From positions 1-64,000 of the IMG/VR virus record IMGVR_UViG_3300025162_000043: a stretch of DNA of 64,000 nucleotides, one strand, 5' to 3'. The position numbers and the translations under genes are program-made. This document shows, in pieces, positions 1 through 64,000 of the stretch (positions within the stretch are counted from its first letter, which is position 1; every line of letters begins with the position of its first letter). The notes under the pieces are model-generated. The model searched no databases, was not told the DNA's origin, and was given only the letters and a program-made list of their open reading frames with translations. This DNA is from a virus.

Positions 1-107
1 AATGTCATACAATTTGAGTTTGGATTCGGGATGGACTCCATTGGTACTCGTTAAAGAACCATAGAAGCCCAATCTCTTTAGAGGTTGGGAGCATTCACTC
101 TCGGCAC
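1..107 (+). repeat. IS605-type right-end hairpin, possible tnpB tail
   Basis: Positions 63-98 form a hairpin of the type found at the right end of tnpB elements: GAAGCCC, an inner stem closing on CTTTAGAG, then GGGAGCATTCAC. A frame open from the window edge ends at a TAG around 63-65, just before the hairpin, as a tnpB 3' end would. The element body lies outside the window, so the assignment rests on hairpin architecture alone. Confidence 0.4.
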
Positions 108-219
108 AGATAACATAAGATTTTGACGGACAATACTTACCACGTACCAACTATCTGTGCCAACTAATAGTTCAATGGTATAGAGTATTGTTCGTCATTC
201 TAATAAAGGCACAGATAGT
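108..219. repeat. Nested inverted repeats before the endonuclease gene
   Basis: GGCACAGATA occurs at about 111-121 and 207-217 and in inverse (TATCTGTGCC) at about 152-161. A second pair, GACGGACAATACT (about 126-138) and AGTATTGTTCGTC (about 185-197), encloses the middle copy. The arms could form a long cruciform or RNA stem. It may be a regulatory leader, a homing-site remnant or intron debris. Confidence 0.5.
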
Positions 220-1119
220 ATGATTATAGATAGTGAGATGTGGAAAAATGAAAATGGAAGTTGGTGTAGGAAATGCGGATTCTGCCATAAAATCATAATT
301 CATTCTTCCTTACAAGTTTGTAGTTCAGCATATAAAAAACATCGTTTGTGTAGAAAATGTTCCAAAGCAGGGAAGCATTTCGAACCCAATCAAAAGTTAA
401 TTGACGATGAGATTATTTGGAAGGATTTTCTATCTTCTAAATGGTGTAGAAAATGCCCTAATTGTTCAACGATCATTGGTCATACAACAATAAAAATTTG
501 TATTCGTGGGGTTAGGCAAAATCTGGATTGTTTTAGTTGTCGGGAGACAGGAAATAAAAATCATAGGTTTGGTACTACGGCTAGTTCGGAAACACGCAGG
601 CGGCTATCTCTTTCTCGTACAGGAACTAAACATTATTTTTTCGGAAAACATCATTCGTTAGATACTAAGAAAAAATTATCTTTAGCAGCCAAAAGAAGAA
701 CGCCACAGGAAATAGAAAAACGTATAATTAGTATGAACAAGAATAGATTCATACGAAAACCATATACTTTTCCCGACGGAAAACCAACTATATTTTTACA
801 AGGTTATGAGGCATGGACAATTGACTATCTCTTATCAAGTTCCTTATCATCACAAGATATTAAGACCGAGCACGCCGATAAGCCGAAAATTAAATACGAA
901 TTATCGGGTTCACCAAAAACTTATTACCCAGACTGTTTTCTGCCATCATCAAATACAATAGTAGAAACAAAATCTCCGTGGACATGGAATCAAAATTTGG
1001 CAATGAATAAGGCTAAAATAAGTAGTTCCATTGATTGTGGGTTTAATGTTAGAGTAATCATATGGAATCGAGATCATAAGTTAGTAGAAGATATCACATA
1101 CCTAAAAACAGTACCTTGA
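220..1119 (+). CDS. Homing endonuclease, zinc-finger/NUMOD3/PD-(D/E)XK type
   Basis: A 299-residue protein with two N-terminal CxxC pairs around residues 16-47 and 76-107, likely zinc-binding DNA-recognition modules. A NUMOD3-like stretch follows (about residues 120-165, SSETRRRLSLS and HHSLDTKKKLSLA with GKHH between). The C-terminal third holds YYPDCF and then ETKSPW, the PD and ExK elements of a PD-(D/E)XK nuclease fold. NUMOD3 modules are typical of free-standing phage homing endonucleases. The stop codon overlaps the -35 box of the next gene. The start is the first ATG after the inverted repeats. The exact nuclease subfamily is uncertain. Confidence 0.7.
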   Translation: MIIDSEMWKNENGSWCRKCGFCHKIIIHSSLQVCSSAYKKHRLCRKCSKAGKHFEPNQKLIDDEIIWKDFLSSKWCRKCPNCSTIIGHTTIKICIRGVRQNLDCFSCRETGNKNHRFGTTASSETRRRLSLSRTGTKHYFFGKHHSLDTKKKLSLAAKRRTPQEIEKRIISMNKNRFIRKPYTFPDGKPTIFLQGYEAWTIDYLLSSSLSSQDIKTEHADKPKIKYELSGSPKTYYPDCFLPSSNTIVETKSPWTWNQNLAMNKAKISSSIDCGFNVRVIIWNRDHKLVEDITYLKTVP

Positions 1120-1143
1120 CTTTTTATGAGTGAGTGATATAAT
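1116..1143 (+). promoter_or_regulatory. Promoter of pncB
   Basis: TTGACT (1116-1121), a 16-bp spacer and TATAAT (1138-1143). The -35 box overlaps the TGA stop of the upstream gene and the -10 box touches the first ATG, so transcripts should begin near 1150. Confidence 0.75.
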
Positions 1144-1149
1144 ATGAGC

Positions 1150-2316
1150 ATGATTATAGATTATCCGATTTTGAGTTCTATTTTAGATTCAGATTTGTAC
1201 AAATTTACGCAAGGCCAATTGGTATTTCACGACTTTCCCCATGCAATTGCCAAATATGAATTTATCAATCGTGGGAAAATAGAGTTCCCCCCAGAATTCG
1301 TGTCTGAACTAAGAAATCAAATTGATCTAATGAGACACATGATGCTAACAAAGGATGAAATTCGATGGCTTAATACAATTCCCTTTATTCGTTCGACGTA
1401 TGCCGAATGGTTAAGTGGATATAGATTTAACTCCGACGAAGTTCGCATTACTCAGGAGAACGGCAATTTGAAAGTAATAATTACAGGGCCGTGGTATCGC
1501 ACGATTTTATTTGAGGTTCCGGTCATGTCTATAATTTCCGAATTATATTTTCTATTAACAAATCAGAATAAATCAGATGATTGGAAACAGCGTATAGAAA
1601 ATACAGGATTACATCTGAGTAATAATGGATGTTATTGGATGGACTTTGGAACAAGAAGAAGATACTCTTTGGAAACACATGATGCAGTAGTAAAAATAAT
1701 GCGAGAGATGCATGGGTTTCTTGGAACAAGCAACCCCTACTTAGCATATAAATACAATGTGAATCCTCAAGGAACTCTGGCACATGAATACATCATGGGA
1801 CTTTCTGCTTTTTACGGAGTTCGCATGGCTAATATTAAAGCAATGCATCATTGGACCTCTCATTTCGAAGGAAATCTTGGAATTATGTTATCGGATACGT
1901 TTTCGACGAACGTGTTTTTAAAAGATTTTGATATGTATTATGCCAAACTATTCGACGGTGTTCGCCAAGATAGCGGAGACCCCATAGAATGGGGCAATAA
2001 GATGTTGGCACACTATAAGAAATTGAACATTTCGACAAGTAATAAACGCTTTGTATTCTCAGATAACCTTAATGACGAAAAATATATCCGAATTCATAAC
2101 ACATTCAAATCTGTATGCCAGCCAATTGGAGGGATAGGTACATTTCTAACGAATAATGTAAATGTAAAGCCTCTTAATATGGTCGTCAAGATGAAGTGCA
2201 TAAAGCAAAATCCAGATGTGGAATGGGTAGATGTGGTAAAATTAAGTGATGACCCAGGAAAACATACTGGAAATGCTGATGCTATTAGGCGTGTAACCGA
2301 GGAACTGGGAATATAA
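1150..2316 (+). CDS. pncB: Nicotinate phosphoribosyltransferase
   Basis: Makes nicotinate mononucleotide from nicotinate and PRPP, the entry step of Preiss-Handler NAD salvage. It is close to full length for the PncB family (about 390 versus 400 residues). Counting from the ATG at 1144, it has SSILDSDLYKFTQGQ (11-25), GPWYRTILFEVPVMSIISEL (115-134), MDFGTRRRYS (166-175), the GTLAHE region whose histidine is about residue 214, a VRQDSGDPIEW phosphate-binding stretch and KLSDDPGK near the end. An ATG at 1144 abuts the -10 box; the one at 1150 fits a leaderless transcript and was chosen. Neighbours are a SLOG protein and a deoxyribosyltransferase-like gene, suggesting a nucleotide or NAD module. 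Confidence 0.93.
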   Translation: MIIDYPILSSILDSDLYKFTQGQLVFHDFPHAIAKYEFINRGKIEFPPEFVSELRNQIDLMRHMMLTKDEIRWLNTIPFIRSTYAEWLSGYRFNSDEVRITQENGNLKVIITGPWYRTILFEVPVMSIISELYFLLTNQNKSDDWKQRIENTGLHLSNNGCYWMDFGTRRRYSLETHDAVVKIMREMHGFLGTSNPYLAYKYNVNPQGTLAHEYIMGLSAFYGVRMANIKAMHHWTSHFEGNLGIMLSDTFSTNVFLKDFDMYYAKLFDGVRQDSGDPIEWGNKMLAHYKKLNISTSNKRFVFSDNLNDEKYIRIHNTFKSVCQPIGGIGTFLTNNVNVKPLNMVVKMKCIKQNPDVEWVDVVKLSDDPGKHTGNADAIRRVTEELGI

Positions 2317-2328
2317 TTTGTAACTGTT

Positions 2329-2353
2329 TATGTAAACTTAAATTGTTTACATA
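2329..2353. promoter_or_regulatory. Interrupted palindrome upstream of a promoter
   Basis: TATGTAAAC, a 7-bp AT spacer, then GTTTACATA: perfect 9-bp arms ending one base before a TTGACA -35 box. There is no T-run as in a terminator, so an operator for the SLOG gene promoter is more likely. Confidence 0.55.
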
Positions 2354-2354
2354 G

Positions 2355-2383
2355 TTGACAAATTGAAGTGGTTAATGTAGGAT
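2355..2383 (+). promoter_or_regulatory. Promoter of the SLOG gene
   Basis: TTGACA (2355-2360), 17-bp spacer, TAGGAT (2378-2383), and an ATG eight bases later at 2392. Confidence 0.65.
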
Positions 2384-2391
2384 AGTTTCTA

Positions 2392-3024
2392 ATGGAAATT
2401 ACAATGGGGATTTGCGGTACCGCCGGACGGCGTGAAGATGCAAAACGTCTTACTCGAAAGCATTTTGAGGCGATGTGTATTCTAGCATCGGGTTTACTTG
2501 AACAGATAAATACTATAGGATACCCAATATCTTGTTTGATAAGTGGTGGATCGGCTTGGGCCGATTTCGTGGCGGTAAAACTGTTCCTCGACAAAAAAGT
2601 CCCCGCGTTAAGATTATGTCTACCTGCTGAGTGGCAAGATGGAAAATTTTATGATAATGGACAGACAGAACACAATGATGGAGGAGTTTGTAATTATTAT
2701 CATCTTCAATTCCAACGAAATACTGGAATTAATTCATTAAGTAAAATGCAGATTGCATACTTGGAAGGTGCCGAATTTATTCCAGTATCTAAAGGTTTTT
2801 ATGCCAGAAATGCTCTCGTGGCCAAGTCTGATTTTCTTCTTGCTTGCACCTTTGGAGAAGGAAAGATGGTAAAACGATGGGGTGGCACGGAAGACACTGT
2901 ACGAAAATATCTAAGAAGAGTTCGTAAAGAAGGAGTTTTTGATAAAAGTTTTCATTATGATCTTAATTCTGGACAGATTTTTGAAGGTTGTAATGTGGCT
3001 CCCGAAGAAAAAAAAAGATATTGA
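2392..3024 (+). CDS. SLOG-superfamily (YpsA/DprA-like) nucleotide-binding protein
   Basis: A 210-residue protein with the fold signature of the SLOG group: an N-terminal beta strand and GICGTAGRRED, then LISGGSAWADF (the GG-x-x-AD ligand loop), FYARNALVAKSDFLLA in the middle and GGTEDTVRKYL near the C-terminus. SLOG proteins bind nucleotides or nucleotide-derived ligands such as NAD metabolites; the substrate here is unknown. It follows pncB by 75 bases with its own promoter and palindrome. A second start (MGIC) lies five codons in. Confidence 0.7.
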   Translation: MEITMGICGTAGRREDAKRLTRKHFEAMCILASGLLEQINTIGYPISCLISGGSAWADFVAVKLFLDKKVPALRLCLPAEWQDGKFYDNGQTEHNDGGVCNYYHLQFQRNTGINSLSKMQIAYLEGAEFIPVSKGFYARNALVAKSDFLLACTFGEGKMVKRWGGTEDTVRKYLRRVRKEGVFDKSFHYDLNSGQIFEGCNVAPEEKKRY

Positions 3025-3035
3025 TAGTGAAATAC

Positions 3036-3251
3036 CTAAAAAACTACGGTCTTATTCTCTTTAGCCAAATAATGCCCAAGGCTCTTCATGCGGCGTTCGA
3101 CTTGTTCGAGCAAATACTCTGCTCGTTCCTTGTCTGCTTCGTAATCATCTTCGCCCCATCCATAACTTTTGGTGTAGACCGAGATCATAGTAGCATAATC
3201 AAAATTAACGAATTCCTTGAGCGGCTTATGCAAGGCTTCAAGAGTTTTCAT
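3036..3251 (-). CDS. Hypothetical 71-residue protein
   Basis: Not recognised. An acidic helical protein with many Glu and Lys and a GWGEDDYEADKERAEYLL segment. It converges on the SLOG gene with 11 bp between stops. Its start codon abuts an IS605-like hairpin block that would form its 5' untranslated region. Confidence 0.6.
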   Translation of the reverse strand: MKTLEALHKPLKEFVNFDYATMISVYTKSYGWGEDDYEADKERAEYLLEQVERRMKSLGHYLAKENKTVVF

Positions 3252-3320
3252 ATTTTCTATCGTTGCGGAAACCCCTATCCCTTCAGGGTCCCTACGCCTT
3301 TAGGCTAGGGGTTGTTGACA
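3247..3320 (+). repeat. IS605-like hairpin remnant
   Basis: Begins like the left part of the 402-bp elements (CATATTTTC, then CGTTGCGGAAACCCC) and ends like their right end (GCCTTTAGGC, then GGGGTTGTTGACA). It looks like a left end fused directly to a right end, as internal deletion would leave. It lies at the start codon of the minus-strand gene. Confidence 0.55.
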
Positions 3321-3329
3321 CTGCGAACT

Positions 3330-3452
3330 TTATTTAGATCGATCATGGTCTTCCATTTCTTTTTTCCACAGACATAAGGACACCACAAGAAGTGGGATGA
3401 GGACAAAAATGATAAATAACCATTCGCCTATCCACTTCAAGAATTTCTTCAT
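3330..3452 (-). CDS. Single-pass membrane microprotein, 40 residues
   Basis: A small gene: MKKFLKWIGEW, then a hydrophobic segment (FIIFVLIPLLVVSLCLW) and a charged tail ending in DHDRSK. The promoter is TTGACA, 17 bp, TATATT, with the ATG six bases after the -10 box, implying a leaderless mRNA. Charged ends around one membrane span would suit a small inner-membrane effector; the function is unknown. Confidence 0.65.
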   Translation of the reverse strand: MKKFLKWIGEWLFIIFVLIPLLVVSLCLWKKEMEDHDRSK

Positions 3453-3544
3453 GGTTCCAATATACTCGAAACTATCCCATCTGTCAAATGGATTTCGCAA
3501 AATTCAGTTTGACAATGGTAAGGAGTATGTTATATTGTAGATAT

Positions 3545-3727
3545 ATGCGCTGGACTGTAATATGTAATATTTGTGGAAAGAAAAGTATTTTCGCCGATGC
3601 GAAAGACATAACTCAGTCGCATTGGACTATTCTTACGTGGTTAGTCCCAAGTGGTGAACCTCGGTGCATCTGTCCCAATTGTGATTACGGTAAACCAACC
3701 CCAAAACAAAAAGGCAAGAAATCATGA
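3545..3727 (+). CDS. Zinc-ribbon protein, 60 residues
   Basis: Starts MRWTVICNICGKKSIF, with CxxC at residues 7-10 and a second knuckle CICPNC near residue 43, so it probably binds one zinc ion. The chosen ATG lies about 8 bases after TATATT of a promoter whose TTGACA starts near 3509. Its TGA overlaps the ATG of the next gene, indicating coupled translation. Confidence 0.7.
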   Translation: MRWTVICNICGKKSIFADAKDITQSHWTILTWLVPSGEPRCICPNCDYGKPTPKQKGKKS

Positions 3728-3990
3728 AACTTTTTAATCTGATGTATGGCAGGGCTAAAGACAGAATGCATTGTATAATGACTGATAAACTCTCCAAATG
3801 TGAGAACTATCGGGATGCCCGACTTCCTTCTGTAAAGGGATGGCACTCTATTGTTCCTGCCGAGGATGGTGCCGAGATATGGCGTAAGAAGTCTGCTACC
3901 GTTGGCGGTAACCGCTGTGAAATGGTTCAACGAGTAGGGCATGGTCCTGCTGGTTACATTAATAAACGCGGATTTAATCCACATACATAA
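3724..3990 (+). CDS. Hypothetical 88-residue basic protein
   Basis: Not recognised. Arg/Lys-rich with a GGNRCEMVQRVGHGPAGYI segment. The ATGA overlap with the zinc-ribbon gene and a 3-bp gap to the next gene place it mid-operon. Confidence 0.65.
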   Translation: MKLFNLMYGRAKDRMHCIMTDKLSKCENYRDARLPSVKGWHSIVPAEDGAEIWRKKSATVGGNRCEMVQRVGHGPAGYINKRGFNPHT

Positions 3991-3993
3991 AAT

Positions 3994-4524
3994 ATGAAAA
4001 CACCACTGAAAGAAATTAGATATGAAACGCCAATTGCGGATATTGATTTTACAAAACCATCCCTGTTCTTGGCGGGGCCGACAGTCAGAGGAAATCAACC
4101 ACATTTAACTTCTTGGCGATTTGAGGCAATTAGACTATTCGCCAGCAAAGGGTTTGAAGGCAATCTTATTATTCCCGAATTCACCGATAAAACTGAATCG
4201 GATAAGTATCGTTACGATATTCCTATATGGGAATACACTTGTTTGCGTATGTCTCATGTCATTATGTTCTGGATTCCAAGAACCCGAGAATTAATTGGAC
4301 TTACAACGAACCATGAATTAGGATATTGGATGGCTCGTGACCGAAGCAAGGTGATCTATGGCCGACCTGATAATGCTTATAGAATTACGTATTTAGACAT
4401 CATGTGGGTAGAGGATTCCAAGCGAAAAGGATTACGCATGGATAATGATAAATGGTGCCCGATTTATAATACGCTGGATGATACGGTAAATGCAACATTG
4501 AAGAAACTGGCGCAAGAAATATGA
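3994..4524 (+). CDS. Nucleoside 2-deoxyribosyltransferase-like protein
   Basis: A 176-residue protein resembling the PF15891-type family: SLFLAGPTVRG at the first strand, SWRFEAIRLF, IPEF, then WEYTCLRMSHVIMFWIPRTR and GLTTNHELGYWMA, in which the family's catalytic Glu sits (N-H-E). These enzymes break or transfer N-glycosidic bonds of nucleosides, and relatives act on NAD-like or modified nucleotides. It is last in a three-gene operon and followed by a terminator. Confidence 0.75.
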   Translation: MKTPLKEIRYETPIADIDFTKPSLFLAGPTVRGNQPHLTSWRFEAIRLFASKGFEGNLIIPEFTDKTESDKYRYDIPIWEYTCLRMSHVIMFWIPRTRELIGLTTNHELGYWMARDRSKVIYGRPDNAYRITYLDIMWVEDSKRKGLRMDNDKWCPIYNTLDDTVNATLKKLAQEI

Positions 4525-4548
4525 ACGAAGATTTCGAAAACAGTGAAA

Positions 4549-4580
4549 AACCCCCGAGATTTTAGCCTCGGGGGGTATTA
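4549..4580 (+). terminator. Hairpin terminator after the deoxyribosyltransferase gene
   Basis: A GC-rich stem of CCCCCGAG and CTCGGGGGG around a TTTTAGC loop. The loop and stem also resemble the hairpin family of the mobile elements. Confidence 0.55.
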
Positions 4581-4589
4581 ATTTGAATG

Positions 4590-4660
4590 TTATTCGTCCC
4601 AGATTTCGGATTGTGGGTATCCCCAGTTAAAATTAACATGATGACTTAAATCAGCGGGAA
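4590..4660 (-). pseudogene. Possible 3' remnant of a truncated gene
   Basis: A minus-strand frame reads DIPADLSHHVNFN, then WGYPQSEIWDE and a stop, plausible as a coding tail, but it has no ATG. Upstream it runs straight into the ~165-bp repeat, suggesting that the repeat replaced the gene's 5' part. Too short to be sure. Confidence 0.25.
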
Positions 4661-4662
4661 TG

Positions 4663-4825
4663 TCCAGAAAATTATTTTTTGATTGTGTTGTGAGACTTGA
4701 TTATCGTCTCTTATTCAATCATATTACCAATATATATTATGACACAGAAGAAGTCAACTAATTATATTTGTGGGTCGCATTCATCTCCTTGGCTGAAGAC
4801 CAAGGAGTTTTCTGCGACGACCAAA
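4663..4825 (-). repeat. Direct repeat copy 1 flanking the tRNA array
   Basis: Matches 5864-6026 closely. In minus orientation it carries an outer GTCGCA/TGCGAC stem, an inner CTCCTTGG/CCAAGGAG hairpin with loop TCTTCAG, then a TTGACT-17-TATATT promoter (boxes at 4752-4757 and 4729-4734). The hairpin layout parallels the end hairpin of the 402-bp elements. It lies downstream of the array as transcribed. Confidence 0.7.
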
Positions 4826-4866
4826 ATAAATATCACAGACCCAATGAAAAATGTCAACAAGAAAAT

Positions 4867-4944
4867 TGGTGGCACCGAAGGGATTCGAACCCTCACTGTT
4901 TCGGGTTTGGGCCGAACGCCTCCTACCAATTGGGCTACAGTGCC
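4867..4944 (-). tRNA. tRNA, anticodon CAA by geometry (uncertain)
   Basis: A cloverleaf with CCA encoded: acceptor GGCACTG/CGGTGCC, T arm GAGGG-TTCGAAT-CCCTT and anticodon stem TTCGG/CCGAA. The seven-base loop CCCAAAC puts CAA at 34-36, but position 33 is C instead of U, and the short variable region does not fit tRNA-Leu. It may be decayed or functionally unusual. Confidence 0.75.
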
Positions 4945-5007
4945 ATTTATTTCTGGTGGTCTCGCAACAAATCACCACTACTACTTTTACATCAAGGGAC
5001 CATAATT

Positions 5008-5081
5008 TGGAGCATGTGGAGGTAGTCGAAACCCCATCTCAAGTGTGGAAAACTCGCATAATGCCGTTATACTACACATGC
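5008..5081 (-). tRNA. tRNA-Gly (UCC)
   Basis: Acceptor GCATGTG/CACATGC with CCA encoded. Anticodon arm CGAGT-TTTCCAC-ACTTG gives UCC at 34-36 with U33. The T stem is weak (GGGGT/ACCTC). Part of a minus-strand tRNA array. Confidence 0.75.
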
Positions 5082-5090
5082 ACAAAAGGG

Positions 5091-5161
5091 AGGACCAGGA
5101 TGGTTACGCTCCATCGCCACAACTCTACCAGGGTCGTATTCTGCTATTAAACTACAAGTCC
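5091..5161 (-). tRNA. tRNA-Thr (GGU)
   Basis: Acceptor GGACTTG/CTGGTCC with one mismatch, T arm GATGG-AGCGTAA-CCATC, anticodon loop CTGGTAG giving GGU. CCA is not encoded, unlike its neighbours. One base separates it from the next tRNA. Confidence 0.65.
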
Positions 5162-5162
5162 G

Positions 5163-5237
5163 TGGAGCATCGTGAGGATTTCGAAACCTCGGCCTTCACA
5201 TTGGGAATGTGACGTTCTGCCTCTGAACTAACGATGC
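5163..5237 (-). tRNA. tRNA-Gly (CCC)
   Basis: Acceptor GCATCGT/ACGATGC with CCA encoded, D arm GTTC...GAAC, anticodon arm TCACA-TTCCCAA-TGTGA, giving CCC with U33. A clean cloverleaf. Confidence 0.85.
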
Positions 5238-5426
5238 ATTTACAAAGAACAATATTTGAAAGCGTTGGCTCACATAACTCTGAACCAATAAGAGTAGGAG
5301 TTTAAAGCAGTCATCCCCGACCTGGCAGATATATCGTGATCTGCAACGATTGGTTTCTAGTACCAACCATGTAACTGTTGAGTTTTTAATTTAAGGACTT
5401 TCGCTATACACTCAACTAACCTAAAT
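5238..5426 (-). other. Unassigned structured stretch in the tRNA array
   Basis: No tRNA is convincing here. Visible pairs include GCAGAT/ATCTGC near 5325-5345 and GTTGAGT/ACTCAAC near 5370-5415, and an ACCA that could end a decayed tRNA occurs on the minus strand near 5350. It could hold one or two degenerate tRNAs. Confidence 0.35.
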
Positions 5427-5497
5427 TGGAGCATCTTGTATGATTTTACATACATTTGCTACTTGGAAAGTAGCCGTCTTAATTAAACGATCAATGC
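5427..5497 (-). tRNA. tRNA-Gly-like (UCC), possibly degenerate
   Basis: Anticodon arm GCTAC-TTTCCAA-GTAGC is perfect and gives UCC, and CCA is encoded. The acceptor pairs only at its outer end (GCAT/ATGC), and the T loop lacks TTCGA. It may be a second UCC glycine tRNA or a decaying copy. Confidence 0.5.
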
Positions 5498-5554
5498 ATT
5501 TACAAAGAACAAATTGATTGGACATTATTGGCATCGCCATAACCCAATCAAAAA

Positions 5555-5629
5555 TGGTACGGACACCGAGTCAACGCTCTCGGACCTGAACCTTGGCAAA
5601 GTCCCATGATACTCTTTCACCATGCCCGC
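5555..5629 (-). tRNA. tRNA-Gly (GCC)
   Basis: Acceptor GCGGGCA/TGTCCGT (with G-U pairs), CCA encoded, anticodon arm GGACT-TTGCCAA-GGTTC giving GCC, T stem CCGAG/CTCGG with an eight-base loop. Confidence 0.65.
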
Positions 5630-5637
5630 ATTAAAAT

Positions 5638-5711
5638 TGGTGCCAACTCTCGGTTACGCTCCGAGGCATCTTCCTTATGAAAGAAACAGGCTACTATTAC
5701 ATCAAGCTGGC
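5638..5711 (-). tRNA. tRNA with CAU anticodon (Met or Ile2)
   Basis: Acceptor GCCAGCT/AGTTGGC with CCA encoded, anticodon loop TTCATAA giving CAU, and T arm CTCGG-AGCGTAA-CCGAG. The sequence alone does not separate elongator Met, initiator and lysidine-modified Ile. The T-loop AGCGTAA is shared with the Thr tRNA. Confidence 0.75.
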
Positions 5712-5735
5712 TTTATTGTAACTACACTCTAACTC

Positions 5736-5863
5736 ATGAACTACCCCTACGCTAAAGACGTAGGTGTTTCCGACCCAATCAACTGCTTCGTTATTTCTAA
5801 CGAAGTCTTATGTCAAGACAGACGGCTTATACGGTCGTTCCGACCGTTATCTGGTTTCTTAAC
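5736..5863 (-). other. Stem-loop cluster at the head of the tRNA transcript
   Basis: Contains an IS605-like hairpin (CCCCTACG/CGTAGG around CTAAAGA, about 5741-5770), CTTCGTTA/TAACGAAG near 5788-5807, a GGTCG/CGACC stem and TGGTT/AACCA near 5851-5864. As transcribed (minus) it lies between the promoter repeat and the first tRNA, so it may be leader RNA or an RNA species of its own. Confidence 0.4.
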
Positions 5864-6026
5864 CAGAAAATTATTTTTTTGATTGTGTTGTGAGACTTGG
5901 TTATCGTCTCTTATTCAATCATATTGCCAATATACACTATGCCACAAAAAAGTCAACAACAAAGTTTAATTATATTTGCGGGTCGCATTCATCTCCTTGG
6001 CTGAAGACCAAGGAGTTTTCTGCTCC
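5864..6026 (-). repeat. Direct repeat copy 2 with the tRNA-array promoter
   Basis: Second copy of the ~165-bp repeat. On the minus strand it carries TTGACT (5951-5956), 16 bp and TATATT (5929-5934), reading into the tRNA array, preceded by the GTCGCA...TGCGAC hairpin. The copies bracket the array in direct orientation, so recombination between them would delete it. Confidence 0.75.
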
Positions 6027-6120
6027 CTAAAAGATAAATATATTCGTATCAACAAAAAACTGAAATTATTTATTCGAGTTCTAACTTACAATAAGCATTA
6101 TACCACATTCCACCCATTTG

Positions 6121-6615
6121 TCAAGTCACCCACGAAGATTTCGGCATTCCATGTTCAGAAAGTCCCTGTTTATAGAACCTTATAATTTCTTCATTTTTAT
6201 CAACATAGTCTTGATAGACCTCATTAATATGATTATGAACCATACGATTAATTTCTCGGGCAGCACCTCCGAATTTCTTAGCGTCCCGAATATCTTTCTC
6301 CACAAAGGATTCGTTCCCTATCATTTTATAGGCAATATCTTCGGATTGAATTGACCCGACTGCAATTTGTGCATACACTACAAACTCGGAAAAATACGTC
6401 AACTCGTCTTCTGTAGATACCTTCAACGTAATATATGTTTCAACTTGGTCTTTCCATTTGTCTTTGTCTATACTAGCCTCGACCGTAATAGAACAAATTA
6501 AAGGAATATGGTCATCAGTCTTGAGAGTTAATTGCCAGTTTTCTCCCGCAGACCACTCATGTTGTTTGAGAGCTTTAACGAGTTGTAGTAAAATTGCTTC
6601 GGCTTTTGAATTCAT
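6121..6615 (-). CDS. Hypothetical 164-residue protein
   Basis: Not recognised. A mixed alpha/beta protein with ITVEASIDKDKWKDQVETYI in the middle and a charged helical C-terminus. Start MNSKAEAI was chosen over one five codons upstream. It ends an operon running down from about 8.4 kb. Confidence 0.65.
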   Translation of the reverse strand: MNSKAEAILLQLVKALKQHEWSAGENWQLTLKTDDHIPLICSITVEASIDKDKWKDQVETYITLKVSTEDELTYFSEFVVYAQIAVGSIQSEDIAYKMIGNESFVEKDIRDAKKFGGAAREINRMVHNHINEVYQDYVDKNEEIIRFYKQGLSEHGMPKSSWVT

Positions 6616-6626
6616 AAGTATAAATA

Positions 6627-6803
6627 TCACTGTTTACGTAAAGGACGTTCGTATTTTCCCATCATATAAACCTTATGTGTATAGTCCTTAAGTTTCTCTC
6701 GCTCTTCGCGAGTCATTTTATCCATCGGTGGATATGTAGAGAAATACTCCCGCCATAGTATTTCAAACGCATTTATTTTTTCGTCGTGTTCTTGGTAGCT
6801 CAT
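6627..6803 (-). CDS. Hypothetical 58-residue protein
   Basis: Not recognised. Small, charged and helical (MTREEREKLKDYTHKVYMMG). Start MSYQEHDE overlaps the stop of the zincin gene by 4 bp, indicating translational coupling. Confidence 0.6.
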   Translation of the reverse strand: MSYQEHDEKINAFEILWREYFSTYPPMDKMTREEREKLKDYTHKVYMMGKYERPLRKQ

Positions 6804-7141
6804 AATCCTCGTGATTGTACTTCCCACTCGTTTAGATTTCCGATGGCATGTGCCAGTTCATGAAAATAAACATGGCGCACGTCATCTATAAAACGTTCTT
6901 GGTTTTCTTGACAAACCTCAAAAATTTCACCCACATAAATAACAATAGCTTGATTCCACATTCCACAAATTCCAAATACTCTTTGTGTATCAGTGGAGCG
7001 AGGACTGAATTTCTCAAGGAAACATGTCCATGTCTCCGTGTTTACCCACACTGGGTCGGGAAGTTCTGCCATTGCTTTCTGAACAGTTTTATCGGCTGTA
7101 TCAAACAGCTTTTCCCATTGTTCTTCAGTTAAGTTAATCAT
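6800..7141 (-). CDS. Putative zinc metallopeptidase, MMP-like zincin
   Basis: A 113-residue protein with HELAHAIG near residue 94, the HExxH zinc and catalytic motif, preceded by IVIYVGEIFEVCQ and followed by an acidic stretch (NEWE) that could hold the third ligand. Size and motif position resemble the small MMP-like zincin family (PF06262) of bacteria and phages. The substrate is unknown. It is coupled to the downstream gene and separated by 2 bp from a cysteine-cluster protein gene. Confidence 0.7.
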   Translation of the reverse strand: MINLTEEQWEKLFDTADKTVQKAMAELPDPVWVNTETWTCFLEKFSPRSTDTQRVFGICGMWNQAIVIYVGEIFEVCQENQERFIDDVRHVYFHELAHAIGNLNEWEVQSRGL

Positions 7142-7143
7142 AA

Positions 7144-7467
7144 TTATTTTTCTGCCTTTTCTATAGCTTCACTCACATGACAAATTCGGCACGGATGGGT
7201 ATTTAATGTTCCCGCTTGGAAATTCAGACAGCACGAGTTTCCTACCTTAAACTCACGACACACATATGGACGTTTTCCATAAATATTACATTTGCCATCT
7301 TTAAGTGCAATACATTCCATCTTGTCATTGGTTCGCATTACCTTATCATACCGCATGTCTTTATCCTCCGTGACAAGTGTATCATCATAGAAAATTTCAT
7401 CGGCGCAATAGACATCGATAATTCCTACACAACATCGACCTTTACATTTATCGCAATTAGAATCCAT
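7144..7467 (-). CDS. YkgJ-type cysteine-cluster (zinc/iron) protein
   Basis: Begins MDSNCDKCKGRCC, with further cysteines in CIALKDGKCNIYGKRPYVC, and ends near HPCRIC. The spacing fits the YkgJ/CxxCxxCC family (PF03692) that chelates zinc or an iron-sulfur cluster. The start at 7467 puts the cluster at the N-terminus as in relatives. The start overlaps the end of the upstream gene by 11 bp. Confidence 0.75.
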   Translation of the reverse strand: MDSNCDKCKGRCCVGIIDVYCADEIFYDDTLVTEDKDMRYDKVMRTNDKMECIALKDGKCNIYGKRPYVCREFKVGNSCCLNFQAGTLNTHPCRICHVSEAIEKAEK

Positions 7468-7687
7468 TGCAAGCATCCTCCACAAACAATTCTTCGACTG
7501 CCCGCACAAATTCTTTCTTTGCCTGTTTCCACCGACCGTCAGAACCTGGGAGACGAAGAATTCGACTATCCTTATCTGCGGAAATATCCCGCAGTTTATG
7601 TTCGTCAATCAACCGGACAAGCAGCTTTTTCCCAGCCTCCTGTCCGTGTTTTCTGATTTCTTTTAGATCTGGTCCTATGCATGGCAT
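7457..7687 (-). CDS. Hypothetical 76-residue protein
   Basis: Not recognised. A basic N-terminus and an acidic, helical C-terminus (AKKEFVRAVEELFVEDA). It overlaps the gene upstream by 83 bp in another frame, so only one of the two may be real. Confidence 0.5.
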   Translation of the reverse strand: MPCIGPDLKEIRKHGQEAGKKLLVRLIDEHKLRDISADKDSRILRLPGSDGRWKQAKKEFVRAVEELFVEDACNGF

Positions 7688-7814
7688 ATTCTACCTCTTT
7701 CTCAAATGCAAACCGCAAGCATTCAATCATGCGGATTGCACCAATTGAACGATGCTTTTGCATAATTTTGCGGAAGTCATCCACTATTTGTTTGTCATGT
7801 TCCAATTGATTCAT
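7605..7814 (-). CDS. Hypothetical 69-residue basic protein
   Basis: Not recognised. The first 50 residues look like a compact helical unit (IMQKHRSIGAIRMIECLRFA); the C-terminus is Arg/Lys-rich and is the part that overlaps the next gene. Its start overlaps the upstream gene's end by 20 bp. Confidence 0.45.
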   Translation of the reverse strand: MNQLEHDKQIVDDFRKIMQKHRSIGAIRMIECLRFAFEKEVEYAMHRTRSKRNQKTRTGGWEKAACPVD

Positions 7815-8190
7815 TATTATCTTCTTTCCAAGTTAATCCGTCAAAATTGGCAATGTTTATTTCGTATCTCCCATCATCGTTACTCATTGAAGTAAGAAAT
7901 GGAGAATTACAACAACCACACGCATTAACTATAATTTTGTATTGTCGAGAAAGTTTACTTAACTCTCTTACAAATGCTTTTACTTCGTCTTCTGCTAGTT
8001 CTTTTACTTCGTCTTGTTTTAATATTTTCATATTTTTAATTTTTTCATACTTCTCTAACTCTTTTTCCGCCCAGGGCGTCAGAATATCACCGTTATTCTT
8101 CATTTGCCTCAGTCCCTCTCCCCGCGACGTAAATGGGTGGCTAAGCCTACCTTTGAGGGTGGGCCACTCCGTATTATAAGATTTGTTCAT
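7795..8190 (-). CDS. Hypothetical 131-residue protein
   Basis: Not recognised. It carries ELEKYEKIKNMKILKQDEV, a charged coiled segment, then YKIIVNACGCCNSPF, a possible metal-binding cysteine cluster. Start MNKSYNTEW overlaps the upstream stop by 17 bp; an internal ATG at 8031 (MKILKQDE) is an alternative. The HPFTSRGEGLR stretch before it looks unlike its surroundings and may be an insertion. Confidence 0.5.
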   Translation of the reverse strand: MNKSYNTEWPTLKGRLSHPFTSRGEGLRQMKNNGDILTPWAEKELEKYEKIKNMKILKQDEVKELAEDEVKAFVRELSKLSRQYKIIVNACGCCNSPFLTSMSNDDGRYEINIANFDGLTWKEDNNESIGT

Positions 8191-8395
8191 TGACAATATC
8201 TCTATGAAAGTGATCAAACGCTTCGTTTATTGCCTCTGTCTTGGCCATCTCATCATTCAAATTTCCAATTACATGACGTTCAGCGTGCCACTCTCGTTCC
8301 AGACCATCCATCTCTTGAATATGACATGCCCATGCCCGCTCAAGGTTCAAATCCTTATCAGGGTTTCGTTTGTAACAAATGAAGTCAATTTTCAT
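8174..8395 (-). CDS. Hypothetical 73-residue protein
   Basis: Not recognised. Acidic and helical. Its ATG lies at the left edge of the 402-bp mobile element, which supplies the whole 5' leader including an AAAGGAAAAAT ribosome-binding stretch. The gene start at 46751 has the same leader, so the element provides expression signals to two unrelated genes. Confidence 0.6.
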   Translation of the reverse strand: MKIDFICYKRNPDKDLNLERAWACHIQEMDGLEREWHAERHVIGNLNDEMAKTEAINEAFDHFHRDIVNEQIL

Positions 8396-8792
8396 ATTTT
8401 TCCTTTCGTTGCGGAAACCCCGATGGCTTTAGCCTCGGGGAGGAGCAACGAAATATAATTAATAATTTCTGTTGACATTCTTCTTAATTCCTGTTATACA
8501 TATCACAGTTCTTTGATACATGGTTTGGATAGTAGAAAATAATTGCTTCTATCCAGTAAAATCAATCAAGCATCGTTTTGTGAATAGACCAGAAGTCACT
8601 CCGCTTTGCGGAGGAACCGTTATGCAGGTCTTTGACTCACAATCAACATCCTCCTCGTTATCCGTTAAGGATAAGCTGGAAGGCAGGCCACGGTCAATTG
8701 GCCAATCGTCTGTAAATCTTTCTTGAGTTATGTTAAGCATAAGCATTAGAGTCTGGCAAGCCCCGACCCTTCAGGGTCGCGGGTAGTTGACA
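8391..8792 (+). mobile_element. Non-autonomous IS605-type element, copy A
   Basis: About 97% identical to 46747-47148. In order: a left hairpin (GTTGC/GCAAC outer stem, CCCCGA/TCGGGG inner stem, 8408-8450); a promoter TTGACA (8472-8477), 17 bp, TATACA (8495-8500); a central body; a stretch near 8681-8720 matching the 3' coding end of the tnpB at 32.64 kb (both encode QATVN-x-PIVCKS); and a right hairpin ending in GGGTAGTTGACA. No tnpA or full tnpB is present. The layout fits a deleted tnpB element that still transcribes an omegaRNA-like molecule whose guide portion would be read from the flank at 8793 onward. Confidence 0.75.
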
Positions 8793-9102
8793 ATCTTCCA
8801 GTACCATTACAATCAGTGCATTTAACACTGGGATTAGTGCTAAAAGAATAATATCCATTTCCCGAACACTTACAACACTTAGGACTGACATAAAAACGTT
8901 GCAACTGTTCAACATGAATATATCGTGCGATGAATTGGTCCACAGTCTTAATTTCGACAGGAACAAACGTTGATTTCCAATGATTTTTCACCATGAGTTC
9001 CAGCATTTCAGCGTGTGAAGGTTTGTGGTCAATGAATACGGACTCTGACGCCCACTCATTCCACACTTCGTAAATTTTATGTTTCTTTGATAATTTAATC
9101 AT
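8746..9102 (-). CDS. DnaJ-type zinc-finger protein with element-derived tail
   Basis: A 118-residue protein with CCKCSGNGYY and CTDCNGTGRL, the CxxCxGxG repeats of a DnaJ-like zinc-binding hairpin. The N-terminal 75 residues are not recognised. The last 14 residues (STTRDPEGSGLARL) and the stop come from the right end of the mobile element, and the same tail ends the unrelated gene at 47102. The original C-terminus was therefore replaced. Confidence 0.7.
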   Translation of the reverse strand: MIKLSKKHKIYEVWNEWASESVFIDHKPSHAEMLELMVKNHWKSTFVPVEIKTVDQFIARYIHVEQLQRFYVSPKCCKCSGNGYYSFSTNPSVKCTDCNGTGRLSTTRDPEGSGLARL

Positions 9103-9144
9103 GACAATATCCTATCACATGATGTTTCAGTTGTCAAGGTACAA

Positions 9145-9176
9145 GAAAAAAAAAGAGCGACCCGAAAGCCGCTCTG
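9145..9176 (-). terminator. Rho-independent terminator
   Basis: On the minus strand GAGCGGCTTTCGGGTCGCTC is followed by a run of T. It ends the 9220-9807 transcript. Confidence 0.85.
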
Positions 9177-9219
9177 GGGGCGTTACCGCCCTCCACCATT
9201 TGGCATCACTGCCAAATCC

Positions 9220-9807
9220 TTAGAATTTTATTTGTAATCCCAGAAAGTAAGTAAGCGCATTGACTTCGGAGAACCCACCGCTTCTATCCGTATAAGGATA
9301 TTCAAGTCTTCCGACAATAGCCACATCCTTTTTCATCCACCATCGCAGACCCGCCTCGGGGGCAACTATCCACGTTGCTTCGGTGTCTCCATAAATAAGT
9401 CCAACATTAGCACCCGCAAACAAATCGACCGTTTTATATGTGAACAATGTCAAATCTGCATATGCCTTTGTACTAAGCAATACATTACCATTATTTTGGG
9501 ACGCATAAGAAATGCCTTGCCGAACACCAACTTCAACGTTATTCAGATAACTTTTATCTGATAACATAATACTCCTGCCAACACTCAAATCTACACCGAA
9601 TACACTTTGAGAATCTCCCTTTGTAGTAGTACCTCCAGAACCACCCAGGGTCAAAACCCAAGCGTCAGTAGGTACATCCACAGCAACCGTGGTTACTACC
9701 ACAGGAGCATTGGTTGATGCATTTACGGCGGTGCTTGCGGCAAATGCCGAAGTCGCAAGTAACAAGGCGCAGAATACGCCAACTATCATTTTATTAATTT
9801 TCTTCAT
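9220..9807 (-). CDS. Secreted beta-barrel-like outer membrane protein
   Basis: A 195-residue protein. Start MKKINKMIVGVFCALLLATS gives a classical signal peptide with cleavage after AFA (about residue 23). The mature part alternates polar and hydrophobic residues with glycines, ending in LTYFLGLQIKF, the terminal-Phe beta signature of outer-membrane barrels. It resembles OmpA- or Opa-like 8-stranded barrels in size. Promoter TTGACA, 17 bp, CATAAT and RBS AAAGGAAAAT precede it; a terminator follows. It may alter the host surface or exclude superinfection. Confidence 0.65.
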   Translation of the reverse strand: MKKINKMIVGVFCALLLATSAFAASTAVNASTNAPVVVTTVAVDVPTDAWVLTLGGSGGTTTKGDSQSVFGVDLSVGRSIMLSDKSYLNNVEVGVRQGISYASQNNGNVLLSTKAYADLTLFTYKTVDLFAGANVGLIYGDTEATWIVAPEAGLRWWMKKDVAIVGRLEYPYTDRSGGFSEVNALTYFLGLQIKF

Positions 9808-9968
9808 TGTATTTTCCTTTGGTTGTGTTCTGGCCCTACTAAAATAGGCCATCTCATTTTCGGACCACATTATGCCCGAAATAAATTTAATTGTCAAGTC
9901 ATAAGTATCCGCGAATATTAAAAAAACTCTATGCCCACTCATATTTTATTTGGAACATTCCGAAATTA

Positions 9969-10133
9969 TTAGTTATTATATTCCACCGTTAGTTGTAAGT
10001 TCCATCCATCGGGATGCACAGCATAATGAACATGATTATAAAAAGAATATGCTATGGTTTTGACACCATATTTCTCGCCTTCCCGCTCCCATTCCATATC
10101 GGCACCAGGGCATCCTCCTGAATGACAAATCAT
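9969..10133 (-). CDS. Short SLOG-like protein, 54 residues
   Basis: Too short for most ORF calls. It reads MICHSGGCPGADMEWEREG, then EKYGVKTIAYSF, matching the start of phage SLOG (YspA-like) proteins, where SGGxxGAD is the ligand-binding loop. It lacks the rest of the fold, so it is a minimal or truncated version. Its ATG overlaps the upstream TGA (ATGA), showing coupling. Confidence 0.6.
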   Translation of the reverse strand: MICHSGGCPGADMEWEREGEKYGVKTIAYSFYNHVHYAVHPDGWNLQLTVEYNN

Positions 10134-10414
10134 AACATATCTCCCAGTAATCGAGCGTATGCTCCATTAGGAATGTTCCAAACCTCTGGTTGAATAATAG
10201 TCTGATAATATACTTGTCGTCGATTTCCCGTTTCAGCATAGAACAAATTCAGATAGACATCATTGCGGCCATAACAATATGGTTCATTATTGTCCCAACA
10301 ATCATGCCAGTAAGAATCCGCTTTTAATGCTCCATCATTTAGCCATTTCATCCAGAATTCATCGGTATCTACAACCGATGTTTCCGTTTTCCATTCAGTA
10401 TATGAGACTCTCAT
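10130..10414 (-). CDS. Hypothetical 94-residue protein
   Basis: Not recognised. Rich in Trp and Tyr (FWMKWLNDGALKADSYWHDCW). ATGA overlaps with both neighbours place it in a tight operon with the SLOG-like gene. Confidence 0.65.
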   Translation of the reverse strand: MRVSYTEWKTETSVVDTDEFWMKWLNDGALKADSYWHDCWDNNEPYCYGRNDVYLNLFYAETGNRRQVYYQTIIQPEVWNIPNGAYARLLGDML

Positions 10415-10875
10415 AATGTTATTGTCTTCCCCCGATATTCATCCACTATTTTCAAGATTCTATTCCATCTTTCTTCGGCATCTAATTCCATCGACATAAC
10501 CATTTTAATGGCATTAATACGTCTATCTCGAAGTTCAACATTATCCAGTCTTTCCATTTCCATATTTGCTTTAATGTTGGAATAATCAGTTACAAAAAAC
10601 ATCTCGCGATAAGTTCCCATACCTTGATTTCCAGCCAAAGATACCACCACGATAGGACTTCCAGATTCAATACAGGTATCTATTTGGCTTTCTATGGTAT
10701 TAGATTCCAATTCATATAACTCACCATCTTTACAGTAAAAAGGACGTAATCTTTCTCCAACTTCACCAAACGCTTTGGCCCCATTTGTCACGTCTTTTAT
10801 GACGCCAGTTACCTTTGTCCGAACATACGCAATTATTTCCTCTCTCGTGCCACTATTAATTTCGATTGGTTTCAT
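10411..10875 (-). CDS. Hypothetical 154-residue protein
   Basis: Not recognised. A mixed alpha/beta protein with SGSPIVVVSLAGNQGMGTYR in its centre and a long charged C-terminal helix. Coupled to the downstream gene by a 4-bp overlap. Confidence 0.65.
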   Translation of the reverse strand: MKPIEINSGTREEIIAYVRTKVTGVIKDVTNGAKAFGEVGERLRPFYCKDGELYELESNTIESQIDTCIESGSPIVVVSLAGNQGMGTYREMFFVTDYSNIKANMEMERLDNVELRDRRINAIKMVMSMELDAEERWNRILKIVDEYRGKTITL

Positions 10876-10878
10876 ATT

Positions 10879-11202
10879 TTATTTATTTGATTCTAACTTC
10901 TCTATTAATTTTAACATGAGAAATTGATACGTTGGGTCTGGAATAACTTCATGATGTATAGGATATTCAATCTTCGTTTTTCGGACATTCCGAATTTCCA
11001 TTCGCAAAACATTTATGTCATTCGGATGTAATCTGCTTATGGTCACATTTGCCAGAAACACAGTTAGACAAACCTCGGCGATTTCATCAAGGTCTATTAC
11101 ATTCATAAACACCACCATATCATGGATGGATGCTTGAAATTCTTCATTTTGTAGAAACTTTATAAATTGTTCCTCGGCATATTTAGATAGTTGCTCGCTC
11201 AT
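10879..11202 (-). CDS. Hypothetical 107-residue helical protein
   Basis: Not recognised. Mostly helical, with Leu/Val-rich stretches (VCLTVFLANVTI). Three bp upstream of the next gene in the operon. Confidence 0.65.
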   Translation of the reverse strand: MSEQLSKYAEEQFIKFLQNEEFQASIHDMVVFMNVIDLDEIAEVCLTVFLANVTISRLHPNDINVLRMEIRNVRKTKIEYPIHHEVIPDPTYQFLMLKLIEKLESNK

Positions 11203-11211
11203 ATAAACCTA

Positions 11212-11808
11212 TTATTGCTTTTTAACATAACAAGGAATCTTATCATAATCAAGTCCATGAGCTTTACATAAATCTCGGCATTTTATAAATGCTTGACCAG
11301 CTTCCGCAGGATTTGAACTCTGAGCAAGAGCTTTGAGTTTTTTTATTCGGTCAAACATGTCGAACGAAACTTTCCCATAAAGATATTCCTCCAAATCAGG
11401 AGTGTCTTTCAGAATAGTTTTTTCAATGTCGTCTTCACGTAACGACCCAAATTGTTCATTCAACTTATTCCTCTTTTCATAATGTTGAGGTCCATAATGA
11501 GGATCGTTATCCGATTCCCTAAGCATAAAATACAATAAATTCAGAATAGGCGTATAAACCGTTGGAAGAAATCCATGATACTGTTGCATCACGTCATTCT
11601 CCGATAACCCATGTGATGCTCCCTCGGATAAAAGTTTGGCACGCTTCTCTGTTCCATCTAAAATTTCATCTCTATACCTATCTCCATACAAATTCGCAAT
11701 TTCCAAGAGATTCTTTTTATCTTGTTTGATTTCCGTTACCTTCCTGGAAATACGTCTTCCGAATTCTGAATCGGATTGCATTATAGAAATAAGCGATAAA
11801 CTACTCAT
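11212..11808 (-). CDS. Hypothetical 198-residue protein
   Basis: Not recognised. Helical and charged, starting MSSLSLISIMQSDSEFGRR. The start at 11808 lies 9 bp after the upstream stop, whereas a longer reading would overlap that gene. No membrane segment. Confidence 0.65.
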   Translation of the reverse strand: MSSLSLISIMQSDSEFGRRISRKVTEIKQDKKNLLEIANLYGDRYRDEILDGTEKRAKLLSEGASHGLSENDVMQQYHGFLPTVYTPILNLLYFMLRESDNDPHYGPQHYEKRNKLNEQFGSLREDDIEKTILKDTPDLEEYLYGKVSFDMFDRIKKLKALAQSSNPAEAGQAFIKCRDLCKAHGLDYDKIPCYVKKQ

Positions 11809-11816
11809 AATTTTAT

Positions 11817-12419
11817 TTAATAAAGATGAACATAACCCGTACACTTTTGCGATATATCACTCCATTTTCGAATATCTCTGAATCCAACACATATTCCATC
11901 ATCTATTATTGGCGTCATCCATTTATTATGTTGAATATCATACACTTTAATAGAATTCAATTTATTCAAACTATCTTGCCAAGTACTATAACCATCACAA
12001 TATTTTGTACAGATAATCTTTGAATAAAATTCTCCTTTTTCTTTTTGATGTGGAAGTGTAGTTTCTACAATATCATACAAAAAAAATTGGGAATACATTA
12101 TCTTCCAATCTATAGTATTGTATCGCAAGCAAGCATACCACTCATTTTTATCATTTTTAAGAATAAATGGCCATCGCGGATAAAGCCAATAATCATTGCC
12201 GTTATAAGTAAAAAATTTACTATTATATTCCTTTAAAAACACATCTTCATCTTCTACATATATAAACCCATTTTTATCACAATATGTCCTCAATTCGTCA
12301 ATTGTAAATAAACTCTTATTACACCGCTTCTTATTTGAGTTTCCTATTGATATATACGGAAATGCTACTGCTATTGCCGATGTTACCGTTGCTGATTTAA
12401 TAAAGTTTCTTCTATTCAT
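11817..12419 (-). CDS. Exported protein with a Tat-type leader
   Basis: A 200-residue protein starting MNRRNFIKSATVTSAIAVAF: twin arginine plus FIK and a weakly hydrophobic stretch, the pattern of twin-arginine export signals. The mature part is rich in Tyr and Trp with no recognised family. A Tat leader implies a folded protein sent to the host periplasm or surface, unusual for a small phage gene. It sits inside the minus operon. Confidence 0.6.
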   Translation of the reverse strand: MNRRNFIKSATVTSAIAVAFPYISIGNSNKKRCNKSLFTIDELRTYCDKNGFIYVEDEDVFLKEYNSKFFTYNGNDYWLYPRWPFILKNDKNEWYACLRYNTIDWKIMYSQFFLYDIVETTLPHQKEKGEFYSKIICTKYCDGYSTWQDSLNKLNSIKVYDIQHNKWMTPIIDDGICVGFRDIRKWSDISQKCTGYVHLY

Positions 12420-12427
12420 AATTTTAT

Positions 12428-12844
12428 TCAAATATCATGGAGCTTAGGGAGATTCACCGCATTTCTTATAGTTCCTATCACCCACCATTCCTTCCCATTT
12501 TTATATTCTGCCATAAGATGATTTCCACTTACAGAATATCTATAGAAATCCTTTATTTCTGACATTCCTTTAACAAAATCTATTTCCAACAATTCTTCGG
12601 TTGTATCAAATCCTACCATTTGGTTATCACTCAAAAAATAATCGTGAGTGTGAGATATAATGCGATTTTTTCTAATTGGTTGATTTAGCGGATCATAATT
12701 CACACATTGTTTATTATGACCACCCTCTATTATATCCCCACAACATTCAAATGTCGGCTTATAATTCTTTCTTACTTCCTCTTCTTCTAACTTTCGTTTA
12801 ATCTTATTGGACCGAAGTTCATTATACCATTCTATAGTATCCAT
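12428..12844 (-). CDS. Hypothetical 138-residue protein
   Basis: Not recognised. N-terminal charged helix, then FECCGDIIEGGHNKQC, a possible metal site, and a beta-rich C-terminus (KEWWVIGTIRNA). Confidence 0.65.
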   Translation of the reverse strand: MDTIEWYNELRSNKIKRKLEEEEVRKNYKPTFECCGDIIEGGHNKQCVNYDPLNQPIRKNRIISHTHDYFLSDNQMVGFDTTEELLEIDFVKGMSEIKDFYRYSVSGNHLMAEYKNGKEWWVIGTIRNAVNLPKLHDI

Positions 12845-12847
12845 ATT

Positions 12848-13492
12848 TTATTCAACTTTTTCTAAAACAAATCTAAATTTACCAGATTTTGAGTCAGTAT
12901 AGAATTCATTCATTTTATCTTCTTCAGTAATTATAGAAATGACGTTTCCATCATTAATATTTATTACATACATCTTATGTGTCTTTCCATCCCTTACATG
13001 TTCCGAAAAAAGATATTTCCAGAAGTTAAATCCTCGTTCAGATAATAATTCATCGGAAATAATAACAGGTTCCCGCTTCAATATATAATCATCAAAGAAG
13101 TTGCGAGCTAATCCCTTATCCCACTTAAAATTCCATAAATGTTTATTTTCAATACCTTTTATAGGATCACTTATACGAATAAAGGAATATTCCATACTGA
13201 TAAACGGCTTATCTTTATCCATCAAATAATAAGTAATATTATCTCCGTCGGCATTATAAAATAATCGATAGGTAAAACTACTAAGCTTATAATCCCCAAT
13301 CTCTTTACATTTCTCTTCTACCCACACTGCATCCTGAGCATTTAATATAACATCATCACATCGATAATTGCCCCGGTAATATTTATTAGGCATCTCCGTC
13401 AGATTATATGTCTCTAACATATATTCGTTGTAATTGAAATTATGCGGGTCAAACATATCAACATTTACTTGGAATTTCAAGTTTAATGCCAC
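12848..13492 (-). CDS. Hypothetical 214-residue protein
   Basis: Not recognised. Rich in Asn, Tyr and Asp, mainly beta by pattern, with no signal or membrane segment. Its start overlaps the previous gene's end by 35 bp. Confidence 0.65.
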   Translation of the reverse strand: MALNLKFQVNVDMFDPHNFNYNEYMLETYNLTEMPNKYYRGNYRCDDVILNAQDAVWVEEKCKEIGDYKLSSFTYRLFYNADGDNITYYLMDKDKPFISMEYSFIRISDPIKGIENKHLWNFKWDKGLARNFFDDYILKREPVIISDELLSERGFNFWKYLFSEHVRDGKTHKMYVININDGNVISIITEEDKMNEFYTDSKSGKFRFVLEKVE

Positions 13493-13880
13493 AAATTTTA
13501 TATCGAATTACATCGTACCACTGCGGAATTTCCGATAAGTCAAACGTCTGTTTTCCTATGATTAATTTCGCTTTAGGTTTTATTTCATGTATTCCTGCAA
13601 GTTGTTGAAACCGACATCGACACGGACAAGGTTTCTCTTGATTCCAAGAAATCATCAAATTCTGAAAAAAAGATGATTTCTTAACCTTTAATGGTTCATC
13701 ATCACTTTCTAATTCGTCAATTAAATCGTCAATCTCTTCTCGTTTCGATCCCGGTTGACAGGGCAATTTAACTGTAATATCATCAAAAAATATGTTTCCA
13801 TTCTTCGGCGCATTGTCCCGAAGTGCCTTCGTATCATCAAGTGCTTGTTTTATTATCGGATTATTTGTTATTGTGTTCAT
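13458..13880 (-). CDS. Hypothetical 140-residue protein
   Basis: Not recognised. Acidic centre (EEIDDLIDELESDDEP) and a CPCRCRF cysteine cluster near residue 87. Start MNTITNN overlaps the ADP-ribosylglycohydrolase stop as ATGA, so it is probably co-translated. Confidence 0.65.
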   Translation of the reverse strand: MNTITNNPIIKQALDDTKALRDNAPKNGNIFFDDITVKLPCQPGSKREEIDDLIDELESDDEPLKVKKSSFFQNLMISWNQEKPCPCRCRFQQLAGIHEIKPKAKLIIGKQTFDLSEIPQWYDVIRYKICGIKLEIPSKC

Positions 13881-15025
13881 AGGACTCCTTCCATTGGCTG
13901 ACAGAACTGACTCCACTTCTCAGGAGGCGGAGAAACTACTCCTATAATCCCGCCAACAATAGCGCAATTTGTATCTACATCACCGAACGCCATTGAAGTT
14001 TCAATGATAGCTTTTTCATACAATTCAGGTGACTTCCCGTTAAGCGTCAAATGTTTAATCACAAGGTAACAACAAAGCGGCACTGTGTCCTGACATGTAA
14101 CGTGGGTGCCATTCCCAAGGATTTGTATAACCTTGCTAATCGGCATATCATACGGCAAATCCCTCGCTTTGGCAATTCCATTCCACACTTGACCTTTAAG
14201 AGTAAGGCGTAAGAGATTCTGGTAGAAAATCTTGTCTTGATTCGGATAGTCAAGATAGTTGTTAATAGCTGCATCTGTCACATTATGAGACAGGGTAGTA
14301 ACAGCAATTGACCCCGCAATCCCTTCTGGATGACAATGGGTTACTTCGGCTTGTAATGCTGCCTCTGAAACAATTCGTTTCTCAAATCCACATAAACTAC
14401 TACCCTCGGACCATGCGTCTTCATCTCCATGCCACGTAGGCGCAAGAAACGCACCCAATGGGGCAACTCTCATGGCAGAACCATTGCCACAGGAACCTTG
14501 AAGTTCACCTCCCGTTTCGCCTTTCTTCTGCCTTTCCAAAACAAGATTGACCTCATGCATTGCTGCCTTCGTATCTTTCCCTTGGGAAAGACTATCAACC
14601 AAGCTATCAATGTGAGACGGCATACCTTCCGATTTTGGTTTAATAAACTTATTGGCAACTGGCCACGGAATTCCCTCGTAGATGTCTCGGAGAACTTTGC
14701 GAGTGTTGAGTCCATAACCGAAAATTTCTCCGTCGGGATCTCGCGTCATATATCGAGTCGCAAACTCCATAGCCAATTTATTTTGATTAATATATGGACT
14801 ACTTTTAACGTCAACCGCCATTAAATGATTAAAAATTACAATCGACTCTTCCGTATCATCCGAATATTGAAATTGCTTTTGAAACTTATTCAACTGTCCC
14901 CCAAACTGTTTCATTCCTTTTTCAAGAGCTTTAAGTATATCACCTACAGCGTACATTTGGCCCAAATTTCCAATACAATCTCCGACCCATAATCCTTCCA
15001 GTGATCTCTTTGCATAATTTATCAT
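13877..15025 (-). CDS. ADP-ribosylglycohydrolase (DraG/ARH family)
   Basis: Removes ADP-ribose from proteins or small molecules using paired metal ions. The 382 residues show the family signature: GLWVGDCIGN (11-20), SDDTEES (about 55-61, metal ligands), GSCGNGSAMRVAPLG, EVTHCHPEGIAGS and GDVDTNCAIVGG (from about 348, the second metal-ligand cluster). All metal-binding acidic positions seem intact. In a phage it could reverse host defence by ADP-ribosylation or recycle ADP-ribose, which fits the NAD-salvage gene nearby. It heads a coupled minus-strand operon. Confidence 0.92.
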   Translation of the reverse strand: MINYAKRSLEGLWVGDCIGNLGQMYAVGDILKALEKGMKQFGGQLNKFQKQFQYSDDTEESIVIFNHLMAVDVKSSPYINQNKLAMEFATRYMTRDPDGEIFGYGLNTRKVLRDIYEGIPWPVANKFIKPKSEGMPSHIDSLVDSLSQGKDTKAAMHEVNLVLERQKKGETGGELQGSCGNGSAMRVAPLGAFLAPTWHGDEDAWSEGSSLCGFEKRIVSEAALQAEVTHCHPEGIAGSIAVTTLSHNVTDAAINNYLDYPNQDKIFYQNLLRLTLKGQVWNGIAKARDLPYDMPISKVIQILGNGTHVTCQDTVPLCCYLVIKHLTLNGKSPELYEKAIIETSMAFGDVDTNCAIVGGIIGVVSPPPEKWSQFCQPMEGVL

Positions 15026-15059
15026 GTTTATATTCTTTCTGTGTATGTATTTCTATATG

Positions 15060-15395
15060 TTATTGTAACTTCTTCAGTGGTTTTAACGGAGTAAAACGTT
15101 TCGACGTTTCAATATCAGCATTGATCCTGTCTTGTATTTCTACAAGTTTTTGCTTCAAACGCTCTCGTCGCTGTGTTAACACCGTGAACATCTTAAGATT
15201 GTGTAAATATAACCCCTCATTTCGTGGATTTTTGAATTGTGGATTGGGGCCAATAGCGGCGAGTTCAAGCTCTATTTTAGGAATTTGCTCATCAATCTGC
15301 GTAATCATATCCTTCGTGCGATTATAGTAATCTATCACAGTTAGATTGTCAAGCAGGTTTCCTCTTACAAATCCAAACTCTTTCTCTTCTCCCAT
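15060..15395 (-). CDS. Hypothetical coiled-coil protein, 111 residues
   Basis: Not recognised. Residues 30-95 look like a helical hairpin (ITQIDEQIPKIELELAAIG; LTQRRERLKQKLVEIQDR). Three bp after the upstream gene. Confidence 0.65.
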   Translation of the reverse strand: MGEEKEFGFVRGNLLDNLTVIDYYNRTKDMITQIDEQIPKIELELAAIGPNPQFKNPRNEGLYLHNLKMFTVLTQRRERLKQKLVEIQDRINADIETSKRFTPLKPLKKLQ

Positions 15396-15398
15396 AGG

Positions 15399-16463
15399 TT
15401 ATCTCCTATTACGATCTTCTACAAAAGTATAAAGCACTCTCGCCGTTGCTACTACTTCTTCGGGCGAAATTTTATTATCCCTATTATTGTGAAGTAATAC
15501 CGTTACGGCGCACTCTAAAATATCTTCCCTAATTTCAAACGCGTTTCGCCCTGCCACAGGCTGGCGACGTGAATAAACATCTTCAGTTTGAATTGTATCA
15601 TTCCCAACACTTGGATGTAGAGGTGCTCCCACGAGTTTTTGAATGCGTTTCTTATCTAAGACTAATGTGTTTCCGACCATGACTTTCTCCCCATCTTTCT
15701 CGATTGGAACATTTGTCTCGGGACGATTTTGCGAATGAATAACTGTATTGAAAAATTTAAATGGTAACGGAGGTTTTCCTTCGGCAATATAAGTAATAAC
15801 AAAATCTCGGGTATCATCAAACTCAATTTTAATATGAGAATTGAATTCCTGAAGTTTTTTTAAAGCATCACTGGGAAGTTGAGATAGAATAAGTTCTCTG
15901 TCCACCAATGGAAGTCCATTAAGACTAATGGATTCGGATTCATTAATTGACAACATCACACACAAAACTACCGACCCCTCATAAGTAAGATATTTAGGAT
16001 AGGTTGCAATTTTCTCTTTGAAAGTTTCTATTAACTTCTTGGTTTCAACCAGATTTTTGGTTTGTTCAATTGGGATTCCGCTGGAAAAATTAGGAGGAAA
16101 TGTTTTCAGAGTTCCACCAACTTCTGCAATGATAGCTTTGAGATCAGACGTAGTAAGTCCCTCTTGAGCTTTCTCCACAAGGGCAATTCGAGCAGCAATG
16201 CGCTCTTTTTGACCGTCGGCATAAAACTGTGCGGATGATGATAGCTCTTTTTTGCCTGTGGGAATCTGACAGCCCCGCTCTTCTGGTTGTGCCGCGAACT
16301 TTTCTGAGATATTCTTGAGCAAGGTAGTAGCAAGTTCTTTTTCTCGGGGGGATTTAGCTTGCTCCAAAATCGCAGTTGCTTTGGCGACGTGCTCGGGGGA
16401 CGGAAACATCTGACTCAAAGCTTTTTCTTGACGATCCCGCTCTTCTGGCGTATTATTCTGCAT
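15399..16463 (-). CDS. Hypothetical 354-residue protein
   Basis: Not recognised. A charged N-terminal third (PEERDRQEKALSQMF) precedes a more globular part with LPLVDRELILSQLPSDALKK. Start MQNNTPEERD has RBS AAAGGAT a few bases upstream. First gene of the 15-16.5 kb minus operon. Confidence 0.65.
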   Translation of the reverse strand: MQNNTPEERDRQEKALSQMFPSPEHVAKATAILEQAKSPREKELATTLLKNISEKFAAQPEERGCQIPTGKKELSSSAQFYADGQKERIAARIALVEKAQEGLTTSDLKAIIAEVGGTLKTFPPNFSSGIPIEQTKNLVETKKLIETFKEKIATYPKYLTYEGSVVLCVMLSINESESISLNGLPLVDRELILSQLPSDALKKLQEFNSHIKIEFDDTRDFVITYIAEGKPPLPFKFFNTVIHSQNRPETNVPIEKDGEKVMVGNTLVLDKKRIQKLVGAPLHPSVGNDTIQTEDVYSRRQPVAGRNAFEIREDILECAVTVLLHNNRDNKISPEEVVATARVLYTFVEDRNRR

Positions 16464-16633
16464 ATGACTATCCTTTCTGTGTGTGATTTCCAAAATGGAA
16501 ATGTGTGTATTCTGCTAATACATAGAACACATCCATTAAAAACAGAAATAAAAATATTATTTTCTGTGTTTTTCGTAAAAACAAATATATGGCTTCTCAA
16601 TTAATAGAACATTCGCATGACTATTTATAACAA

Positions 16634-17104
16634 ATGACGCAAAACTTATTTAATAAACTACAATCAAATTTTAATACGTTTATTCGCGAAGCATCCAATC
16701 TCTTGCCAGAGCATTCAAACGATTTTACATTCAATTCGTCCCATATTGGAAGAAGACTGAATGATATTGCCAAAGACATTCAAATCAAGTCCATGATTGG
16801 AAGTGGAATACCAGAAGAAATCATTAAGAAATCCCTTCGAGGAAAGAAGTGGGGATGGGAAGTTTCTGTAAATAAAATATTTGATTTGGAGAAAACATTC
16901 ATATTTGGTTACGGCGACAATGAGATCGGATATAAGATTAGTTTCACCGATACACTTGGAAATGAATTCATATGTCTTGTTAATACAAACTTTGAACTAG
17001 AACTCGGAAATCATTGTGTTATTGACGGAACTATTTCGGAAATTACTCCCGATAGAAATCAAATCCGACTCAACCGTGTAAAAATCATCAGAAAAACACA
17101 ATGA
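16634..17104 (+). CDS. Hypothetical 156-residue protein
   Basis: Not recognised. The helical first half has SSHIGRRLNDIAKDIQIK and SGIPEEIIKKSLRG. The beta-rich second half has HCVIDGTISEITPDRNQIRL, which could be a small OB-like barrel. It converges on the giant gene with no bases between the stops. Confidence 0.6.
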   Translation: MTQNLFNKLQSNFNTFIREASNLLPEHSNDFTFNSSHIGRRLNDIAKDIQIKSMIGSGIPEEIIKKSLRGKKWGWEVSVNKIFDLEKTFIFGYGDNEIGYKISFTDTLGNEFICLVNTNFELELGNHCVIDGTISEITPDRNQIRLNRVKIIRKTQ

Positions 17105-20100
17105 TTACTTGAGCAATTTTGCTGTATGAGGATGCTCCATTATCATACTCACTAAATCTTTAATTATTCCTTCTTCGATAAATACTGAATACTTATCCCA
17201 CAAGAATTGCATTAAGTCTTTGACCGTATTATGATAGTATGGTCCATCCTCAGGAGTCTTCCAATACGCTCCTATACCACTTGCGAAGAAAAATGCACGA
17301 TCAGTTCCTCCTTTATTTTCATATATAACTTTGAAGGCAATATCCGTATCTGGTCCATCGTTGATTTTCTCCACGAACCCTATCTTAGCCAACGTATGAA
17401 CATCATCGGAATTCAATGCGATGGAAGTATTCGGCGGAACATCTGCCCAATAATTCTTCCACCATTCGGCATAGTCCGTACCACTATATGTCATCTCGCC
17501 CGTAACCTTTGGTTTTTTTTGAGTAGATGGTTTATGTTTGTTCCACAAAAACTCCATTCCTTCTTTTACGGATGAAAACTTCGTGGGGTCTGTACTAATA
17601 ACTAACAACGGCGCATTCGCGTCGGGTGTCGTCCACGTTCTCCACTGCGAAGTACCATCATCAAATACTTCAAACACTTCGTCTATAGTATCGGAGATTT
17701 TCTTGAAATATCCTTTGACGTTCGTATCCCGCTCGAATCCTATAGACTTAAGAACATTTTCATCATACAGATTCACCGTAGTTGGGTAATGATGCGAATC
17801 CTTTATTTTGTAAGTAGCACCGCTATATGGCATATCTTCCATATCCTCAGTGCCCGCCAACACTTTCTTTTTTTCATTTCCTTGTATGCTTGGCTTGAAT
17901 TTATCCCATAAGAACTGTAAACATTCCTTCACAGTAGGGAATTGATCCTTCTTCGTCCCAGTTCCCATATCATTTATACTTGCATGACCGTCAGCAAAAA
18001 ATTCAACAAATTGCCCAATCCCCGTTTTCTCATACCATATCACATTTTCAGTTTTCACACGGACAAACCCCATTTTATTCAAGGTTTCTTCGTCTTGTGG
18101 AATAAGACTAATAGTAGTGTAAACAGGCTTTTTCTTCGGGTCTTCAGATGGTTGATTATAATCATGCCCACTATATGGAACTTCATCTGACTGTTTCGCA
18201 GACCCCTTGTTCTTCCATAGCCAACGAATAGGCATTTCAATCTCTTGCCAATTTTGAGTGGGCTGACCATTCTTGTCGCTCCAATACTCCGTAAATCCAG
18301 AAGGATGGAATATCATCTTTTCATTTCCATTTTCATAGGAATATCCAACCTTACTATTACCTACTTCGTTCCAACCCATTTGCTTTAACGTATGCACTTC
18401 GGCTAGATGTATGCTCATACCCTTGCCAGTCCCTATAACTTTCAATGCCACCTTGCCCCATTGCAAATAGTCAGTCCCTGACCACGGCATATCCTCAGTG
18501 CCCGCCAACACTTTCTTTTTTTTGTTTCCTTTTATGCTCGGTGACCCCCCAAATAAGGTTTCCAATTTTTCAATAGCTTCTGGCACACTCAGAGTCCACT
18601 CCTCCAAAATTTTGTGGTATCCTTTCGTCGGCTTTGCATTACTCTTAGTAAACTCTATCGTTTGTTTCTCAACATGATAATTAATAGCGTATTGAAACGT
18701 CGATGTAAACTTCGTGAATAGAATCGGATAACTCTTCGGAGAGTTTGTATCAATATATTTAAATCCAAATTCTTTTATCTTTTCTTTTATCTTTTCTACT
18801 ATAGGTTCTTTCTCATGCGCGGTTGATAAAGGCGATGTTATCCACAACTGTTCCATAACACTCTTGACTGTGATAAAATCAAACTTTTTACCAGTACTAT
18901 CAATCATTCGAGCATGTCCATTCACGAAAAAGTATATGATGTCACCATTTTTACTATTGGAATAATAATAGGCATCATTGTTATCTTGTGATGTAACCCA
19001 TCCTAATTTCTGCATCACCAAATCATCGGCAGGCACAAGCTTAATGGTAGCATCGGGATTGTGCTTTGTATTTTTAGCCCATCCAGAATAATCATATTCC
19101 GAAAATGGCATTGGAGATGAAACTTTTCCTTTTGTCGATGTCCCAATCTCTTGTGGAGGAAGAATTTTTCCTTTTATCGTTGTCCCTATACCAGAAGTTG
19201 TCCCTGTGCCGCTTGGCTTGAATTTATCCCATAAGAACTGTAAACATTCCTTCACAGTAGGGAATTGATCCTTTTTCGTCCCAATTCCCATATCCTTTAT
19301 ACTTGCATGACCATCCCCAAAAAATTCGACAAGTTGTGCAATCCCCACTTTCTCATACCATATCATATGTTCAGTTTGCACACGGTGAAATCCCATTTTA
19401 TTCAAGGTTTCTTCGTCTTGTAGAATAAGACTAATAGTAGTATAAACAGGCTTTTTCTTCGGGTCTTTAGATGGCTGATTATAATCATGCCCACTATATG
19501 GAACTTCATCTGACTGTTTTAATGACGACATCGTTGAATGTTCAGGTGTAGATGCTTCAAAGTTCTTAGATGCAGACCATAGGATGGCGTCATAAAAATT
19601 TGTAAACTTCTTTTCCTTCACTTCTTCATATCCCTCACTGTTATCAGGCCGCATTAATTGCGCCTGTGCTTGTCCATTCCCAAAAAACGTAATGCATACT
19701 TTAAGTCCTCCACTGCCGAAGGCATGTTCATATCTCGTTTCTTCTGACACATAGATAAATCCTTGGAGGATAAGTTCAGCAGAAAGATCAGTGGCAAGAA
19801 GCAATTTGATTCCACTCGTGTTATGATCTTCCAATACATGAAGGCCATATGTCAAACTCTCAAACACGAAAGAACCAAGCAGCCTGTCTACTCCAGCAGT
19901 ATCATAAAGACAGAACTCCATAGTATGATTAGGAAACACCACTACCACTTCCTTGATTTTCAACGTCGTTTTATTATCAGGTAGAAGTTTATCGAAATAC
20001 AAGTCATTAGGCACTAATTTGTTCGTCTGTTCTGCAAACCCAATTATCTTCATCTTACTTTTAAGTTGATCTATCTCATACTTTGACAAAGGATGGAATC

Positions 20101-23100
20101 CCCATTCAAGTTCGCCATACTTCGACTTAAGCATATCGAAGAAATGACCAATGCTGTTATCCATACCCCCGCCCTCACCCATACCAGTAAATTTATACCA
20201 CACAAAACCTTCTTCAAAAATCTTGAACTTGTCTTTTGTCTTGTAATTCTCGTATGTGTTAGTTGTTGCATTGAACACAAATCCTGCCTGTAGAACTGCT
20301 TTATGATCCGAGTCAATCAATTTAACTGCTTTATTTGTGACCGAATACGTATTCCATTCGGGAACCGTTGGTGAGTAATTCTTTGGGTCCAACGGATAGA
20401 TTTTCTTTGGCGCTCCTGTGGATGTTCCCATAAGAAAATATTTCTCAATTCTCAATTGAATTTGACTGAAATCTTTCGAGCAAAAATACCGTGGGTTTCC
20501 TTCTGCGGTATGATAAAAATAAACAATAGTCCCATTCTTATCGAAACGAACGGCCTGCCAACTAGTTCCAACTTTACCATTGATATCTTTCCAAGAGTAC
20601 ATCGCACTATCTGGCATCCATTCAAACCCATAAGCATCTAACTCTTTATGTATCCAATCTTCTGGCTTGATATTAGTCGGATTTTTTTTCGGTGCATACG
20701 GTTGATATGGCGTCCACCCATTTGGAGCATTGAAATAGTTGGCATCACCTTTCTTAAGAGCATCATCTTCGGATTGAACAAAATTTCCAAAGTCGGCATT
20801 CTCTATCTTTTTTATGGTGACCAAAACATAATATAAATCAGAACTTGAGAATTCTCTATAGGTATAAATTTTTTCATCCGTTGTATGAGGATGACTTATG
20901 ACATAAACATTACCAGTCCATTTAATACATGTTCCCACGAACTCATTATACTTTTTGTAATAACTCTTCGTCGAGGGGTCATACTCAAATCCACGATTCC
21001 CAAAATCCTTATGAGCAAACGGCGGAGCTTGAAAACTATCTAAGTCGAGGAACGTCTGGGAAGCATTAGGCTTATTAATGGCAACATTAACTGGCTCCAA
21101 GGGTCCAGGCAAATCCTGCTGAGTATCAACAGGAATAGTCTTAATATTACCAGCTAATTTATGCTTCCATCGCTTCCAAATAAAAGCCAAGACGATAAGA
21201 ATCTTACCTTCTTCCGTTTGTTCTTCTGTATCTTTCTCAAAGTATTGCCAAATAGCATAGCCCGTATCATACGCAGTAAATACTTCATATTTGTCATCTT
21301 TTATGGCGTCTTTATTTATGGCTTCTTGAACTTTAGACATATCATTCGAGCCAAGCTCTTTGATATACTTCATGTTTGCCTTATCAAAATGAAATCCGAG
21401 CTGTTTCATTATAGCATCATCATGAGGATTGAGTTGAATCTCCACTACATTGCCTCCAACATCGGACTTGTAATCTTGATTACTAAATACACTGTGTTTA
21501 ACCACTACGAACTTCAAAGCATGAGGAATGTTATCAAACGTAGTAACCTCCCCGTTTTCAGGTTTATCGGGATGACCGAAATAATCAATATATTCCGCCT
21601 TTCCTGTATCAAAAAATTTAATAATATTTCCCTGCGGATTTTTATAGAGAGGATTTTCCGATGGAAATGGCATAAACTCCATCAATTGGAGTAATTCCGC
21701 ATCATGAACATTCAGCCAAATCATATCAGCATTTCCCTCAACATCATGAGTCTTGTATGCCTTGCCACTAGGAGTCATCGCACCCATTTCATGGTCTGTA
21801 TCTTCCTGAGATGGCATGGCGGCAATAAACATCTGGTCAATAGCTTCTTCATTAACACCAGGAGTAACATTCGCTAACGCCTTCTCCAAAAACTTAGGCT
21901 GGTCATCCTTGAGAATGCCAAATCCTTTCGCTCCTTGACTAAAATGCCAATTGATGGCTTTCTCATACAATTCAAAGTAAAATCCACTCGGGTGAACCCA
22001 CTTATTTCCATATGCGGACAGATTCTCAGACTTGAATCCTTTGCTCTTAAGAAGATCAAGGATTTCGGGACCGGGATAATACATCTCACCCTGGTCATTC
22101 AATGGTCCTTCCGCCTGGCCAAGATTATGTCCATCGGCATCCTTAATAGACTTGTGAGTAACAAGGTTTGTAATATTATTCTTAATCCATTCGACCATCG
22201 CATCTTTATGATGCTCTACAAATGTGTAAACTCTGTACATGCCACTTGGATCGTCTGACACCGCCTGTCTAATATACCACACGACATTGGTTCCGACTAT
22301 CTTTTTGCCGATAGCAAACTTCAAAACATTTCCGCCAAGAATATGAATTTCTCCATTCTCACTGGCATGGCTGGATTGGAAATAAATACTATCAATACTT
22401 CCCGCTGGTGCTCCTATGTCTTTTAAATCCTTCGTGATAAGATTTTTAGCATTAAAATCATTCGTAAGAATACTACCATCATTCGTAGAGAATTTGTCAG
22501 GAGTAAGACCATAAGAGGCACTAGGATTTGCTTCCAAAAAGGTAACTACTTGATACGGATATTTATATAGATGCAGACCAAACTCCTTAACAAGTTTGTT
22601 CATATCAGAAATACGACAAACTGGTTTACTCTCATCAACCTTTCGGTTATAGAATACTGCCCGATAACCATGCGAATTGTAGTAAGCGGCAACTGAATTG
22701 GTTTCATGACTTGGCTTAAAGATCCATCCCAGTTTCTTCATCCTATCGTCATCTTCTTTCGTCAGCCGAATAGAATAGACATTCGTGTAATGCCCGAGAT
22801 CATCATAATAACTCTTGGCGTAATCATCGTCGGAAGATTGTTGTGATGGCCATTGAGACGTTGTTGACATTCCTGCAGCACCAGACAAATAATTCTTCAA
22901 ATCTTGGTTGTTGGTAAATGCTAGATTCGCTTGGGTTGCGGGAAATACTATCTCGGAATTACCATCCAAGGTATAATAATGAAGTTTAGTTCCGTTAGAA
23001 TGCAAGAATATAAGATCTGTGCCTTCTTGAGAATTTTCTTGGCCGTGATATACAAATCCCGATTTAATAATAATATCATTAAGTGATTCGTCCCCCGTGG

Positions 23101-26100
23101 ACCATCCAAGGCCAACATAATCATCGCTATATTCCAACAATATATCAATGCGTTTAGCTAAATCGTATGTACTCTCATATGAAAACGATATTGGATCACT
23201 ATCGTCCACCGTTTGCATAACACCGCCAGATGGAAATGGCACAACTATTAATTTATCATTCGTCCATTTAAACCCCATCTCAGTTAATTGGTCTTCAATT
23301 TTCTGAAACTTTCCTTTCACAAGAACTTGAGTAAAATATGCATCAATCCAACTCTTCGGCTTCAAATACTTATCCGTAAGATATTGCTTTAAAATAGCAT
23401 ATGTATTGAAGAAAAATGACTTGGGCTTCGATGTCCCTGCCAGAACTGATCGGGCAGGAGTAACTGTAGAACTACCATCCGCATGAAGTTCAACATGGTC
23501 AATAACTGGTTTAAGATTTGAAATACTAGTCTTATCCCACTTCGTAGTCCATTGGTGAAACTTATTCTCGGTTTTGAATCCAATAACTTCCAACTGATTT
23601 TGTATATCTATGAGTTCAGAGGATACCTTATTCTCATACTTCATTTCCATCCAAGCAATAAGTTCAGGAATAGTCTTGAATCCCACCATCACTTTACTCC
23701 CACTTGGAGTTTCCTTAGTTTCCTTATACCATACACGAGAACTTCCATCGTCGAAGAGATAAATACGCTCATCCTCATCATTATCATACACTTTGGCATT
23801 CTTGGAAACATTAGCATCAAGCGCAAGCGTTGTTGTATTAATGTAATTATATCCAGCATTGGCCATCAACGAAGCCAACTTGCCTTCGGGCACAATATTT
23901 CCTTCATCAGGAAGAGGCTCATTTTTCATCTCCTTAGAAATAACATCATATATTTCCTCCCAAGAGTTTGCCGTGGATATAATTTTCCATTCGTCAAAAC
24001 TATTATTGGCTTCAAATAACTTGTAAGTTCCGTCGGCCATCTTGGAAAGGACATAATTCTTCCCGCCTGAATCTAATTCGCCCGTCTCAATAAAGACATA
24101 TGGAACCTTTCCCCCCGACTCCTTGGAAGTCATATACTTTCGACGAACTTTAGCTTTCGGCTTATACTCCTTGACCAAATCCTTTATAATCTTTAATTCA
24201 TCATCATCAATTTTATCTACTTCTGTCGGCTCTTCTTTAACATAACTGTTGAGGTAATAATCAAGATACACAAGCATTTTTTCAAATGTATTAAATTTCC
24301 TAATAGGGAAATAAGCATCATTAACTCCTTTGGAAATTACATATTCACCTTCATCTTTAGTAATCTTCAACCACACCTTATGAACAGGATCGGAAATACC
24401 TAAACTATACGCTTCTTCTGGAGACGAAGTATCCTCCGTCAACTTTTTAGTGTACATTGTGGAGATAGTAAGTTTAAACTTCTTAACCAACTTCTTCAAC
24501 TCTTCCACTTCGGTTACAGATAATTTCTCAGGGTTATGAGATGGAGTTGTCTTTGCTAATGGATGCTTAAGCTTGGAATTCTTCAATGCTTTAGCAATAT
24601 GAGTGACCAAATCTTCAATATAAGCCGTCAATTCATTGAACGTAGAAACTTGCTTCTGAATTATCCACTCGCCATTTTTATTCGTATGATTATCCGTATA
24701 AACTCGATAAACATTCTCTTCTTTTGTTATCTTGTAATTCACACTATTATCGCCTACCCATCCCCAAATAATCATCGCATCTCCCGTAGGATCATACCCA
24801 CTAAGATTAGGTAAGTGTTCAATAACAATATCTCCGATTGTCTTTTTCTCGTCGTCAAGCAATTTGGTCGGCACATCACCAGCAGGTGGAGGTTCTCCTA
24901 AATGAACAAGGAACTCGTCATTGTTCCCATCCATGTTCGGCAACCCATGCAGCTTGATATAGTCCAAGAACTGACCGAGATTCTCAATGGCCCATTTAGT
25001 CTTTGCAAGGCCACACGGCCCGCCCGTAACTTGCATAATGTAAACCCGTAACGCCTTAATGGCATTTACTTTTTTCGAATGTAATATTGTAAATTTATCT
25101 TGCTCTAGAAACTCACCACTATTTAACAGATTAAGAATACTATTATTAAATTTCGCTGCCGTGTCTGGAACCTGCCCCTTCAAATAGTAAATCTGGAACC
25201 AATTTGTAAATACTTGTGGATTCTTAGTGTGAATTGGTCCCATCACTCCCTTATGCGTATAAGTCACTGCACCATGTGGTCCCACTGAAATAGTTTCGTT
25301 ACCACCTTTAACATAAGTAAGTGACTTACCTTCCTCGGGCTTAATGGAATTGAAATTGGCACTCGTAGCTAAATCACCAATCATCTTCAATATTTCAGGA
25401 TGAACTTCTGCTTGACTCGCTATCGCAGACAATATGGAGTGGATACGAGCAATAATACCTGCTAAAGTTGGCGAATTGTCTTTGGGTTTGTTCTGGTCAT
25501 CATTAATTTGATAAAAATTGCCAAGTTTCCCAATACTAAATATTATAGTCCCTGGTTCATCAAACTTTGGCTTATGAGTAACTTCAACATAAGCACTCTG
25601 TCCATATGCCGCATGAACATATTCGGACCATACACTTTCTCCATAGCTATCAACTGCTTCTTTAATTTGTTGATAATCCTTTAATGTAATACCTTCTGCG
25701 GGTTTGTCTGTGGGTTTGTCTGGGGCCTCTATCTTATAAGGCTTCAATTGCTCATGCAAATATAAAATTAATTTTTCCCACTCTGGCGCAATAACTACAG
25801 GTTCAAGTATTGGAGAATCAAACAACGGTATTTTTTGGAGGTGAAATTTATTATCAAGTTTTCGAATGGTATAGAGCGTATCGACACCATCTTTAGCCAC
25901 GATGTGAATATAAGCATTTCCAATCGGGTGATCAATATACTTAACTTTGGCAGTTAATCCATAACTAAACACAATCGCCTCAATGATTCCTATCTCTGTT
26001 TCCGATAAAGAATTATTCAAGTTTTGGAGAGATGGGTCTGCAGGCTCTATCTTATAAGGCTTCAATTGCTCATGCAAACATGAAATCATCTTATCCCAAT

Positions 26101-29100
26101 CTGGTGTAAAAACTATACTATTAGCAGATGATGGACCACTGAAACCAACCGAAGGCAGTTTGTTGAAATGAAATTTATTATCAAGTTTTCGAATGTTATA
26201 GAGCGTGTCGATACCATCTTTAGCCATGATGGCTATATAAGCATTTGCTCCAATCTTGGAACCAATATGCTTAACTTTGGCAGTTAATCCATAGCTCTGC
26301 ACAATCTCTTCAATGATTCCCATCTCTGTTTCCGATAAAGAATTAGCTGACTGCGAAAGGGATGGTATAGTTGCCAAATAATTAACTAGAACGTCAGGAG
26401 TATCAAAGTGTTGAGATTCTCCATCGGAAGTTTTAGATATAGACTTCTTATTGCTCTTATCATAGACAATAATTTGACCCGTTGAATTATTCTTATATAC
26501 GTTAACAGTGTCAGAAGTCCCGTCTATTAACTTGAATCCAGAACTGGCGAGTACTACATCAATCTCTTGGTCAGAAGGAGGGGTTAATATTTTTTTTTTG
26601 TCTTGCGGAATATTCTTAAGATATGCGACAAGTGCTGGTAAACTGTCAAAAGTACTCATACTACCTGCGCCATCAACCAATGTGGACTTCGGGAAAGGCT
26701 TAATAGTAATAGTAGAATCATAACCAAAACTATTAGGCTTAATATACTTGCTTATAACCGGATCCCAGTTAAACCCCGCAGTAGAAAGAATTTTTTCATA
26801 CATTGCTCCCGCTTTGGACCCCTTTGGTGAATCCTGTGGTGGAGCTAAAATAGGAGACTGTGTGGCTCCTGAATAATTGACCTTTAACCATTCCAAAGCC
26901 TCTTCAATTTTCTTGGTAATAACAACCGAAATATGGTCCTTGTTGAGAACAAGAATCTTGGCAACATCATTCGGAAAGAACTTGACTGTATCGGCAATAG
27001 TCTTATGAACATACCATACATCAGTGCCTACCATCTTTGGTTCAAATCCTAATTTCTTTATTTCATTCTCATCTTCTGTAGTTAGACGAATGGTATGAGA
27101 AGGTGGTTTATCAATGCCTACATGAGCCGTGTAAGATGCCTTTGATAACGAGGGATAACCCATTGGAGTCGATGATACCTGCGCCATAATTGATGGACTA
27201 GTGGGCGCAAAGATTTGATGCGCTACCTCCGATGCAACTTGAGTAAGCAGCGAGAAATTATCTTCGACAAAACTATAAGTCTGATTCCAGTTGGCAAAAT
27301 GCCAATTTTCATTTTTTCCATCAGTAAGAAAATGGGTAACCACATAGTTCTTGCCCTCGGAAGAAATAGCTTTCTTTTGAATAATAAGAGAAATAAAATC
27401 ATACCCTCCAATCGTGATTGCAAAAGTCACACTTACACCTGGCATAGCATTGGGTACAACTTTAATGCCACTGTGTTGACTTGCGAGAATTTGTAATGTA
27501 TGCACTTCGACCGAAGACATTGCATTGCTGGATTCAGGAGTAATATAAGTGACTGGTGGAGGTGCCCCCACAGATGGAGACGTAGGAACAGCTTTGGACG
27601 GAATAATCTTTGGCGGAGGCGCTGTCATCGACAAACCAATCCATGCCTTACCTTCATCATACTCTGAACTTGGTAATGGCAATGCATTAGCCGTCATATT
27701 TTTGCAATGCTCAAATGCAGCACTCCAATTGTCAGATTTAACACCAATCATTCCAGTGGACTTGACACATCCCATAAACGTTCCGTCGGAAAATGCATAG
27801 AACTGGAATCTATTATCGTTCGGAAGATGTGCCTTATAATAACTATTTGAAGGTCTCCATGCCATCTTGCATTCTTCTAGCAATTTGGTTTCCTTATCGG
27901 CACTCAACTTAATTTTAACCTTTTCCGAAAGATATTTATCCTTTTCCGACATTTTCGTCGGAGTTGATGGTGCATAATTATACTGCCCAGGCGTAGATTT
28001 AACGAAAGAACTAGCATAATGCTTTAGTATTTCTTCAAGCTCTGGCCAAGTGGCAAATACTTGAACATCGGCATCCATCGAATCTGCAATAGAAAATAAT
28101 CCATTCTTATGAAACTTTACTGTATATTTGTAATTAACAGTCTCATTCTTCTTATTCGTAAATGGAGCGTGAACAGTCCATTCCTCCCCCGACGGGGACT
28201 TCACAAATTTGTTCTTCTCCAAAAATGTCTGTTGCTCTGGTGTAAACGGTTGAACAGGACTATGAATGGTCGATTGAATGTCCTTCTCTATCTCTGGATG
28301 TTTGCTAACATACGGAAGTACACGTAGAATAAGCCGCTGAATAAGTGTAGATACATTTGGAAGATAGCGAGATAAACTGATAATTTTAGCACGACGATCC
28401 AATTCAATTGTTGGAACATACATACCACCCTTATCCAAAAGTTCTCCATTATTATGATACAAATCATAGATATGATCAATCTGACCCGCCATTGCCTCAA
28501 TATCTTTGCTTTTCGCTTTTGGCATCAAACTCATGTATGCTTCTACACCAGCCCCCCACTTAGGTCCACCATAACCCTGATTCCATTTAAACTTGTTATA
28601 GCCAAGCATGATGTCGTTCCATGTTAATCCCGATTTATCAATTGCCTTCTTGAGTTTAAGAATAGTGTGAGGACTAAGACGACCAACAGCATAACTTGGG
28701 TTGTTAATACTCTCGGTGAATCCTGTAAGTCCTTTTTTATACTTAAGCAAATACTTATTCGTAAGTACTTTTTTCTGATCTATCCACTGCTTAAGTTTGT
28801 CCTTATTAACTTTCTTAAGTTCATCCGAATAATCAACTGGATCATCTTCTGACTCGGCTCCTGGTGGAACTTCCACAGGAGGCATGTCATAATCAGTATC
28901 ATCAGGCTCCAATGGCGTTTGAACTACTGAAGGTTCTTCTGGTTCTGGCTCAGGTTCAGCTTTCGGTTCAATAGGAGGCTTACCTACTATTGGCTCAACA
29001 GGCTCAGCGGAAGCCGCATCCGCAGGATCAGGAGACATTGGCGAGTAATACTTACAGAACTTTAATAGACGCTTGACAGCATCTTCATTCCCCTTCATAA

Positions 29101-29833
29101 CCGGAATTTTCTCGGCAACAGCAGCATTAAATTCTGATTTGGAAATCTTACCCGAATTTTTATTATAAATTCCAACCAACTTATGACGAAACAGTTGCCA
29201 GTCGGGACAAAGAGAAATAAAATATCGAAATTCTTGAACTAGCGTAAGACGCAAATGCGCCATTAACATATCAGAAACTTGAATAACAACTTCGTCAAAC
29301 ACTTGATCAATAATCTTACGAAGTCTGAAAGGAACAATAGAAACTCCACTTGGATGAAATTCAACATCATTCCAATCGGGAACAAAGAAAACACCCATAG
29401 TATTCCCACCTTGTAGACCAGCCTGAGCGATAGCACTTTTGTATTTATGTTTTTGCTGTGGAGTAAATTCCCCCGCATACTTCGGATTATTAAGATCTGG
29501 ATCTGGTATCGGACTTCCCACAAATCTATGCATTAATTCTATCGCGTAAAAATCATAAAATATCCGTGTAGCACTCTCACAAGTCTTGGGATCGCTCTTT
29601 CCTTTCTTAAGTATGTTCACAAAGGGAGCTTTATAGTGAAGCCTAATTGCAGTTGAAGAACCAGCTTTCGCTTTGGGATCATATTCAAATGTTGATTCTT
29701 CTCCCGCTGGATTAGTGTAATTCATCGTCGCTTCTGTCAAAGCGTTATCAATCTCAATTGAACTATACCCATGCATTATAGGTTGCCTTATTTGAATCGA
29801 TTGATACAATTGGTCTTTAAGTAAAATAGCCAT
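17105..29833 (-). CDS. Giant 4242-residue tandem-repeat protein
   Basis: One uninterrupted frame. Residues 1-280 are a unique N-terminal domain; about 283-345 are a Pro/Glu-rich linker; about 350-530 are another unique helical domain. Most of the rest is a long series of diverged ~90-170-residue units with the pattern L-x-x-MGF/LGF, Y-E-x-x-G, FFxDGHA and a closing LxFLWxK. Some units are recent duplicates, for example those starting VPYSGHDYNQPS (about 17.9-18.2 and 19.2-19.5 kb) and those with LSETExGIIE (about 25.7-26.4 kb). No signal peptide, membrane span or enzyme motif was seen. Such size suggests a virion-associated scaffold, tail or ejected protein, but this is inference. Confidence 0.85.
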   Translation of the reverse strand: MAILLKDQLYQSIQIRQPIMHGYSSIEIDNALTEATMNYTNPAGEESTFEYDPKAKAGSSTAIRLHYKAPFVNILKKGKSDPKTCESATRIFYDFYAIELMHRFVGSPIPDPDLNNPKYAGEFTPQQKHKYKSAIAQAGLQGGNTMGVFFVPDWNDVEFHPSGVSIVPFRLRKIIDQVFDEVVIQVSDMLMAHLRLTLVQEFRYFISLCPDWQLFRHKLVGIYNKNSGKISKSEFNAAVAEKIPVMKGNEDAVKRLLKFCKYYSPMSPDPADAASAEPVEPIVGKPPIEPKAEPEPEPEEPSVVQTPLEPDDTDYDMPPVEVPPGAESEDDPVDYSDELKKVNKDKLKQWIDQKKVLTNKYLLKYKKGLTGFTESINNPSYAVGRLSPHTILKLKKAIDKSGLTWNDIMLGYNKFKWNQGYGGPKWGAGVEAYMSLMPKAKSKDIEAMAGQIDHIYDLYHNNGELLDKGGMYVPTIELDRRAKIISLSRYLPNVSTLIQRLILRVLPYVSKHPEIEKDIQSTIHSPVQPFTPEQQTFLEKNKFVKSPSGEEWTVHAPFTNKKNETVNYKYTVKFHKNGLFSIADSMDADVQVFATWPELEEILKHYASSFVKSTPGQYNYAPSTPTKMSEKDKYLSEKVKIKLSADKETKLLEECKMAWRPSNSYYKAHLPNDNRFQFYAFSDGTFMGCVKSTGMIGVKSDNWSAAFEHCKNMTANALPLPSSEYDEGKAWIGLSMTAPPPKIIPSKAVPTSPSVGAPPPVTYITPESSNAMSSVEVHTLQILASQHSGIKVVPNAMPGVSVTFAITIGGYDFISLIIQKKAISSEGKNYVVTHFLTDGKNENWHFANWNQTYSFVEDNFSLLTQVASEVAHQIFAPTSPSIMAQVSSTPMGYPSLSKASYTAHVGIDKPPSHTIRLTTEDENEIKKLGFEPKMVGTDVWYVHKTIADTVKFFPNDVAKILVLNKDHISVVITKKIEEALEWLKVNYSGATQSPILAPPQDSPKGSKAGAMYEKILSTAGFNWDPVISKYIKPNSFGYDSTITIKPFPKSTLVDGAGSMSTFDSLPALVAYLKNIPQDKKKILTPPSDQEIDVVLASSGFKLIDGTSDTVNVYKNNSTGQIIVYDKSNKKSISKTSDGESQHFDTPDVLVNYLATIPSLSQSANSLSETEMGIIEEIVQSYGLTAKVKHIGSKIGANAYIAIMAKDGIDTLYNIRKLDNKFHFNKLPSVGFSGPSSANSIVFTPDWDKMISCLHEQLKPYKIEPADPSLQNLNNSLSETEIGIIEAIVFSYGLTAKVKYIDHPIGNAYIHIVAKDGVDTLYTIRKLDNKFHLQKIPLFDSPILEPVVIAPEWEKLILYLHEQLKPYKIEAPDKPTDKPAEGITLKDYQQIKEAVDSYGESVWSEYVHAAYGQSAYVEVTHKPKFDEPGTIIFSIGKLGNFYQINDDQNKPKDNSPTLAGIIARIHSILSAIASQAEVHPEILKMIGDLATSANFNSIKPEEGKSLTYVKGGNETISVGPHGAVTYTHKGVMGPIHTKNPQVFTNWFQIYYLKGQVPDTAAKFNNSILNLLNSGEFLEQDKFTILHSKKVNAIKALRVYIMQVTGGPCGLAKTKWAIENLGQFLDYIKLHGLPNMDGNNDEFLVHLGEPPPAGDVPTKLLDDEKKTIGDIVIEHLPNLSGYDPTGDAMIIWGWVGDNSVNYKITKEENVYRVYTDNHTNKNGEWIIQKQVSTFNELTAYIEDLVTHIAKALKNSKLKHPLAKTTPSHNPEKLSVTEVEELKKLVKKFKLTISTMYTKKLTEDTSSPEEAYSLGISDPVHKVWLKITKDEGEYVISKGVNDAYFPIRKFNTFEKMLVYLDYYLNSYVKEEPTEVDKIDDDELKIIKDLVKEYKPKAKVRRKYMTSKESGGKVPYVFIETGELDSGGKNYVLSKMADGTYKLFEANNSFDEWKIISTANSWEEIYDVISKEMKNEPLPDEGNIVPEGKLASLMANAGYNYINTTTLALDANVSKNAKVYDNDEDERIYLFDDGSSRVWYKETKETPSGSKVMVGFKTIPELIAWMEMKYENKVSSELIDIQNQLEVIGFKTENKFHQWTTKWDKTSISNLKPVIDHVELHADGSSTVTPARSVLAGTSKPKSFFFNTYAILKQYLTDKYLKPKSWIDAYFTQVLVKGKFQKIEDQLTEMGFKWTNDKLIVVPFPSGGVMQTVDDSDPISFSYESTYDLAKRIDILLEYSDDYVGLGWSTGDESLNDIIIKSGFVYHGQENSQEGTDLIFLHSNGTKLHYYTLDGNSEIVFPATQANLAFTNNQDLKNYLSGAAGMSTTSQWPSQQSSDDDYAKSYYDDLGHYTNVYSIRLTKEDDDRMKKLGWIFKPSHETNSVAAYYNSHGYRAVFYNRKVDESKPVCRISDMNKLVKEFGLHLYKYPYQVVTFLEANPSASYGLTPDKFSTNDGSILTNDFNAKNLITKDLKDIGAPAGSIDSIYFQSSHASENGEIHILGGNVLKFAIGKKIVGTNVVWYIRQAVSDDPSGMYRVYTFVEHHKDAMVEWIKNNITNLVTHKSIKDADGHNLGQAEGPLNDQGEMYYPGPEILDLLKSKGFKSENLSAYGNKWVHPSGFYFELYEKAINWHFSQGAKGFGILKDDQPKFLEKALANVTPGVNEEAIDQMFIAAMPSQEDTDHEMGAMTPSGKAYKTHDVEGNADMIWLNVHDAELLQLMEFMPFPSENPLYKNPQGNIIKFFDTGKAEYIDYFGHPDKPENGEVTTFDNIPHALKFVVVKHSVFSNQDYKSDVGGNVVEIQLNPHDDAIMKQLGFHFDKANMKYIKELGSNDMSKVQEAINKDAIKDDKYEVFTAYDTGYAIWQYFEKDTEEQTEEGKILIVLAFIWKRWKHKLAGNIKTIPVDTQQDLPGPLEPVNVAINKPNASQTFLDLDSFQAPPFAHKDFGNRGFEYDPSTKSYYKKYNEFVGTCIKWTGNVYVISHPHTTDEKIYTYREFSSSDLYYVLVTIKKIENADFGNFVQSEDDALKKGDANYFNAPNGWTPYQPYAPKKNPTNIKPEDWIHKELDAYGFEWMPDSAMYSWKDINGKVGTSWQAVRFDKNGTIVYFYHTAEGNPRYFCSKDFSQIQLRIEKYFLMGTSTGAPKKIYPLDPKNYSPTVPEWNTYSVTNKAVKLIDSDHKAVLQAGFVFNATTNTYENYKTKDKFKIFEEGFVWYKFTGMGEGGGMDNSIGHFFDMLKSKYGELEWGFHPLSKYEIDQLKSKMKIIGFAEQTNKLVPNDLYFDKLLPDNKTTLKIKEVVVVFPNHTMEFCLYDTAGVDRLLGSFVFESLTYGLHVLEDHNTSGIKLLLATDLSAELILQGFIYVSEETRYEHAFGSGGLKVCITFFGNGQAQAQLMRPDNSEGYEEVKEKKFTNFYDAILWSASKNFEASTPEHSTMSSLKQSDEVPYSGHDYNQPSKDPKKKPVYTTISLILQDEETLNKMGFHRVQTEHMIWYEKVGIAQLVEFFGDGHASIKDMGIGTKKDQFPTVKECLQFLWDKFKPSGTGTTSGIGTTIKGKILPPQEIGTSTKGKVSSPMPFSEYDYSGWAKNTKHNPDATIKLVPADDLVMQKLGWVTSQDNNDAYYYSNSKNGDIIYFFVNGHARMIDSTGKKFDFITVKSVMEQLWITSPLSTAHEKEPIVEKIKEKIKEFGFKYIDTNSPKSYPILFTKFTSTFQYAINYHVEKQTIEFTKSNAKPTKGYHKILEEWTLSVPEAIEKLETLFGGSPSIKGNKKKKVLAGTEDMPWSGTDYLQWGKVALKVIGTGKGMSIHLAEVHTLKQMGWNEVGNSKVGYSYENGNEKMIFHPSGFTEYWSDKNGQPTQNWQEIEMPIRWLWKNKGSAKQSDEVPYSGHDYNQPSEDPKKKPVYTTISLIPQDEETLNKMGFVRVKTENVIWYEKTGIGQFVEFFADGHASINDMGTGTKKDQFPTVKECLQFLWDKFKPSIQGNEKKKVLAGTEDMEDMPYSGATYKIKDSHHYPTTVNLYDENVLKSIGFERDTNVKGYFKKISDTIDEVFEVFDDGTSQWRTWTTPDANAPLLVISTDPTKFSSVKEGMEFLWNKHKPSTQKKPKVTGEMTYSGTDYAEWWKNYWADVPPNTSIALNSDDVHTLAKIGFVEKINDGPDTDIAFKVIYENKGGTDRAFFFASGIGAYWKTPEDGPYYHNTVKDLMQFLWDKYSVFIEEGIIKDLVSMIMEHPHTAKLLK

Positions 29834-29865
29834 AATTTGTTACATAGTATAAATATACAGGAACA

Positions 29866-30546
29866 GTGGAAAGGAAAAAAAAAAAAGAATGGGACGAATA
29901 TGATATATTTATTCTAATGCAACAAAAAGATAAAATACCAAAATGGAAACGTATCTTAGACTATACATTAATTATAATATTATCTCCTATCTTACTTATA
30001 ATTGGTGCTGGTATAGCCCTATCGATAAAACTGAGTTCACATGGTCCAATACTATTTTGCCAACAACGTATAGGACTAAACGGAAAAGAATTCACATGTT
30101 ACAAATTTAGAACAATGCATCGGAATGCAAATGCTAAAATACACCACAATTACGTACGTCAGTTAATTGAGAAAGAAATTCCAATGATTAAATTGGATAT
30201 TCGGGGTGATACTAGATTATTATTCTTCGGAGCCACTCTGCGCGCCACTGGATTAGATGAACTTCCACAACTAATCAACGTACTATGTGGAGACATGAGC
30301 ATTGTCGGTCCACGCCCATGCACATTATATGAATACAAATTATATGCGCCTCGGGATTATAAAAGATTCAGTGTAGCCCCTGGACTAACTGGACTTTGGC
30401 AGGTTAGTGGTAAAAATAAAACCACATTCAAACACATGATTCACTTAGATATCGAATACTCCCAACATTTTAGTATTTGGTTGGATTTGAAAATTATACT
30501 GAAAACTTTTCCAACTCTCATTAAACAATGCTTGAATATTCACTAA
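29866..30546 (+). CDS. Bacterial sugar transferase (initiating glycosyltransferase)
   Basis: A 226-residue protein of the WcaJ/PF02397 type, which moves a sugar-1-phosphate onto undecaprenyl phosphate. It has one N-terminal hydrophobic segment (ILDYTLIIILSPILLIIGAG), then GPILFCQQRIG, CYKFRTMH, TGLDELPQLINVL, IVGPRP and LTGLWQVSG, all family signatures including the catalytic-region Glu of DELPQ. Start GTG at 29866 follows AGGA; an ATG at 29917 is possible. It diverges from the giant gene across 32 bp. It may alter host surface polysaccharide. Confidence 0.9.
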   Translation: MERKKKKEWDEYDIFILMQQKDKIPKWKRILDYTLIIILSPILLIIGAGIALSIKLSSHGPILFCQQRIGLNGKEFTCYKFRTMHRNANAKIHHNYVRQLIEKEIPMIKLDIRGDTRLLFFGATLRATGLDELPQLINVLCGDMSIVGPRPCTLYEYKLYAPRDYKRFSVAPGLTGLWQVSGKNKTTFKHMIHLDIEYSQHFSIWLDLKIILKTFPTLIKQCLNIH

Positions 30547-31061
30547 TCGAACCCACATCAACAACCCCTACCCTAAAGGGACAGGGGCTTCCTTGCTCCC
30601 AAGGATGTGAAATTGGTGGACCTGCCGAAGATCTGCCCTTCGGGTCTCTATAATAGAAAACTTACAATACTACAAGTTTAGTTCGTTGGTGATTTCTGCC
30701 GTTTACTTACGAACACCTGAGCGGCATATCCATACACTGGTATGTCAGCAGTAATATGATTGGAACCATATCAAGTTTCACCCGCTATAGAGCCGTGGAT
30801 TTTGTAGCGAGTATCCTTATCCACGTCCGAATTATGCCAAAGCCAACTCGAAAACTGACTCCTCAACATCGTTAAGCGACATCTCAAAATCAATTTCTGC
30901 AATCTTATTTAAGCGATTGTCATCTGTCTTCGGTCAGATTTTATGCTGTCCATCCGACCAACCAGCACTTGCATTATAAGCCATCAATCATAGATCGAAT
31001 CTATTACAGGCCCATTTCAATAAATATACCAGACCCCATCAAAGGTGTCAAGTTTTTTCGG
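30547..31061. other. Gene-free region with element remnants
   Basis: Holds a minus-oriented IS605-like hairpin (30561-30597: CCCCTACCCTAAAGGG, then AGGGGCTTCC) and more stem-loops. A short minus frame ends MSLNDVEESVFELALA near 30840-30887 but has no convincing gene context. It looks like decayed mobile DNA. Confidence 0.4.
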
Positions 31062-31122
31062 TCAACAACCCCTAGGTCGGAATTCCTCCCCAAGGCTAAA
31101 GCCGTTGGGGCTTCCTTCCTCC
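31062..31122 (-). repeat. IS605-like right-end hairpin
   Basis: In minus orientation: GGAAGCCCCAACGGCTTTAG, then CCTTGGGGAGGAATTCC and a closing CCTAGGGGTTGTTGACC. It has two stacked hairpins like the 3.26-kb copy and overlaps the 3' end of the gene above. Confidence 0.55.
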
Positions 31123-31511
31123 AAGTAAGTGAAAATCCCCTTCTCCTCAGAATACATAACATCTTTGATAACTATCTTGTCAACTTTAACCTCTGACCCA
31201 TTCTCAAAATATACATCCCCCTTAATAGTAAACTGAGTTTCGTGAATACTGTCAATATCCCCCTCCTTTACCACAAGCCTTATGGCTAATGTATCATCAC
31301 TCCTAAATGCCAGACTTAATACATCAACTTTAATGTGATCAAAATACATGCTCACACAAGGACGCTTATCTAACTTCTGATTGAACTCTTCCACGGCCTC
31401 ACGTAATATATAAGGATGAAACTCGTATTGCTTAAATACAGGCGGAGTCACAATAGGATGATAATAATTAATCCCCCGATCCATTATCACACTCTCAGAA
31501 TCAAATCTCAT
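31062..31511 (-). CDS. Hypothetical protein with element-derived C-terminus
   Basis: Not recognised. Beta-rich with VKVDKIVIKDVMY. The last residues (GFSLGEEFRPRGC) are encoded by an IS605-like hairpin, as in two other genes of this window. Start MRFDSESVIM was chosen; a GTG at 31559 would add a hydrophobic leader. Confidence 0.55.
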   Translation of the reverse strand: MRFDSESVIMDRGINYYHPIVTPPVFKQYEFHPYILREAVEEFNQKLDKRPCVSMYFDHIKVDVLSLAFRSDDTLAIRLVVKEGDIDSIHETQFTIKGDVYFENGSEVKVDKIVIKDVMYSEEKGIFTYLEEGSPNGFSLGEEFRPRGC

Positions 31512-31562
31512 AGCAATGAATAAAAGACAAATGCAATATAATGCATATGAAATAAACACAAA

Positions 31563-31826
31563 TTATTGGCCATATTCAGGATTAATAAGTAGTTCATGAG
31601 ATTTCTTTCTCCGTTCTTTATTCAACCGACGTTTCTTCTCTTGTAGTTTTTCTGCATCAGTCATCTCATTAATCCAATTATCAACTTCTTTGCGAAGCCC
31701 CCTTAATGTACGATTGCGCCGACGCATATCCCTGGAAAGAATTCGACTGCTCTCTATAAAACTCTCAGTAATAAGATCTTGAATCTCCGCTAATAACTTG
31801 ATTCGACTCTTTTGAAATTGATGCAT
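31563..31826 (-). CDS. Hypothetical basic coiled-coil protein, 87 residues
   Basis: Not recognised. Strongly basic and helical (RRRNRTLRGLRKEVDNW; KKRRLNKERRKKSHEL). Start MHQFQKSRIK was preferred over one eight codons upstream. Nucleic-acid binding is plausible from charge alone. Confidence 0.6.
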   Translation of the reverse strand: MHQFQKSRIKLLAEIQDLITESFIESSRILSRDMRRRNRTLRGLRKEVDNWINEMTDAEKLQEKKRRLNKERRKKSHELLINPEYGQ

Positions 31827-31902
31827 ATTCGATAATATATAGACGTTCACAATTCTAAAAATAGGAAGTTGACAAATATTTCAGATGTGCTATGTTGCAC
31901 CC

Positions 31903-32172
31903 ATGAATACATCTTGGCCCGAAACCATTGACAAAGACAAATCTTGGCCCGAAACCATTGCTAAAGAAAAAGAAAAAATAAAAATAACCTTCCGACTTAT
32001 ATGTGCATCCAAAGTAAAGAAGTTTGCCCTGGAATTTGCAAAAAATCAAATCCGTACCAAAAATCATACCCGCGTAAGTGAAGAATTCCTCATCTCTTGC
32101 GAAATAGCACTCAAGAATTATATCATCTCCCGAGTAAAAATGCAACCCACAAAAGGAAAAACTTTGACGTAA
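31903..32172 (+). CDS. Small basic protein, possible histone-fold DNA binder
   Basis: An 89-residue protein. After a tandem duplication (SWPETIDKDK, SWPETIAKEK) comes SKVKKFALEFAKNQIRTKN, then HTRVSEEFLISCEIALKNYI, and a tail ending KGKTLT. The short helix, long helix, short helix pattern with TRVS resembles small bacterial histone-fold proteins; this is from memory of the family. Promoter TTGACA, 16 bp, TATGTT with the ATG six bases downstream, so probably leaderless. Confidence 0.5.
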   Translation: MNTSWPETIDKDKSWPETIAKEKEKIKITFRLICASKVKKFALEFAKNQIRTKNHTRVSEEFLISCEIALKNYIISRVKMQPTKGKTLT

Positions 32173-32196
32173 TACTTATAACAAGGTAATATTACA

Positions 32197-32382
32197 ATGA
32201 ATAACTATAACAAGAACGAAGAGGAAATTATAACCCAATGCCTAATGGTCTCTTCTTGCTGTGGTGCTGCCCCATTAGGATGCTTGGAAGAAAATATATG
32301 CGGACATATGATCGGAATATGTTCGGAATGTCACCAAGAAACTAACTTCGAGAAAGATACGGAAGATGAAAATAGTCGCTAA
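32197..32382 (+). CDS. Small cysteine-rich zinc-finger protein, 61 residues
   Basis: VSSCCGAAPLGCLEEN and ICSECHQ supply at least four Cys for a zinc knuckle. Promoter TTGACG, 17 bp, TAATAT. Its end overlaps the next gene's start by 17 bp. Confidence 0.6.
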   Translation: MNNYNKNEEEIITQCLMVSSCCGAAPLGCLEENICGHMIGICSECHQETNFEKDTEDENSR

Positions 32383-32629
32383 ATATATCGGAAAAGTAAA
32401 CGAATTCAACCAACCCCCAGCCCTATCCTATGTCACATTGAAAAATGTAGACACCAATGAGGAAATTAATACACATGCCCTATCCCAAATGCTCCTGGAT
32501 GCAGGAGTCGATTACGTGAAATGTGAATTCGAAGTCCTCGTCATGGAAAATGATGAGGGAAAACATAAAGCAATAACTAAAGAATTAAAATCCCATAATA
32601 ATACCCCAACTGATAATTTTGATATTTGA
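32366..32629 (+). CDS. Hypothetical 87-residue protein
   Basis: Not recognised. A beta-rich start (MKIVAKYIGKVNEF) and an acidic centre. It overlaps the zinc-finger gene and converges on tnpB. Confidence 0.6.
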   Translation: MKIVAKYIGKVNEFNQPPALSYVTLKNVDTNEEINTHALSQMLLDAGVDYVKCEFEVLVMENDEGKHKAITKELKSHNNTPTDNFDI

Positions 32630-32634
32630 TATGT

Positions 32635-32667
32635 CAACTACTCCTAGCCTAAAGGCATAGGGGCTTG
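32635..32667 (-). ncRNA. tnpB right-end / omegaRNA 3' hairpin
   Basis: Overlaps the last codons of tnpB: AAGCCCCTATGCCTTTAGGC, then TAGGAGTAGTTGAC. TnpB omegaRNAs typically end in such a hairpin at the element's right end and read the guide from the adjacent flank, here toward lower coordinates. It gives the reference for the hairpin family found elsewhere. Confidence 0.6.
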
Positions 32668-33837
32668 TAATACTTCCTTACTAGCAGAAGATTTACATAC
32701 AATTGGCGAATTGACTGTCGCCTGCCCATAAGTCAGATTCGAGGTCTGTGATACGGGAAGTTTGGATAATTTTGCTATATTTATACTAGCATTGATATCC
32801 GCATCATAAACAAGACCGTTTTTAGAATAAAACCTACAACCATGTCTTTCACCTTCAATCTTACCGCTTACGCAGTCAGTTTGAGAAGTATAAGATGGGC
32901 GAACGAAAGTTATGGTTTTACCCATATTCTCTGCCTTATATGTTATTATTCTACGGAGTTCAAACATCGGTACTTGACTAATGTTTCTCTTATTTTGATA
33001 TCTATTTTTCTTTTTCTTTATTCCTTTGAGATTTTCTAATACAATGGTGTCGGCATTAGTTTTTAATACTTCATTGGCAATTAAATGAGTTTGATTTTTA
33101 TTTTGGTTATGCTCTTTATGACGCAGTTTGTTAAGATGTTTTTTGGATGATTTATTACTTTTAGATTTAAGACAATCTTTTAAATGTCTTAACTTACGTT
33201 TATTACCATTAAATTTTTTATCAATAATTAATCTACCATCTGATGTGGCGGCACTACGTCTAATTCCTATATCAACCCCCAATGCTAATTTCTGGTTTAA
33301 CATTTCTTTTGGTTTATTTTCAAAACAAAAAGAAATAAACAATTTTCCATTATTTTCGTAAATAAGCGGATCTTTATATTGATATTTATCCAATAGTTTC
33401 TTAAGTTGTGGATAAACAACAAATTTAAAAGACTGTCGTTTGTTATTAGTGGTAATTCGGATGGAATATTTATCTTTTTTATCTTGAGAATAAAGTCGTT
33501 TATCAAGACGCATTGATAAATTCTTCTTAATAATTGGAAATTTTAATTTGTGTTTATTAGATTTTGTGGATTTGTAACTGGAAAGACACTCCTGTTCCGC
33601 TTTAATAATTACTTGAGATGGAATGTTTGAATATTGTTTTCGAATATTATTATAAACTTTAGAATGGAGAATTATCAGCGAATTCTTTTTTTCAGTAAAT
33701 TGAAGTTGGGAAGCGAAGTTAAATACTATTTTATGCATATCAAGAATTGATTTCAGCGAATCAAAATCTTCTTCATTTTTCATTAAAAGTTGAGTATTAT
33801 AACTTAGCACACTAATATATATCATTGAAATTATCAA
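32644..33837 (-). CDS. tnpB: TnpB, IS605-family RNA-guided nuclease
   Basis: A 397-residue TnpB. RuvC motifs are present: LGVDIGIRR (Asp189), TIVLENL (Glu268) and DADINA (Asp347). The zinc-finger region YTSQTDCVSGK keeps only two clear cysteines (322 and 334) instead of four, so it may be weakened. No tnpA is nearby. The 3' coding sequence matches the remnant in the two 402-bp elements. TnpB nucleases cut DNA next to a short motif using the omegaRNA. A start at 33825 is also possible. Confidence 0.9.
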   Translation of the reverse strand: MIISMIYISVLSYNTQLLMKNEEDFDSLKSILDMHKIVFNFASQLQFTEKKNSLIILHSKVYNNIRKQYSNIPSQVIIKAEQECLSSYKSTKSNKHKLKFPIIKKNLSMRLDKRLYSQDKKDKYSIRITTNNKRQSFKFVVYPQLKKLLDKYQYKDPLIYENNGKLFISFCFENKPKEMLNQKLALGVDIGIRRSAATSDGRLIIDKKFNGNKRKLRHLKDCLKSKSNKSSKKHLNKLRHKEHNQNKNQTHLIANEVLKTNADTIVLENLKGIKKKKNRYQNKRNISQVPMFELRRIITYKAENMGKTITFVRPSYTSQTDCVSGKIEGERHGCRFYSKNGLVYDADINASINIAKLSKLPVSQTSNLTYGQATVNSPIVCKSSASKEVLQAPMPLG

Positions 33838-33910
33838 AACATCAAATTATTTCAAAATAAATGATTTTTCTTTTGTTGACATTTGGAAAGGATGTGTTAA
33901 CATTAAGAAT

Positions 33911-33964
33911 GGTCGCAATTCCTCCGCTACCCTAAAGGGATAGCGGTTTCCTTGCTCCAAAAAT
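33911..33964 (-). repeat. IS605-like hairpin in a 5' leader
   Basis: CCGCTACCC-TAAA-GGGATAGCGG followed by TTTCC, directly before the ATG at 33965. The promoter TTGACA lies at 33876-33881. As RNA the hairpin would sit between promoter and start codon of the + strand gene. Confidence 0.5.
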
Positions 33965-34198
33965 ATGAATATGCCGTTCAAATCACCCCAAGAAGCTATC
34001 GATGCCTGTGAAGCCGAATCCCTACGAGCCTGGCAAGAATACCTCGTAACTAATAAACTCGACCCCGAGAAATCTCCCAAAGCCTGCGCAGCCGCTCATC
34101 GTGTGTTCCACGCAGGTTATATCGCAGGCGCTAAATGGGTCAGCGGTGCCATCATCGAAAAAATGATGGCAAATGACAATCCAAACTTAATATGGTAA
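33965..34198 (+). CDS. Hypothetical 77-residue protein
   Basis: Not recognised. Ala-rich and helical (SPKACAAAHRVFHAGYIAGA), with higher GC than its neighbours. It converges on the next gene with a 12-bp overlap. Confidence 0.6.
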   Translation: MNMPFKSPQEAIDACEAESLRAWQEYLVTNKLDPEKSPKACAAAHRVFHAGYIAGAKWVSGAIIEKMMANDNPNLIW

Positions 34199-34384
34199 CT
34201 GCCCACTCGGTGATGGCCTCATCCGCCGACCACTGTTCATTAACCAATCATCCACCTCAACCGTGTGCTCTCGATAATATTGCCACCCCAAAGGATTAAC
34301 CGGATCCTTCTTCCCACTCTCGCAAATCAAAAATGACGGCACATTCTCCAAATATACAACCTTACCTTTTAATTCTTTTTTCAT
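34187..34384 (-). CDS. Hypothetical 65-residue protein
   Basis: Not recognised. A short beta strand start (GKVVYLENVPSFLICESG) and NPLGWQYYREHTVEVDDWL. Its start overlaps the cysteine-protease-like gene by 23 bp. Confidence 0.55.
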   Translation of the reverse strand: MKKELKGKVVYLENVPSFLICESGKKDPVNPLGWQYYREHTVEVDDWLMNSGRRMRPSPSGQLPY

Positions 34385-34814
34385 ATTTTTTTACCTTCTT
34401 GGGCCTCTTTACCCATGTCACCTTCGCAGGTTCTAAATCATACATAACAAAATATCCGCAAATAGTTCCATATTCTTCACTCCGATCATCCCCGTTGTCA
34501 TATAATATCCCCCCGTTAAAAGCAATCGCCGCGTGCCCAAACCTATCGTCAACCATCGAAAGACTAACAATACTGTAACCCTCTGGCCCAATCGGACCGT
34601 TTAATCGTAACCCCCCAGTCTCCATAAACGCACGAGCAGGAATATATACCAACCCCCTCCGAAAATTCTTCTTCAACCATACCCGAGTCATGTTCATATA
34701 CTTCTCCCCATATAACTTCACAAACTTCGGAACCCGCTCAGGCTCTATCTCCAATAAACATGCCAAACAATCCGACCAACATGTGTTCTCTGTGTTAGTT
34801 ATATACTTTTTCAT
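34362..34814 (-). CDS. Papain-like (C39-like) cysteine peptidase fold protein
   Basis: A 150-residue protein with TCWSDCLACLLEIEPERVP at the N-terminus (Cys nucleophile region followed by a helix), then WLKKNFRRGL and FGHAAIAFNGGILYDNGDD, where His and Asp fit a papain-like triad. Many phages carry such short relatives of unknown substrate. Basic C-terminal tail. Confidence 0.55.
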   Translation of the reverse strand: MKKYITNTENTCWSDCLACLLEIEPERVPKFVKLYGEKYMNMTRVWLKKNFRRGLVYIPARAFMETGGLRLNGPIGPEGYSIVSLSMVDDRFGHAAIAFNGGILYDNGDDRSEEYGTICGYFVMYDLEPAKVTWVKRPKKVKKYEKRIKR

Positions 34815-34981
34815 ATCCCACTACATTACCATACCCAATTCCAAAAAGCAAGCTATAAAATTTGTTTTCCAGGATTTTTTTGAAACACCTATACCTCTAC
34901 TACAAATTCTATGCCTATAAAATACGCATATGCATGAATACGTATATGTAGCTATTAAAAGTAGTATCCATATGTTAAACA

Positions 34982-35066
34982 GGTAGGGGGGGCGATTGGG
35001 AGGGGTGTTTTCAGGCCTGTTCAGACACACACCCCCGGGGGAGCCGGGGGGGAGTCTGGGGGACTA
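34982..35066 (+). other. G-tract region, possible G-quadruplexes
   Basis: Runs of 3-7 G: GGGGGGG, GGG, GGGG near 34986-35005 and GGGGG, GGGGGGG, GGGGG near 35037-35062. Highly unusual in this AT-rich sequence. It marks the boundary to the regulon region and directly follows the stop of the 35067 gene on the opposite strand. Confidence 0.6.
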
Positions 35067-35549
35067 TTAGGTTTTCTTAACTAAGTACCATTTAGATCGG
35101 GGAATATTGCTTTCCCGATCAATGTCTTCGTCTGGCGTCAAGTCGATTTTTCCGATAGTTCCATCTTGTGTCCCGTACGTGGACAAACAATTCCGTACCG
35201 ATTGCGGCCGGTATCTTGTCGTACCATTGGCAAACCTTACGCCGACCATGTCAATCACTTCGGTCGTGAATAGACTGACGCCGATTGCCACTGGCCGAAT
35301 TTCAGTCTTCTCAATACCTCTTGGCAATTCGGCATTGGCCATTCTAAGAATGTCCCGGACTAACTCCATGATGCCAATTACAGATGATTGCTTGCTCTTG
35401 CCAAGCTTGGCATAATGCGCTTGGAAGTGTGGCCGGACACCGGCAATGGTCAGCGTATTGTTGATCGCTTTGCAATTGTCAAGAATTTCAGAGGACATGG
35501 CTATAGCCGCCTCTTGATCCGCGTTCACTGATTCAATTTTATTTTGCAT
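35067..35549 (-). CDS. Hypothetical 160-residue protein
   Basis: Not recognised. The true start is MQNKIESVNADQ; longer readings translate operator repeats. The helical first half has a VIGIMELVRDILRMANAELP segment; the second half is beta-rich with RFANGTTRYRPQSVRN. GC is higher than in the window at large. Preceded by TTGACA and two operator copies. Confidence 0.7.
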   Translation of the reverse strand: MQNKIESVNADQEAAIAMSSEILDNCKAINNTLTIAGVRPHFQAHYAKLGKSKQSSVIGIMELVRDILRMANAELPRGIEKTEIRPVAIGVSLFTTEVIDMVGVRFANGTTRYRPQSVRNCLSTYGTQDGTIGKIDLTPDEDIDRESNIPRSKWYLVKKT

Positions 35550-35761
35550 ACTTGCCACTAAGATCGCACAACCAAGCTCAATTGTCAAAAAGTATTTGAA
35601 ACTACTTTTTGCGCCAGCGAGGGAGGGAAGAAATACTGGCCAGTAAATGATTCGGTGAAACGAGGGCAAAAAAAGAAATACTGGCCAGTAAATGGTTCGG
35701 TGAAACGAGGGCAGGAAAAGGCTCCCGGGAGCAATTCCCGGGAGCGTGAGATTAGGAATCG
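35550..35761 (-). promoter_or_regulatory. Regulatory cassette: terminator, two operators, promoter
   Basis: TACTGGCCAGTA at 35634-35645 and 35679-35690, each followed by ATTCGGTGA or its variant, then on the minus strand TTGACA leading to the 35549 start. The GCTCCCGGGA hairpin at about 35721-35747 terminates the upstream operon. Confidence 0.75.
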
Positions 35762-36136
35762 TTATGCTTCGTTGGGATCGCTAGGCCATCCCTGAATTGC
35801 ATTGGCCGGGAGCAGCCAAGTGCAATTGCCCTGCCCCGGACCGCTAACATAGGTTCGGAGCGTGCGCCCAAAGTAGGTCACGCGGTTGGCAGACCCATCT
35901 GCCGGCTTATAGCTGATGGTGCAGACCATCTTGACCTGCGCCTTGCCATCGGCAATGGCTTTGTTCAACCGGCTAACGGTCACGCTTCGGGTCTTGCCGA
36001 CCTGCACGCCAACGGCAACGGCAACCGCGTCAAGTTCCTCCGTGGACATAGACGCAATAAGGACGGATGCGGCAGCAGGCTTGCTGGTTTCAGGGGCAGC
36101 GGCAATGATGTTTTCGGCAGTATTTTCAGTATTCAT
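35762..36136 (-). CDS. Hypothetical 124-residue protein
   Basis: Not recognised. Ala-rich N-terminus, then SMSTEELDAVAVAVGVQVGK and a beta-rich C-terminus. A self-contained unit with its own promoter and terminator. Confidence 0.7.
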   Translation of the reverse strand: MNTENTAENIIAAAPETSKPAAASVLIASMSTEELDAVAVAVGVQVGKTRSVTVSRLNKAIADGKAQVKMVCTISYKPADGSANRVTYFGRTLRTYVSGPGQGNCTWLLPANAIQGWPSDPNEA

Positions 36137-36451
36137 TTGATTGTCTTTCCAACACAGTATTTTTCGAGACTTGGCGGGCTTACGTATCCCGCTCTCAACA
36201 TATAGACCATAACACAGGTTCTCTGTTTGTCAAAAAGTATTTGAAACTATTTTTGATCGCTATCGTCCGAGCTGAGGTTCTCCGGCATGGGGGAAGAAAT
36301 ACTGGCCAGTAAATATTCAAAGAAATACTGGCCAGTAATTCTTGCCATGCACAGTAAATGATTCGGTGAGCACAGTATTTAATTCGGTGAGATTTGGGCA
36401 GGGAAAAGGCCCCGGATGTCTGCCTCCGGGGATGAGTGATGATGCTTTCCG
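36137..36451 (-). promoter_or_regulatory. Regulatory cassette with two operators
   Basis: Palindromes at 36300-36311 and 36326-36337; ATTCGGTGAG twice near 36360-36392. The promoter stretch with TTTGACA near 36225 resembles the one at 37640. A CCCCGGAG/CTCCGGGG hairpin near 36410-36440 is the terminator of the next gene. Confidence 0.75.
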
Positions 36452-36721
36452 TTATTTATCAGCGTGCAACGCGATTGAACACCTGACATGGTGCAAATCG
36501 CTTTGATGGGTATATGTCGCGCCATCAATTGACCATGCATACCGGCATCCTTCGTAGCTACCATCGAAACCCCAATAGGTGCCAACTTCTATCACGGTAC
36601 AGGTTACTGCTACACTTATCAGTTTTGATCGCCGACCGTTGCCAGTCCGGTGGTGAACTAAATTTCTAAACTTCATTCCCAGAACAATGGGTGTATCATT
36701 CATGTCCATATCATACATCAT
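36452..36721 (-). CDS. Hypothetical 89-residue protein
   Basis: Not recognised. A beta-rich protein (KLISVAVTCTVIEVGTYWGF). The first Met codons are clustered (MMYDMDM), so the exact start is open. Confidence 0.65.
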   Translation of the reverse strand: MMYDMDMNDTPIVLGMKFRNLVHHRTGNGRRSKLISVAVTCTVIEVGTYWGFDGSYEGCRYAWSIDGATYTHQSDLHHVRCSIALHADK

Positions 36722-36960
36722 CCAGGTAATTTGTCAAAAAATATTTACAACTACTTTTGATCGCCAACCCGGCTTCCCTGCCTTGACCGAAGAAATACTG
36801 GCCAGTAAATATTCTTATATCGCCTAATGTATTTAGAAATACTGGCCAGTAATTCTTGCGGAGCACAGTATTTAATTCGGTGAAATTTGGGCAGGAAAAA
36901 GCGAAGGACCGTACCATTTCTGGCACGATCCTTGCTCGTGTTGTGTTCTCGAATGGCCAA
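36722..36960 (-). promoter_or_regulatory. Regulatory cassette with two operators
   Basis: Palindromes at 36796-36807 and 36840-36851, ATTCGGTGA near 36877, TTTGACA near 36732 before the 36721 start, and an AAGGATCGTGCC/GGTACGGTCCTT hairpin with a T-run at about 36899-36935. Confidence 0.75.
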
Positions 36961-37563
36961 CTAATCGGCTAAAATGGATTCGACTTCGGCCATTTCTGGC
37001 ATTTCAACTACTACGCCAGATGCTCTTAGATAATAGACGTTTTTGAGATTGACGGCAATCACGGAGGGCTTAAAGTCTGGTTTTTCAGTTTCCTTGTAAA
37101 GCCAGGGAGCAACCACTTCATCAAACTCTGGTTCATTGGCTTCATTACAATAGGCACGTGTGGACTTATGCGGGAAGTATTGGAGATAGTATTGACCATC
37201 ACGCTTGGCTTCGTCCTTGTGTTGGACCAACGGAAGATTTTTGCCGTCTATGGTCTTAAGGTGTTCATACCATGTTTCGCCGTTCTGGTACTCAACTTGG
37301 GACAATTCGACGCCAAGCTTAGCAGCAATCCGAGTGCAAACGCTAGTATTATAGTTAGCGTTGACAATGCCAATCTTCCGGGATACCTTATACAAGCCAT
37401 TTTTGGACTTGGCAGATGCTCCCCAGGGGTTTCCTGCCTTGATCTTGACCACTGGCGTTTTGCTAAGGATAGCGACAAACCGGCAAGCTGTTCCATTGGT
37501 CTTGATAAAACCGAGCATCTCTAACACGGATACCATTTGAACCACATTTTTCTTGTCTAACAT
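36961..37563 (-). CDS. Hypothetical 200-residue protein
   Basis: Not recognised. The first 70 residues with VLEMLGFIKTNGTACRF could be a winged-helix-like unit; the rest is mixed. No signal or membrane segment. Flanked by operator cassettes on both sides. Confidence 0.7.
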   Translation of the reverse strand: MLDKKNVVQMVSVLEMLGFIKTNGTACRFVAILSKTPVVKIKAGNPWGASAKSKNGLYKVSRKIGIVNANYNTSVCTRIAAKLGVELSQVEYQNGETWYEHLKTIDGKNLPLVQHKDEAKRDGQYYLQYFPHKSTRAYCNEANEPEFDEVVAPWLYKETEKPDFKPSVIAVNLKNVYYLRASGVVVEMPEMAEVESILAD

Positions 37564-37862
37564 ATTTTTACTTTCGAGTTAACACTAGAGAGCGTGTTGC
37601 TCTCTTACACCAACACCATACCACAGGTTCTCTGTTTGTCAAAAAGTATTTGAAACTATTTTTGATCGCTATCGTCCGAGCTGAGGTTCCCCGGCATGGG
37701 GAAGAAATACTGGCCAGTAATTCTTAATTATATTATTCCACGGGTATTATATTAAGAAATGTTTACTGGCCAGTAATTCTTACGATGCACAGTAAATGAT
37801 TCGGTGAGAAGTACAAAAAAAAGGCCCGAGGTTTATACCCCGGGCGTGATCGACCAGATAAT
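37564..37862 (-). promoter_or_regulatory. Regulatory cassette with two operators
   Basis: Palindromes at 37708-37719 and 37764-37775, ATTCGGTGAG at about 37799. The promoter-proximal 70 bp are nearly identical to those at 36210-36280. GCCCGGGG/CCTCGGGC plus T-run near 37817-37849 terminates the 37863 gene. Confidence 0.75.
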
Positions 37863-38900
37863 TTATGCGGTAGTATTCGCCAATAGCTGTTTGCCTAAGT
37901 CAACACAACCGTTGAATGATTCGTCATCATCATCCCTAGTAACCAATCGCCAAAAATCGGCTTTAGATTGCTGCCCCGAACCGTATTCGGAGGAAAGGAA
38001 TTGACGCATTGGATTGGTGTCTTTGCCACTAGAGTAATGCGTATAGTAATCAGTCACCGCTGAAAATGCGTCGGCACGAGTACTACCGCCATTCCCCTTG
38101 CCAGACTCATAAAGGTTTACAAGTTGCAATATAGTATTGTTTGCCCGAGTGGAAAGACCTTTTTCCACGGTCTTTGCATCGGTTATTCTACGCCCGAGGA
38201 AGCCAGCAAAGAGATTTGTAGCGACTGGACTAGACAACGGCACTTGGCTTAGTTTTTGAAATTCAAGTTGAAATTCAGCTTGAACGCCAATTGCCTTATC
38301 GATCAATTTCGCCATCTCTGGCAACCGCATGATTGCGTTTTTTGTGTGGCGCTGGCGGATACGAATATCATCGGAATTATCGGAATGTTTATTTTCCACG
38401 CTAAACAGATTGGAAGAAAATGTATTGTCGCAAACCGTGCATGTATTACTAGTATTGACCCACAACACCGAGGATTTATCGTGTCCGTTGCCGAAATTGA
38501 GGTAGGCGGAGAATGAACGACCGCCAGCGACAAATGCTTCCATACCATTTAGCTTAGTGGAAACAAAGACCCTGCCCCTGTTGCGGACACTTCCCACGGA
38601 AACAATTTCATGCGAAGTTCCGGCGATACTAGCCCTGACCAGTTCAAGGAAGGATTTGTTGTCAACCGGCTTGAAAGTTTCGGGGTTGTAGGGTTGCCCT
38701 ATTTCAACGTCGGGAATGTCAGAGCATTCAAGGACTGCCCATTTCGATGGTTTCCCACGTTTTTCCAGGAGAATGGGTTGCACATCCCATTCTGTTAGCC
38801 AATTATCTTCTAACGTGATAACTGGCTTGATCTTAGTAAGACCGTGCCATGCCTGTTGAATACCTTGCTGTTGATCGTTCTGTTCTATTCTATGAGCCAT
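37863..38900 (-). CDS. DUF932 / TIGR03299 phage-plasmid protein
   Basis: A 345-residue protein resembling the DUF932 family: AWHGLTKI near residue 18, RGRVFVSTKLNG, an AYLNFGNGHDKSSVLWVNTS core, a cysteine pair at CTVCDNTF, and IRIRQRHTKNAIMRL before the helical C-terminal half. Members are common in phages and plasmids; function unknown. Long operator cassette upstream. Confidence 0.75.
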   Translation of the reverse strand: MAHRIEQNDQQQGIQQAWHGLTKIKPVITLEDNWLTEWDVQPILLEKRGKPSKWAVLECSDIPDVEIGQPYNPETFKPVDNKSFLELVRASIAGTSHEIVSVGSVRNRGRVFVSTKLNGMEAFVAGGRSFSAYLNFGNGHDKSSVLWVNTSNTCTVCDNTFSSNLFSVENKHSDNSDDIRIRQRHTKNAIMRLPEMAKLIDKAIGVQAEFQLEFQKLSQVPLSSPVATNLFAGFLGRRITDAKTVEKGLSTRANNTILQLVNLYESGKGNGGSTRADAFSAVTDYYTHYSSGKDTNPMRQFLSSEYGSGQQSKADFWRLVTRDDDDESFNGCVDLGKQLLANTTA

Positions 38901-39300
38901 ATTTTGATTCTTTCAATTTAATTGTTTTTTACTCTAACAATTACACACTACATCTAAACAGGAAAAAGTCAAATTGTTTTTGATTTATTTTGGATTTATT
39001 TGATGCACTAAAAAGAATTTAAGCACCGACGGCAGAGAGCGGCGGAGGCCGAAGAAATACTGGCCAGTATTTCTTATACTATATTTCAATAGTATTCCGC
39101 CCGTTATTATATTAAGAATTTGAAGAAATACTGGCCAGTAAATATTCAAAGAAATACTGGCCAGTAATTCTTACGATGCACAGTAAATGATTCGGTGAGA
39201 ATAGTATTTAATTCGGTGAGCGAAGGATGAAAAACAAAAATGCCTCTGGTTCCGACCAGAGGCACCTATACAATATGAATATAGAACCGCCAAAGAAATC
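38901..39300 (-). promoter_or_regulatory. Regulatory cassette with three operators
   Basis: Palindromes at 39058-39069, 39129-39140 and 39155-39166, two ATTCGGTGAG copies near 39188-39220, and a GCCTCTGG/CCAGAGGC terminator with T-run near 39233-39266. A stretch around 39065-39120 recurs at 52073-52128. Confidence 0.75.
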
Positions 39301-40014
39301 TTACATTTTCACAGTCTCTTGTTCTCCAACATGGAGGACTTCTGTTTTATATTCTTCTGATTGACTGCAATAACCACCTTCATAATGCCCATAGTAAACA
39401 TTCTGAGGATCAAAGATTGTTCCGAGTTTTACTTTTTTGCATTCACATGCATAAAGATTGCCCCGAGGAGTACAGAACAATCCACCACAGCAACCAGCTT
39501 TTTGACTGCGATTGCCCCAGTTTTTAGCCCTGCCCATTGCTTGAACATAAGTTATTTCGCCATTTATGTCCCTGCAATCGTATTCATTCTGAAAGTTAGA
39601 CGCATATAAATCTTTTTTAGGGCGTTGAAATGCTTTGCGTACTTTATCAGTAACCATACTTTTATCATGGTATTGATCTTGAGATAAACGACACCCAATA
39701 ACTCCGCGCTCTGCCAAGTGTGCAAGCGTAAGAGAAACATTCTCATTGGTGCCGTTAGTTACCATAAACACAGCAGGAGACCCCAGACTATTGGATTGGG
39801 ATGCTAATTCCCATACAGCATACATAAGGAATTCCTGAAAAAGTGGATGCAAAGTAGGTTCTCCGCCTCCAATAGTAATTGAACAATCCTGATCGGAGAC
39901 AAGTTTAATTGCCGCGTGGAAAGTTTCCCTGCTCATATCGGTTCCCTTGGCAGTGCAAGCAAAACAGCAGTGACTGCAAGTCATATTACATTTTGTCGAA
40001 ATCTGTATATACAT
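39301..40014 (-). CDS. Radical SAM protein with SPASM-like C-terminus
   Basis: A 237-residue protein. STKCNMTCSHCCF at residues 6-18 holds the CxxxCxxC [4Fe-4S] motif; ITIGGGEPTLHP is the SAM-binding GGE region. The C-terminus has GCCGGLFCTPRGNLYACEC, which could bind a second cluster as in SPASM proteins that modify peptides. The substrate is unknown. Promoter TTGACA, TAATGT and an AGGAG ribosome site precede it; no operators. Confidence 0.85.
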   Translation of the reverse strand: MYIQISTKCNMTCSHCCFACTAKGTDMSRETFHAAIKLVSDQDCSITIGGGEPTLHPLFQEFLMYAVWELASQSNSLGSPAVFMVTNGTNENVSLTLAHLAERGVIGCRLSQDQYHDKSMVTDKVRKAFQRPKKDLYASNFQNEYDCRDINGEITYVQAMGRAKNWGNRSQKAGCCGGLFCTPRGNLYACECKKVKLGTIFDPQNVYYGHYEGGYCSQSEEYKTEVLHVGEQETVKM

Positions 40015-40050
40015 ATATCGTCTCCTACATTAACACAGTCTATCCTGTTG

Positions 40051-40473
40051 TCAAATGGTTATTCCTGAAAGTTTGTTCACGATTGAATGCTCTGCACAGA
40101 CAGGGAATTCCAATCCGTTTGTTTCCCGTCCTTCTGCTTGTTCCAGGAGGTTCCGCAAGTGAGCATCATTTGACACACAAGAATAAGACAGCGTAGAATA
40201 CAATGACCCTGGCTTAGGTGGAGCGTATGGAGTCCAACCGTCCAAATAGCTTTGCATCCATTCTGGCAATTTATCACATTGATTCCAATCTTCATTGCAC
40301 TTTGTTTTGAATTCCGCATTGGCAATATCCCAGAGACGATCAAGGATTTGATCGTTTGGCATGAATTCAAACTTATTCAAGTATGCTTGTGCAAGCTCGT
40401 CTATTTGATTAGTTCGGAATAAAATTGCGGCGAAGTAATTCATTAACGGTTGTGATTCAATTTTTTGTTTCAT
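40051..40473 (-). CDS. Hypothetical 140-residue protein
   Basis: Not recognised. Helical N-terminus (MNYFAAILFRTNQIDELAQA) and a Trp/Pro-rich centre. Its stop lies just beyond the radical SAM promoter. Confidence 0.65.
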   Translation of the reverse strand: MKQKIESQPLMNYFAAILFRTNQIDELAQAYLNKFEFMPNDQILDRLWDIANAEFKTKCNEDWNQCDKLPEWMQSYLDGWTPYAPPKPGSLYSTLSYSCVSNDAHLRNLLEQAEGRETNGLEFPVCAEHSIVNKLSGITI

Positions 40474-40796
40474 ATTGTATTAACACCTTACACCATAAGC
40501 ATATAAATGTCAAACGGAATTTTCAAATATCTTTTAGGCACCGCCGACGAAGATCATACGAAGAAATACTGGACATTATTTCTTGGTGGAACCGTGAGCA
40601 TCCTATGAACATCCTGTGAGCATCCTATGAGCATAGCAGAATAATTACTGGACATTATTTCTTGTCTGAGCACAGTAAATGATTCGGTGAGAAGTACAGA
40701 AAAAAGCCCCAGCATTGAATGCTAGGGCCACATGGATTATTTATATTGTATATTAGTATTTCATATTATTTTATTGTGTTATAGTTTAGTCATTCG
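40474..40796 (-). promoter_or_regulatory. Regulatory cassette with variant operators
   Basis: Two TACTGGACATTATTTCTT variants (about 40567 and 40643), ATTCGGTGAG near 40682, promoter TTGACATT near 40533, and a GGCCCTAGCAT/ATGCTGGGGC terminator near 40703-40730. An 11-bp tandem repeat (GAGCATCCTAT type) lies at 40595-40635. Confidence 0.7.
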
Positions 40797-41042
40797 TCAG
40801 AGAAGAGGCGAGAAATTCTCGTGATATTCAGCTATGCAAAAAGATGTCATATCATTCAACTTTGCATATCCTCGTTCATCAAGATCAAGGGCACCGCTGA
40901 AAAGTGATTGAAACTTGTCAAGAGCAGTTTTAAAGTCACATGGAGCAGATTCGGCTAAAACTTTGTTGGCTCCATATTCTAACCGAATTAAAGCATATCG
41001 TTTCATACTGTTGTAAACTCTATCATTGTTCCCGTATGTCAT
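40797..41042 (-). CDS. Hypothetical 81-residue protein
   Basis: Not recognised. A mixed alpha/beta protein (YALIRLEYGANKVLAESAP). Promoter TTGACA, TATGGT. Confidence 0.6.
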   Translation of the reverse strand: MTYGNNDRVYNSMKRYALIRLEYGANKVLAESAPCDFKTALDKFQSLFSGALDLDERGYAKLNDMTSFCIAEYHENFSPLL

Positions 41043-41270
41043 ATCTATTACACCATAACATACTCCTGTAAAATGTCAAAAAGTTTCTTCAAATATCTTT
41101 TATACACCACCGACGAAGATCAGGCGAAGAAATACTGGCCAGTAATTCTATATCATAGATATACATTTACTGGATATTATTTCTTGCCAGGCACAGTAAA
41201 TGATTCGGTGAGAAGTACAAAAAAAGCCCCCAGCTTAAAGAAGCTAGGGGCTTCGCTCACTACAAACCAA
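41043..41270 (-). promoter_or_regulatory. Regulatory cassette
   Basis: Palindrome 41133-41144, a TACTGGATATTATTTCTT variant near 41168, ATTCGGTGAG near 41203, and a terminator AAGCCCCTAGC/GCTGGGGGCTTTTT near 41221-41255. Confidence 0.7.
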
Positions 41271-41969
41271 TCATTGGCGCATTACTTTTTCGCTAAACAG
41301 TTTTTCGGCCAATGTATATTCATCAGGAGCAAGGTCCGCGACATGCAACAACTCATCCCAATTGCGGGCTAAATCATTTTCCGAACCGAGAAAATGGTTA
41401 TATCCGCTATTACCTTTAACTTGTGCGAGAACAAAGCCATCACCTGTTACCACCAAGCTATTAACTTGCGGAGTAACCCATTCTTGCCCGAGAATATAAG
41501 CAACAATGCTACCCATCTTTGGGGTCATAAGCCTAAAGCCTTTGGGATTAAGTTTTTCCACAAGTGTAAATATTGAAGCGGGAAGATTCCAAATTTCTCG
41601 ATATTCATGCAGGACAATTTTCTGACAATCTTTGGGCAATTCAGAAAAAGGAATGCGCGTGCCAAGATAATTTTTGCGACCAATAGCAGGAGCAAATCCT
41701 GCCTTATTCACGTCAACTTGACGCTTGCTTTCACTACGTTCAAAAGTACCTTTAGAATCAAACGGATTCTCCGACATGTAAATCCATAGGAATCCAGTAG
41801 GACCAGTTTTCGTACAACACTGCCGATTCGGGATTGAACGATATTTGCCCGAGTAAATAACAACATATCGCTCATCAGAACCTAAACAACAATTGTCATA
41901 AACTCGAATGTATCTTGGAATGCCTTTAGGCATTAGTGACCAAACTCTATTTGCAGTTTTTTTATTCAT
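41271..41969 (-). CDS. Hypothetical 232-residue protein
   Basis: Not recognised. A beta-rich N-terminal part with NCCLGSDERYVVIYSGKYRS, a possible CC metal site, and a C-terminal part with VVTGDGFVLAQVKG. Promoter TTGACA, 16 bp, TAAGGT, six bases, ATG. Confidence 0.65.
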   Translation of the reverse strand: MNKKTANRVWSLMPKGIPRYIRVYDNCCLGSDERYVVIYSGKYRSIPNRQCCTKTGPTGFLWIYMSENPFDSKGTFERSESKRQVDVNKAGFAPAIGRKNYLGTRIPFSELPKDCQKIVLHEYREIWNLPASIFTLVEKLNPKGFRLMTPKMGSIVAYILGQEWVTPQVNSLVVTGDGFVLAQVKGNSGYNHFLGSENDLARNWDELLHVADLAPDEYTLAEKLFSEKVMRQ

Positions 41970-42007
41970 AGTAATACCTTACACCTATTTATATTTTTGT
42001 CAACCGA

Positions 42008-42298
42008 TTAGTTAAAGAATCTTGCGCTAGTAACTAGCTGCCGAACAAGACATTTGGCATCCCGTCTGCTACTTGCCCGAACAAAGACCTGAACTGGTTC
42101 AAATTCAGACCAAGCACAATACATGTTGGTTTCTGGAGTGTATCCCCAATACGCCCCGCTTTTATCATAATCTAAATCAATCCATTTAAGTTTTTCCATG
42201 TGCAATTTAATAGGGGCATTAACATCTTGAGGCAAACGAGTTAACCTGCCCATACTTGCGCCGAACATATTACATGCTTTAGGAAGAATTAGTTTCAT
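42008..42298 (-). CDS. Hypothetical 96-residue protein
   Basis: Not recognised. Basic, with YDKSGAYWGYTPETNMYCAW. Promoter TTGACA, 16 bp, TAAGGT, six bases, ATG; the TTGACA overlaps the region just after the upstream gene. Confidence 0.65.
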   Translation of the reverse strand: MKLILPKACNMFGASMGRLTRLPQDVNAPIKLHMEKLKWIDLDYDKSGAYWGYTPETNMYCAWSEFEPVQVFVRASSRRDAKCLVRQLVTSARFFN

Positions 42299-42335
42299 AT
42301 TATTACCTTAGCATAGTTATTGAAATTGTCAAATA

Positions 42336-42605
42336 TTATCTACAATCTTTTTTATATTGTTTACGCCATTCTACCGGGGAAAGTGTCTGAGTGGTATGTG
42401 GGCGAAATTCTAATTCACCATCTTCCCGCGAGCCAATATAACCATGTTCTGTTTTAGTGGTTGCGGGAATACTGAAATAAGTGTCGGGGATAGTTGCTTT
42501 GCATCTTACTAGTTTACCAGTAACGGAATGAAAAACGATTGCTTGACGAGTGAACATGCCATAATCCCGACATTGTTCCTCAGATCCAATTGAAGTTATA
42601 TTCAT
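42336..42605 (-). CDS. Hypothetical 89-residue protein
   Basis: Not recognised. A beta-rich protein with AIVFHSVTGKLVRCKATIPD. Strong promoter TTGACA, TATAGT about seven bases before the ATG. Confidence 0.65.
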   Translation of the reverse strand: MNITSIGSEEQCRDYGMFTRQAIVFHSVTGKLVRCKATIPDTYFSIPATTKTEHGYIGSREDGELEFRPHTTQTLSPVEWRKQYKKDCR

Positions 42606-42835
42606 GCTTCACACTATACCATAAAATACAAATGTCAAAAACTTTCGTCAAATATCTTTTGGACACCGCCAGCCATACGAAGAAATACTGGCCAGTATTT
42701 CTTTATCATAATATAAGAAATACTGGACATTATTTATTGCCAGACACAGTAAATGATTCGGTGAGAAGTACAAAAAAAAGCCCCCGGGAGTGAGAATCCC
42801 GGGGTATAGCGCCTGGCCAGCGTTATTTAATGGTT
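42606..42835 (-). promoter_or_regulatory. Regulatory cassette
   Basis: Palindrome 42686-42697, a TACTGGACATTATTTATT variant near 42720, ATTCGGTGAG near 42754, and a CCCCGGGA/TCCCGGGGG terminator with T-run near 42771-42804. A clear example of the terminator, operators, promoter order. Confidence 0.8.
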
Positions 42836-43029
42836 AGATGCTGAAATATATTGTGGCATAAGAGGCCTAAGCATTTACAGTTTATTCTGCTGTTCTATCG
42901 GCTACTCTCTATTAGAACCATTCGATGCCACGAAATGTTATTTGCTATCAGTTATTTCGTATTTTTCAATGTCCAATGTTTCAATGTTTACTTCGTCATA
43001 AATCTAATTGTTATCAAACGGAATTCATC
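42836..43029. other. Non-coding or decayed stretch
   Basis: No supported gene. A minus frame reading YDEVNIETLDIEKYEITDSK lacks a start codon and may be the tail of a lost gene. Confidence 0.35.
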
Positions 43030-43221
43030 TTAAGAAAACAGGTCATAACTCATTGGCAAGGATTGAACCGCTTCTGAGGCATGTTTCCTGGCACAAATAA
43101 AGCCAATGCAAAAAGAACGGGCTTGTTTATAGTCATCAAAGGTGTATATATCTTTTGCAAGTACACCAGATTGAACTTCAACTGTAATATGATCTTCGTG
43201 GTTAGTGATAATTAGTTTCAT
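43030..43221 (-). CDS. Hypothetical 63-residue protein
   Basis: Not recognised. MKLIITNHEDHITVEVQSG start, then a helical SFCIGFICARKHASEAVQS. Five bp after the upstream gene. Confidence 0.6.
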   Translation of the reverse strand: MKLIITNHEDHITVEVQSGVLAKDIYTFDDYKQARSFCIGFICARKHASEAVQSLPMSYDLFS

Positions 43222-43226
43222 ATAAG

Positions 43227-43475
43227 TTAATGGCTTTTACTTAAATCATCTGTCTTATCGGGAATAGCATCCCACAAAGTATCTGCTTTACTCTTAGCTT
43301 CTTCCATAGCAGTTTTGTATTCCCGCTCCATTGTTGGTGTGAGCCAAGACATGTACCAGCTAAGGGTTGCTTGATAGATGTCCCTGTAGTTTTTTGCCGC
43401 TTTGAGATATTCGCGGTGCGCGTCATTGAAGCAAACAACCGTACCCCAGTTCCCGAGATAAACTTCAGTTTTCAT
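43227..43475 (-). CDS. Hypothetical 82-residue protein
   Basis: Not recognised. Helical, with Trp-rich SWYMSWLTPTMEREYK. Promoter TTGACA, 16 bp, TAATGT, six bases, ATG; the -35 box sits inside the 3' end of the small gene upstream. Confidence 0.6.
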   Translation of the reverse strand: MKTEVYLGNWGTVVCFNDAHREYLKAAKNYRDIYQATLSWYMSWLTPTMEREYKTAMEEAKSKADTLWDAIPDKTDDLSKSH

Positions 43476-43498
43476 ACCAATACATTAGCACACAAAAG

Positions 43499-43660
43499 TT
43501 ATTTGTCAAACCGAAAATGCCGATTGTTAGCATAAATGATGGGATACTTACTATTTTTCGGAGGGTTCATCCCATAAAAATAATAGGGCTTATCTGTATT
43601 GAAATGTATCCACCAAGAACCGTCATACTCGGATTGCTTGTAACAAAATATATTCTTCAT
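43499..43660 (-). CDS. Hypothetical 53-residue protein
   Basis: A short gene reading MKNIFCYKQSEYDGSWWIHF, then NTDKPYYFYG and ending HFRFDK. Not recognised. Its promoter is almost identical to that of the 43475 gene (TTGACA, 16 bp, TAATGT, six bases, ATG), and its terminal codons carry the downstream -35 box. Confidence 0.65.
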   Translation of the reverse strand: MKNIFCYKQSEYDGSWWIHFNTDKPYYFYGMNPPKNSKYPIIYANNRHFRFDK

Positions 43661-43934
43661 ACCAATACATTAGCACACAAAAGGAATTTGTCAAAAAGTT
43701 TCTTCAAATATCTTTTAGGCACCGCCAGCCATACGAAGAAATACTGGCCATTAATTCTGCGTTATGAGAGAAGAATTACTGGACATTATTTCTTGGGATG
43801 ACTCGGTGAAACGCAGTATTTGATTCGGTGAAGTTGAGTAAATGATTCGGTGATAAAAACTTTGAAAAAGAATTTGACATCTTCATTTCGTGTGTTATGG
43901 TATAAGTATGATAAATAAAAATCTTTGTGGTAAA
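43661..43934. promoter_or_regulatory. Divergent promoter region with operators
   Basis: Minus promoter to 43660 and plus promoter TTGACA (about 43873), TATAAG (about 43901) to 43935. Between them lie TACTGGCCATTAATTCT (about 43741), TACTGGACATTATTTCTT (about 43776) and three ATTCGGTGA-type motifs (43801-43852). Both directions could share one regulator. Confidence 0.7.
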
Positions 43935-44150
43935 ATGAGAACGAAAGACAATCCTTATGAAGTCTGGCAATCCCTTGATGGGAGTTGGACATGGAAAGTT
44001 TTGAAAAAGTATCAAACTCCCGATAAAGAAATGAGCAATTCATTCGCTCGGTGGTTCTGTTATGTGACATCTCCCTTCTGTCCGTTCGGTGAAATGGGAG
44101 ATACTTACATTAATGAAATTAAAAGTCAAGCCGTCAAAATCTTCATTTGA
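43935..44150 (+). CDS. Hypothetical 71-residue protein
   Basis: Not recognised. MRTKDNPYEVWQSLDGSWTW start and an FCYVTSPFCPFGE segment with two cysteines. The ATG at 43935 was chosen because earlier in-frame starts overlap the -10 box. It contains TTCGGTGAA in its coding sequence. Confidence 0.6.
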   Translation: MRTKDNPYEVWQSLDGSWTWKVLKKYQTPDKEMSNSFARWFCYVTSPFCPFGEMGDTYINEIKSQAVKIFI

Positions 44151-44180
44151 CAATTCGGTGAAACGTGCTAGGTTAAATAT

Positions 44181-44444
44181 ATGAACGCTAAACAATTCCG
44201 AATCGTAAAACTTGCCGTAGTGGTAAGAGAAAAAGATGCTGAATCAATTGCCGACCAACTGTGCAATATTTCATGCGACTTTGGCATCTATACTATGAGT
44301 GCCACGGAGAGCATTCCTACTCATGCAGAATGGAAAGAGATATTAGAGAACGTGCCTGAAGAAATACTCGGTGAAACAGATGAACAACAACGGCGGGATG
44401 AAAAGCATGGGCTTTATGGTGATAAACAAGATATTAGTAATTAA
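44181..44444 (+). CDS. Hypothetical 87-residue protein
   Basis: Not recognised. KLAVVVREKDAESIADQLCN suggests an alpha/beta sandwich start; acidic C-terminus. The promoter TTGACA includes the motif ATTCGGTGAA in its spacer, so a motif-binding protein would compete with polymerase. Confidence 0.65.
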   Translation: MNAKQFRIVKLAVVVREKDAESIADQLCNISCDFGIYTMSATESIPTHAEWKEILENVPEEILGETDEQQRRDEKHGLYGDKQDISN

Positions 44445-44466
44445 CAATTAAACAAAACAAAATAAA

Positions 44467-44859
44467 ATGAACGCAAAAACAGCAACGAAACTAAATGAAT
44501 TGCAAAATGCAGCAATTCCATTGGCCCTGGTAATCAATAGCCGGACACTTTGCATCCTCACTGGCAAAGTACATAAGTCAACAGCCAAGGCAATAACTGC
44601 CGCATTGACTAGAGTGCTTCCCGCAACAATTGCCAATCGGATTATCTATGGCGCAAAGCATCGGGAATTTGTAGCGTTGCCCGAAGTCGTTGAAATGTCG
44701 TGCCCTATGTTTTACTGGCTAACTTCTGAAGATACATACAAATTGGCACTGCCAGAGATTACTGCCATAATCAATCAACAGAATACGGAAACCCTCAATG
44801 CCTATGAAACATACAGACTGGCGTGTGAACAGGGAGTAGCCGTACCCCCTGAGAAATAA
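44467..44859 (+). CDS. Hypothetical 130-residue protein
   Basis: Not recognised. Ala/Thr-rich and helical (STAKAITAALTRVLPATIAN). Follows the previous gene by 22 bp and ends at an IS605-like hairpin. Confidence 0.65.
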   Translation: MNAKTATKLNELQNAAIPLALVINSRTLCILTGKVHKSTAKAITAALTRVLPATIANRIIYGAKHREFVALPEVVEMSCPMFYWLTSEDTYKLALPEITAIINQQNTETLNAYETYRLACEQGVAVPPEK

Positions 44860-44861
44860 CT

Positions 44862-44912
44862 ATCAACTACAACCCCAGGGCTAAAACCCTTGGGGTTTCC
44901 CTCCTTCAAAAT
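44862..44912 (-). repeat. IS605-like hairpin in a 5' leader
   Basis: CAACTACAACCCCAGGG, CTAAAA, CCCTTGGGGTTTCC, then 11 bp to the ATG at 44913. Same orientation relative to the downstream gene as the copies at 33.9 and 8.4 kb. Confidence 0.5.
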
Positions 44913-45119
44913 ATGAAACAAGTAACTTGTAAATCTGGATTAAAAGGATGGCAGGGCCATTTGCGAGAGAATTATGCATCCTTCAATGAGTTTGAATATT
45001 TCTCGGAGCAAAATGGACTTCATGCCAGGCTTGGGTATAAAACCGCTTTAGCGGCTTGGCACAATAATCCAAAAATTCAAGGCTCGGTGAATCCCAGTGA
45101 TTATCGGAGGGTTCGGTGA
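44913..45119 (+). CDS. Hypothetical 68-residue protein
   Basis: Not recognised. Basic, aromatic-rich (NEFEYFSEQNGLHARLGYK). Its TGA overlaps the GTG start of the next gene, and the overlap is the motif TTCGGTGAA. SD GGAGG lies just upstream of that junction. Confidence 0.65.
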   Translation: MKQVTCKSGLKGWQGHLRENYASFNEFEYFSEQNGLHARLGYKTALAAWHNNPKIQGSVNPSDYRRVR

Positions 45120-45301
45120 AAACAATATACTTTCAATTAACTCTCAATGTTGCATTTGACCCGAATGGAACTACTCCTGCTGAATTGAAAGCAAATCTAT
45201 TACAAGTTATTAAGGATGCCACAAGTAACGGCACACTGACAGGAGAGACCCCCGCAACCGTGAAGCAGTATGCTGTTTCGGTGAATCAACTTAAAAAATG
45301 A
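45116..45301 (+). CDS. Hypothetical 61-residue protein
   Basis: Not recognised. Starts with GTG inside TTCGGTGAA, preceded by GGAGG. Reads MKTIYFQLTLNVAFDP, a beta-rich start. Contains another TTTCGGTGAA near its end. Confidence 0.6.
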   Translation: MKTIYFQLTLNVAFDPNGTTPAELKANLLQVIKDATSNGTLTGETPATVKQYAVSVNQLKK

Positions 45302-45305
45302 TGTT

Positions 45306-45452
45306 ATGTCATATTTTGCCCATCTTAAAGCGAACTGGAAAGTTGCCGTGAAATGTTTGGCTTTATCCACCTTTCATTTTATTCATGGTATTGTTCCTTG
45401 CAAATATACCGAGCATGAATATTATGGGTTTAATTTCAAAAAAGATAGTTGA
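45306..45452 (+). CDS. Hypothetical 48-residue protein
   Basis: A short gene reading MSYFAHLKANWKVAVKCLAL and ending YGFNFKKDS. Not recognised. Four bp after the upstream stop; its TGA lies inside the TTGACA box of the next promoter. Confidence 0.5.
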   Translation: MSYFAHLKANWKVAVKCLALSTFHFIHGIVPCKYTEHEYYGFNFKKDS

Positions 45453-45484
45453 CATTCTTCCCCCGAACTGTTATTCTTAGTGGC

Positions 45485-45760
45485 ATGAAAAACAAATGGA
45501 TATTAAGAAATAGAATGTCAACACAGGAATTTGATAGTTTCCCCTATGCTTTCCGTAATATGTTCGCTATTGTGAAAAAGAGTGCAGAGACAGGAAAGCT
45601 AGAGGAAACAATTAAAAGCATAAGAATCATTAGTCCTCAAAAAGATAGTTATGGAGACCCACGAAAATATAACTATACTGCCGCGTGTGAAATGGCTAAA
45701 GCAAGCGGACTTCTGAGTTCTGATGATCAAATCAATTCAAAGGAATTCAAACGAAAATGA
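45485..45760 (+). CDS. Hypothetical 91-residue protein
   Basis: Not recognised. Basic and helical, ending ACEMAKASGLLSSDDQINS. Promoter TTGACA, 17 bp, TATTCT. Followed by a CCCCGC-rich terminator at about 45797-45822. Confidence 0.65.
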   Translation: MKNKWILRNRMSTQEFDSFPYAFRNMFAIVKKSAETGKLEETIKSIRIISPQKDSYGDPRKYNYTAACEMAKASGLLSSDDQINSKEFKRK

Positions 45761-45796
45761 AACAAATCACTTAACGTGAACTAAAATTTTATCCAT

Positions 45797-45822
45797 TGCC
45801 CCGCTTATGCGGGGTTTTTTAT
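45797..45822 (+). terminator. Rho-independent terminator
   Basis: CCCCGCTTATGCGGGG followed by six T. Ends the 43.9-45.8 kb plus-strand operon series. Confidence 0.85.
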
Positions 45823-45842
45823 TGCCCACCGAATATAAGAAA

Positions 45843-45905
45843 TACTGGCCAGTAAATTTTATTTCAAACGCACTTGACATTTTCCGAAAATGTGGTTTAT
45901 TCGTG
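45843..45905 (+). promoter_or_regulatory. Operator and promoter
   Basis: TACTGGCCAGTA at 45843-45854 and, about 20 bp later, TTGACA with TTTATT as -10, leading to the ATG at 45908. Here the palindrome lies upstream of a plus-strand promoter. Confidence 0.7.
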
Positions 45906-45907
45906 CT

Positions 45908-46078
45908 ATGACAAAAATTGAAGCCATAGCATATCTTCGCAAGAAAGTACTTTTGGAAAAGAAAGCTGCACTCAAAGAACAATTCAATGTTGCTCGGCGG
46001 GAAACCGAAGAAACAATGAGAGAACTTGAAGAAATAGAGAAAAAGAATTTGACAAATCAAGAAGATGATATAAAATAA
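45908..46078 (+). CDS. Coiled-coil protein, 56 residues
   Basis: Highly charged continuous helix (EAIAYLRKKVLLEKKAALKE then ETEETMRELEEIEKKN). Not recognised. The first five codons were excluded because they overlap the promoter. Confidence 0.6.
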   Translation: MTKIEAIAYLRKKVLLEKKAALKEQFNVARRETEETMRELEEIEKKNLTNQEDDIK

Positions 46079-46082
46079 TAAT

Positions 46083-46277
46083 ATGACTAACAAAAAAAGA
46101 AATTCATTGCCGACGGTGAAACAATCCATTGCTCACATTGAAGCTACAGACTATAAGTTAATGCACCGCAAACGAGGATTGTATATCTTTCGCAGTGAGA
46201 CCCGTCCATTACATGCCAGAGAATTAGCATTCACCATGCGAGAATTGCGGGATGCTCACCGAGGAATTGGATTTTAA
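46083..46277 (+). CDS. Hypothetical 64-residue basic protein
   Basis: Not recognised. Arg/His-rich (MHRKRGLYIFRSETRPLHAR). It overlaps the end of the convergent gene by 4 bp. Confidence 0.6.
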   Translation: MTNKKRNSLPTVKQSIAHIEATDYKLMHRKRGLYIFRSETRPLHARELAFTMRELRDAHRGIGF

Positions 46278-46465
46278 GACACAATTTCGTAAGCATCTTT
46301 CGGCAATCCATAATAAGTATCCCCGTCATAGGTTTCAAAGAAAACAGGATTCAACGTCTCTACGTTGAGTTCCTGCCATTTTCGTAAGGTAATATCCCAT
46401 GTCTCATCCAATTTCGGTTTGTACACCTCAACCAATATATCTCTGAGAATTCTTATTTTAGTCAT
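46274..46465 (-). CDS. Hypothetical 63-residue protein
   Basis: Not recognised. MTKIRILRDILVEVYKPKLD start. The palindrome TACTGGCCAGTA (46475-46486) lies only 9 bp upstream of the ATG, overlapping any promoter, so binding there should repress. Confidence 0.6.
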   Translation of the reverse strand: MTKIRILRDILVEVYKPKLDETWDITLRKWQELNVETLNPVFFETYDGDTYYGLPKDAYEIVS

Positions 46466-46565
46466 ATTGATATATACTGGCCAGTAAATGTTTACGTATC
46501 CATTTTCGGTGAGTAAACAAAAAAAGACCCCATCACTTGATGGAGTCTTCGGCAATAAAAAGAAA
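46466..46565 (-). promoter_or_regulatory. Operator at a start codon, and terminator
   Basis: TACTGGCCAGTA at 46475-46486 and TTTCGGTGAG near 46505. GACTCCATC/GATGGGGTC with a T-run (about 46523-46551) terminates the 46566 gene. Confidence 0.7.
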
Positions 46566-46751
46566 CTATTTAGAAATTGGACGAGTAAGTATGATTATAC
46601 GAAAGACTGTTTCGCCCTCAAGGAGTAATTCCTGATTATCATTGATAAGTTGTACAATCTTTTTACCTTCAATCAAATCACCCTTTTTAATCATCTTGTT
46701 CTCATCGTATGTCATTTCTACACTGGGCACCCAAATTTGAGTTAGTTTCAT
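46566..46751 (-). CDS. Hypothetical 61-residue protein
   Basis: Not recognised. Beta-rich (GDLIEGKKIVQLINDNQELL). Its start codon and leader come from copy B of the 402-bp element, exactly as for the 8395 gene. Confidence 0.6.
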   Translation of the reverse strand: MKLTQIWVPSVEMTYDENKMIKKGDLIEGKKIVQLINDNQELLLEGETVFRIIILTRPISK

Positions 46752-47148
46752 ATTTTTCCTTTCGTTGCGGAAACCCCGATGGCTTTAGCCTCGGGGAGGA
46801 GCAACGAAATATAATTAATAATTTCTGTTGACATTCTTCTTAATTCCTGTTATACATATCACAGTTCTTTGATACATGGTTTGGATAGTAGAAAATAATT
46901 GCTTCTATCCAGTAAAATCAATCAAGCATCGTTTTGTGAATAGACCAGAAGGCACTCCGCTTGCGGAGGAACCGTTATGTAGGGTCTTTGACTCACAATC
47001 AACATCCTCCTCATTATCCGTTAAGGATAAACTGGAAGGCAGGCCACGGTCAATTGGCCAACCGTCTGTAAATCTTTCTTGAATTATGTTAAGCATAAGC
47101 ATTAGAGTCTGGCAAGCCCCGACCCTTCAGGGTCGCGGGTAGTTGACA
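46747..47148 (+). mobile_element. Non-autonomous IS605-type element, copy B
   Basis: Near-identical to 8391-8792, including the left hairpin, the internal promoter (TTGACA 46828-46833, TATACA 46851-46856), the tnpB-like remnant and the right hairpin ending GTTGACA. Differences include paired single-base indels in a CCGC/GCGG hairpin region (near 46958-46983) that keep the overall length, arguing for RNA structure being kept rather than a protein. Its right end lies inside the 3' end of the 47102 gene. Confidence 0.75.
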
Positions 47149-47356
47149 TTTTTACACCCTTACCCACCAATTGTAATGCATCATCGCTTTCAATGGCGAT
47201 CAATGTCCAATCGCATATATCCCCGCCAGTATCACTAAGACCATCAAGATCCCGCAATCGGAAATACTCCATGTCAAAACAAGGATGCTCCATTGCAATT
47301 CTACGAATGGATTTTAATGCTTTTATCATCTCAGCTTCGGCAGATAGATTTGTCAT
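47102..47356 (-). CDS. Hypothetical protein with element-derived tail
   Basis: 84 residues. MTNLSAEAEMIKALKSIRR start; not recognised. The last 14 residues (STTRDPEGSGLARL) and the stop are supplied by the element, as in the 8746 gene, so the native end is lost. Confidence 0.6.
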   Translation of the reverse strand: MTNLSAEAEMIKALKSIRRIAMEHPCFDMEYFRLRDLDGLSDTGGDICDWTLIAIESDDALQLVGKGVKMSTTRDPEGSGLARL

Positions 47357-47508
47357 AATTCAGTATATTCCACCGAGACAGAGGAAGGAGTAGCTAAATA
47401 TGGAGAAGCACAATATTTCTTCTTAGCTTTCTTCTCAGCCGCATTGTGAGAGCCAGCTTTGATATATCCCCTCTCAAGCCCATTTACATAAACAATAAAG
47501 GTTTTCAT
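47353..47508 (-). CDS. Hypothetical 51-residue protein
   Basis: MKTFIVYVNGLERGYIKAGS start with AAEKKAKKKYCA. Resembles small phage proteins that begin with one strand and one helix; function unknown. ATGA overlap with the next gene. Confidence 0.6.
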   Translation of the reverse strand: MKTFIVYVNGLERGYIKAGSHNAAEKKAKKKYCASPYLATPSSVSVEYTEL

Positions 47509-47515
47509 ATTATTT

Positions 47516-47803
47516 TTAATCGCCGCTGTCAATTTTGATATATGCCTCTGCAAGATAGATATAACGACATCCTTCTACCTTAGTGAATGCCCCAAGACTA
47601 CAGCCAGCATTCCCCTTTGGTAACATTTTGGCAATCTCACTTCTCCATTGCAAGGAAGTACGAGACGAAACATTGTCATAAGTGGTATCATCTGGATTGC
47701 CTTTAACATATACCAAGTAATTGAAATGGTCATAAGACCGACCAAGCGGTTTACTTCCATTCTCAACGATTGCTATGTGAATAGACTCAAGGTTAATTGT
47801 CAT
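47516..47803 (-). CDS. Hypothetical 95-residue protein
   Basis: Not recognised. A mixed protein with FNYLVYVKGNPDDTTYDNVS and a C-terminal strand. Seven bp from the next gene. Confidence 0.6.
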   Translation of the reverse strand: MTINLESIHIAIVENGSKPLGRSYDHFNYLVYVKGNPDDTTYDNVSSRTSLQWRSEIAKMLPKGNAGCSLGAFTKVEGCRYIYLAEAYIKIDSGD

Positions 47804-47811
47804 ATTGTTAT

Positions 47812-48018
47812 TTAATCTACAAATTCATGATCGGCAAATACTTTTTCAATAGGTTTCAGCTCTGCCTTTGCTTTTGGTTCTGGACTTTTTGTGGCGAACA
47901 ATCCTACTCTCCATCCTAATTTTAACAATGCCTTATCAAGTGCATCGTCATAATCATATGCTTCCACTTCAAAAGAATTGTTATTGTCTTTATAGTTATA
48001 TACAGTAAATGTTCTCAT
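47812..48018 (-). CDS. Hypothetical 68-residue protein
   Basis: MRTFTVYNYKDNNNSFEVEA then YDYDDALDKALLKLGWRVGL: a short alpha/beta unit. Not recognised. The TTGACA of its promoter overlaps the stop of the small gene upstream. Confidence 0.6.
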   Translation of the reverse strand: MRTFTVYNYKDNNNSFEVEAYDYDDALDKALLKLGWRVGLFATKSPEPKAKAELKPIEKVFADHEFVD

Positions 48019-48048
48019 ATCTATACAATACACCGCTTGCCTAAATTG

Positions 48049-48168
48049 TCAAATTCTTTTTCTGATTATTTTTATCGTTCGGGCCAACCATTGAGGATGA
48101 CAGCCACAATCATAATAAGGATAGCCACAACGAGGACAACATTCCCCACAAATTCTTATGTGAGTCAT
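48049..48168 (-). CDS. Zinc-knuckle microprotein, 39 residues
   Basis: Reads MTHIRICGECCPRCGYPYY, then DCGCHPQWLAR and a basic tail IRKRI. Five to seven cysteines arranged CxxCCxxC plus CxCH suit one or two zinc ions. Its TGA lies in the next promoter's TTTGACA. Confidence 0.6.
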   Translation of the reverse strand: MTHIRICGECCPRCGYPYYDCGCHPQWLARTIKIIRKRI

Positions 48169-48179
48169 AAATGAGTCAG

Positions 48180-48386
48180 TTACTTTATCTCCTTCGGGAA
48201 ACATAGATATACGTCTCCATCGGTATTTCTAACAATAAAAGAATTGTCATTGGGAAGATATACAATTTCAGAAATAGTAATAACATCACCCGTACTAATT
48301 GTAATTTCATCTCCTGGCTTCAGATTCTTTCTCCAATCTTTACAATTGTCTGAAACCGTTGAATTCTTAGCTGTCTTTATTTTCAT
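48180..48386 (-). CDS. Hypothetical 68-residue beta-rich protein
   Basis: NLKPGDEITISTGDVITISE and a C-terminal strand pair suggest a small barrel. Not recognised. It overlaps the upstream gene by 20 bp. Confidence 0.6.
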   Translation of the reverse strand: MKIKTAKNSTVSDNCKDWRKNLKPGDEITISTGDVITISEIVYLPNDNSFIVRNTDGDVYLCFPKEIK

Positions 48387-48576
48387 ATTGTTGACTCAAC
48401 GCCTGATATATTTTTCGGGTATATTCCGCTAAATTCATAAATTGTTCTTCCGTATAAGCCATAGACTTCTCTTCTATTTCTCTTTGTTTATTCTCCGCAA
48501 TCATAGCCTGCATCTGACATTCAGAATAAAATAAAAGTTCTGCTATGGCCATCTCGGTTGTATTGTCTATAATCAT
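48367..48576 (-). CDS. Hypothetical 69-residue helical protein
   Basis: Helical and acidic (LLFYSECQMQAMIAENKQRE). Not recognised. The start MIIDNTTEM fits a TTGACA promoter shared in sequence with the 48018 gene. Confidence 0.6.
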   Translation of the reverse strand: MIIDNTTEMAIAELLFYSECQMQAMIAENKQREIEEKSMAYTEEQFMNLAEYTRKIYQALSQQYENKDS

Positions 48577-48670
48577 ATCTATACAATACACCGCTTGCCT
48601 AAATTGTCAAATTCTTTCTCCGATTATTTTCTATTTGACATTCTCAATAGGTGTGCTATATTTATCGTAT

Positions 48671-49069
48671 ATGGCAAAAATAGATTCAAATAATACGTTC
48701 GGTGATTTTTCAAAACGAATTAACCTGTCTTCAGATAGACATAACCTTAAACCTATAGCACCATCACTAACCTTTGAAAAATACCTTATACAATCTATTA
48801 AAGAAGGTAACGCTATACTTGAAGCCGAAAAGAATTCGGTGAATACACCGCCTAAACCTGACTCGGTGAAGTTACCTACCAACCCCTGCACTGAAGTAAG
48901 TAAAAATGCCTACACAAGAGCAAGAATTGAAATCCTGGCAAAGTTAACCCCAATAGCCCGAGGTGTTATTGAAAAAATGGAACGAAATGAATTGGAAAAA
49001 GATAATCGTTACGATAGATTCTGCCAAGCTATCGCCATACTCGGAGATAAATTAAGTGAACAAAAATAG
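48671..49069 (+). CDS. Hypothetical 132-residue protein
   Basis: Not recognised. A polar N-terminal half and a helical C-terminal half (ARIEILAKLTPIARGVIEKM). Promoter TTGACA, TATATT, eight bases, ATG. The coding sequence carries TTCGGTGAA and CTCGGTGAA near 48836 and 48863, in the low-complexity part. Confidence 0.65.
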   Translation: MAKIDSNNTFGDFSKRINLSSDRHNLKPIAPSLTFEKYLIQSIKEGNAILEAEKNSVNTPPKPDSVKLPTNPCTEVSKNAYTRARIEILAKLTPIARGVIEKMERNELEKDNRYDRFCQAIAILGDKLSEQK

Positions 49070-49071
49070 TT

Positions 49072-49407
49072 ATGTTATACATTGACCCATCAAAATTACT
49101 CAGTCGTAAATTCTACGTCCATGACTCAAAAATCATTTATACTGCAATCGGATATGGCCAAAATGAAACCGCATTCATTGTAGGAGAATACCCAGACCCA
49201 GGCTATTTAGCCAAATATAACCGTCTCGTAACCCATAAACTAACCGATTGCAAATTCACTGACTTTGTGCCATCAGCAGTATCTTCACCTTCACCACCAC
49301 CGCCAATTCCACCTTCATGGGATACAGATTCAATTGCACCACCACCGTATCCACCACCACCAATTCCACCTTCATGGGATACAGATTCAATTGCAACTGT
49401 TCCATAG
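49072..49407 (+). CDS. Protein with duplicated proline-rich tail, 111 residues
   Basis: The N-terminal 65 residues look globular (RKFYVHDSKIIYTAIGYG). The C-terminus has two copies of PPPPIPPSWDTDSIA separated by a short PY-rich linker, a tandem duplication of about 55 bp. Poly-Pro tails often bind other proteins. It follows the previous gene by 2 bp and is ended by a terminator. Confidence 0.65.
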   Translation: MLYIDPSKLLSRKFYVHDSKIIYTAIGYGQNETAFIVGEYPDPGYLAKYNRLVTHKLTDCKFTDFVPSAVSSPSPPPPIPPSWDTDSIAPPPYPPPPIPPSWDTDSIATVP

Positions 49408-49431
49408 CTTTCATTGCAATTGCAACAAACC

Positions 49432-49460
49432 TAACCCCTTGACCGTTCAAGGGGTTTTTT
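49432..49460 (+). terminator. Rho-independent terminator
   Basis: CCCCTTGACCGTTCAAGGGG followed by six T. An operator palindrome lies just after it at 49482-49493. Confidence 0.85.
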
Positions 49461-49529
49461 AATGCCATTGGCTATAAGAAATACTGGCCAGTAAATCTAT
49501 TCTAACTATATGATTCATATCAAGACAGG

Positions 49530-49552
49530 AAAAAACGGCAGGAACCCCCTGC
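49530..49552 (-). terminator. Terminator of the 49636 gene
   Basis: On the minus strand GGCAGGGGG/TTCCTGCC hairpin followed by T-run. It lies beyond the CRISPR-repeat-like insertion. Confidence 0.7.
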
Positions 49553-49575
49553 CGCCAATATGACTAACACCACAC

Positions 49576-49656
49576 CTTAAGGCTTCCAAAATTTATGTTT
49601 CAATCCGCATCCCTTGCGGGATGATATACCGCATCTTAAGGCTTCCAAAATTTATG
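49576..49656 (-). CRISPR. Solitary CRISPR-repeat-like unit between direct repeats
   Basis: A 22-bp direct repeat (CTTAAGGCTTCC plus AAAATTTATG) at 49576-49597 and 49635-49656 flanks 37 bp with GTTTCAATCCGCATCCC, TTGC, GGGATG. GTTTCAATCC at one end (ATTGAAAC on the other strand) plus an internal hairpin is the classical layout of many type I/III CRISPR repeats. There is one unit only and no cas genes, so it is a solitary repeat at most. Confidence 0.4.
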
Positions 49657-50139
49657 ACGGGCTACATCGTATGCTTCTTTAACATTTGACCCGTGTCCAT
49701 ATACGTTCTCGTGACATAATGGATCACAGGGTATGTTATTGCACCAAACCTGTATTCCCGCATCATCTGCAATTACAGTCATTGGCCCATCACAAAGAGG
49801 ACATTTATATATCAGGTTTCCTGTAGTTACCACACGATGATTCAATTTAGCCACTGGAGGCGTCGAAACCACTGGAGGCGGGTTAGACATGGTTTGACGC
49901 ATTACAGTGGCTAGAATAGGCCCTGGCGAATTAGTACAGGCATTACCAGTTACAAGTCTGTAGAGATTTGATGCCTTTCCTCTGCCAGAAGGTTGTGGAC
50001 GAGTACCTGTTTTTACAATAATACCACTCTTAAGGTCATCTTGAAGCAAAAAATAAATTGAAAGCTTCTCTCTGCCATTAGAATCTGCCAATTCAGCTTG
50101 AGTAAATTCACCGTCGGGATATTGTAATGTATTAACCAT
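49636..50139 (-). CDS. Possible winged-helix protein with zinc ribbon
   Basis: A 167-residue protein. The N-terminal 65 residues (FTQAELADSNGREKLSIYFL then SGRGKASNLYRLV) look like a winged helix; a Pro-rich linker follows; the C-terminal part has YKCPLCDGPM and WCNNIPCDPLCHENVYG, a zinc ribbon. Could be a DNA-binding regulator. Its last codons are one copy of the 22-bp direct repeat. Confidence 0.55.
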   Translation of the reverse strand: MVNTLQYPDGEFTQAELADSNGREKLSIYFLLQDDLKSGIIVKTGTRPQPSGRGKASNLYRLVTGNACTNSPGPILATVMRQTMSNPPPVVSTPPVAKLNHRVVTTGNLIYKCPLCDGPMTVIADDAGIQVWCNNIPCDPLCHENVYGHGSNVKEAYDVARHKFWKP

Positions 50140-50143
50140 AAAA

Positions 50144-50287
50144 TTAACCTTCTTCTAAATTTGTAATCTGTTCCACCAGGTCTTTTATAGTTTTCTCCAA
50201 TTCAACCGCCTCATCTATTTTCTCACAGACAGGACAGTTTTTGCATTCGTAGCAAACTTCTTCGTGATTATGGCAACATAGAGTCAT
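50144..50287 (-). CDS. Small zinc-binding coiled-coil protein, 47 residues
   Basis: MTLCCHNHEEVCYECKNCPV then a helix (KIDEAVELEKTIKDLVEQIT). Six Cys/His residues suit zinc. Not recognised. Four bp upstream of the 50139 start, so likely in one operon with it. Confidence 0.6.
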   Translation of the reverse strand: MTLCCHNHEEVCYECKNCPVCEKIDEAVELEKTIKDLVEQITNLEEG

Positions 50288-50291
50288 AGTT

Positions 50292-50588
50292 TTAATCAAC
50301 CAGATTAGGGTTATCTTCGCACTCATGAAGCACAGAATCTTTAAGGCTAAAATAAGCAGTCTTTGCTGCATCATCCAGTGTTTCCCGCTGTTTATCATCC
50401 GAAGCATCGTCGGGAACTTGAACTGTCACAATTGCCGACCAAACATAAGTTGCGGTCAAACTTTTCATGCTCTTATTCATTCGTGCATCCTTTTGAATTG
50501 CTTTAACAAAATTATGTAACTTAGCATAATTACTAGTATTAAAGTCGCCATCACAAAACTTATCTGCCCATTCTTTTGGTGTTTTCAT
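50292..50588 (-). CDS. Hypothetical 98-residue protein
   Basis: Not recognised. MKTPKEWADKFCDGDF start and a central beta strand (ATYVWSAIVTVQVPDD). Promoter TTGACA upstream near 50618. Confidence 0.6.
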   Translation of the reverse strand: MKTPKEWADKFCDGDFNTSNYAKLHNFVKAIQKDARMNKSMKSLTATYVWSAIVTVQVPDDASDDKQRETLDDAAKTAYFSLKDSVLHECEDNPNLVD

Positions 50589-50632
50589 ATTTATCACTCT
50601 AACACAACATTGAAATTTGTCAAATGGAATTA

Positions 50633-50839
50633 TCAATCTTTAACGATTTGCTCATCATAAATCCATTGACCGAGTTTGCCGCTCAAGGTTTCCCCAATAT
50701 AACCCTCTTTGGGATTTTCGGGGGTACCCATCATTCGTACTTCCACTATTTTCATTTTTCTGATTACATATTTGCTATCATCAATCCCATGTATGGGATA
50801 TACTTTATACCGAACTACATCATTGAGTTTTAGTTTCAT
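50633..50839 (-). CDS. Hypothetical 68-residue protein
   Basis: MKLKLNDVVRYKVYPIHGID and GTPENPKEGYIGETLSGKLG suggest a small SH3-like beta barrel. Not recognised. Its ATG lies 5 bp after the previous stop. Confidence 0.6.
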   Translation of the reverse strand: MKLKLNDVVRYKVYPIHGIDDSKYVIRKMKIVEVRMMGTPENPKEGYIGETLSGKLGQWIYDEQIVKD

Positions 50840-50844
50840 AATTT

Positions 50845-51063
50845 TCATGACATTGCAGCAGGATTAAACGATACAACTTTGAATTGCCGTATTCTTGACT
50901 GGCAGAACTTCTTGAATTGATAGCGGGGATGTTCATTCTTTACGGTTCTCTCCAATCCTGTAATATAACTCCCCGTTGCTGAAATAAGACGTACAACACG
51001 AAATACAAGTTCCCCCTGTAATTGACGAAGGATAATCAAAAGTGACAAGAGGACTCTTTTCAA
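50845..51063 (-). CDS. Possible conserved small protein in overlapping frame
   Basis: SATGSYITGLERTVKNEHPR, then YQFKKFCQSRIRQFKVVSF looks like a real folded domain, but the frame's own start is internal to the 50933-51127 frame. A frameshift joining MNVFVFSGYVRAKASR to this end would make one gene. Not recognised. Confidence 0.45.
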   Translation of the reverse strand: MKRVLLSLLIILRQLQGELVFRVVRLISATGSYITGLERTVKNEHPRYQFKKFCQSRIRQFKVVSFNPAAMS

Positions 51064-51127
51064 TTATCCGTGAATTCCTTGAGGCTTTAGCTCTCACATA
51101 ACCAGAAAATACAAACACATTCATCAT
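50933..51127 (-). CDS. Hypothetical protein, possible 5' part of a frameshifted gene
   Basis: MMNVFVFSGYVRAKASRNSR start after a promoter-like TTTGACA. The later part (GGTCISCCTSYFSNG) overlaps the other frame. Either two overlapping genes or one gene with a shift near 50990-51050. Confidence 0.45.
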   Translation of the reverse strand: MMNVFVFSGYVRAKASRNSRIIEKSPLVTFDYPSSITGGTCISCCTSYFSNGELYYRIGENRKE

Positions 51128-51179
51128 GCCTATATAATAACACAACATTGAAATTTGTCAAATGAAAATAAAAAATATA

Positions 51180-51352
51180 AAAAGTTGCCGACAGGATTAT
51201 TTGTGTTATAGTTATCCAACATTGACGAAATGAAGTTTTGGTTCATAGTTATTGATTGACACGAAAGCACTACCAATAAAATAATTTCTCAGTTAAGCCC
51301 CCCGGAATTTTGGGTAGTGCCTTCTTCCGAGGGGCATTTTATTTAAGGCACT
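51180..51352 (+). promoter_or_regulatory. Structured mRNA leader, possible attenuator
   Basis: Promoter-like TTGCCG, 17 bp, TTATAG. The leader holds AGCACTACC (about 51267), AAGCCCCCCGG (about 51295), GGGTAGTGCC (about 51313), CCGAGGGGC (about 51328) and AAGGCACT right before the ATG. GGGTAGTGCC can pair with the first or the last of these, and the CCCC and GGGG tracts pair across it, so the folds are mutually exclusive. Confidence 0.5.
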
Positions 51353-51838
51353 ATGACTAAACCGTTTTTTTTGAAAGTTCCGAGTGATTTACTCGCCCGA
51401 ACTGATATTACATCAACCCGAAAACTAATTCTTTCCTATTTCCAACTTCGCTCAGGTATTAACAACTGGACCTTTAATGCCACTGATATATCCATAACAA
51501 TAGGGATTTGTTATAGAACTGCCAAAAGAGAACTCAAAGACCTTGAATCAAATGGAATAATCAAATGTATAGGTTATTCTTCCAGATGGCAAAAAAGATA
51601 TAAGAAATACATTCTCATAGAACAGGACAAAATGTCCTTTTCCAGAAAGGGACAAAATGTCCCCTCCAGAAAGGGACAAAATGTCCCACTAGAAGAAGTA
51701 CAGAAAAAAGAAGTACCAGAAGTATATAAGAAAGAGAGTACAGAAGTACATAGTACTCCTGGTATTATACAGGAAAACGTAGAAGACATTATTCGGCAGA
51801 TACGATATAACTCCCAATTTCTTGTAACTCGAAAATAA
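51353..51838 (+). CDS. Helix-turn-helix protein with tandem linker
   Basis: 161 residues. The N-terminal 80 form a winged helix (ATDISITIGICYRTAKRELK, then LESNGIIKCIGY), as in phage replication or regulatory proteins. The linker holds two copies of SRKGQNVP and a Lys/Glu/Val-rich stretch; the C-terminus is helical. A candidate to bind one of the dispersed operators, by inference only. ATG follows AAGGCACT. Confidence 0.65.
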   Translation: MTKPFFLKVPSDLLARTDITSTRKLILSYFQLRSGINNWTFNATDISITIGICYRTAKRELKDLESNGIIKCIGYSSRWQKRYKKYILIEQDKMSFSRKGQNVPSRKGQNVPLEEVQKKEVPEVYKKESTEVHSTPGIIQENVEDIIRQIRYNSQFLVTRK

Positions 51839-51841
51839 TCT

Positions 51842-52057
51842 ATGAACTTAATGAATCCTATTGAAATTCAATTAAAACGAAAAGCCAAACGACTTGGGTA
51901 TAGATTGAGACGTATTCCAACAAATGATCCGTGGTATCTTTCAATTGGTCCCTATTACATGGTTAATCGATCTTCCAATAGGGTATATTACAAACGGCTT
52001 GGCTTACACGAAGTATTTGGAATCCTAACCACCATTCAACCTCCCAATAAAAAATAA
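51842..52057 (+). CDS. Hypothetical 71-residue basic protein
   Basis: KRKAKRLGYRLRRIPTNDPW, then a beta-rich SIGPYYMVNRSSNRVYYKRL. Resembles small phage DNA-binding proteins by charge only. Three bp after the HTH gene. Confidence 0.6.
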   Translation: MNLMNPIEIQLKRKAKRLGYRLRRIPTNDPWYLSIGPYYMVNRSSNRVYYKRLGLHEVFGILTTIQPPNKK

Positions 52058-52735
52058 ACAAATACTGGCCAGTAATTCTTATACTATATTTCAATAGTAT
52101 TCCGTCCGTTATTATATTAAGAATTTGAAGAAATACTGGACATTAAATATTAATAAATACTGGCCAGTATTTCTCAATATTGGCAGTAAATGATTCGGTG
52201 AAACGGAGTATTTCATTCGGTGAGTACAAAGAAAAACGACGAATGAAATAATTGCATACGTTCTCACGTGCATAAGTGCTTAAGCAACTACTTACATTCG
52301 CCGTTTTAATGAGAGTATGGAGAAAGTTAGCTATCCTTTTATCCATACTCTCTTTCACCGTTACATTAGACAAGAGGGTTTATTTAACCTCTGTTATATT
52401 CTCTTATTTATCAGGGCGAGGGCTTCCACTGAAAACCAGTCTAATTCAACGGGATTTGATTCCCATTCTACTGAGATTCCTCTGTTACTTGTGACTGTGA
52501 CTTAACTTGACTTGTGACCGCACTTGTGAAGGTCACAGTAGAATGTTATCCTTACTGAATAGAATCAAAATTAGATGTTACGGGGGTTTGTGTTTACTGG
52601 ACTCACCTTATCCCGTTTTTGTGGTAGTTGTCCTATTCCTACCCATTAACTAACATCCAAATTCAAAGATCAATCTGCAAAAACACCAACTTTCCGAGTC
52701 ATTTTCAGTTGGTTGACTCATCAACTAGTCATCCG
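52058..52735. promoter_or_regulatory. Gene-free operator and repeat region
   Basis: Palindromes at 52063-52074 and 52158-52169, a TACTGGACATTAAATATT variant near 52135, ATTCGGTGA twice near 52192-52222. A block at 52063-52140 copies 39058-39135. Near 52488-52531 are ACTTGTGAC-type repeats like those of the 61-62 kb gene. Several inverted repeats, no convincing ORF. Confidence 0.6.
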
Positions 52736-52930
52736 CTATTCCTCATTATACAAAAGCATATCCGTATGATCCCCCTTGAACCTTACTCCTGTTTTATCAT
52801 ACGTTTGCTTTGTATTCTCATCATACCGACCCACAGTTGCACCAGATGCATCCTGTACCAATGTCTGAGAACCATACTTAACCTTATACCCTATCGTCCT
52901 ACCACTACCGTCTCTTATTGTCTCTTTCAT
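52736..52930 (-). CDS. Small beta-repeat protein, 64 residues
   Basis: MKETIRDGSGRTIGYKVKYG, then VQDASGATVGRYDENTKQTY with a regular strand-turn repeat (D-x-SG-x-x-x-G). Like a family of short phage proteins with repeated YD-like turns. Promoter TTGACA, 16 bp, TAGGGT, six bases, ATG. Confidence 0.6.
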   Translation of the reverse strand: MKETIRDGSGRTIGYKVKYGSQTLVQDASGATVGRYDENTKQTYDKTGVRFKGDHTDMLLYNEE

Positions 52931-52987
52931 ACCTATACCCTAACACATTCTTGAAAATTGTCAAATTCTTTCTTCATTTTTGTTCAA

Positions 52988-53293
52988 TCAAAATTCTTCC
53001 TCAATCTTCAGAGGAACCAATGAATAAAGCCGAATGACACTTTGACTACCCTCATGATCATACAACGAAATCAGATGGTCACTACTCATAATCGCATTGC
53101 TCAATCCAATCTCAGTGAAAATAACAGAAAACTCCTGCTCATCATCAACCCAATTCATGCGGAGAACTTCGTTATCCTCTTTCCCCGTGATCTCACTCAC
53201 AGTCACCGAATGTAAATAAGGACTGTCATCCACAACTATAACATCGGTGCGATCAATAAAATTTAGTAAATATTTAACTTTCTCAGTATTCAT
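52988..53293 (-). CDS. Hypothetical 101-residue protein
   Basis: Not recognised. Acidic, beta-rich (VIVVDDSPYLHSVTVSEITG). Its TTTGACA promoter is very close to the ATG, so the transcript would be leaderless or come from upstream. Confidence 0.6.
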   Translation of the reverse strand: MNTEKVKYLLNFIDRTDVIVVDDSPYLHSVTVSEITGKEDNEVLRMNWVDDEQEFSVIFTEIGLSNAIMSSDHLISLYDHEGSQSVIRLYSLVPLKIEEEF

Positions 53294-53312
53294 AACACAC
53301 TCTTGATAATTG

Positions 53313-53561
53313 TCAAATTCTTTCTTCACTTTCTTCGGAAACCCCCCTCTCTCCCGGGGGTATGGGAATATATGTTACTTTATTCTCAATGTCCACAATA
53401 TGGACACCCTCTCCCACCGGTAACTCCCTTGGGGGAAACCACCAAATTTCTTCACCGTAAATGGTTGCTTTATCACGTTGAACCCAGTCTTGGGCAATAT
53501 CACTCCAGAACAGATTCAAGTCATTTTCTCCAACGGGACCAATGATTAAGTATTTAGGCAT
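53313..53561 (-). CDS. Hypothetical 82-residue protein
   Basis: Not recognised. MPKYLIIGPVGENDLNLFWS start and IWWFPPRELPVGEGVHIVD. Overlaps the Gp88-like gene's stop by 8 bp, so translationally coupled. Confidence 0.6.
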   Translation of the reverse strand: MPKYLIIGPVGENDLNLFWSDIAQDWVQRDKATIYGEEIWWFPPRELPVGEGVHIVDIENKVTYIPIPPGERGVSEESEERI

Positions 53562-54396
53562 AAGTAACCTTGCGAAATATGGAATCATAATTGGCTCGCA
53601 TGGTATCAATTTTCGGAGTAATCTTTACAGCGGGCACACTGACAGTTTTATTTTTAGACTTAGCATAATGACCAAAATAATCAGACTTGTAACCACCTTT
53701 GCCAGACTTAATAATCTTATACCATGCTTTCCCTGCCTCCGAATTTTTAGGCTGTTGGCCATGAATCACAATAGCAAAGTCTTTATCACCCTTCCAACAC
53801 AAACAATCATCATGATCAATCTCAAGATTCAATTTCTCCGCCTCATCCTCCGAAAATACAACCCTCACCGAACGCAACCCCAGTGCATCAATCAATATAT
53901 CATGCGTACCACCACGAGAAGCAACTAACTTCATATTGAAAGGAATTGAATTAAGCCGCTTGGCCCAATACGGCAATGCCTTAGTATAACCATATACTAC
54001 AAATTCAGAATGTTGTTCAGCAAATAATACCCAAGCATCAAAATATGCCTGACTAAAGAAATCACCACTGGAATGCATCCGAACTAACTTGATATTCTCC
54101 TTTCCAAACAAAGAGGATTCAATTAGATTTGCCATTCCGATTGTTGTTTTTGCCTCTTTAATCAATTCAAAATTCCGCCAGCGGGATTTTCTCACGTTCG
54201 GAAAAAGACATTCTGCCCCAGTAGCATAACAACGGAATTTGCAATCCTTCCCATCTTCAATCTTCCCAGTAACTTTATTCACATGACTCCTACAATCCTT
54301 GGCAAAAGGACAACTATATCCCGCAGGCAAAGAAAGAATCGCGGTATCTCTTTCTAACTTAGCATTCCCCAATCCAAAAGTTAATTTGTTAATCAT
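53554..54396 (-). CDS. Gp88-like phage protein
   Basis: A 280-residue protein resembling the Gp88 family of actinobacteriophages: MINKLTFGLGNAKL, SLPAGYSCPFAKDC with several conserved Cys, CKFRCYATGAECLF and KLVRMHSSGDFFSQAYFDAW, the family's most typical stretch. Function unknown; the Cys set could bind a metal cluster. The ATG is directly after TATAAT of a TTGACA promoter. Confidence 0.8.
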   Translation of the reverse strand: MINKLTFGLGNAKLERDTAILSLPAGYSCPFAKDCRSHVNKVTGKIEDGKDCKFRCYATGAECLFPNVRKSRWRNFELIKEAKTTIGMANLIESSLFGKENIKLVRMHSSGDFFSQAYFDAWVLFAEQHSEFVVYGYTKALPYWAKRLNSIPFNMKLVASRGGTHDILIDALGLRSVRVVFSEDEAEKLNLEIDHDDCLCWKGDKDFAIVIHGQQPKNSEAGKAWYKIIKSGKGGYKSDYFGHYAKSKNKTVSVPAVKITPKIDTMRANYDSIFRKVTYA

Positions 54397-54510
54397 ATTA
54401 TACCCCAACACACAATCGATAATTGTCAAATTCTTTTTATATAAATAATGCTCTCGTCACTGCTATCCTATGAAAAATACAATAACGAGAGCATTCACAA
54501 TCCCACGTTC

Positions 54511-55215
54511 TTAAATGTTTACCAGATTAGTCTCAAGCACAGGAATAGCTTCAGGAGTAGCTTCGGCTTGATTAGTCTCAAACGCAGCAGCAGCCTCAGG
54601 AGCAACTTCAACTTGAACAAGAGTAACTTCAGCAACAATGGCAGGAGTAACGACAGAAACCACTTCAGGCGTAATTGTCACAGCAGGAATGGTCAATGAG
54701 GGGATAATTTCAGGAGTAGCAAGAATAGCATGAATTGCATCAAGCTTATCAGCGGTTGGTGTCTGGCTCTTGCTAATAGGTGTTTTCTCCTTAGCAACCT
54801 TAGTAACCGCAGTAACCGCAGTATCCTTCCCCGCACGAAGACTAAACAGTAAAGCCCTACGGCCAAGCCCCTTCTTGGAATTAGGCTCCGCTGTTATACC
54901 CCGTATGGCAATGATAATACTACGCGGATTTGCCTGCGTTCTATTCGCAGCAATAATACGCTCCCCCTTCTTGTGAAAATACATGTCCCGCTCTATTGCC
55001 TTGCGAAGTGTAAGCATAGAACATAATGGACCTTTCCCAAATGTCTTGCTCTCCGAATCAGTATCAATATCGTTCGCTATCATCCAATCCGTAAATGTCC
55101 ACTCCTTAGACTTGGGAAACTTCGGCGAATACTTTGGACGACCAGGACGATCATATTGCTTCTCAATAATTGCTTTCTTCGCGGCATTTACTTTGTTTTT
55201 ACTATTCTTCTTCAT
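54511..55215 (-). CDS. Hypothetical protein with low-complexity tail, 234 residues
   Basis: The N-terminal 135 residues are basic and globular (RPGRPKYSPKFPKSKEWTFT, then CSMLTLRKAIERDMYF). The C-terminal 90 residues are Ala/Val/Pro/Glu/Thr-rich (TPAIVAEVTLVQVEVAPEA), probably disordered. Not recognised. Confidence 0.65.
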   Translation of the reverse strand: MKKNSKNKVNAAKKAIIEKQYDRPGRPKYSPKFPKSKEWTFTDWMIANDIDTDSESKTFGKGPLCSMLTLRKAIERDMYFHKKGERIIAANRTQANPRSIIIAIRGITAEPNSKKGLGRRALLFSLRAGKDTAVTAVTKVAKEKTPISKSQTPTADKLDAIHAILATPEIIPSLTIPAVTITPEVVSVVTPAIVAEVTLVQVEVAPEAAAAFETNQAEATPEAIPVLETNLVNI

Positions 55216-55328
55216 AACTATTTTTTCTTTCTATCTATTTTTGTTTTTGGCTTAACTATTTTTTTCTTAACTATGTCAATACGTTACTACATGTATATGC
55301 ATCTGTCAAATTCTTTTTTATATTTCTT

Positions 55329-55550
55329 TCACCACTTACAATTCGCAGTTATATACAACGGCGCAATAAATCCTAATGGAGTAAGAATGTTCTCCAAATC
55401 ATCGTAAGTATAATCTACATTCCTTTTCGCCACATCAACGGCAGCATCAACTATTCGGATTGCTTCGTCTGTCTTCATTCCTTGGGGAATAATAAAATGT
55501 AAATCATACTCCCTATCAGAATCTTTGTCTTGTACTGTAATCAATCTCAT
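55329..55550 (-). CDS. Hypothetical 73-residue protein
   Basis: MRLITVQDKDSDREYDLHFI then a helix with AIRIVDAAVDVAKRNVDYTY. Resembles small phage proteins with one beta hairpin and helix. A start four codons upstream is also possible. Confidence 0.6.
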   Translation of the reverse strand: MRLITVQDKDSDREYDLHFIIPQGMKTDEAIRIVDAAVDVAKRNVDYTYDDLENILTPLGFIAPLYITANCKW

Positions 55551-55644
55551 ATTATTTTTCATATTTTGTTTACCAGTGTTAACTTGTTTTCTCTCTTTTG
55601 TATGGTGAAATTGGTATAAAATGCCAAAACAAGTTAACGCTCTC

Positions 55645-55890
55645 TCAATCAAATTGACTCATTCCCCGTATAGCATCGGGTTGTACCATAGTAAACGGGC
55701 AATATGGCTCTACCCTGCCACAATCTTCCCCCGATCTCCACCACTTAATGTCATAATAAGAAAGAGGTTCTCCCTTCTCATCTTCGTAAGTTACTTCATC
55801 CCCCGCAATAAATTCCTGAGACAAAAGAAATTCTTTCTCAGTGTCAAATGTTTGAACTACAAATCCAATTGTTATTTTTTTAATAATCAT
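55645..55890 (-). CDS. Hypothetical 81-residue protein
   Basis: ITIGFVVQTFDTEKEFLLSQ and GDEVTYEDEKGEPLSYYDIK. A small acidic beta protein common in type to phage accessory genes; not recognised. Confidence 0.6.
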   Translation of the reverse strand: MIIKKITIGFVVQTFDTEKEFLLSQEFIAGDEVTYEDEKGEPLSYYDIKWWRSGEDCGRVEPYCPFTMVQPDAIRGMSQFD

Positions 55891-56664
55891 ATATGCACTT
55901 TCGCATGTCTTTCGTAATTGTCAAATTCTTTCTCTCTATTTTTCTTTTTCTTTTCTCAACCCCCACCAAAAAACAAATACTGGCCAGTAATTGTTTGAAG
56001 AAATACTGGATAGTATTTGTTTTTTATGCCAGTAAATAAGCATACTTATGTTCGGTGAGAATAGACACATTTATATACGTATATATATGTGTAAAGAATA
56101 TTTACACTTTGTAATGCAAAGTGATTTGCAGCGCAAAGTATATATACCAGTAAATAGTATAGATAACGCTCGGTGAAATTGGGTAAATATATGCTGTTTT
56201 GCTAAGGAATATGCATATTTATCACTCGGTGAGATTGAAATGTATTTATATACGTATTGCTTTCTATTGGAATATATGTGTATGTATTCTTTATATTTCA
56301 TTCAAATTGCTCTGTATCACAGAGTAAATTACAAGAAATATAAAAACTGAGAATTTAACAAGTGAATACGTATTCAAAAATGAATTATAATATATCTATA
56401 CGTTGCATTAGAATTACTGGATAGTAATTATTTCATAAACATTAGAGTTACTGGATAGTATTTGTTTACGCATACCAGTAAATAAGCATACTTTAATTCG
56501 GTGACATTTGCATGGATAGGCGAAAGGAAACTGGAATATGGATATATGCACGTCTATACACCAGTAATAAGCATACTTTAATTCGGTGACATTTGCATGG
56601 ATACAACGTATATTTTACGATGATATCTGGGATATGTATTGGCAAAAAGAAGTAAGGAATAATT
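55891..56664. promoter_or_regulatory. AT-rich gene-free region with repeats, possible origin
   Basis: Contains the last TACTGGCCAGTA (55978-55989), TACTGGATAGTA-type variants, and modules of CCAGTAAATAAGCATACTTT plus AATTCGGTGAC plus ATTTGCATGGATA at 56475-56518 and 56561-56603, with a shorter copy at 56029-56064. There are several TACGTA-centred palindromes, including TGAATACGTATTCA near 56368. Very AT-rich with iterated motifs, so it could be a replication origin or a control region. Confidence 0.5.
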
Positions 56665-57123
56665 ATGATTGAAATACAGAAATCTAAAACTGCCGACACT
56701 CGGACTTGTGATTATGTCAATACTAGCAAGTCAACACTTTTGGCATCAAGCCGCCAGCACATTGGGGACATTGCGAAGGCATTGGCGTTCTTCAGCGGCA
56801 AGATGACTGAGGCCGCAGCAGAGCACGACTACGACAAGCTGACAGCAATCGACGGGTTTCATGCCGACTTTGTGACTGGGTTCAAGCAGACTGGATGGTG
56901 GGACAACCACCGAAAGGTCCATCGTCATCATCTTTCCGCTCCTGACGGCGTGCCAGAGAACGTGAACCTGTTGGACGTGTTGGAATACATTTCAGACTGC
57001 GTGATGGCTGGAATGGGACGCAGTGGAAGCGTTTACGAACTAAAGGTTCAAGACGAGTTACTACAGCGTGCTTTCCGAAATACGGTTGAACTTCTGAAGG
57101 CTGAGATTGTGGTAAAGGAATAA
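56665..57123 (+). CDS. DUF5662-like phage protein
   Basis: 152 residues. HIGDIAKALAFFSGKMTEAA, EHDYDKLTAID, WWDNHRKVHRHHLSAPDGV and NLLDVLEYISDCVMAGMGRS follow the His/Asp-rich pattern of DUF5662, a phage family that resembles HD-type hydrolases. Function unproven. GC content is clearly above its AT-rich surroundings and similar motif modules flank both sides, which suggests insertion as a cassette. Confidence 0.6.
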   Translation: MIEIQKSKTADTRTCDYVNTSKSTLLASSRQHIGDIAKALAFFSGKMTEAAAEHDYDKLTAIDGFHADFVTGFKQTGWWDNHRKVHRHHLSAPDGVPENVNLLDVLEYISDCVMAGMGRSGSVYELKVQDELLQRAFRNTVELLKAEIVVKE

Positions 57124-57269
57124 ATAATATAAAGTAATTATTTCATACACCAGTAATTAGTATTAAGAACGTTCGGTGACATGGATAGAAAGCAGGCACC
57201 GATGGATTAGAATATGGATATATGCATACCTGTATATCAGCACATTAGTATATTCAATGTTCGGTGGGA
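57124..57269. promoter_or_regulatory. Downstream copy of the flanking motif module
   Basis: CCAGTAATTAGTATTAAGAAC, then GTTCGGTGACATGGATAG (57152-57186), and GAATATGGATATATGCAT near 57210, echoing 56530-56555 upstream of the DUF5662-like gene. Confidence 0.5.
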
Positions 57270-57545
57270 TCAGAGGGTAAGGTACCATTTATTATTTGCG
57301 GTATTGATTTCGGAGATTAGGCTATGGTAAGCATGTTCCAGAGTTAATTTACAATGACCAGTTATTTTTAAACTAGGGGACCATTGGGCGGAGAGAATAT
57401 ATCCACATTTCCCCTCATATTTTCCATAGGAGAGGATAAGGGTATTGAAGGGGAATGTTTCCATGACAGAGTTACCGTTGGGGTTTATTCCGTTATATTT
57501 TAAGGTACTACCTTTTAGTTGCAGTTCTATTTCTTCGTATGTCAT
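57270..57545 (-). CDS. Hypothetical 91-residue protein
   Basis: MTYEEIELQLKGSTLKYNGI, beta-rich with a GKYEGKCGYILSAQWSPSL core. Not recognised. Confidence 0.6.
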   Translation of the reverse strand: MTYEEIELQLKGSTLKYNGINPNGNSVMETFPFNTLILSYGKYEGKCGYILSAQWSPSLKITGHCKLTLEHAYHSLISEINTANNKWYLTL

Positions 57546-57597
57546 TGGTTGATTTGTATAGTATGTATATGCGTGAGTAAATATTATAAGAATAATA

Positions 57598-57663
57598 ACC
57601 CCCGACGGGATTAGCCGTGGGGTTTAGTATTGGGGTTTAGTATTGGGGTTTAGTATTGGGGTA
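57598..57663. repeat. Terminator-like hairpin and GGGGTTTAGTATT tandem repeat
   Basis: CCCCCGACGGGATTAGCCG is a hairpin of the element family type. It is followed by three perfect 13-bp units GGGGTTTAGTATT (57619-57657) and a partial fourth, ending 3 bp before the next gene's stop. Confidence 0.7.
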
Positions 57664-57665
57664 TA

Positions 57666-58151
57666 TTATTTAATCATTTGGACGATGGTTTGGGCGGCAA
57701 AGAATTCTGGGTTACAGATTTTGCCTATGGTATCACTTCCCAAGAGCATGATATTAAAGAAGATGATAACACCGAGTACAGTTCCAGCGAAATACCCGAA
57801 CATTGATTTATCTCCGCCTTCATCCAATTTGCCATTAGCGATGCCCATACGAATTAGCAAGACAGACATGATGACACCTACAGCCATTAGGAGCAATTGA
57901 GAGATACCTGTGATGACTTGTTGTCTGACGAAGATTGGGTAGAAGTGATCTGTAGCGACGCCAGCTTTTGATGCTAAGATGGCAATACCTTTCTCTAATT
58001 TATCTCCGAGTTTACTAAAGACTTGGGTAGTATCATTAATTGACACGAAGATATTTGTTTGGGTATTTGGTTCACTAGCGGAAGCCAGTGATGGGAGTGA
58101 GAGGGCTATTGATGTAAGTATGGATGCAAGTATTGATGTATGTAATTTCAT
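57666..58151 (-). CDS. Secreted/membrane protein with signal peptide, 161 residues
   Basis: MKLHTSILASILTSIALSLP is a signal peptide with ASA cleavage; a polar stretch follows, then two membrane spans (ITGISQLLLMAVGVIMSVLL and AGTVLGVIIFFNIMLLG). The topology is like TrbC/VirB2-type pilin or holin-like proteins, but no family is clear. Adjacent to another small membrane protein. Confidence 0.55.
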   Translation of the reverse strand: MKLHTSILASILTSIALSLPSLASASEPNTQTNIFVSINDTTQVFSKLGDKLEKGIAILASKAGVATDHFYPIFVRQQVITGISQLLLMAVGVIMSVLLIRMGIANGKLDEGGDKSMFGYFAGTVLGVIIFFNIMLLGSDTIGKICNPEFFAAQTIVQMIK

Positions 58152-58218
58152 ATTTTGATTAATGTTTTGACTATTGTTTTTGACTATTTGTTCTTGGATT
58201 TTGGTCATATTGGCTGAT

Positions 58219-58434
58219 TTATTTATTATTGATTTGTTCCATGCGTTGCATTATGCAAGTACCGACTAGGGCAATTGAAGTGATGGTAGCGATGATACCA
58301 TTACGGAGGACTTCGATTTCTTCTTTAGCGGAATTCATACGGTTCATATGATAGATAACTATCCATGCCAGGAAGATGAGGATACCGACATCGAATAGGG
58401 TTGAGATAACGGGTTTATTTTGTTTATTTTGCAT
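58219..58434 (-). CDS. Two-span membrane protein, 71 residues
   Basis: Spans VGILIFLAWIVIYHM and IATITSIALVGTCIM around a charged loop (NSAKEEIEVLRNG). Size and topology are holin-like. Probably acts with the upstream-coded membrane protein. Confidence 0.6.
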   Translation of the reverse strand: MQNKQNKPVISTLFDVGILIFLAWIVIYHMNRMNSAKEEIEVLRNGIIATITSIALVGTCIMQRMEQINNK

Positions 58435-58466
58435 ATATTTTTAATATAGCACAGTTCTTTGGGTTG

Positions 58467-59057
58467 TCAAATTCTTTCCAGGTATACACCGAGGGATATA
58501 ATAAGATTACGCACCGCGTTATGTTTCATTAATTCTGGATTGAAGGCACCGCCAGCGGAGAGGTAATTTTGTATTTGGGTGAGCAATGCTATTTTCTCGC
58601 TATTATATCCTGGTGGATTAAACACTACGATAGCACTTGGGAAGGGTGCCGAGCTTAGGACGCGGTTATTTTGTAGGAATTTGACTCTTCCTTTAATGAA
58701 CTCAATATTTCCTTTCATGCAATAATCGTGCCAAACCTTAGTATCTGGTCTGGCAGGTACTAAAAGGACGACTGTGGCACCTCTGAGGGATTCTTCGTAT
58801 GCTTTTTTAATCCATTTTGCTTGGGTTCCACGGGAGTAGGGGGGGTTACAGAATACGCGGTGTCCTGTCCAGGGTTGGGACAGTCCATCTTCTTTAACGG
58901 TAAAGTGTTTAATGCATTTGGCAGTTTTGTGAGTACAGCAGGGGTCTAGGGTAAAGTTATAGGTAGCGTTTAATTTGGCGAACAATTCGGGTGGGGTTTC
59001 CCATTCATCTGTATTACTGGAGAAGTGGACATTTGATTTGGTGTTTAATTTATTCAT
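58467..59057 (-). CDS. dam: Phage N6-adenine DNA methyltransferase
   Basis: A 196-residue protein of the phage Dam family (PF05869). DEWETPPELFAKLN, then FTLDPCC (SAM-binding region about 35-41) and VFCNPPYSRG with NPPY at 71-74, the amino-methyltransferase catalytic motif. Methylates adenine in phage DNA, probably against host restriction. The promoter TTGACA, TACGTT ends about six bases before the ATG. The start at 59057 avoids a GTG two codons upstream. Confidence 0.88.
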   Translation of the reverse strand: MNKLNTKSNVHFSSNTDEWETPPELFAKLNATYNFTLDPCCTHKTAKCIKHFTVKEDGLSQPWTGHRVFCNPPYSRGTQAKWIKKAYEESLRGATVVLLVPARPDTKVWHDYCMKGNIEFIKGRVKFLQNNRVLSSAPFPSAIVVFNPPGYNSEKIALLTQIQNYLSAGGAFNPELMKHNAVRNLIISLGVYLERI

Positions 59058-59101
59058 ACCCACAACGTAGCACAGGTTGGGTATTTGTCAAATTATTAAT
59101 G

Positions 59102-59121
59102 AATGTTCCACGTGGAACATT
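59102..59121. promoter_or_regulatory. Perfect 20-bp palindrome, parS-like
   Basis: AATGTTCCAC and GTGGAACATT. The centre TGTTCCACGTGGAACA differs from the ParB-site consensus TGTTnCACGTGAAACA at one position. No T-run follows, so it is not an ordinary terminator. It sits between a gene end and the methyltransferase promoter. Confidence 0.6.
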
Positions 59122-59127
59122 ACAGAT

Positions 59128-59340
59128 TCAAGAGGAATTGGAGCCGACGGAGACAATTTTGACTTTGAGTGGTTTATATTCCCTGCCGAGGTAATATGCC
59201 ATTGTAGATTCCATATAATTCTCTATATCTTGTCTTAGTCGTTCAACTGTTGTGTCGGTGATATTATCGGGCAATTCAATTTTTAGATAGTGGGTGATTT
59301 TACTCATAACATGTGAACCTCTAATTTTTAACTCATCCAT
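59128..59340 (-). CDS. Hypothetical 70-residue protein
   Basis: ITHYLKIELPDNITDTTVER, then a helix LRQDIENYMESTMAYYLG and a final strand. An alpha/beta protein of unknown function. A start at 59307 (MSKITHYL) is possible. Confidence 0.6.
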   Translation of the reverse strand: MDELKIRGSHVMSKITHYLKIELPDNITDTTVERLRQDIENYMESTMAYYLGREYKPLKVKIVSVGSNSS

Positions 59341-59397
59341 ATTTGTTTTGAACGTCTTGTCGGTTTTATTAATTGTGTTATCATATTTTGTGTTATA

Positions 59398-59661
59398 TTA
59401 GATTATAATTGATTTTTTATCGAGCCAATCGAATGATATAGTAAATAATCCACACCCGAAATAGAATCTACTATGTCCATTATATTTGTCCACATAAGGC
59501 CAACAAAATCCATTTAGGGTAAGTAATGTAAAAACAAACCATTTACTATATCCATTAGCTATGCCATATGGAAATTCTATATAAATTAAACAATTATTAC
59601 AATTTCCCTTGTTAGAATAGGAAGGTGATGTTAATCTAAAACGTTTGTAAGACAATTCCAT
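59398..59661 (-). CDS. Hypothetical 87-residue protein
   Basis: MELSYKRFRLTSPSYSNKGN and many aromatic residues (GYSKWFVFTLLTLNGFCWPY). Beta-rich and compact; not recognised. Confidence 0.6.
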   Translation of the reverse strand: MELSYKRFRLTSPSYSNKGNCNNCLIYIEFPYGIANGYSKWFVFTLLTLNGFCWPYVDKYNGHSRFYFGCGLFTISFDWLDKKSIII

Positions 59662-59696
59662 ATAACAGGGTGTTTCTTTTTTTTAATAATTCAATA

Positions 59697-59927
59697 TTAG
59701 TCATAATTTTTTAATTTATAATATTCTTTAGTAGCATCTACCGCCAACTTCTTATAATATTCTTTTATAGCATCTTCCATCATGTTAAATTGGGCCAGAC
59801 ATTGTTCACAGGGTTTAGTACCAAAACATTGATTACAATTAATCCATGAGAAGCAATGAATCAATGCTAGATTTAATTTTTTGGCAACTTCCTTCCACGT
59901 ATCTAATTCAGTTTCATTATTATTCAT
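59697..59927 (-). CDS. Hypothetical cysteine-containing protein, 76 residues
   Basis: Helical with INCNQCFGTKPCEQCL, four Cys in CxxC...CxxC spacing that could bind zinc. C-terminal repeat DAIKEYYKKL and DATKEYYKLK shows an internal duplication. Confidence 0.6.
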   Translation of the reverse strand: MNNNETELDTWKEVAKKLNLALIHCFSWINCNQCFGTKPCEQCLAQFNMMEDAIKEYYKKLAVDATKEYYKLKNYD

Positions 59928-59960
59928 AATTTTGCCAATATTACAGTGTAGATTCCATGC

Positions 59961-60212
59961 TCATGTTACCTCCATTTTAATTTCGTAACGTACTTCGTCC
60001 AAAAAATCATGTAATAATGTCATTTCATCGATTTTATTCTGTATTTCTTTAATATAACATTCCAACTTAGTTTGATGTTTAGAATCTATTACGTTTCCAC
60101 GTTTAATCATTGTACACCATCCCATTCGATATTTATTAAATTGTGCTTTAAATTTATAACCACGTTTTGTTAGGGTAAATATGGTGGTATTTTTAGGTTT
60201 TTTAATTTTCAT
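59961..60212 (-). CDS. Hypothetical 83-residue protein
   Basis: Basic beta-rich N-terminus (TTIFTLTKRGYKFKAQFNKY) and an acidic C-terminal helix. Not recognised. Confidence 0.6.
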   Translation of the reverse strand: MKIKKPKNTTIFTLTKRGYKFKAQFNKYRMGWCTMIKRGNVIDSKHQTKLECYIKEIQNKIDEMTLLHDFLDEVRYEIKMEVT

Positions 60213-60274
60213 ATTTTGTGGTGTATCATTACTACGTCATTGTTTTCGATTTTTATTATATGTGGTTTTATATT

Positions 60275-60598
60275 TTAATCCATTACTGCTCGTTGCATTT
60301 TTTGGAAATAGTCATATTCTTGGACCCGACCAATTTCCCAAATGCCCGCGTCCAGTGTTACGGGACCGTGTTCTTCGTGGACCACGGTAGCAGGAGCTAC
60401 GAGATTGAGCAACATACGATTGCCGATTTCAATTAACTCCGATTCATCGTCTTCAACAACGTGTGAATGCCCAGACTCTCCGTGAGCCAATATCATTTTC
60501 TTCATTGTAATCTTAGTTATGGTTCCCTCTGGCATTTCTGTCAGTTTTCGCATAAGAACATCACCCTGCTGCACCGACGTTATCATTTTATTTTTCAT
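60275..60598 (-). CDS. Conserved small phage beta-sandwich protein, 107 residues
   Basis: QQGDVLMRKLTEMPEG, HGESGHSHVVEDDE, NLVAPATVVHEEHGPVTLDA and a closing VQEYDYF follow a family of phage proteins with QGDV(L)...GH(S/A)H...EH...G.Y/W. Two His clusters could bind metal. Function unknown. Start MKNKMITS chosen over one nine codons upstream. Confidence 0.6.
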   Translation of the reverse strand: MKNKMITSVQQGDVLMRKLTEMPEGTITKITMKKMILAHGESGHSHVVEDDESELIEIGNRMLLNLVAPATVVHEEHGPVTLDAGIWEIGRVQEYDYFQKMQRAVMD

Positions 60599-60651
60599 AA
60601 TTTTCATTTTATCAATATACATTGTATCTATTACTTTACTATTGTCAATCT

Positions 60652-62358
60652 CTATGTCAAAATTTCAGCATCTTCATACCAATTATTATTTCTCCATTTA
60701 AGTGCCTCGGTAATAGTTGAAATTCCCGGTTCTATACCTTCAATATGCCAAGTTTTAATGGATGGATTTAACATTTTAAGATACCGAGCATCTTTAACTT
60801 CATTACTCAAATCAATACTATATAATTCATAATTTCCTCTTTTTTCGAGTAATTTATGGGGCAGTGAGTTCATTGCTCTTTCAACACCAACTTTCCTCAG
60901 CAATTCCCGACGTACCTCTGTATTAGTTTCCTTTAATATCATTTCACCAGAAATTTCATGGCTCGGAGTCATTACATATTCTTTTTTCATAACAACTCCA
61001 TTCAACGCATAAATCTCATTATCTCCATTATAAGATAATGCTGGACCATTTTCGCAATGTAAGCCACTATTATTCTTCTTAATTATTGTTGGTGGCTGAC
61101 AGACGATGCATAATTCATCAAGAGGAAAAACCATTCCATAGTCCTGACAATTTTTAAATGTATCATATTCGGGTGGATAGTTAATACCGCATTCATTTCT
61201 AAAGAATTCATAGAAAGAGAACCATCCTGCCCAGAATTGGCAATCAAAGTAAGGATACACGAAAGTCAACTCTTGTCCATTTAACTTAACTTGTTCCCCA
61301 ACTTGTGAATCAACTTGTGACTCAACTTGTGACCGAACCTGCGAATAAACTTGTGATCTAACTTGTGAATCAACTTGTGACTCAACTTGTGACCGAACCT
61401 GTGAATTAACTTGTGATCTAACTTGTGAATTAACGTGTAGCCTAACTTGCGAATAAATTTGTGACCTAACGTGTGATCCCACTTGTAACCATACTTGTGA
61501 ATTAACTTGTGAACCAACTTGTGACCTAATTTGTTCCCCAACTTGTGAATTAACTTGTGAACCAACTTGTGACTGAACCTGTGAATAAACTTGTGACCAA
61601 ACTTGTGGATTAACTTGTGATGCAACCTGTGACCTAACTTGTGACCCAAATTCATAATGAATTTGCGATACAACTTGTGAATTAACTTGTGACCAAACTT
61701 GTGAACTAACTTGTGACCAAACTTGTGACCCAACTTGCAATGCAACTTGTGACCAAACTTGTGAATTAACTTGTGATGCAACTTGTGAATTAACTTGTTC
61801 CCTAACTTGTGATCTAACTTGTGAACTAACTTGTGAACTAACTTGTGAATTAACTTGTTCCCTAACTTGTTCCCTAACTTGTGAACTAACTTGTGAACTA
61901 ACTTGTGAATTAACTTGTTCCCTAACTTGTGACCAAACTTGTGAATCAACTTGCGAATAAACTTGTTCCCTAACTTGTGACCCAACTTGCAATGCAACTT
62001 GTGACCCAACTTGTGACCAAACTCGTGAATAAACTTGTGACTCAACTTGTGAATTAACTTGTGAACTAACTTGTGAATAAACTTGTGACCAAACTTGTGG
62101 TCTGACTTGCGATTTGATTTGTTCTTGAGATTTATTAAAAAGTAATTTAACAATACTGACCGCAATCCAGCATTTTAATGGAGAATCAAGAATTACGACT
62201 GGAGCCACGGATTTTTTTAAGATGTTTTTTTGAAACAGACTAAAATCAATGATGGCATTTTCCAGAGATTTCGGTTTAATAGTCAGTCCCTTTTCTGTCC
62301 AAAGTTTAACATATTCTGGAAACTTGTTGATTTGTAACTGTGATAAAGTGTTAATCAT
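60652..62358 (-). CDS. SQV tetrad-repeat protein with DUF6745-like domain
   Basis: 568 residues. Residues 1-80 are an N-terminal helical domain. About 81-355 are roughly 70 tandem four-residue units S-Q-V-x (x is often N, R, Y, W or S; some E-Q-V), a run seen in some proteins with a DUF6745 module. The C-terminal 200 residues have the module's features: LHCENGPALSYNGDNEIYAL, GVVMKKEYV, LKETNTEVRRELLRKVG and KTWHIEGIEPGISTITEAL. The 12-bp DNA repeat is ACTTGTGAxxxA on the plus strand. Likely forms a long beta stack or rod by pattern; function unknown. Confidence 0.75.
   Translation of the reverse strand: MINTLSQLQINKFPEYVKLWTEKGLTIKPKSLENAIIDFSLFQKNILKKSVAPVVILDSPLKCWIAVSIVKLLFNKSQEQIKSQVRPQVWSQVYSQVSSQVNSQVESQVYSRVWSQVGSQVALQVGSQVREQVYSQVDSQVWSQVREQVNSQVSSQVSSQVREQVREQVNSQVSSQVSSQVRSQVREQVNSQVASQVNSQVWSQVALQVGSQVWSQVSSQVWSQVNSQVVSQIHYEFGSQVRSQVASQVNPQVWSQVYSQVQSQVGSQVNSQVGEQIRSQVGSQVNSQVWLQVGSHVRSQIYSQVRLHVNSQVRSQVNSQVRSQVESQVDSQVRSQVYSQVRSQVESQVDSQVGEQVKLNGQELTFVYPYFDCQFWAGWFSFYEFFRNECGINYPPEYDTFKNCQDYGMVFPLDELCIVCQPPTIIKKNNSGLHCENGPALSYNGDNEIYALNGVVMKKEYVMTPSHEISGEMILKETNTEVRRELLRKVGVERAMNSLPHKLLEKRGNYELYSIDLSNEVKDARYLKMLNPSIKTWHIEGIEPGISTITEALKWRNNNWYEDAEILT
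61281..62140 (-). repeat. 12-bp tandem repeat array inside the SQV gene
   Basis: About 70 units of 12 bp with core ACTTGTGA (plus-strand reading) and three variable bases. Because the period is a multiple of three, a second minus-strand frame reads HKL-x units for 294 codons without a stop. Confidence 0.8.
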
Positions 62359-62581
62359 ATTCTCTAAAACTTACATTTTTGAGACACTCACATTGGAGTA
62401 GAAAATCTCCTATAGTCATCACTGCATCAACCTGTGCGGTAATTCCATTCGTGCAAACTCCTGCGTTAAGTACGGAAATTATGTCTCCGTGACACAGTTT
62501 ATAGAAAACTCCTGTATCATAATTGGCATAGGTTATTTCGGCTCCATTTTTTAATTCTTCGATTGCTTGTTCCGCATTCAT
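62351..62581 (-). CDS. Hypothetical 76-residue protein
   Basis: Starts MNAEQAIEELKNGAEITYAN with CHGDIISVLNAGVCTNG. Short alpha/beta protein; not recognised. It overlaps the SQV gene's start by 8 bp. Confidence 0.6.
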   Translation of the reverse strand: MNAEQAIEELKNGAEITYANYDTGVFYKLCHGDIISVLNAGVCTNGITAQVDAVMTIGDFLLQCECLKNVSFREYD

Positions 62582-62584
62582 ATT

Positions 62585-62743
62585 TTAATTATAATGTTTA
62601 CCGCACCAACAATATATTACAAACCATTTGTTTGGTTTGATGATAACCCAATGTTGATTTTTTACCCAATGTATTTCAAATGGACTTCTTTCGATCATTA
62701 GGTGATGGCACCCGAATCTAATATTAAACCACAAATTGCTCAT
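62585..62743 (-). CDS. Hypothetical 52-residue protein
   Basis: Reads MSNLWFNIRFGCHHLMIERS, then PFEIHWVKNQHWVIIK and ends WCGKHYN. Trp/His-rich, with a possible Cys/His metal site. The ATG overlaps the upstream TGA (62740-62743), so it is coupled. Confidence 0.6.
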   Translation of the reverse strand: MSNLWFNIRFGCHHLMIERSPFEIHWVKNQHWVIIKPNKWFVIYCWCGKHYN

Positions 62744-63030
62744 GATATATAAACTTTTAGTTCTTTCTTACTTCTACTTTTCAATAGTTTCTCAATATTT
62801 TCTATTTCTTCATCCACCCATTTTTTAATATATTCAAAGTCTTTCGTATTGTTAAACACCCCATCTGTTTTACCTCGAATCCATCGAATATAAATCTGCA
62901 AAGCGTGTTTTGCTTTCTGACCTGTTACCGCCGGTGAAACTTTCCCATTTGGTTGGACCATACACATATATGTGATATGTGTTGGCGTTTGTTGCAATTC
63001 TATCCTGTTACAATGTAGATTCATGCTCAT
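62740..63030 (-). CDS. Hypothetical 96-residue protein
   Basis: MNLHCNRIELQQTPTHITYM, beta hairpin, then a helix-rich C-terminus (EIENIEKLLKSRSKKELK). Starts at 63030 or 63024. Not recognised. Confidence 0.6.
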   Translation of the reverse strand: MSMNLHCNRIELQQTPTHITYMCMVQPNGKVSPAVTGQKAKHALQIYIRWIRGKTDGVFNNTKDFEYIKKWVDEEIENIEKLLKSRSKKELKVYIS

Positions 63031-63037
63031 ATTTTTA

Positions 63038-63340
63038 TTAACTTAATCCCCAAAACCTTTTCATTTCAGGATTAGGATGATCTTTATAGGTGGATGCGGC
63101 AGCATCTTTAAGTTCCTTATTTATTTCATCAAGCTGATTGGATGACTCTAAGAAAATCTTATGTGCTTTATCCCTTCCTGACAACTTATTTCCTCTTACC
63201 ATCTCGGATGGAATATACTTGCAAGCGGTTTGAAATTCTTTTTCCAGCTTTTTCTGTTGGTCTTCAATCAAGGACCGCAAATAAGCATAAGTTTCATAGG
63301 ACATTCTGGTATTAGTTCTATCTTGTAAATTGTTTTTCAC
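63038..63340 (-). CDS. Hypothetical helical protein, 100 residues
   Basis: Two long charged helices (YLRSLIEDQQKKLEKEFQTA; SNQLDEINKELKDAAASTY). Not recognised. Overlaps the YopX-like gene's stop by 4 bp. Confidence 0.6.
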   Translation of the reverse strand: MKNNLQDRTNTRMSYETYAYLRSLIEDQQKKLEKEFQTACKYIPSEMVRGNKLSGRDKAHKIFLESSNQLDEINKELKDAAASTYKDHPNPEMKRFWGLS

Positions 63341-63885
63341 TTATTTTTTAATAATTCTGGATTTTCAAAGATATTACCGATAACTTTTGAATGGGTTGCA
63401 TATAGGAGTGGAAAAGTCATATGGGTACTATTAGGATTTCCACATACAATGTCCAAATTCACCGATGTTAGATTACATTGAATTACTCCTGTATAGTGTT
63501 TACCGATCATCCCACATTGAGCAAATGCCTCCGTCTCTGTCAAATTTTCCCACGCAAAATCTCCAACAAAATACTTAAATTTGATAATATCGCCCTCAAA
63601 TATTTCTTTTTTGGATTTATCTTTGATACCAATATATTGTTGAATGACAAAATTAAGTGGATTGGGTAATGGATTAAACACTGAATCTGCGGAATTATCT
63701 CCGTTTCCACTTGGATATAAAGCGACTCTAATATTTCCACTAAAATCTAGCAGGAGTTTCCCCACTTCTCCGTATCGGCCATATTTAGTTTTTTCAAAAT
63801 ATTCACCCCAACAATATTTTTCGGAATCAATAAAACATTTGTGGGAAATATCCCAAACTCTAAATTTTAATTCTCTGTTATTCAT
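63337..63885 (-). CDS. YopX-family phage protein
   Basis: A 182-residue member of PF09643: LKFRVWDISHKCFID at the start, IQQYIGIKDKSKKEIFEGD, then IIKFKYF and a closing VIGNIFENPELL. YopX proteins are common in phages of diverse bacteria; function unknown. It is the second of two tandem copies. Confidence 0.85.
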   Translation of the reverse strand: MNNRELKFRVWDISHKCFIDSEKYCWGEYFEKTKYGRYGEVGKLLLDFSGNIRVALYPSGNGDNSADSVFNPLPNPLNFVIQQYIGIKDKSKKEIFEGDIIKFKYFVGDFAWENLTETEAFAQCGMIGKHYTGVIQCNLTSVNLDIVCGNPNSTHMTFPLLYATHSKVIGNIFENPELLKNK

Positions 63886-64000
63886 TTTTTAATAATCCTG
63901 GGGTTTCTGAGATATTGCTTATTACCTCTCCATGAGTAGATACATTACGAATCCAGTTCCAATATTTACCTTTTCTGTGGGTTAATACAAATGCACTATA
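63878..64000 (-). CDS. Partial YopX-family protein (3' end)
   Basis: Enters from the right edge and ends YWNWIRNVSTHGEVISNISE, then TPGLLKNE, the same VI-x-NI-x-E-x-P-x-LL ending as the downstream YopX copy. Stop overlaps the next ATG by 8 bp. It looks like a tandem duplicate of the YopX gene. Confidence 0.6.
   Translation of the reverse strand, partial: YSAFVLTHRKGKYWNWIRNVSTHGEVISNISETPGLLKNE

Follow-up and report, generated by a model that had tools for sequence, protein, structure and literature searches.

We find that the window analysed here, a stretch of 64,000 nucleotides from a 78-kb virus contig, carries at 49597-49625 a solitary, type I-C-like repeat unit that has been inserted with duplication of its target, the end of a phage gene, and we are inclined to think that it acts as an RNA decoy of the Racr type. 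The unit, TTTCAATCCGCATCCC-TTGC-GGGATGA, with GTTTCAATCCGCATCCCTTGCGGGATG occupying 49597-49623 of the window sequence, is read on the minus strand, where in crRNA sense it runs 5'-ATCATCCC GCAA GGGATGCGGATTGAAAC-3'. Its stem CATCCC/GGGATG (49608-49613/49618-49623) forms on the same strand a stem-loop of 6 bp with a loop of 4 (49608-49623), a hairpin that as a lone 51-nt RNA folds moderately better than shuffles (z -2.2). On either side lies a 22-bp exact direct repeat, CTTAAGGCTTCCAAAATTTATG, at 49576-49597 and 49635-49656, of which we found no further copy in the window and none at all in shuffles of it. Allowing two mismatches, the copies stay alike over 29 bp, from 49569 to 49597 and from 49628 to 49656 at a spacing of 59, and the G of GTTTC is common to the left repeat and the unit. 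As originally predicted, these repeats duplicate the 3' end of a gene: the right copy is the original end of a minus-strand ORF of 167 aa (49636-50139, ending ...HKFWKP*), its last seven codons being copied in the left one, and 11 nt separate the ORF's stop codon from the unit. Followed in crRNA sense, the gene thus gives way after these 11 nt to the hairpin and GCGGATTGAAAC; then come the duplicated gene end and, downstream of both unit and second repeat, a predicted intrinsic terminator (49534-49556, minus strand). Like solitary repeat units (SRUs) by definition, the unit is intergenic, between the ORF end at 49636 and the predicted terminator; it is the single copy in the 78-kb record, and no second repeat occurs within the roughly 100 bp that the SRU single-repeat criterion covers. 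The idea that the window hairpin is itself a terminator was rejected, since the T-tailed predicted terminator lies further down.

The 167-aa ORF has no Pfam, NCBIfam or PADLOC match and no relative that we could find in viral contigs or phages, and with no family match the idea that it encodes an anti-CRISPR protein was dropped. The NAPRTase gene of the record has its nearest counterparts in uncultured phages 462-735 kb in size, so that the record itself may be a fragment of a larger genome. That gene (1144-2316) is accompanied in the window by a nucleoside deoxyribosyltransferase-like gene (3994-4524) and an ADP-ribosylglycohydrolase gene (13877-15025), all of which perhaps serve NAD supply or counter-defence. 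Also present are a 4242-aa ORF without a PHROGs match (17105-29833), a gene for a TnpB-family RNA-guided endonuclease (32644-33837) and about 67 copies of a 12-bp repeat (61287-62099) within a 568-aa ORF with a DUF6745 match. The palindrome TACTGGCCAGTA occurs in twenty copies between 35628 and 56022 of the window (0.02 expected), often paired 26-71 bp apart, and one copy lies near the unit at 49482.

That the unit is a solitary CRISPR-repeat-like element, as had been proposed from the sequence alone, is supported by an independently built model, by a published type I-C repeat with GCGGATTGAAAC (PMC5944118) and by 67 comparable units elsewhere. The model, R1, is a covariance model for which 16 solitary units were taken, all from other contigs, 32 nt long and of the canonical type I-C form GTCGCCCC...GTGGATTGAAAC; neither the window nor the whole record has a better match to it than the window unit (E=0.006 and E=0.007, respectively), whose score is weak in absolute terms (19 bits). 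Rfam CRISPR-DR9 likewise aligns over its whole length at 21.4 bits, below its gathering score of 45, and the unit's 5' edge is ATATC where the canonical edge is GTCGC or GCATC. Neither a second repeat nor Cas1 was found in the record, and an exact-pattern scan of 84,980 species genomes found no array with the unit's arms, the SRUFinder criterion being 90% identity or more to known CRISPR repeats. The proposed comparison with host repeats thus tells against a perfect host match and leaves one at the level of class, and because the arms were not found as an array we regard the match as one to a repeat class and not to a known host repeat. Within that class, the type I-C repeat of Thiodictyon syntrophicum CRR3, GCATCGCCCGGCCAATTGGCCGGGCGCGGATTGAAAC, shares the GCGGATTGAAAC 3' edge with a hairpin directly upstream of it, although unlike the window unit it is 37 nt long, has a longer stem and belongs to a 37-spacer array with cas8c (PMC5944118). 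A Chlorobium I-C repeat reads GTCGCGCCCCCTGCGGGCGCGTGGATTGAAAC (PMC8226683). We also observed a Desulfobacterota genome in which a GTTTCAATCCACGCCCC array shares its contig with a Cas5d gene at a distance of about 26 kb.

Scans of viral contigs place the window unit within a family of 68 distinct solitary units that share the head GTTTCAATCCGC, a paired stem and a GA end (the CCGC class), beside 42 distinct solitary units with canonical GTTTCAATCCAC (the CCAC class), a few of the units in these counts coming from bacterial loci. At stem positions left unconstrained by the search pattern both bases pair in 20/26 CCGC and 32/41 CCAC units, and the stems differ widely in sequence while keeping their complementarity. 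When 23 records were searched with the 12-base head, further dispersed copies came to light, five in one record (L018) and two in each of four others, and among such copies within single phages nearly all have a stem that pairs but differs in sequence. Of the 45 CCGC units outside long ORFs, 34 have their upstream gene on the strand of their crRNA sense (34:11, p=8e-4), its stop mostly within 35 nt of the unit; a unit working as RNA on the gene's transcript would be expected to show such a bias. The same head and similar stems occur in a true array of seven CCGC-class repeats on a contig with a P22-like portal gene, and hence phage-borne (L203:9691-10160), and a mini-array of two identical 37-nt CCGC repeats around one 35-nt spacer (L198:1369-1475) seemingly interrupts a ParB-like coding start. 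These virus-borne arrays share head and stem class with the window unit and differ from it in having spacers between identical repeats. Both units of another record (G003; L131:190-260 and 870-930) have, left of GTTTCAATCC, an apparent second copy of their own hairpin. Four candidates were set aside: matches in a hemH-like coding sequence (L008) and in a Brevundimonas phage (L142) as chance, L143 as an array-terminal degenerate repeat, and L144 as a single unit beside an I-E-like array.

The freedom of the stem sequence, with structure and place behind genes persisting, would also suit a phage RNA element with some other job, such as mRNA 3'-end protection, processing or regulation, that merely resembles a CRISPR repeat. 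We take this to be a real though minority possibility, consistent too with a 5' end that departs from GTCGC and with the lack of a matching array for the window unit among the 84,980 genomes. The 12-nt GCGGATTGAAAC edge and GC-rich stem are however those of published type I-C repeats and of the phage-borne seven-repeat array, and the separate predicted terminator after the unit likewise speaks against it.

Insertion of the unit together with duplication of its target is indicated by the family as a whole. Abutting direct repeats scoring 6 or more flank 11/68 CCGC units, where randomly chosen places in these contigs lead one to expect 1.3 (p=6e-8) and flanks swapped between loci 0.55. Among these 11 the window, chosen for its duplication, and L004, found by its similarity to the window, are not independent, whereas the other nine are, and two or three of the weaker duplications may be chance. 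No recognisable duplication is present at 57/68 CCGC units, and 2/42 canonical CCAC units have one that abuts. In L004 a 19-bp duplication copies the end of a small membrane-protein ORF, and in eight relatives without the unit the next gene lies 25-55 nt from a conserved motif, versus 95 nt in L004; subtracting unit and one repeat (54) leaves 41, within the range of the relatives. Such empty sites, together with the family-wide enrichment, support the earlier suggestion of a target-site duplication. For the window phage itself no relatives without the unit were found among the viral contigs and phages searched. A phage-encoded Cas1 or reverse transcriptase as the inserting enzyme was rejected, since neither turned up in the 24 unit-bearing records searched, many of which are fragments, so that the insertion has to be put down to an enzyme of the host or to an accident of replication.

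One such route would be off-target spacer integration, in which host Cas1-Cas2 inserted a repeat-derived prespacer and so duplicated the target. Most inserts are about 27-38 nt, a spacer-like length, and spacer insertion does duplicate the target repeat (PMC11656645), but the duplications vary in length from about 9 to 29 bp instead of keeping to one repeat length and no Cas1 was found in the 24 records, so that we consider this route improbable. Slightly less credible still, and already disfavoured by the L004 relatives and the enrichment over local background, is an ordinary local duplication, in which a chance hairpin and a replication-slippage duplicate came together without function. The phage does have other short duplications, including at 56481-56603 another repeat-insert-repeat, a 38-bp exact duplication (56481/56566) around a 47-bp insert; yet a like architecture surrounds like units in L004, L044, L159 and others, and the units show a strand bias. 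Lastly, the unit might be a one-repeat guide, the duplicated gene end serving as a spacer that steers host Cascade against relatives without the insertion, as might be suggested by the repeat's position, in crRNA sense, immediately ahead of the second copy and by the one-spacer and seven-repeat arrays of the same class in L198 and L203. The type I-C motif is TTC, whereas 5' of the native copy the three clearest sites (window, L004 and L044) end in CGT, AGC and GCT, and a spacer role of the duplicate, which we regard as very improbable, was rejected on this ground.

Returning to the RNA decoy, we envisage that a type I-C-like solitary repeat arrived at the gene end as one separate stretch of some 30-37 bp, possibly through a host integrase or through template switching at a staggered break, and that the insertion would have left the gene whole by duplicating 22-29 bp of its target. 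Transcription of the upstream gene would then run on through the unit, which would belong to the 3' untranslated RNA that stops at the predicted terminator just beyond, and the unit's hairpin and GCGGATTGAAAC would mimic a CRISPR repeat. Judged from its sense orientation, its position behind a gene and the predicted terminator, an RNA anti-CRISPR function of the window unit is plausible. The closest known parallel is Racr/SRU and especially RacrIC1, which inhibits type I-C immunity and is likewise a single CRISPR-like viral repeat with no cas genes found, in sense orientation and 11 nt behind an ORF; for RacrIF1 the inhibitory portion lies upstream of the processing site (PMC10651486). Processing by Cas5d yields a 5' handle of 11 nt, and the protein remains bound to the hairpin (PMC5965380). 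By analogy, the window RNA may be bound by a host Cas5d and so seed a non-productive complex, the decoy occupying Cas5d/Cas7. If so, a minus-strand RNA ending near 49530 and cut before CGGATTGAAAC would be expected. The window unit differs from Racr/SRU in having no identified matching array, a stem of its own and a flanking target duplication, a term search of the Racr paper having found no mention of "duplication" (PMC10651486). REP/REPIN mobile elements are also tiny dispersed hairpins, apparently of another sequence family (PMC3116915).

We found no description of a variant class whose stems vary freely and which shows signs of insertion by target duplication, the solitary-unit kind itself being known from the Racr work. 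The step by which viruses acquire solitary CRISPR repeats becomes accessible to direct test through the target duplications at these units and the empty sites in relatives. The same duplications and empty sites point to phages with several putative decoys of unlike stems. At present we can only tentatively propose that solitary repeats of the GCGGATTGAAAC class enter phages as discrete target-duplicating units, that one phage may gather several with unlike stems, and that this pathway could supply phages with RNA decoys.
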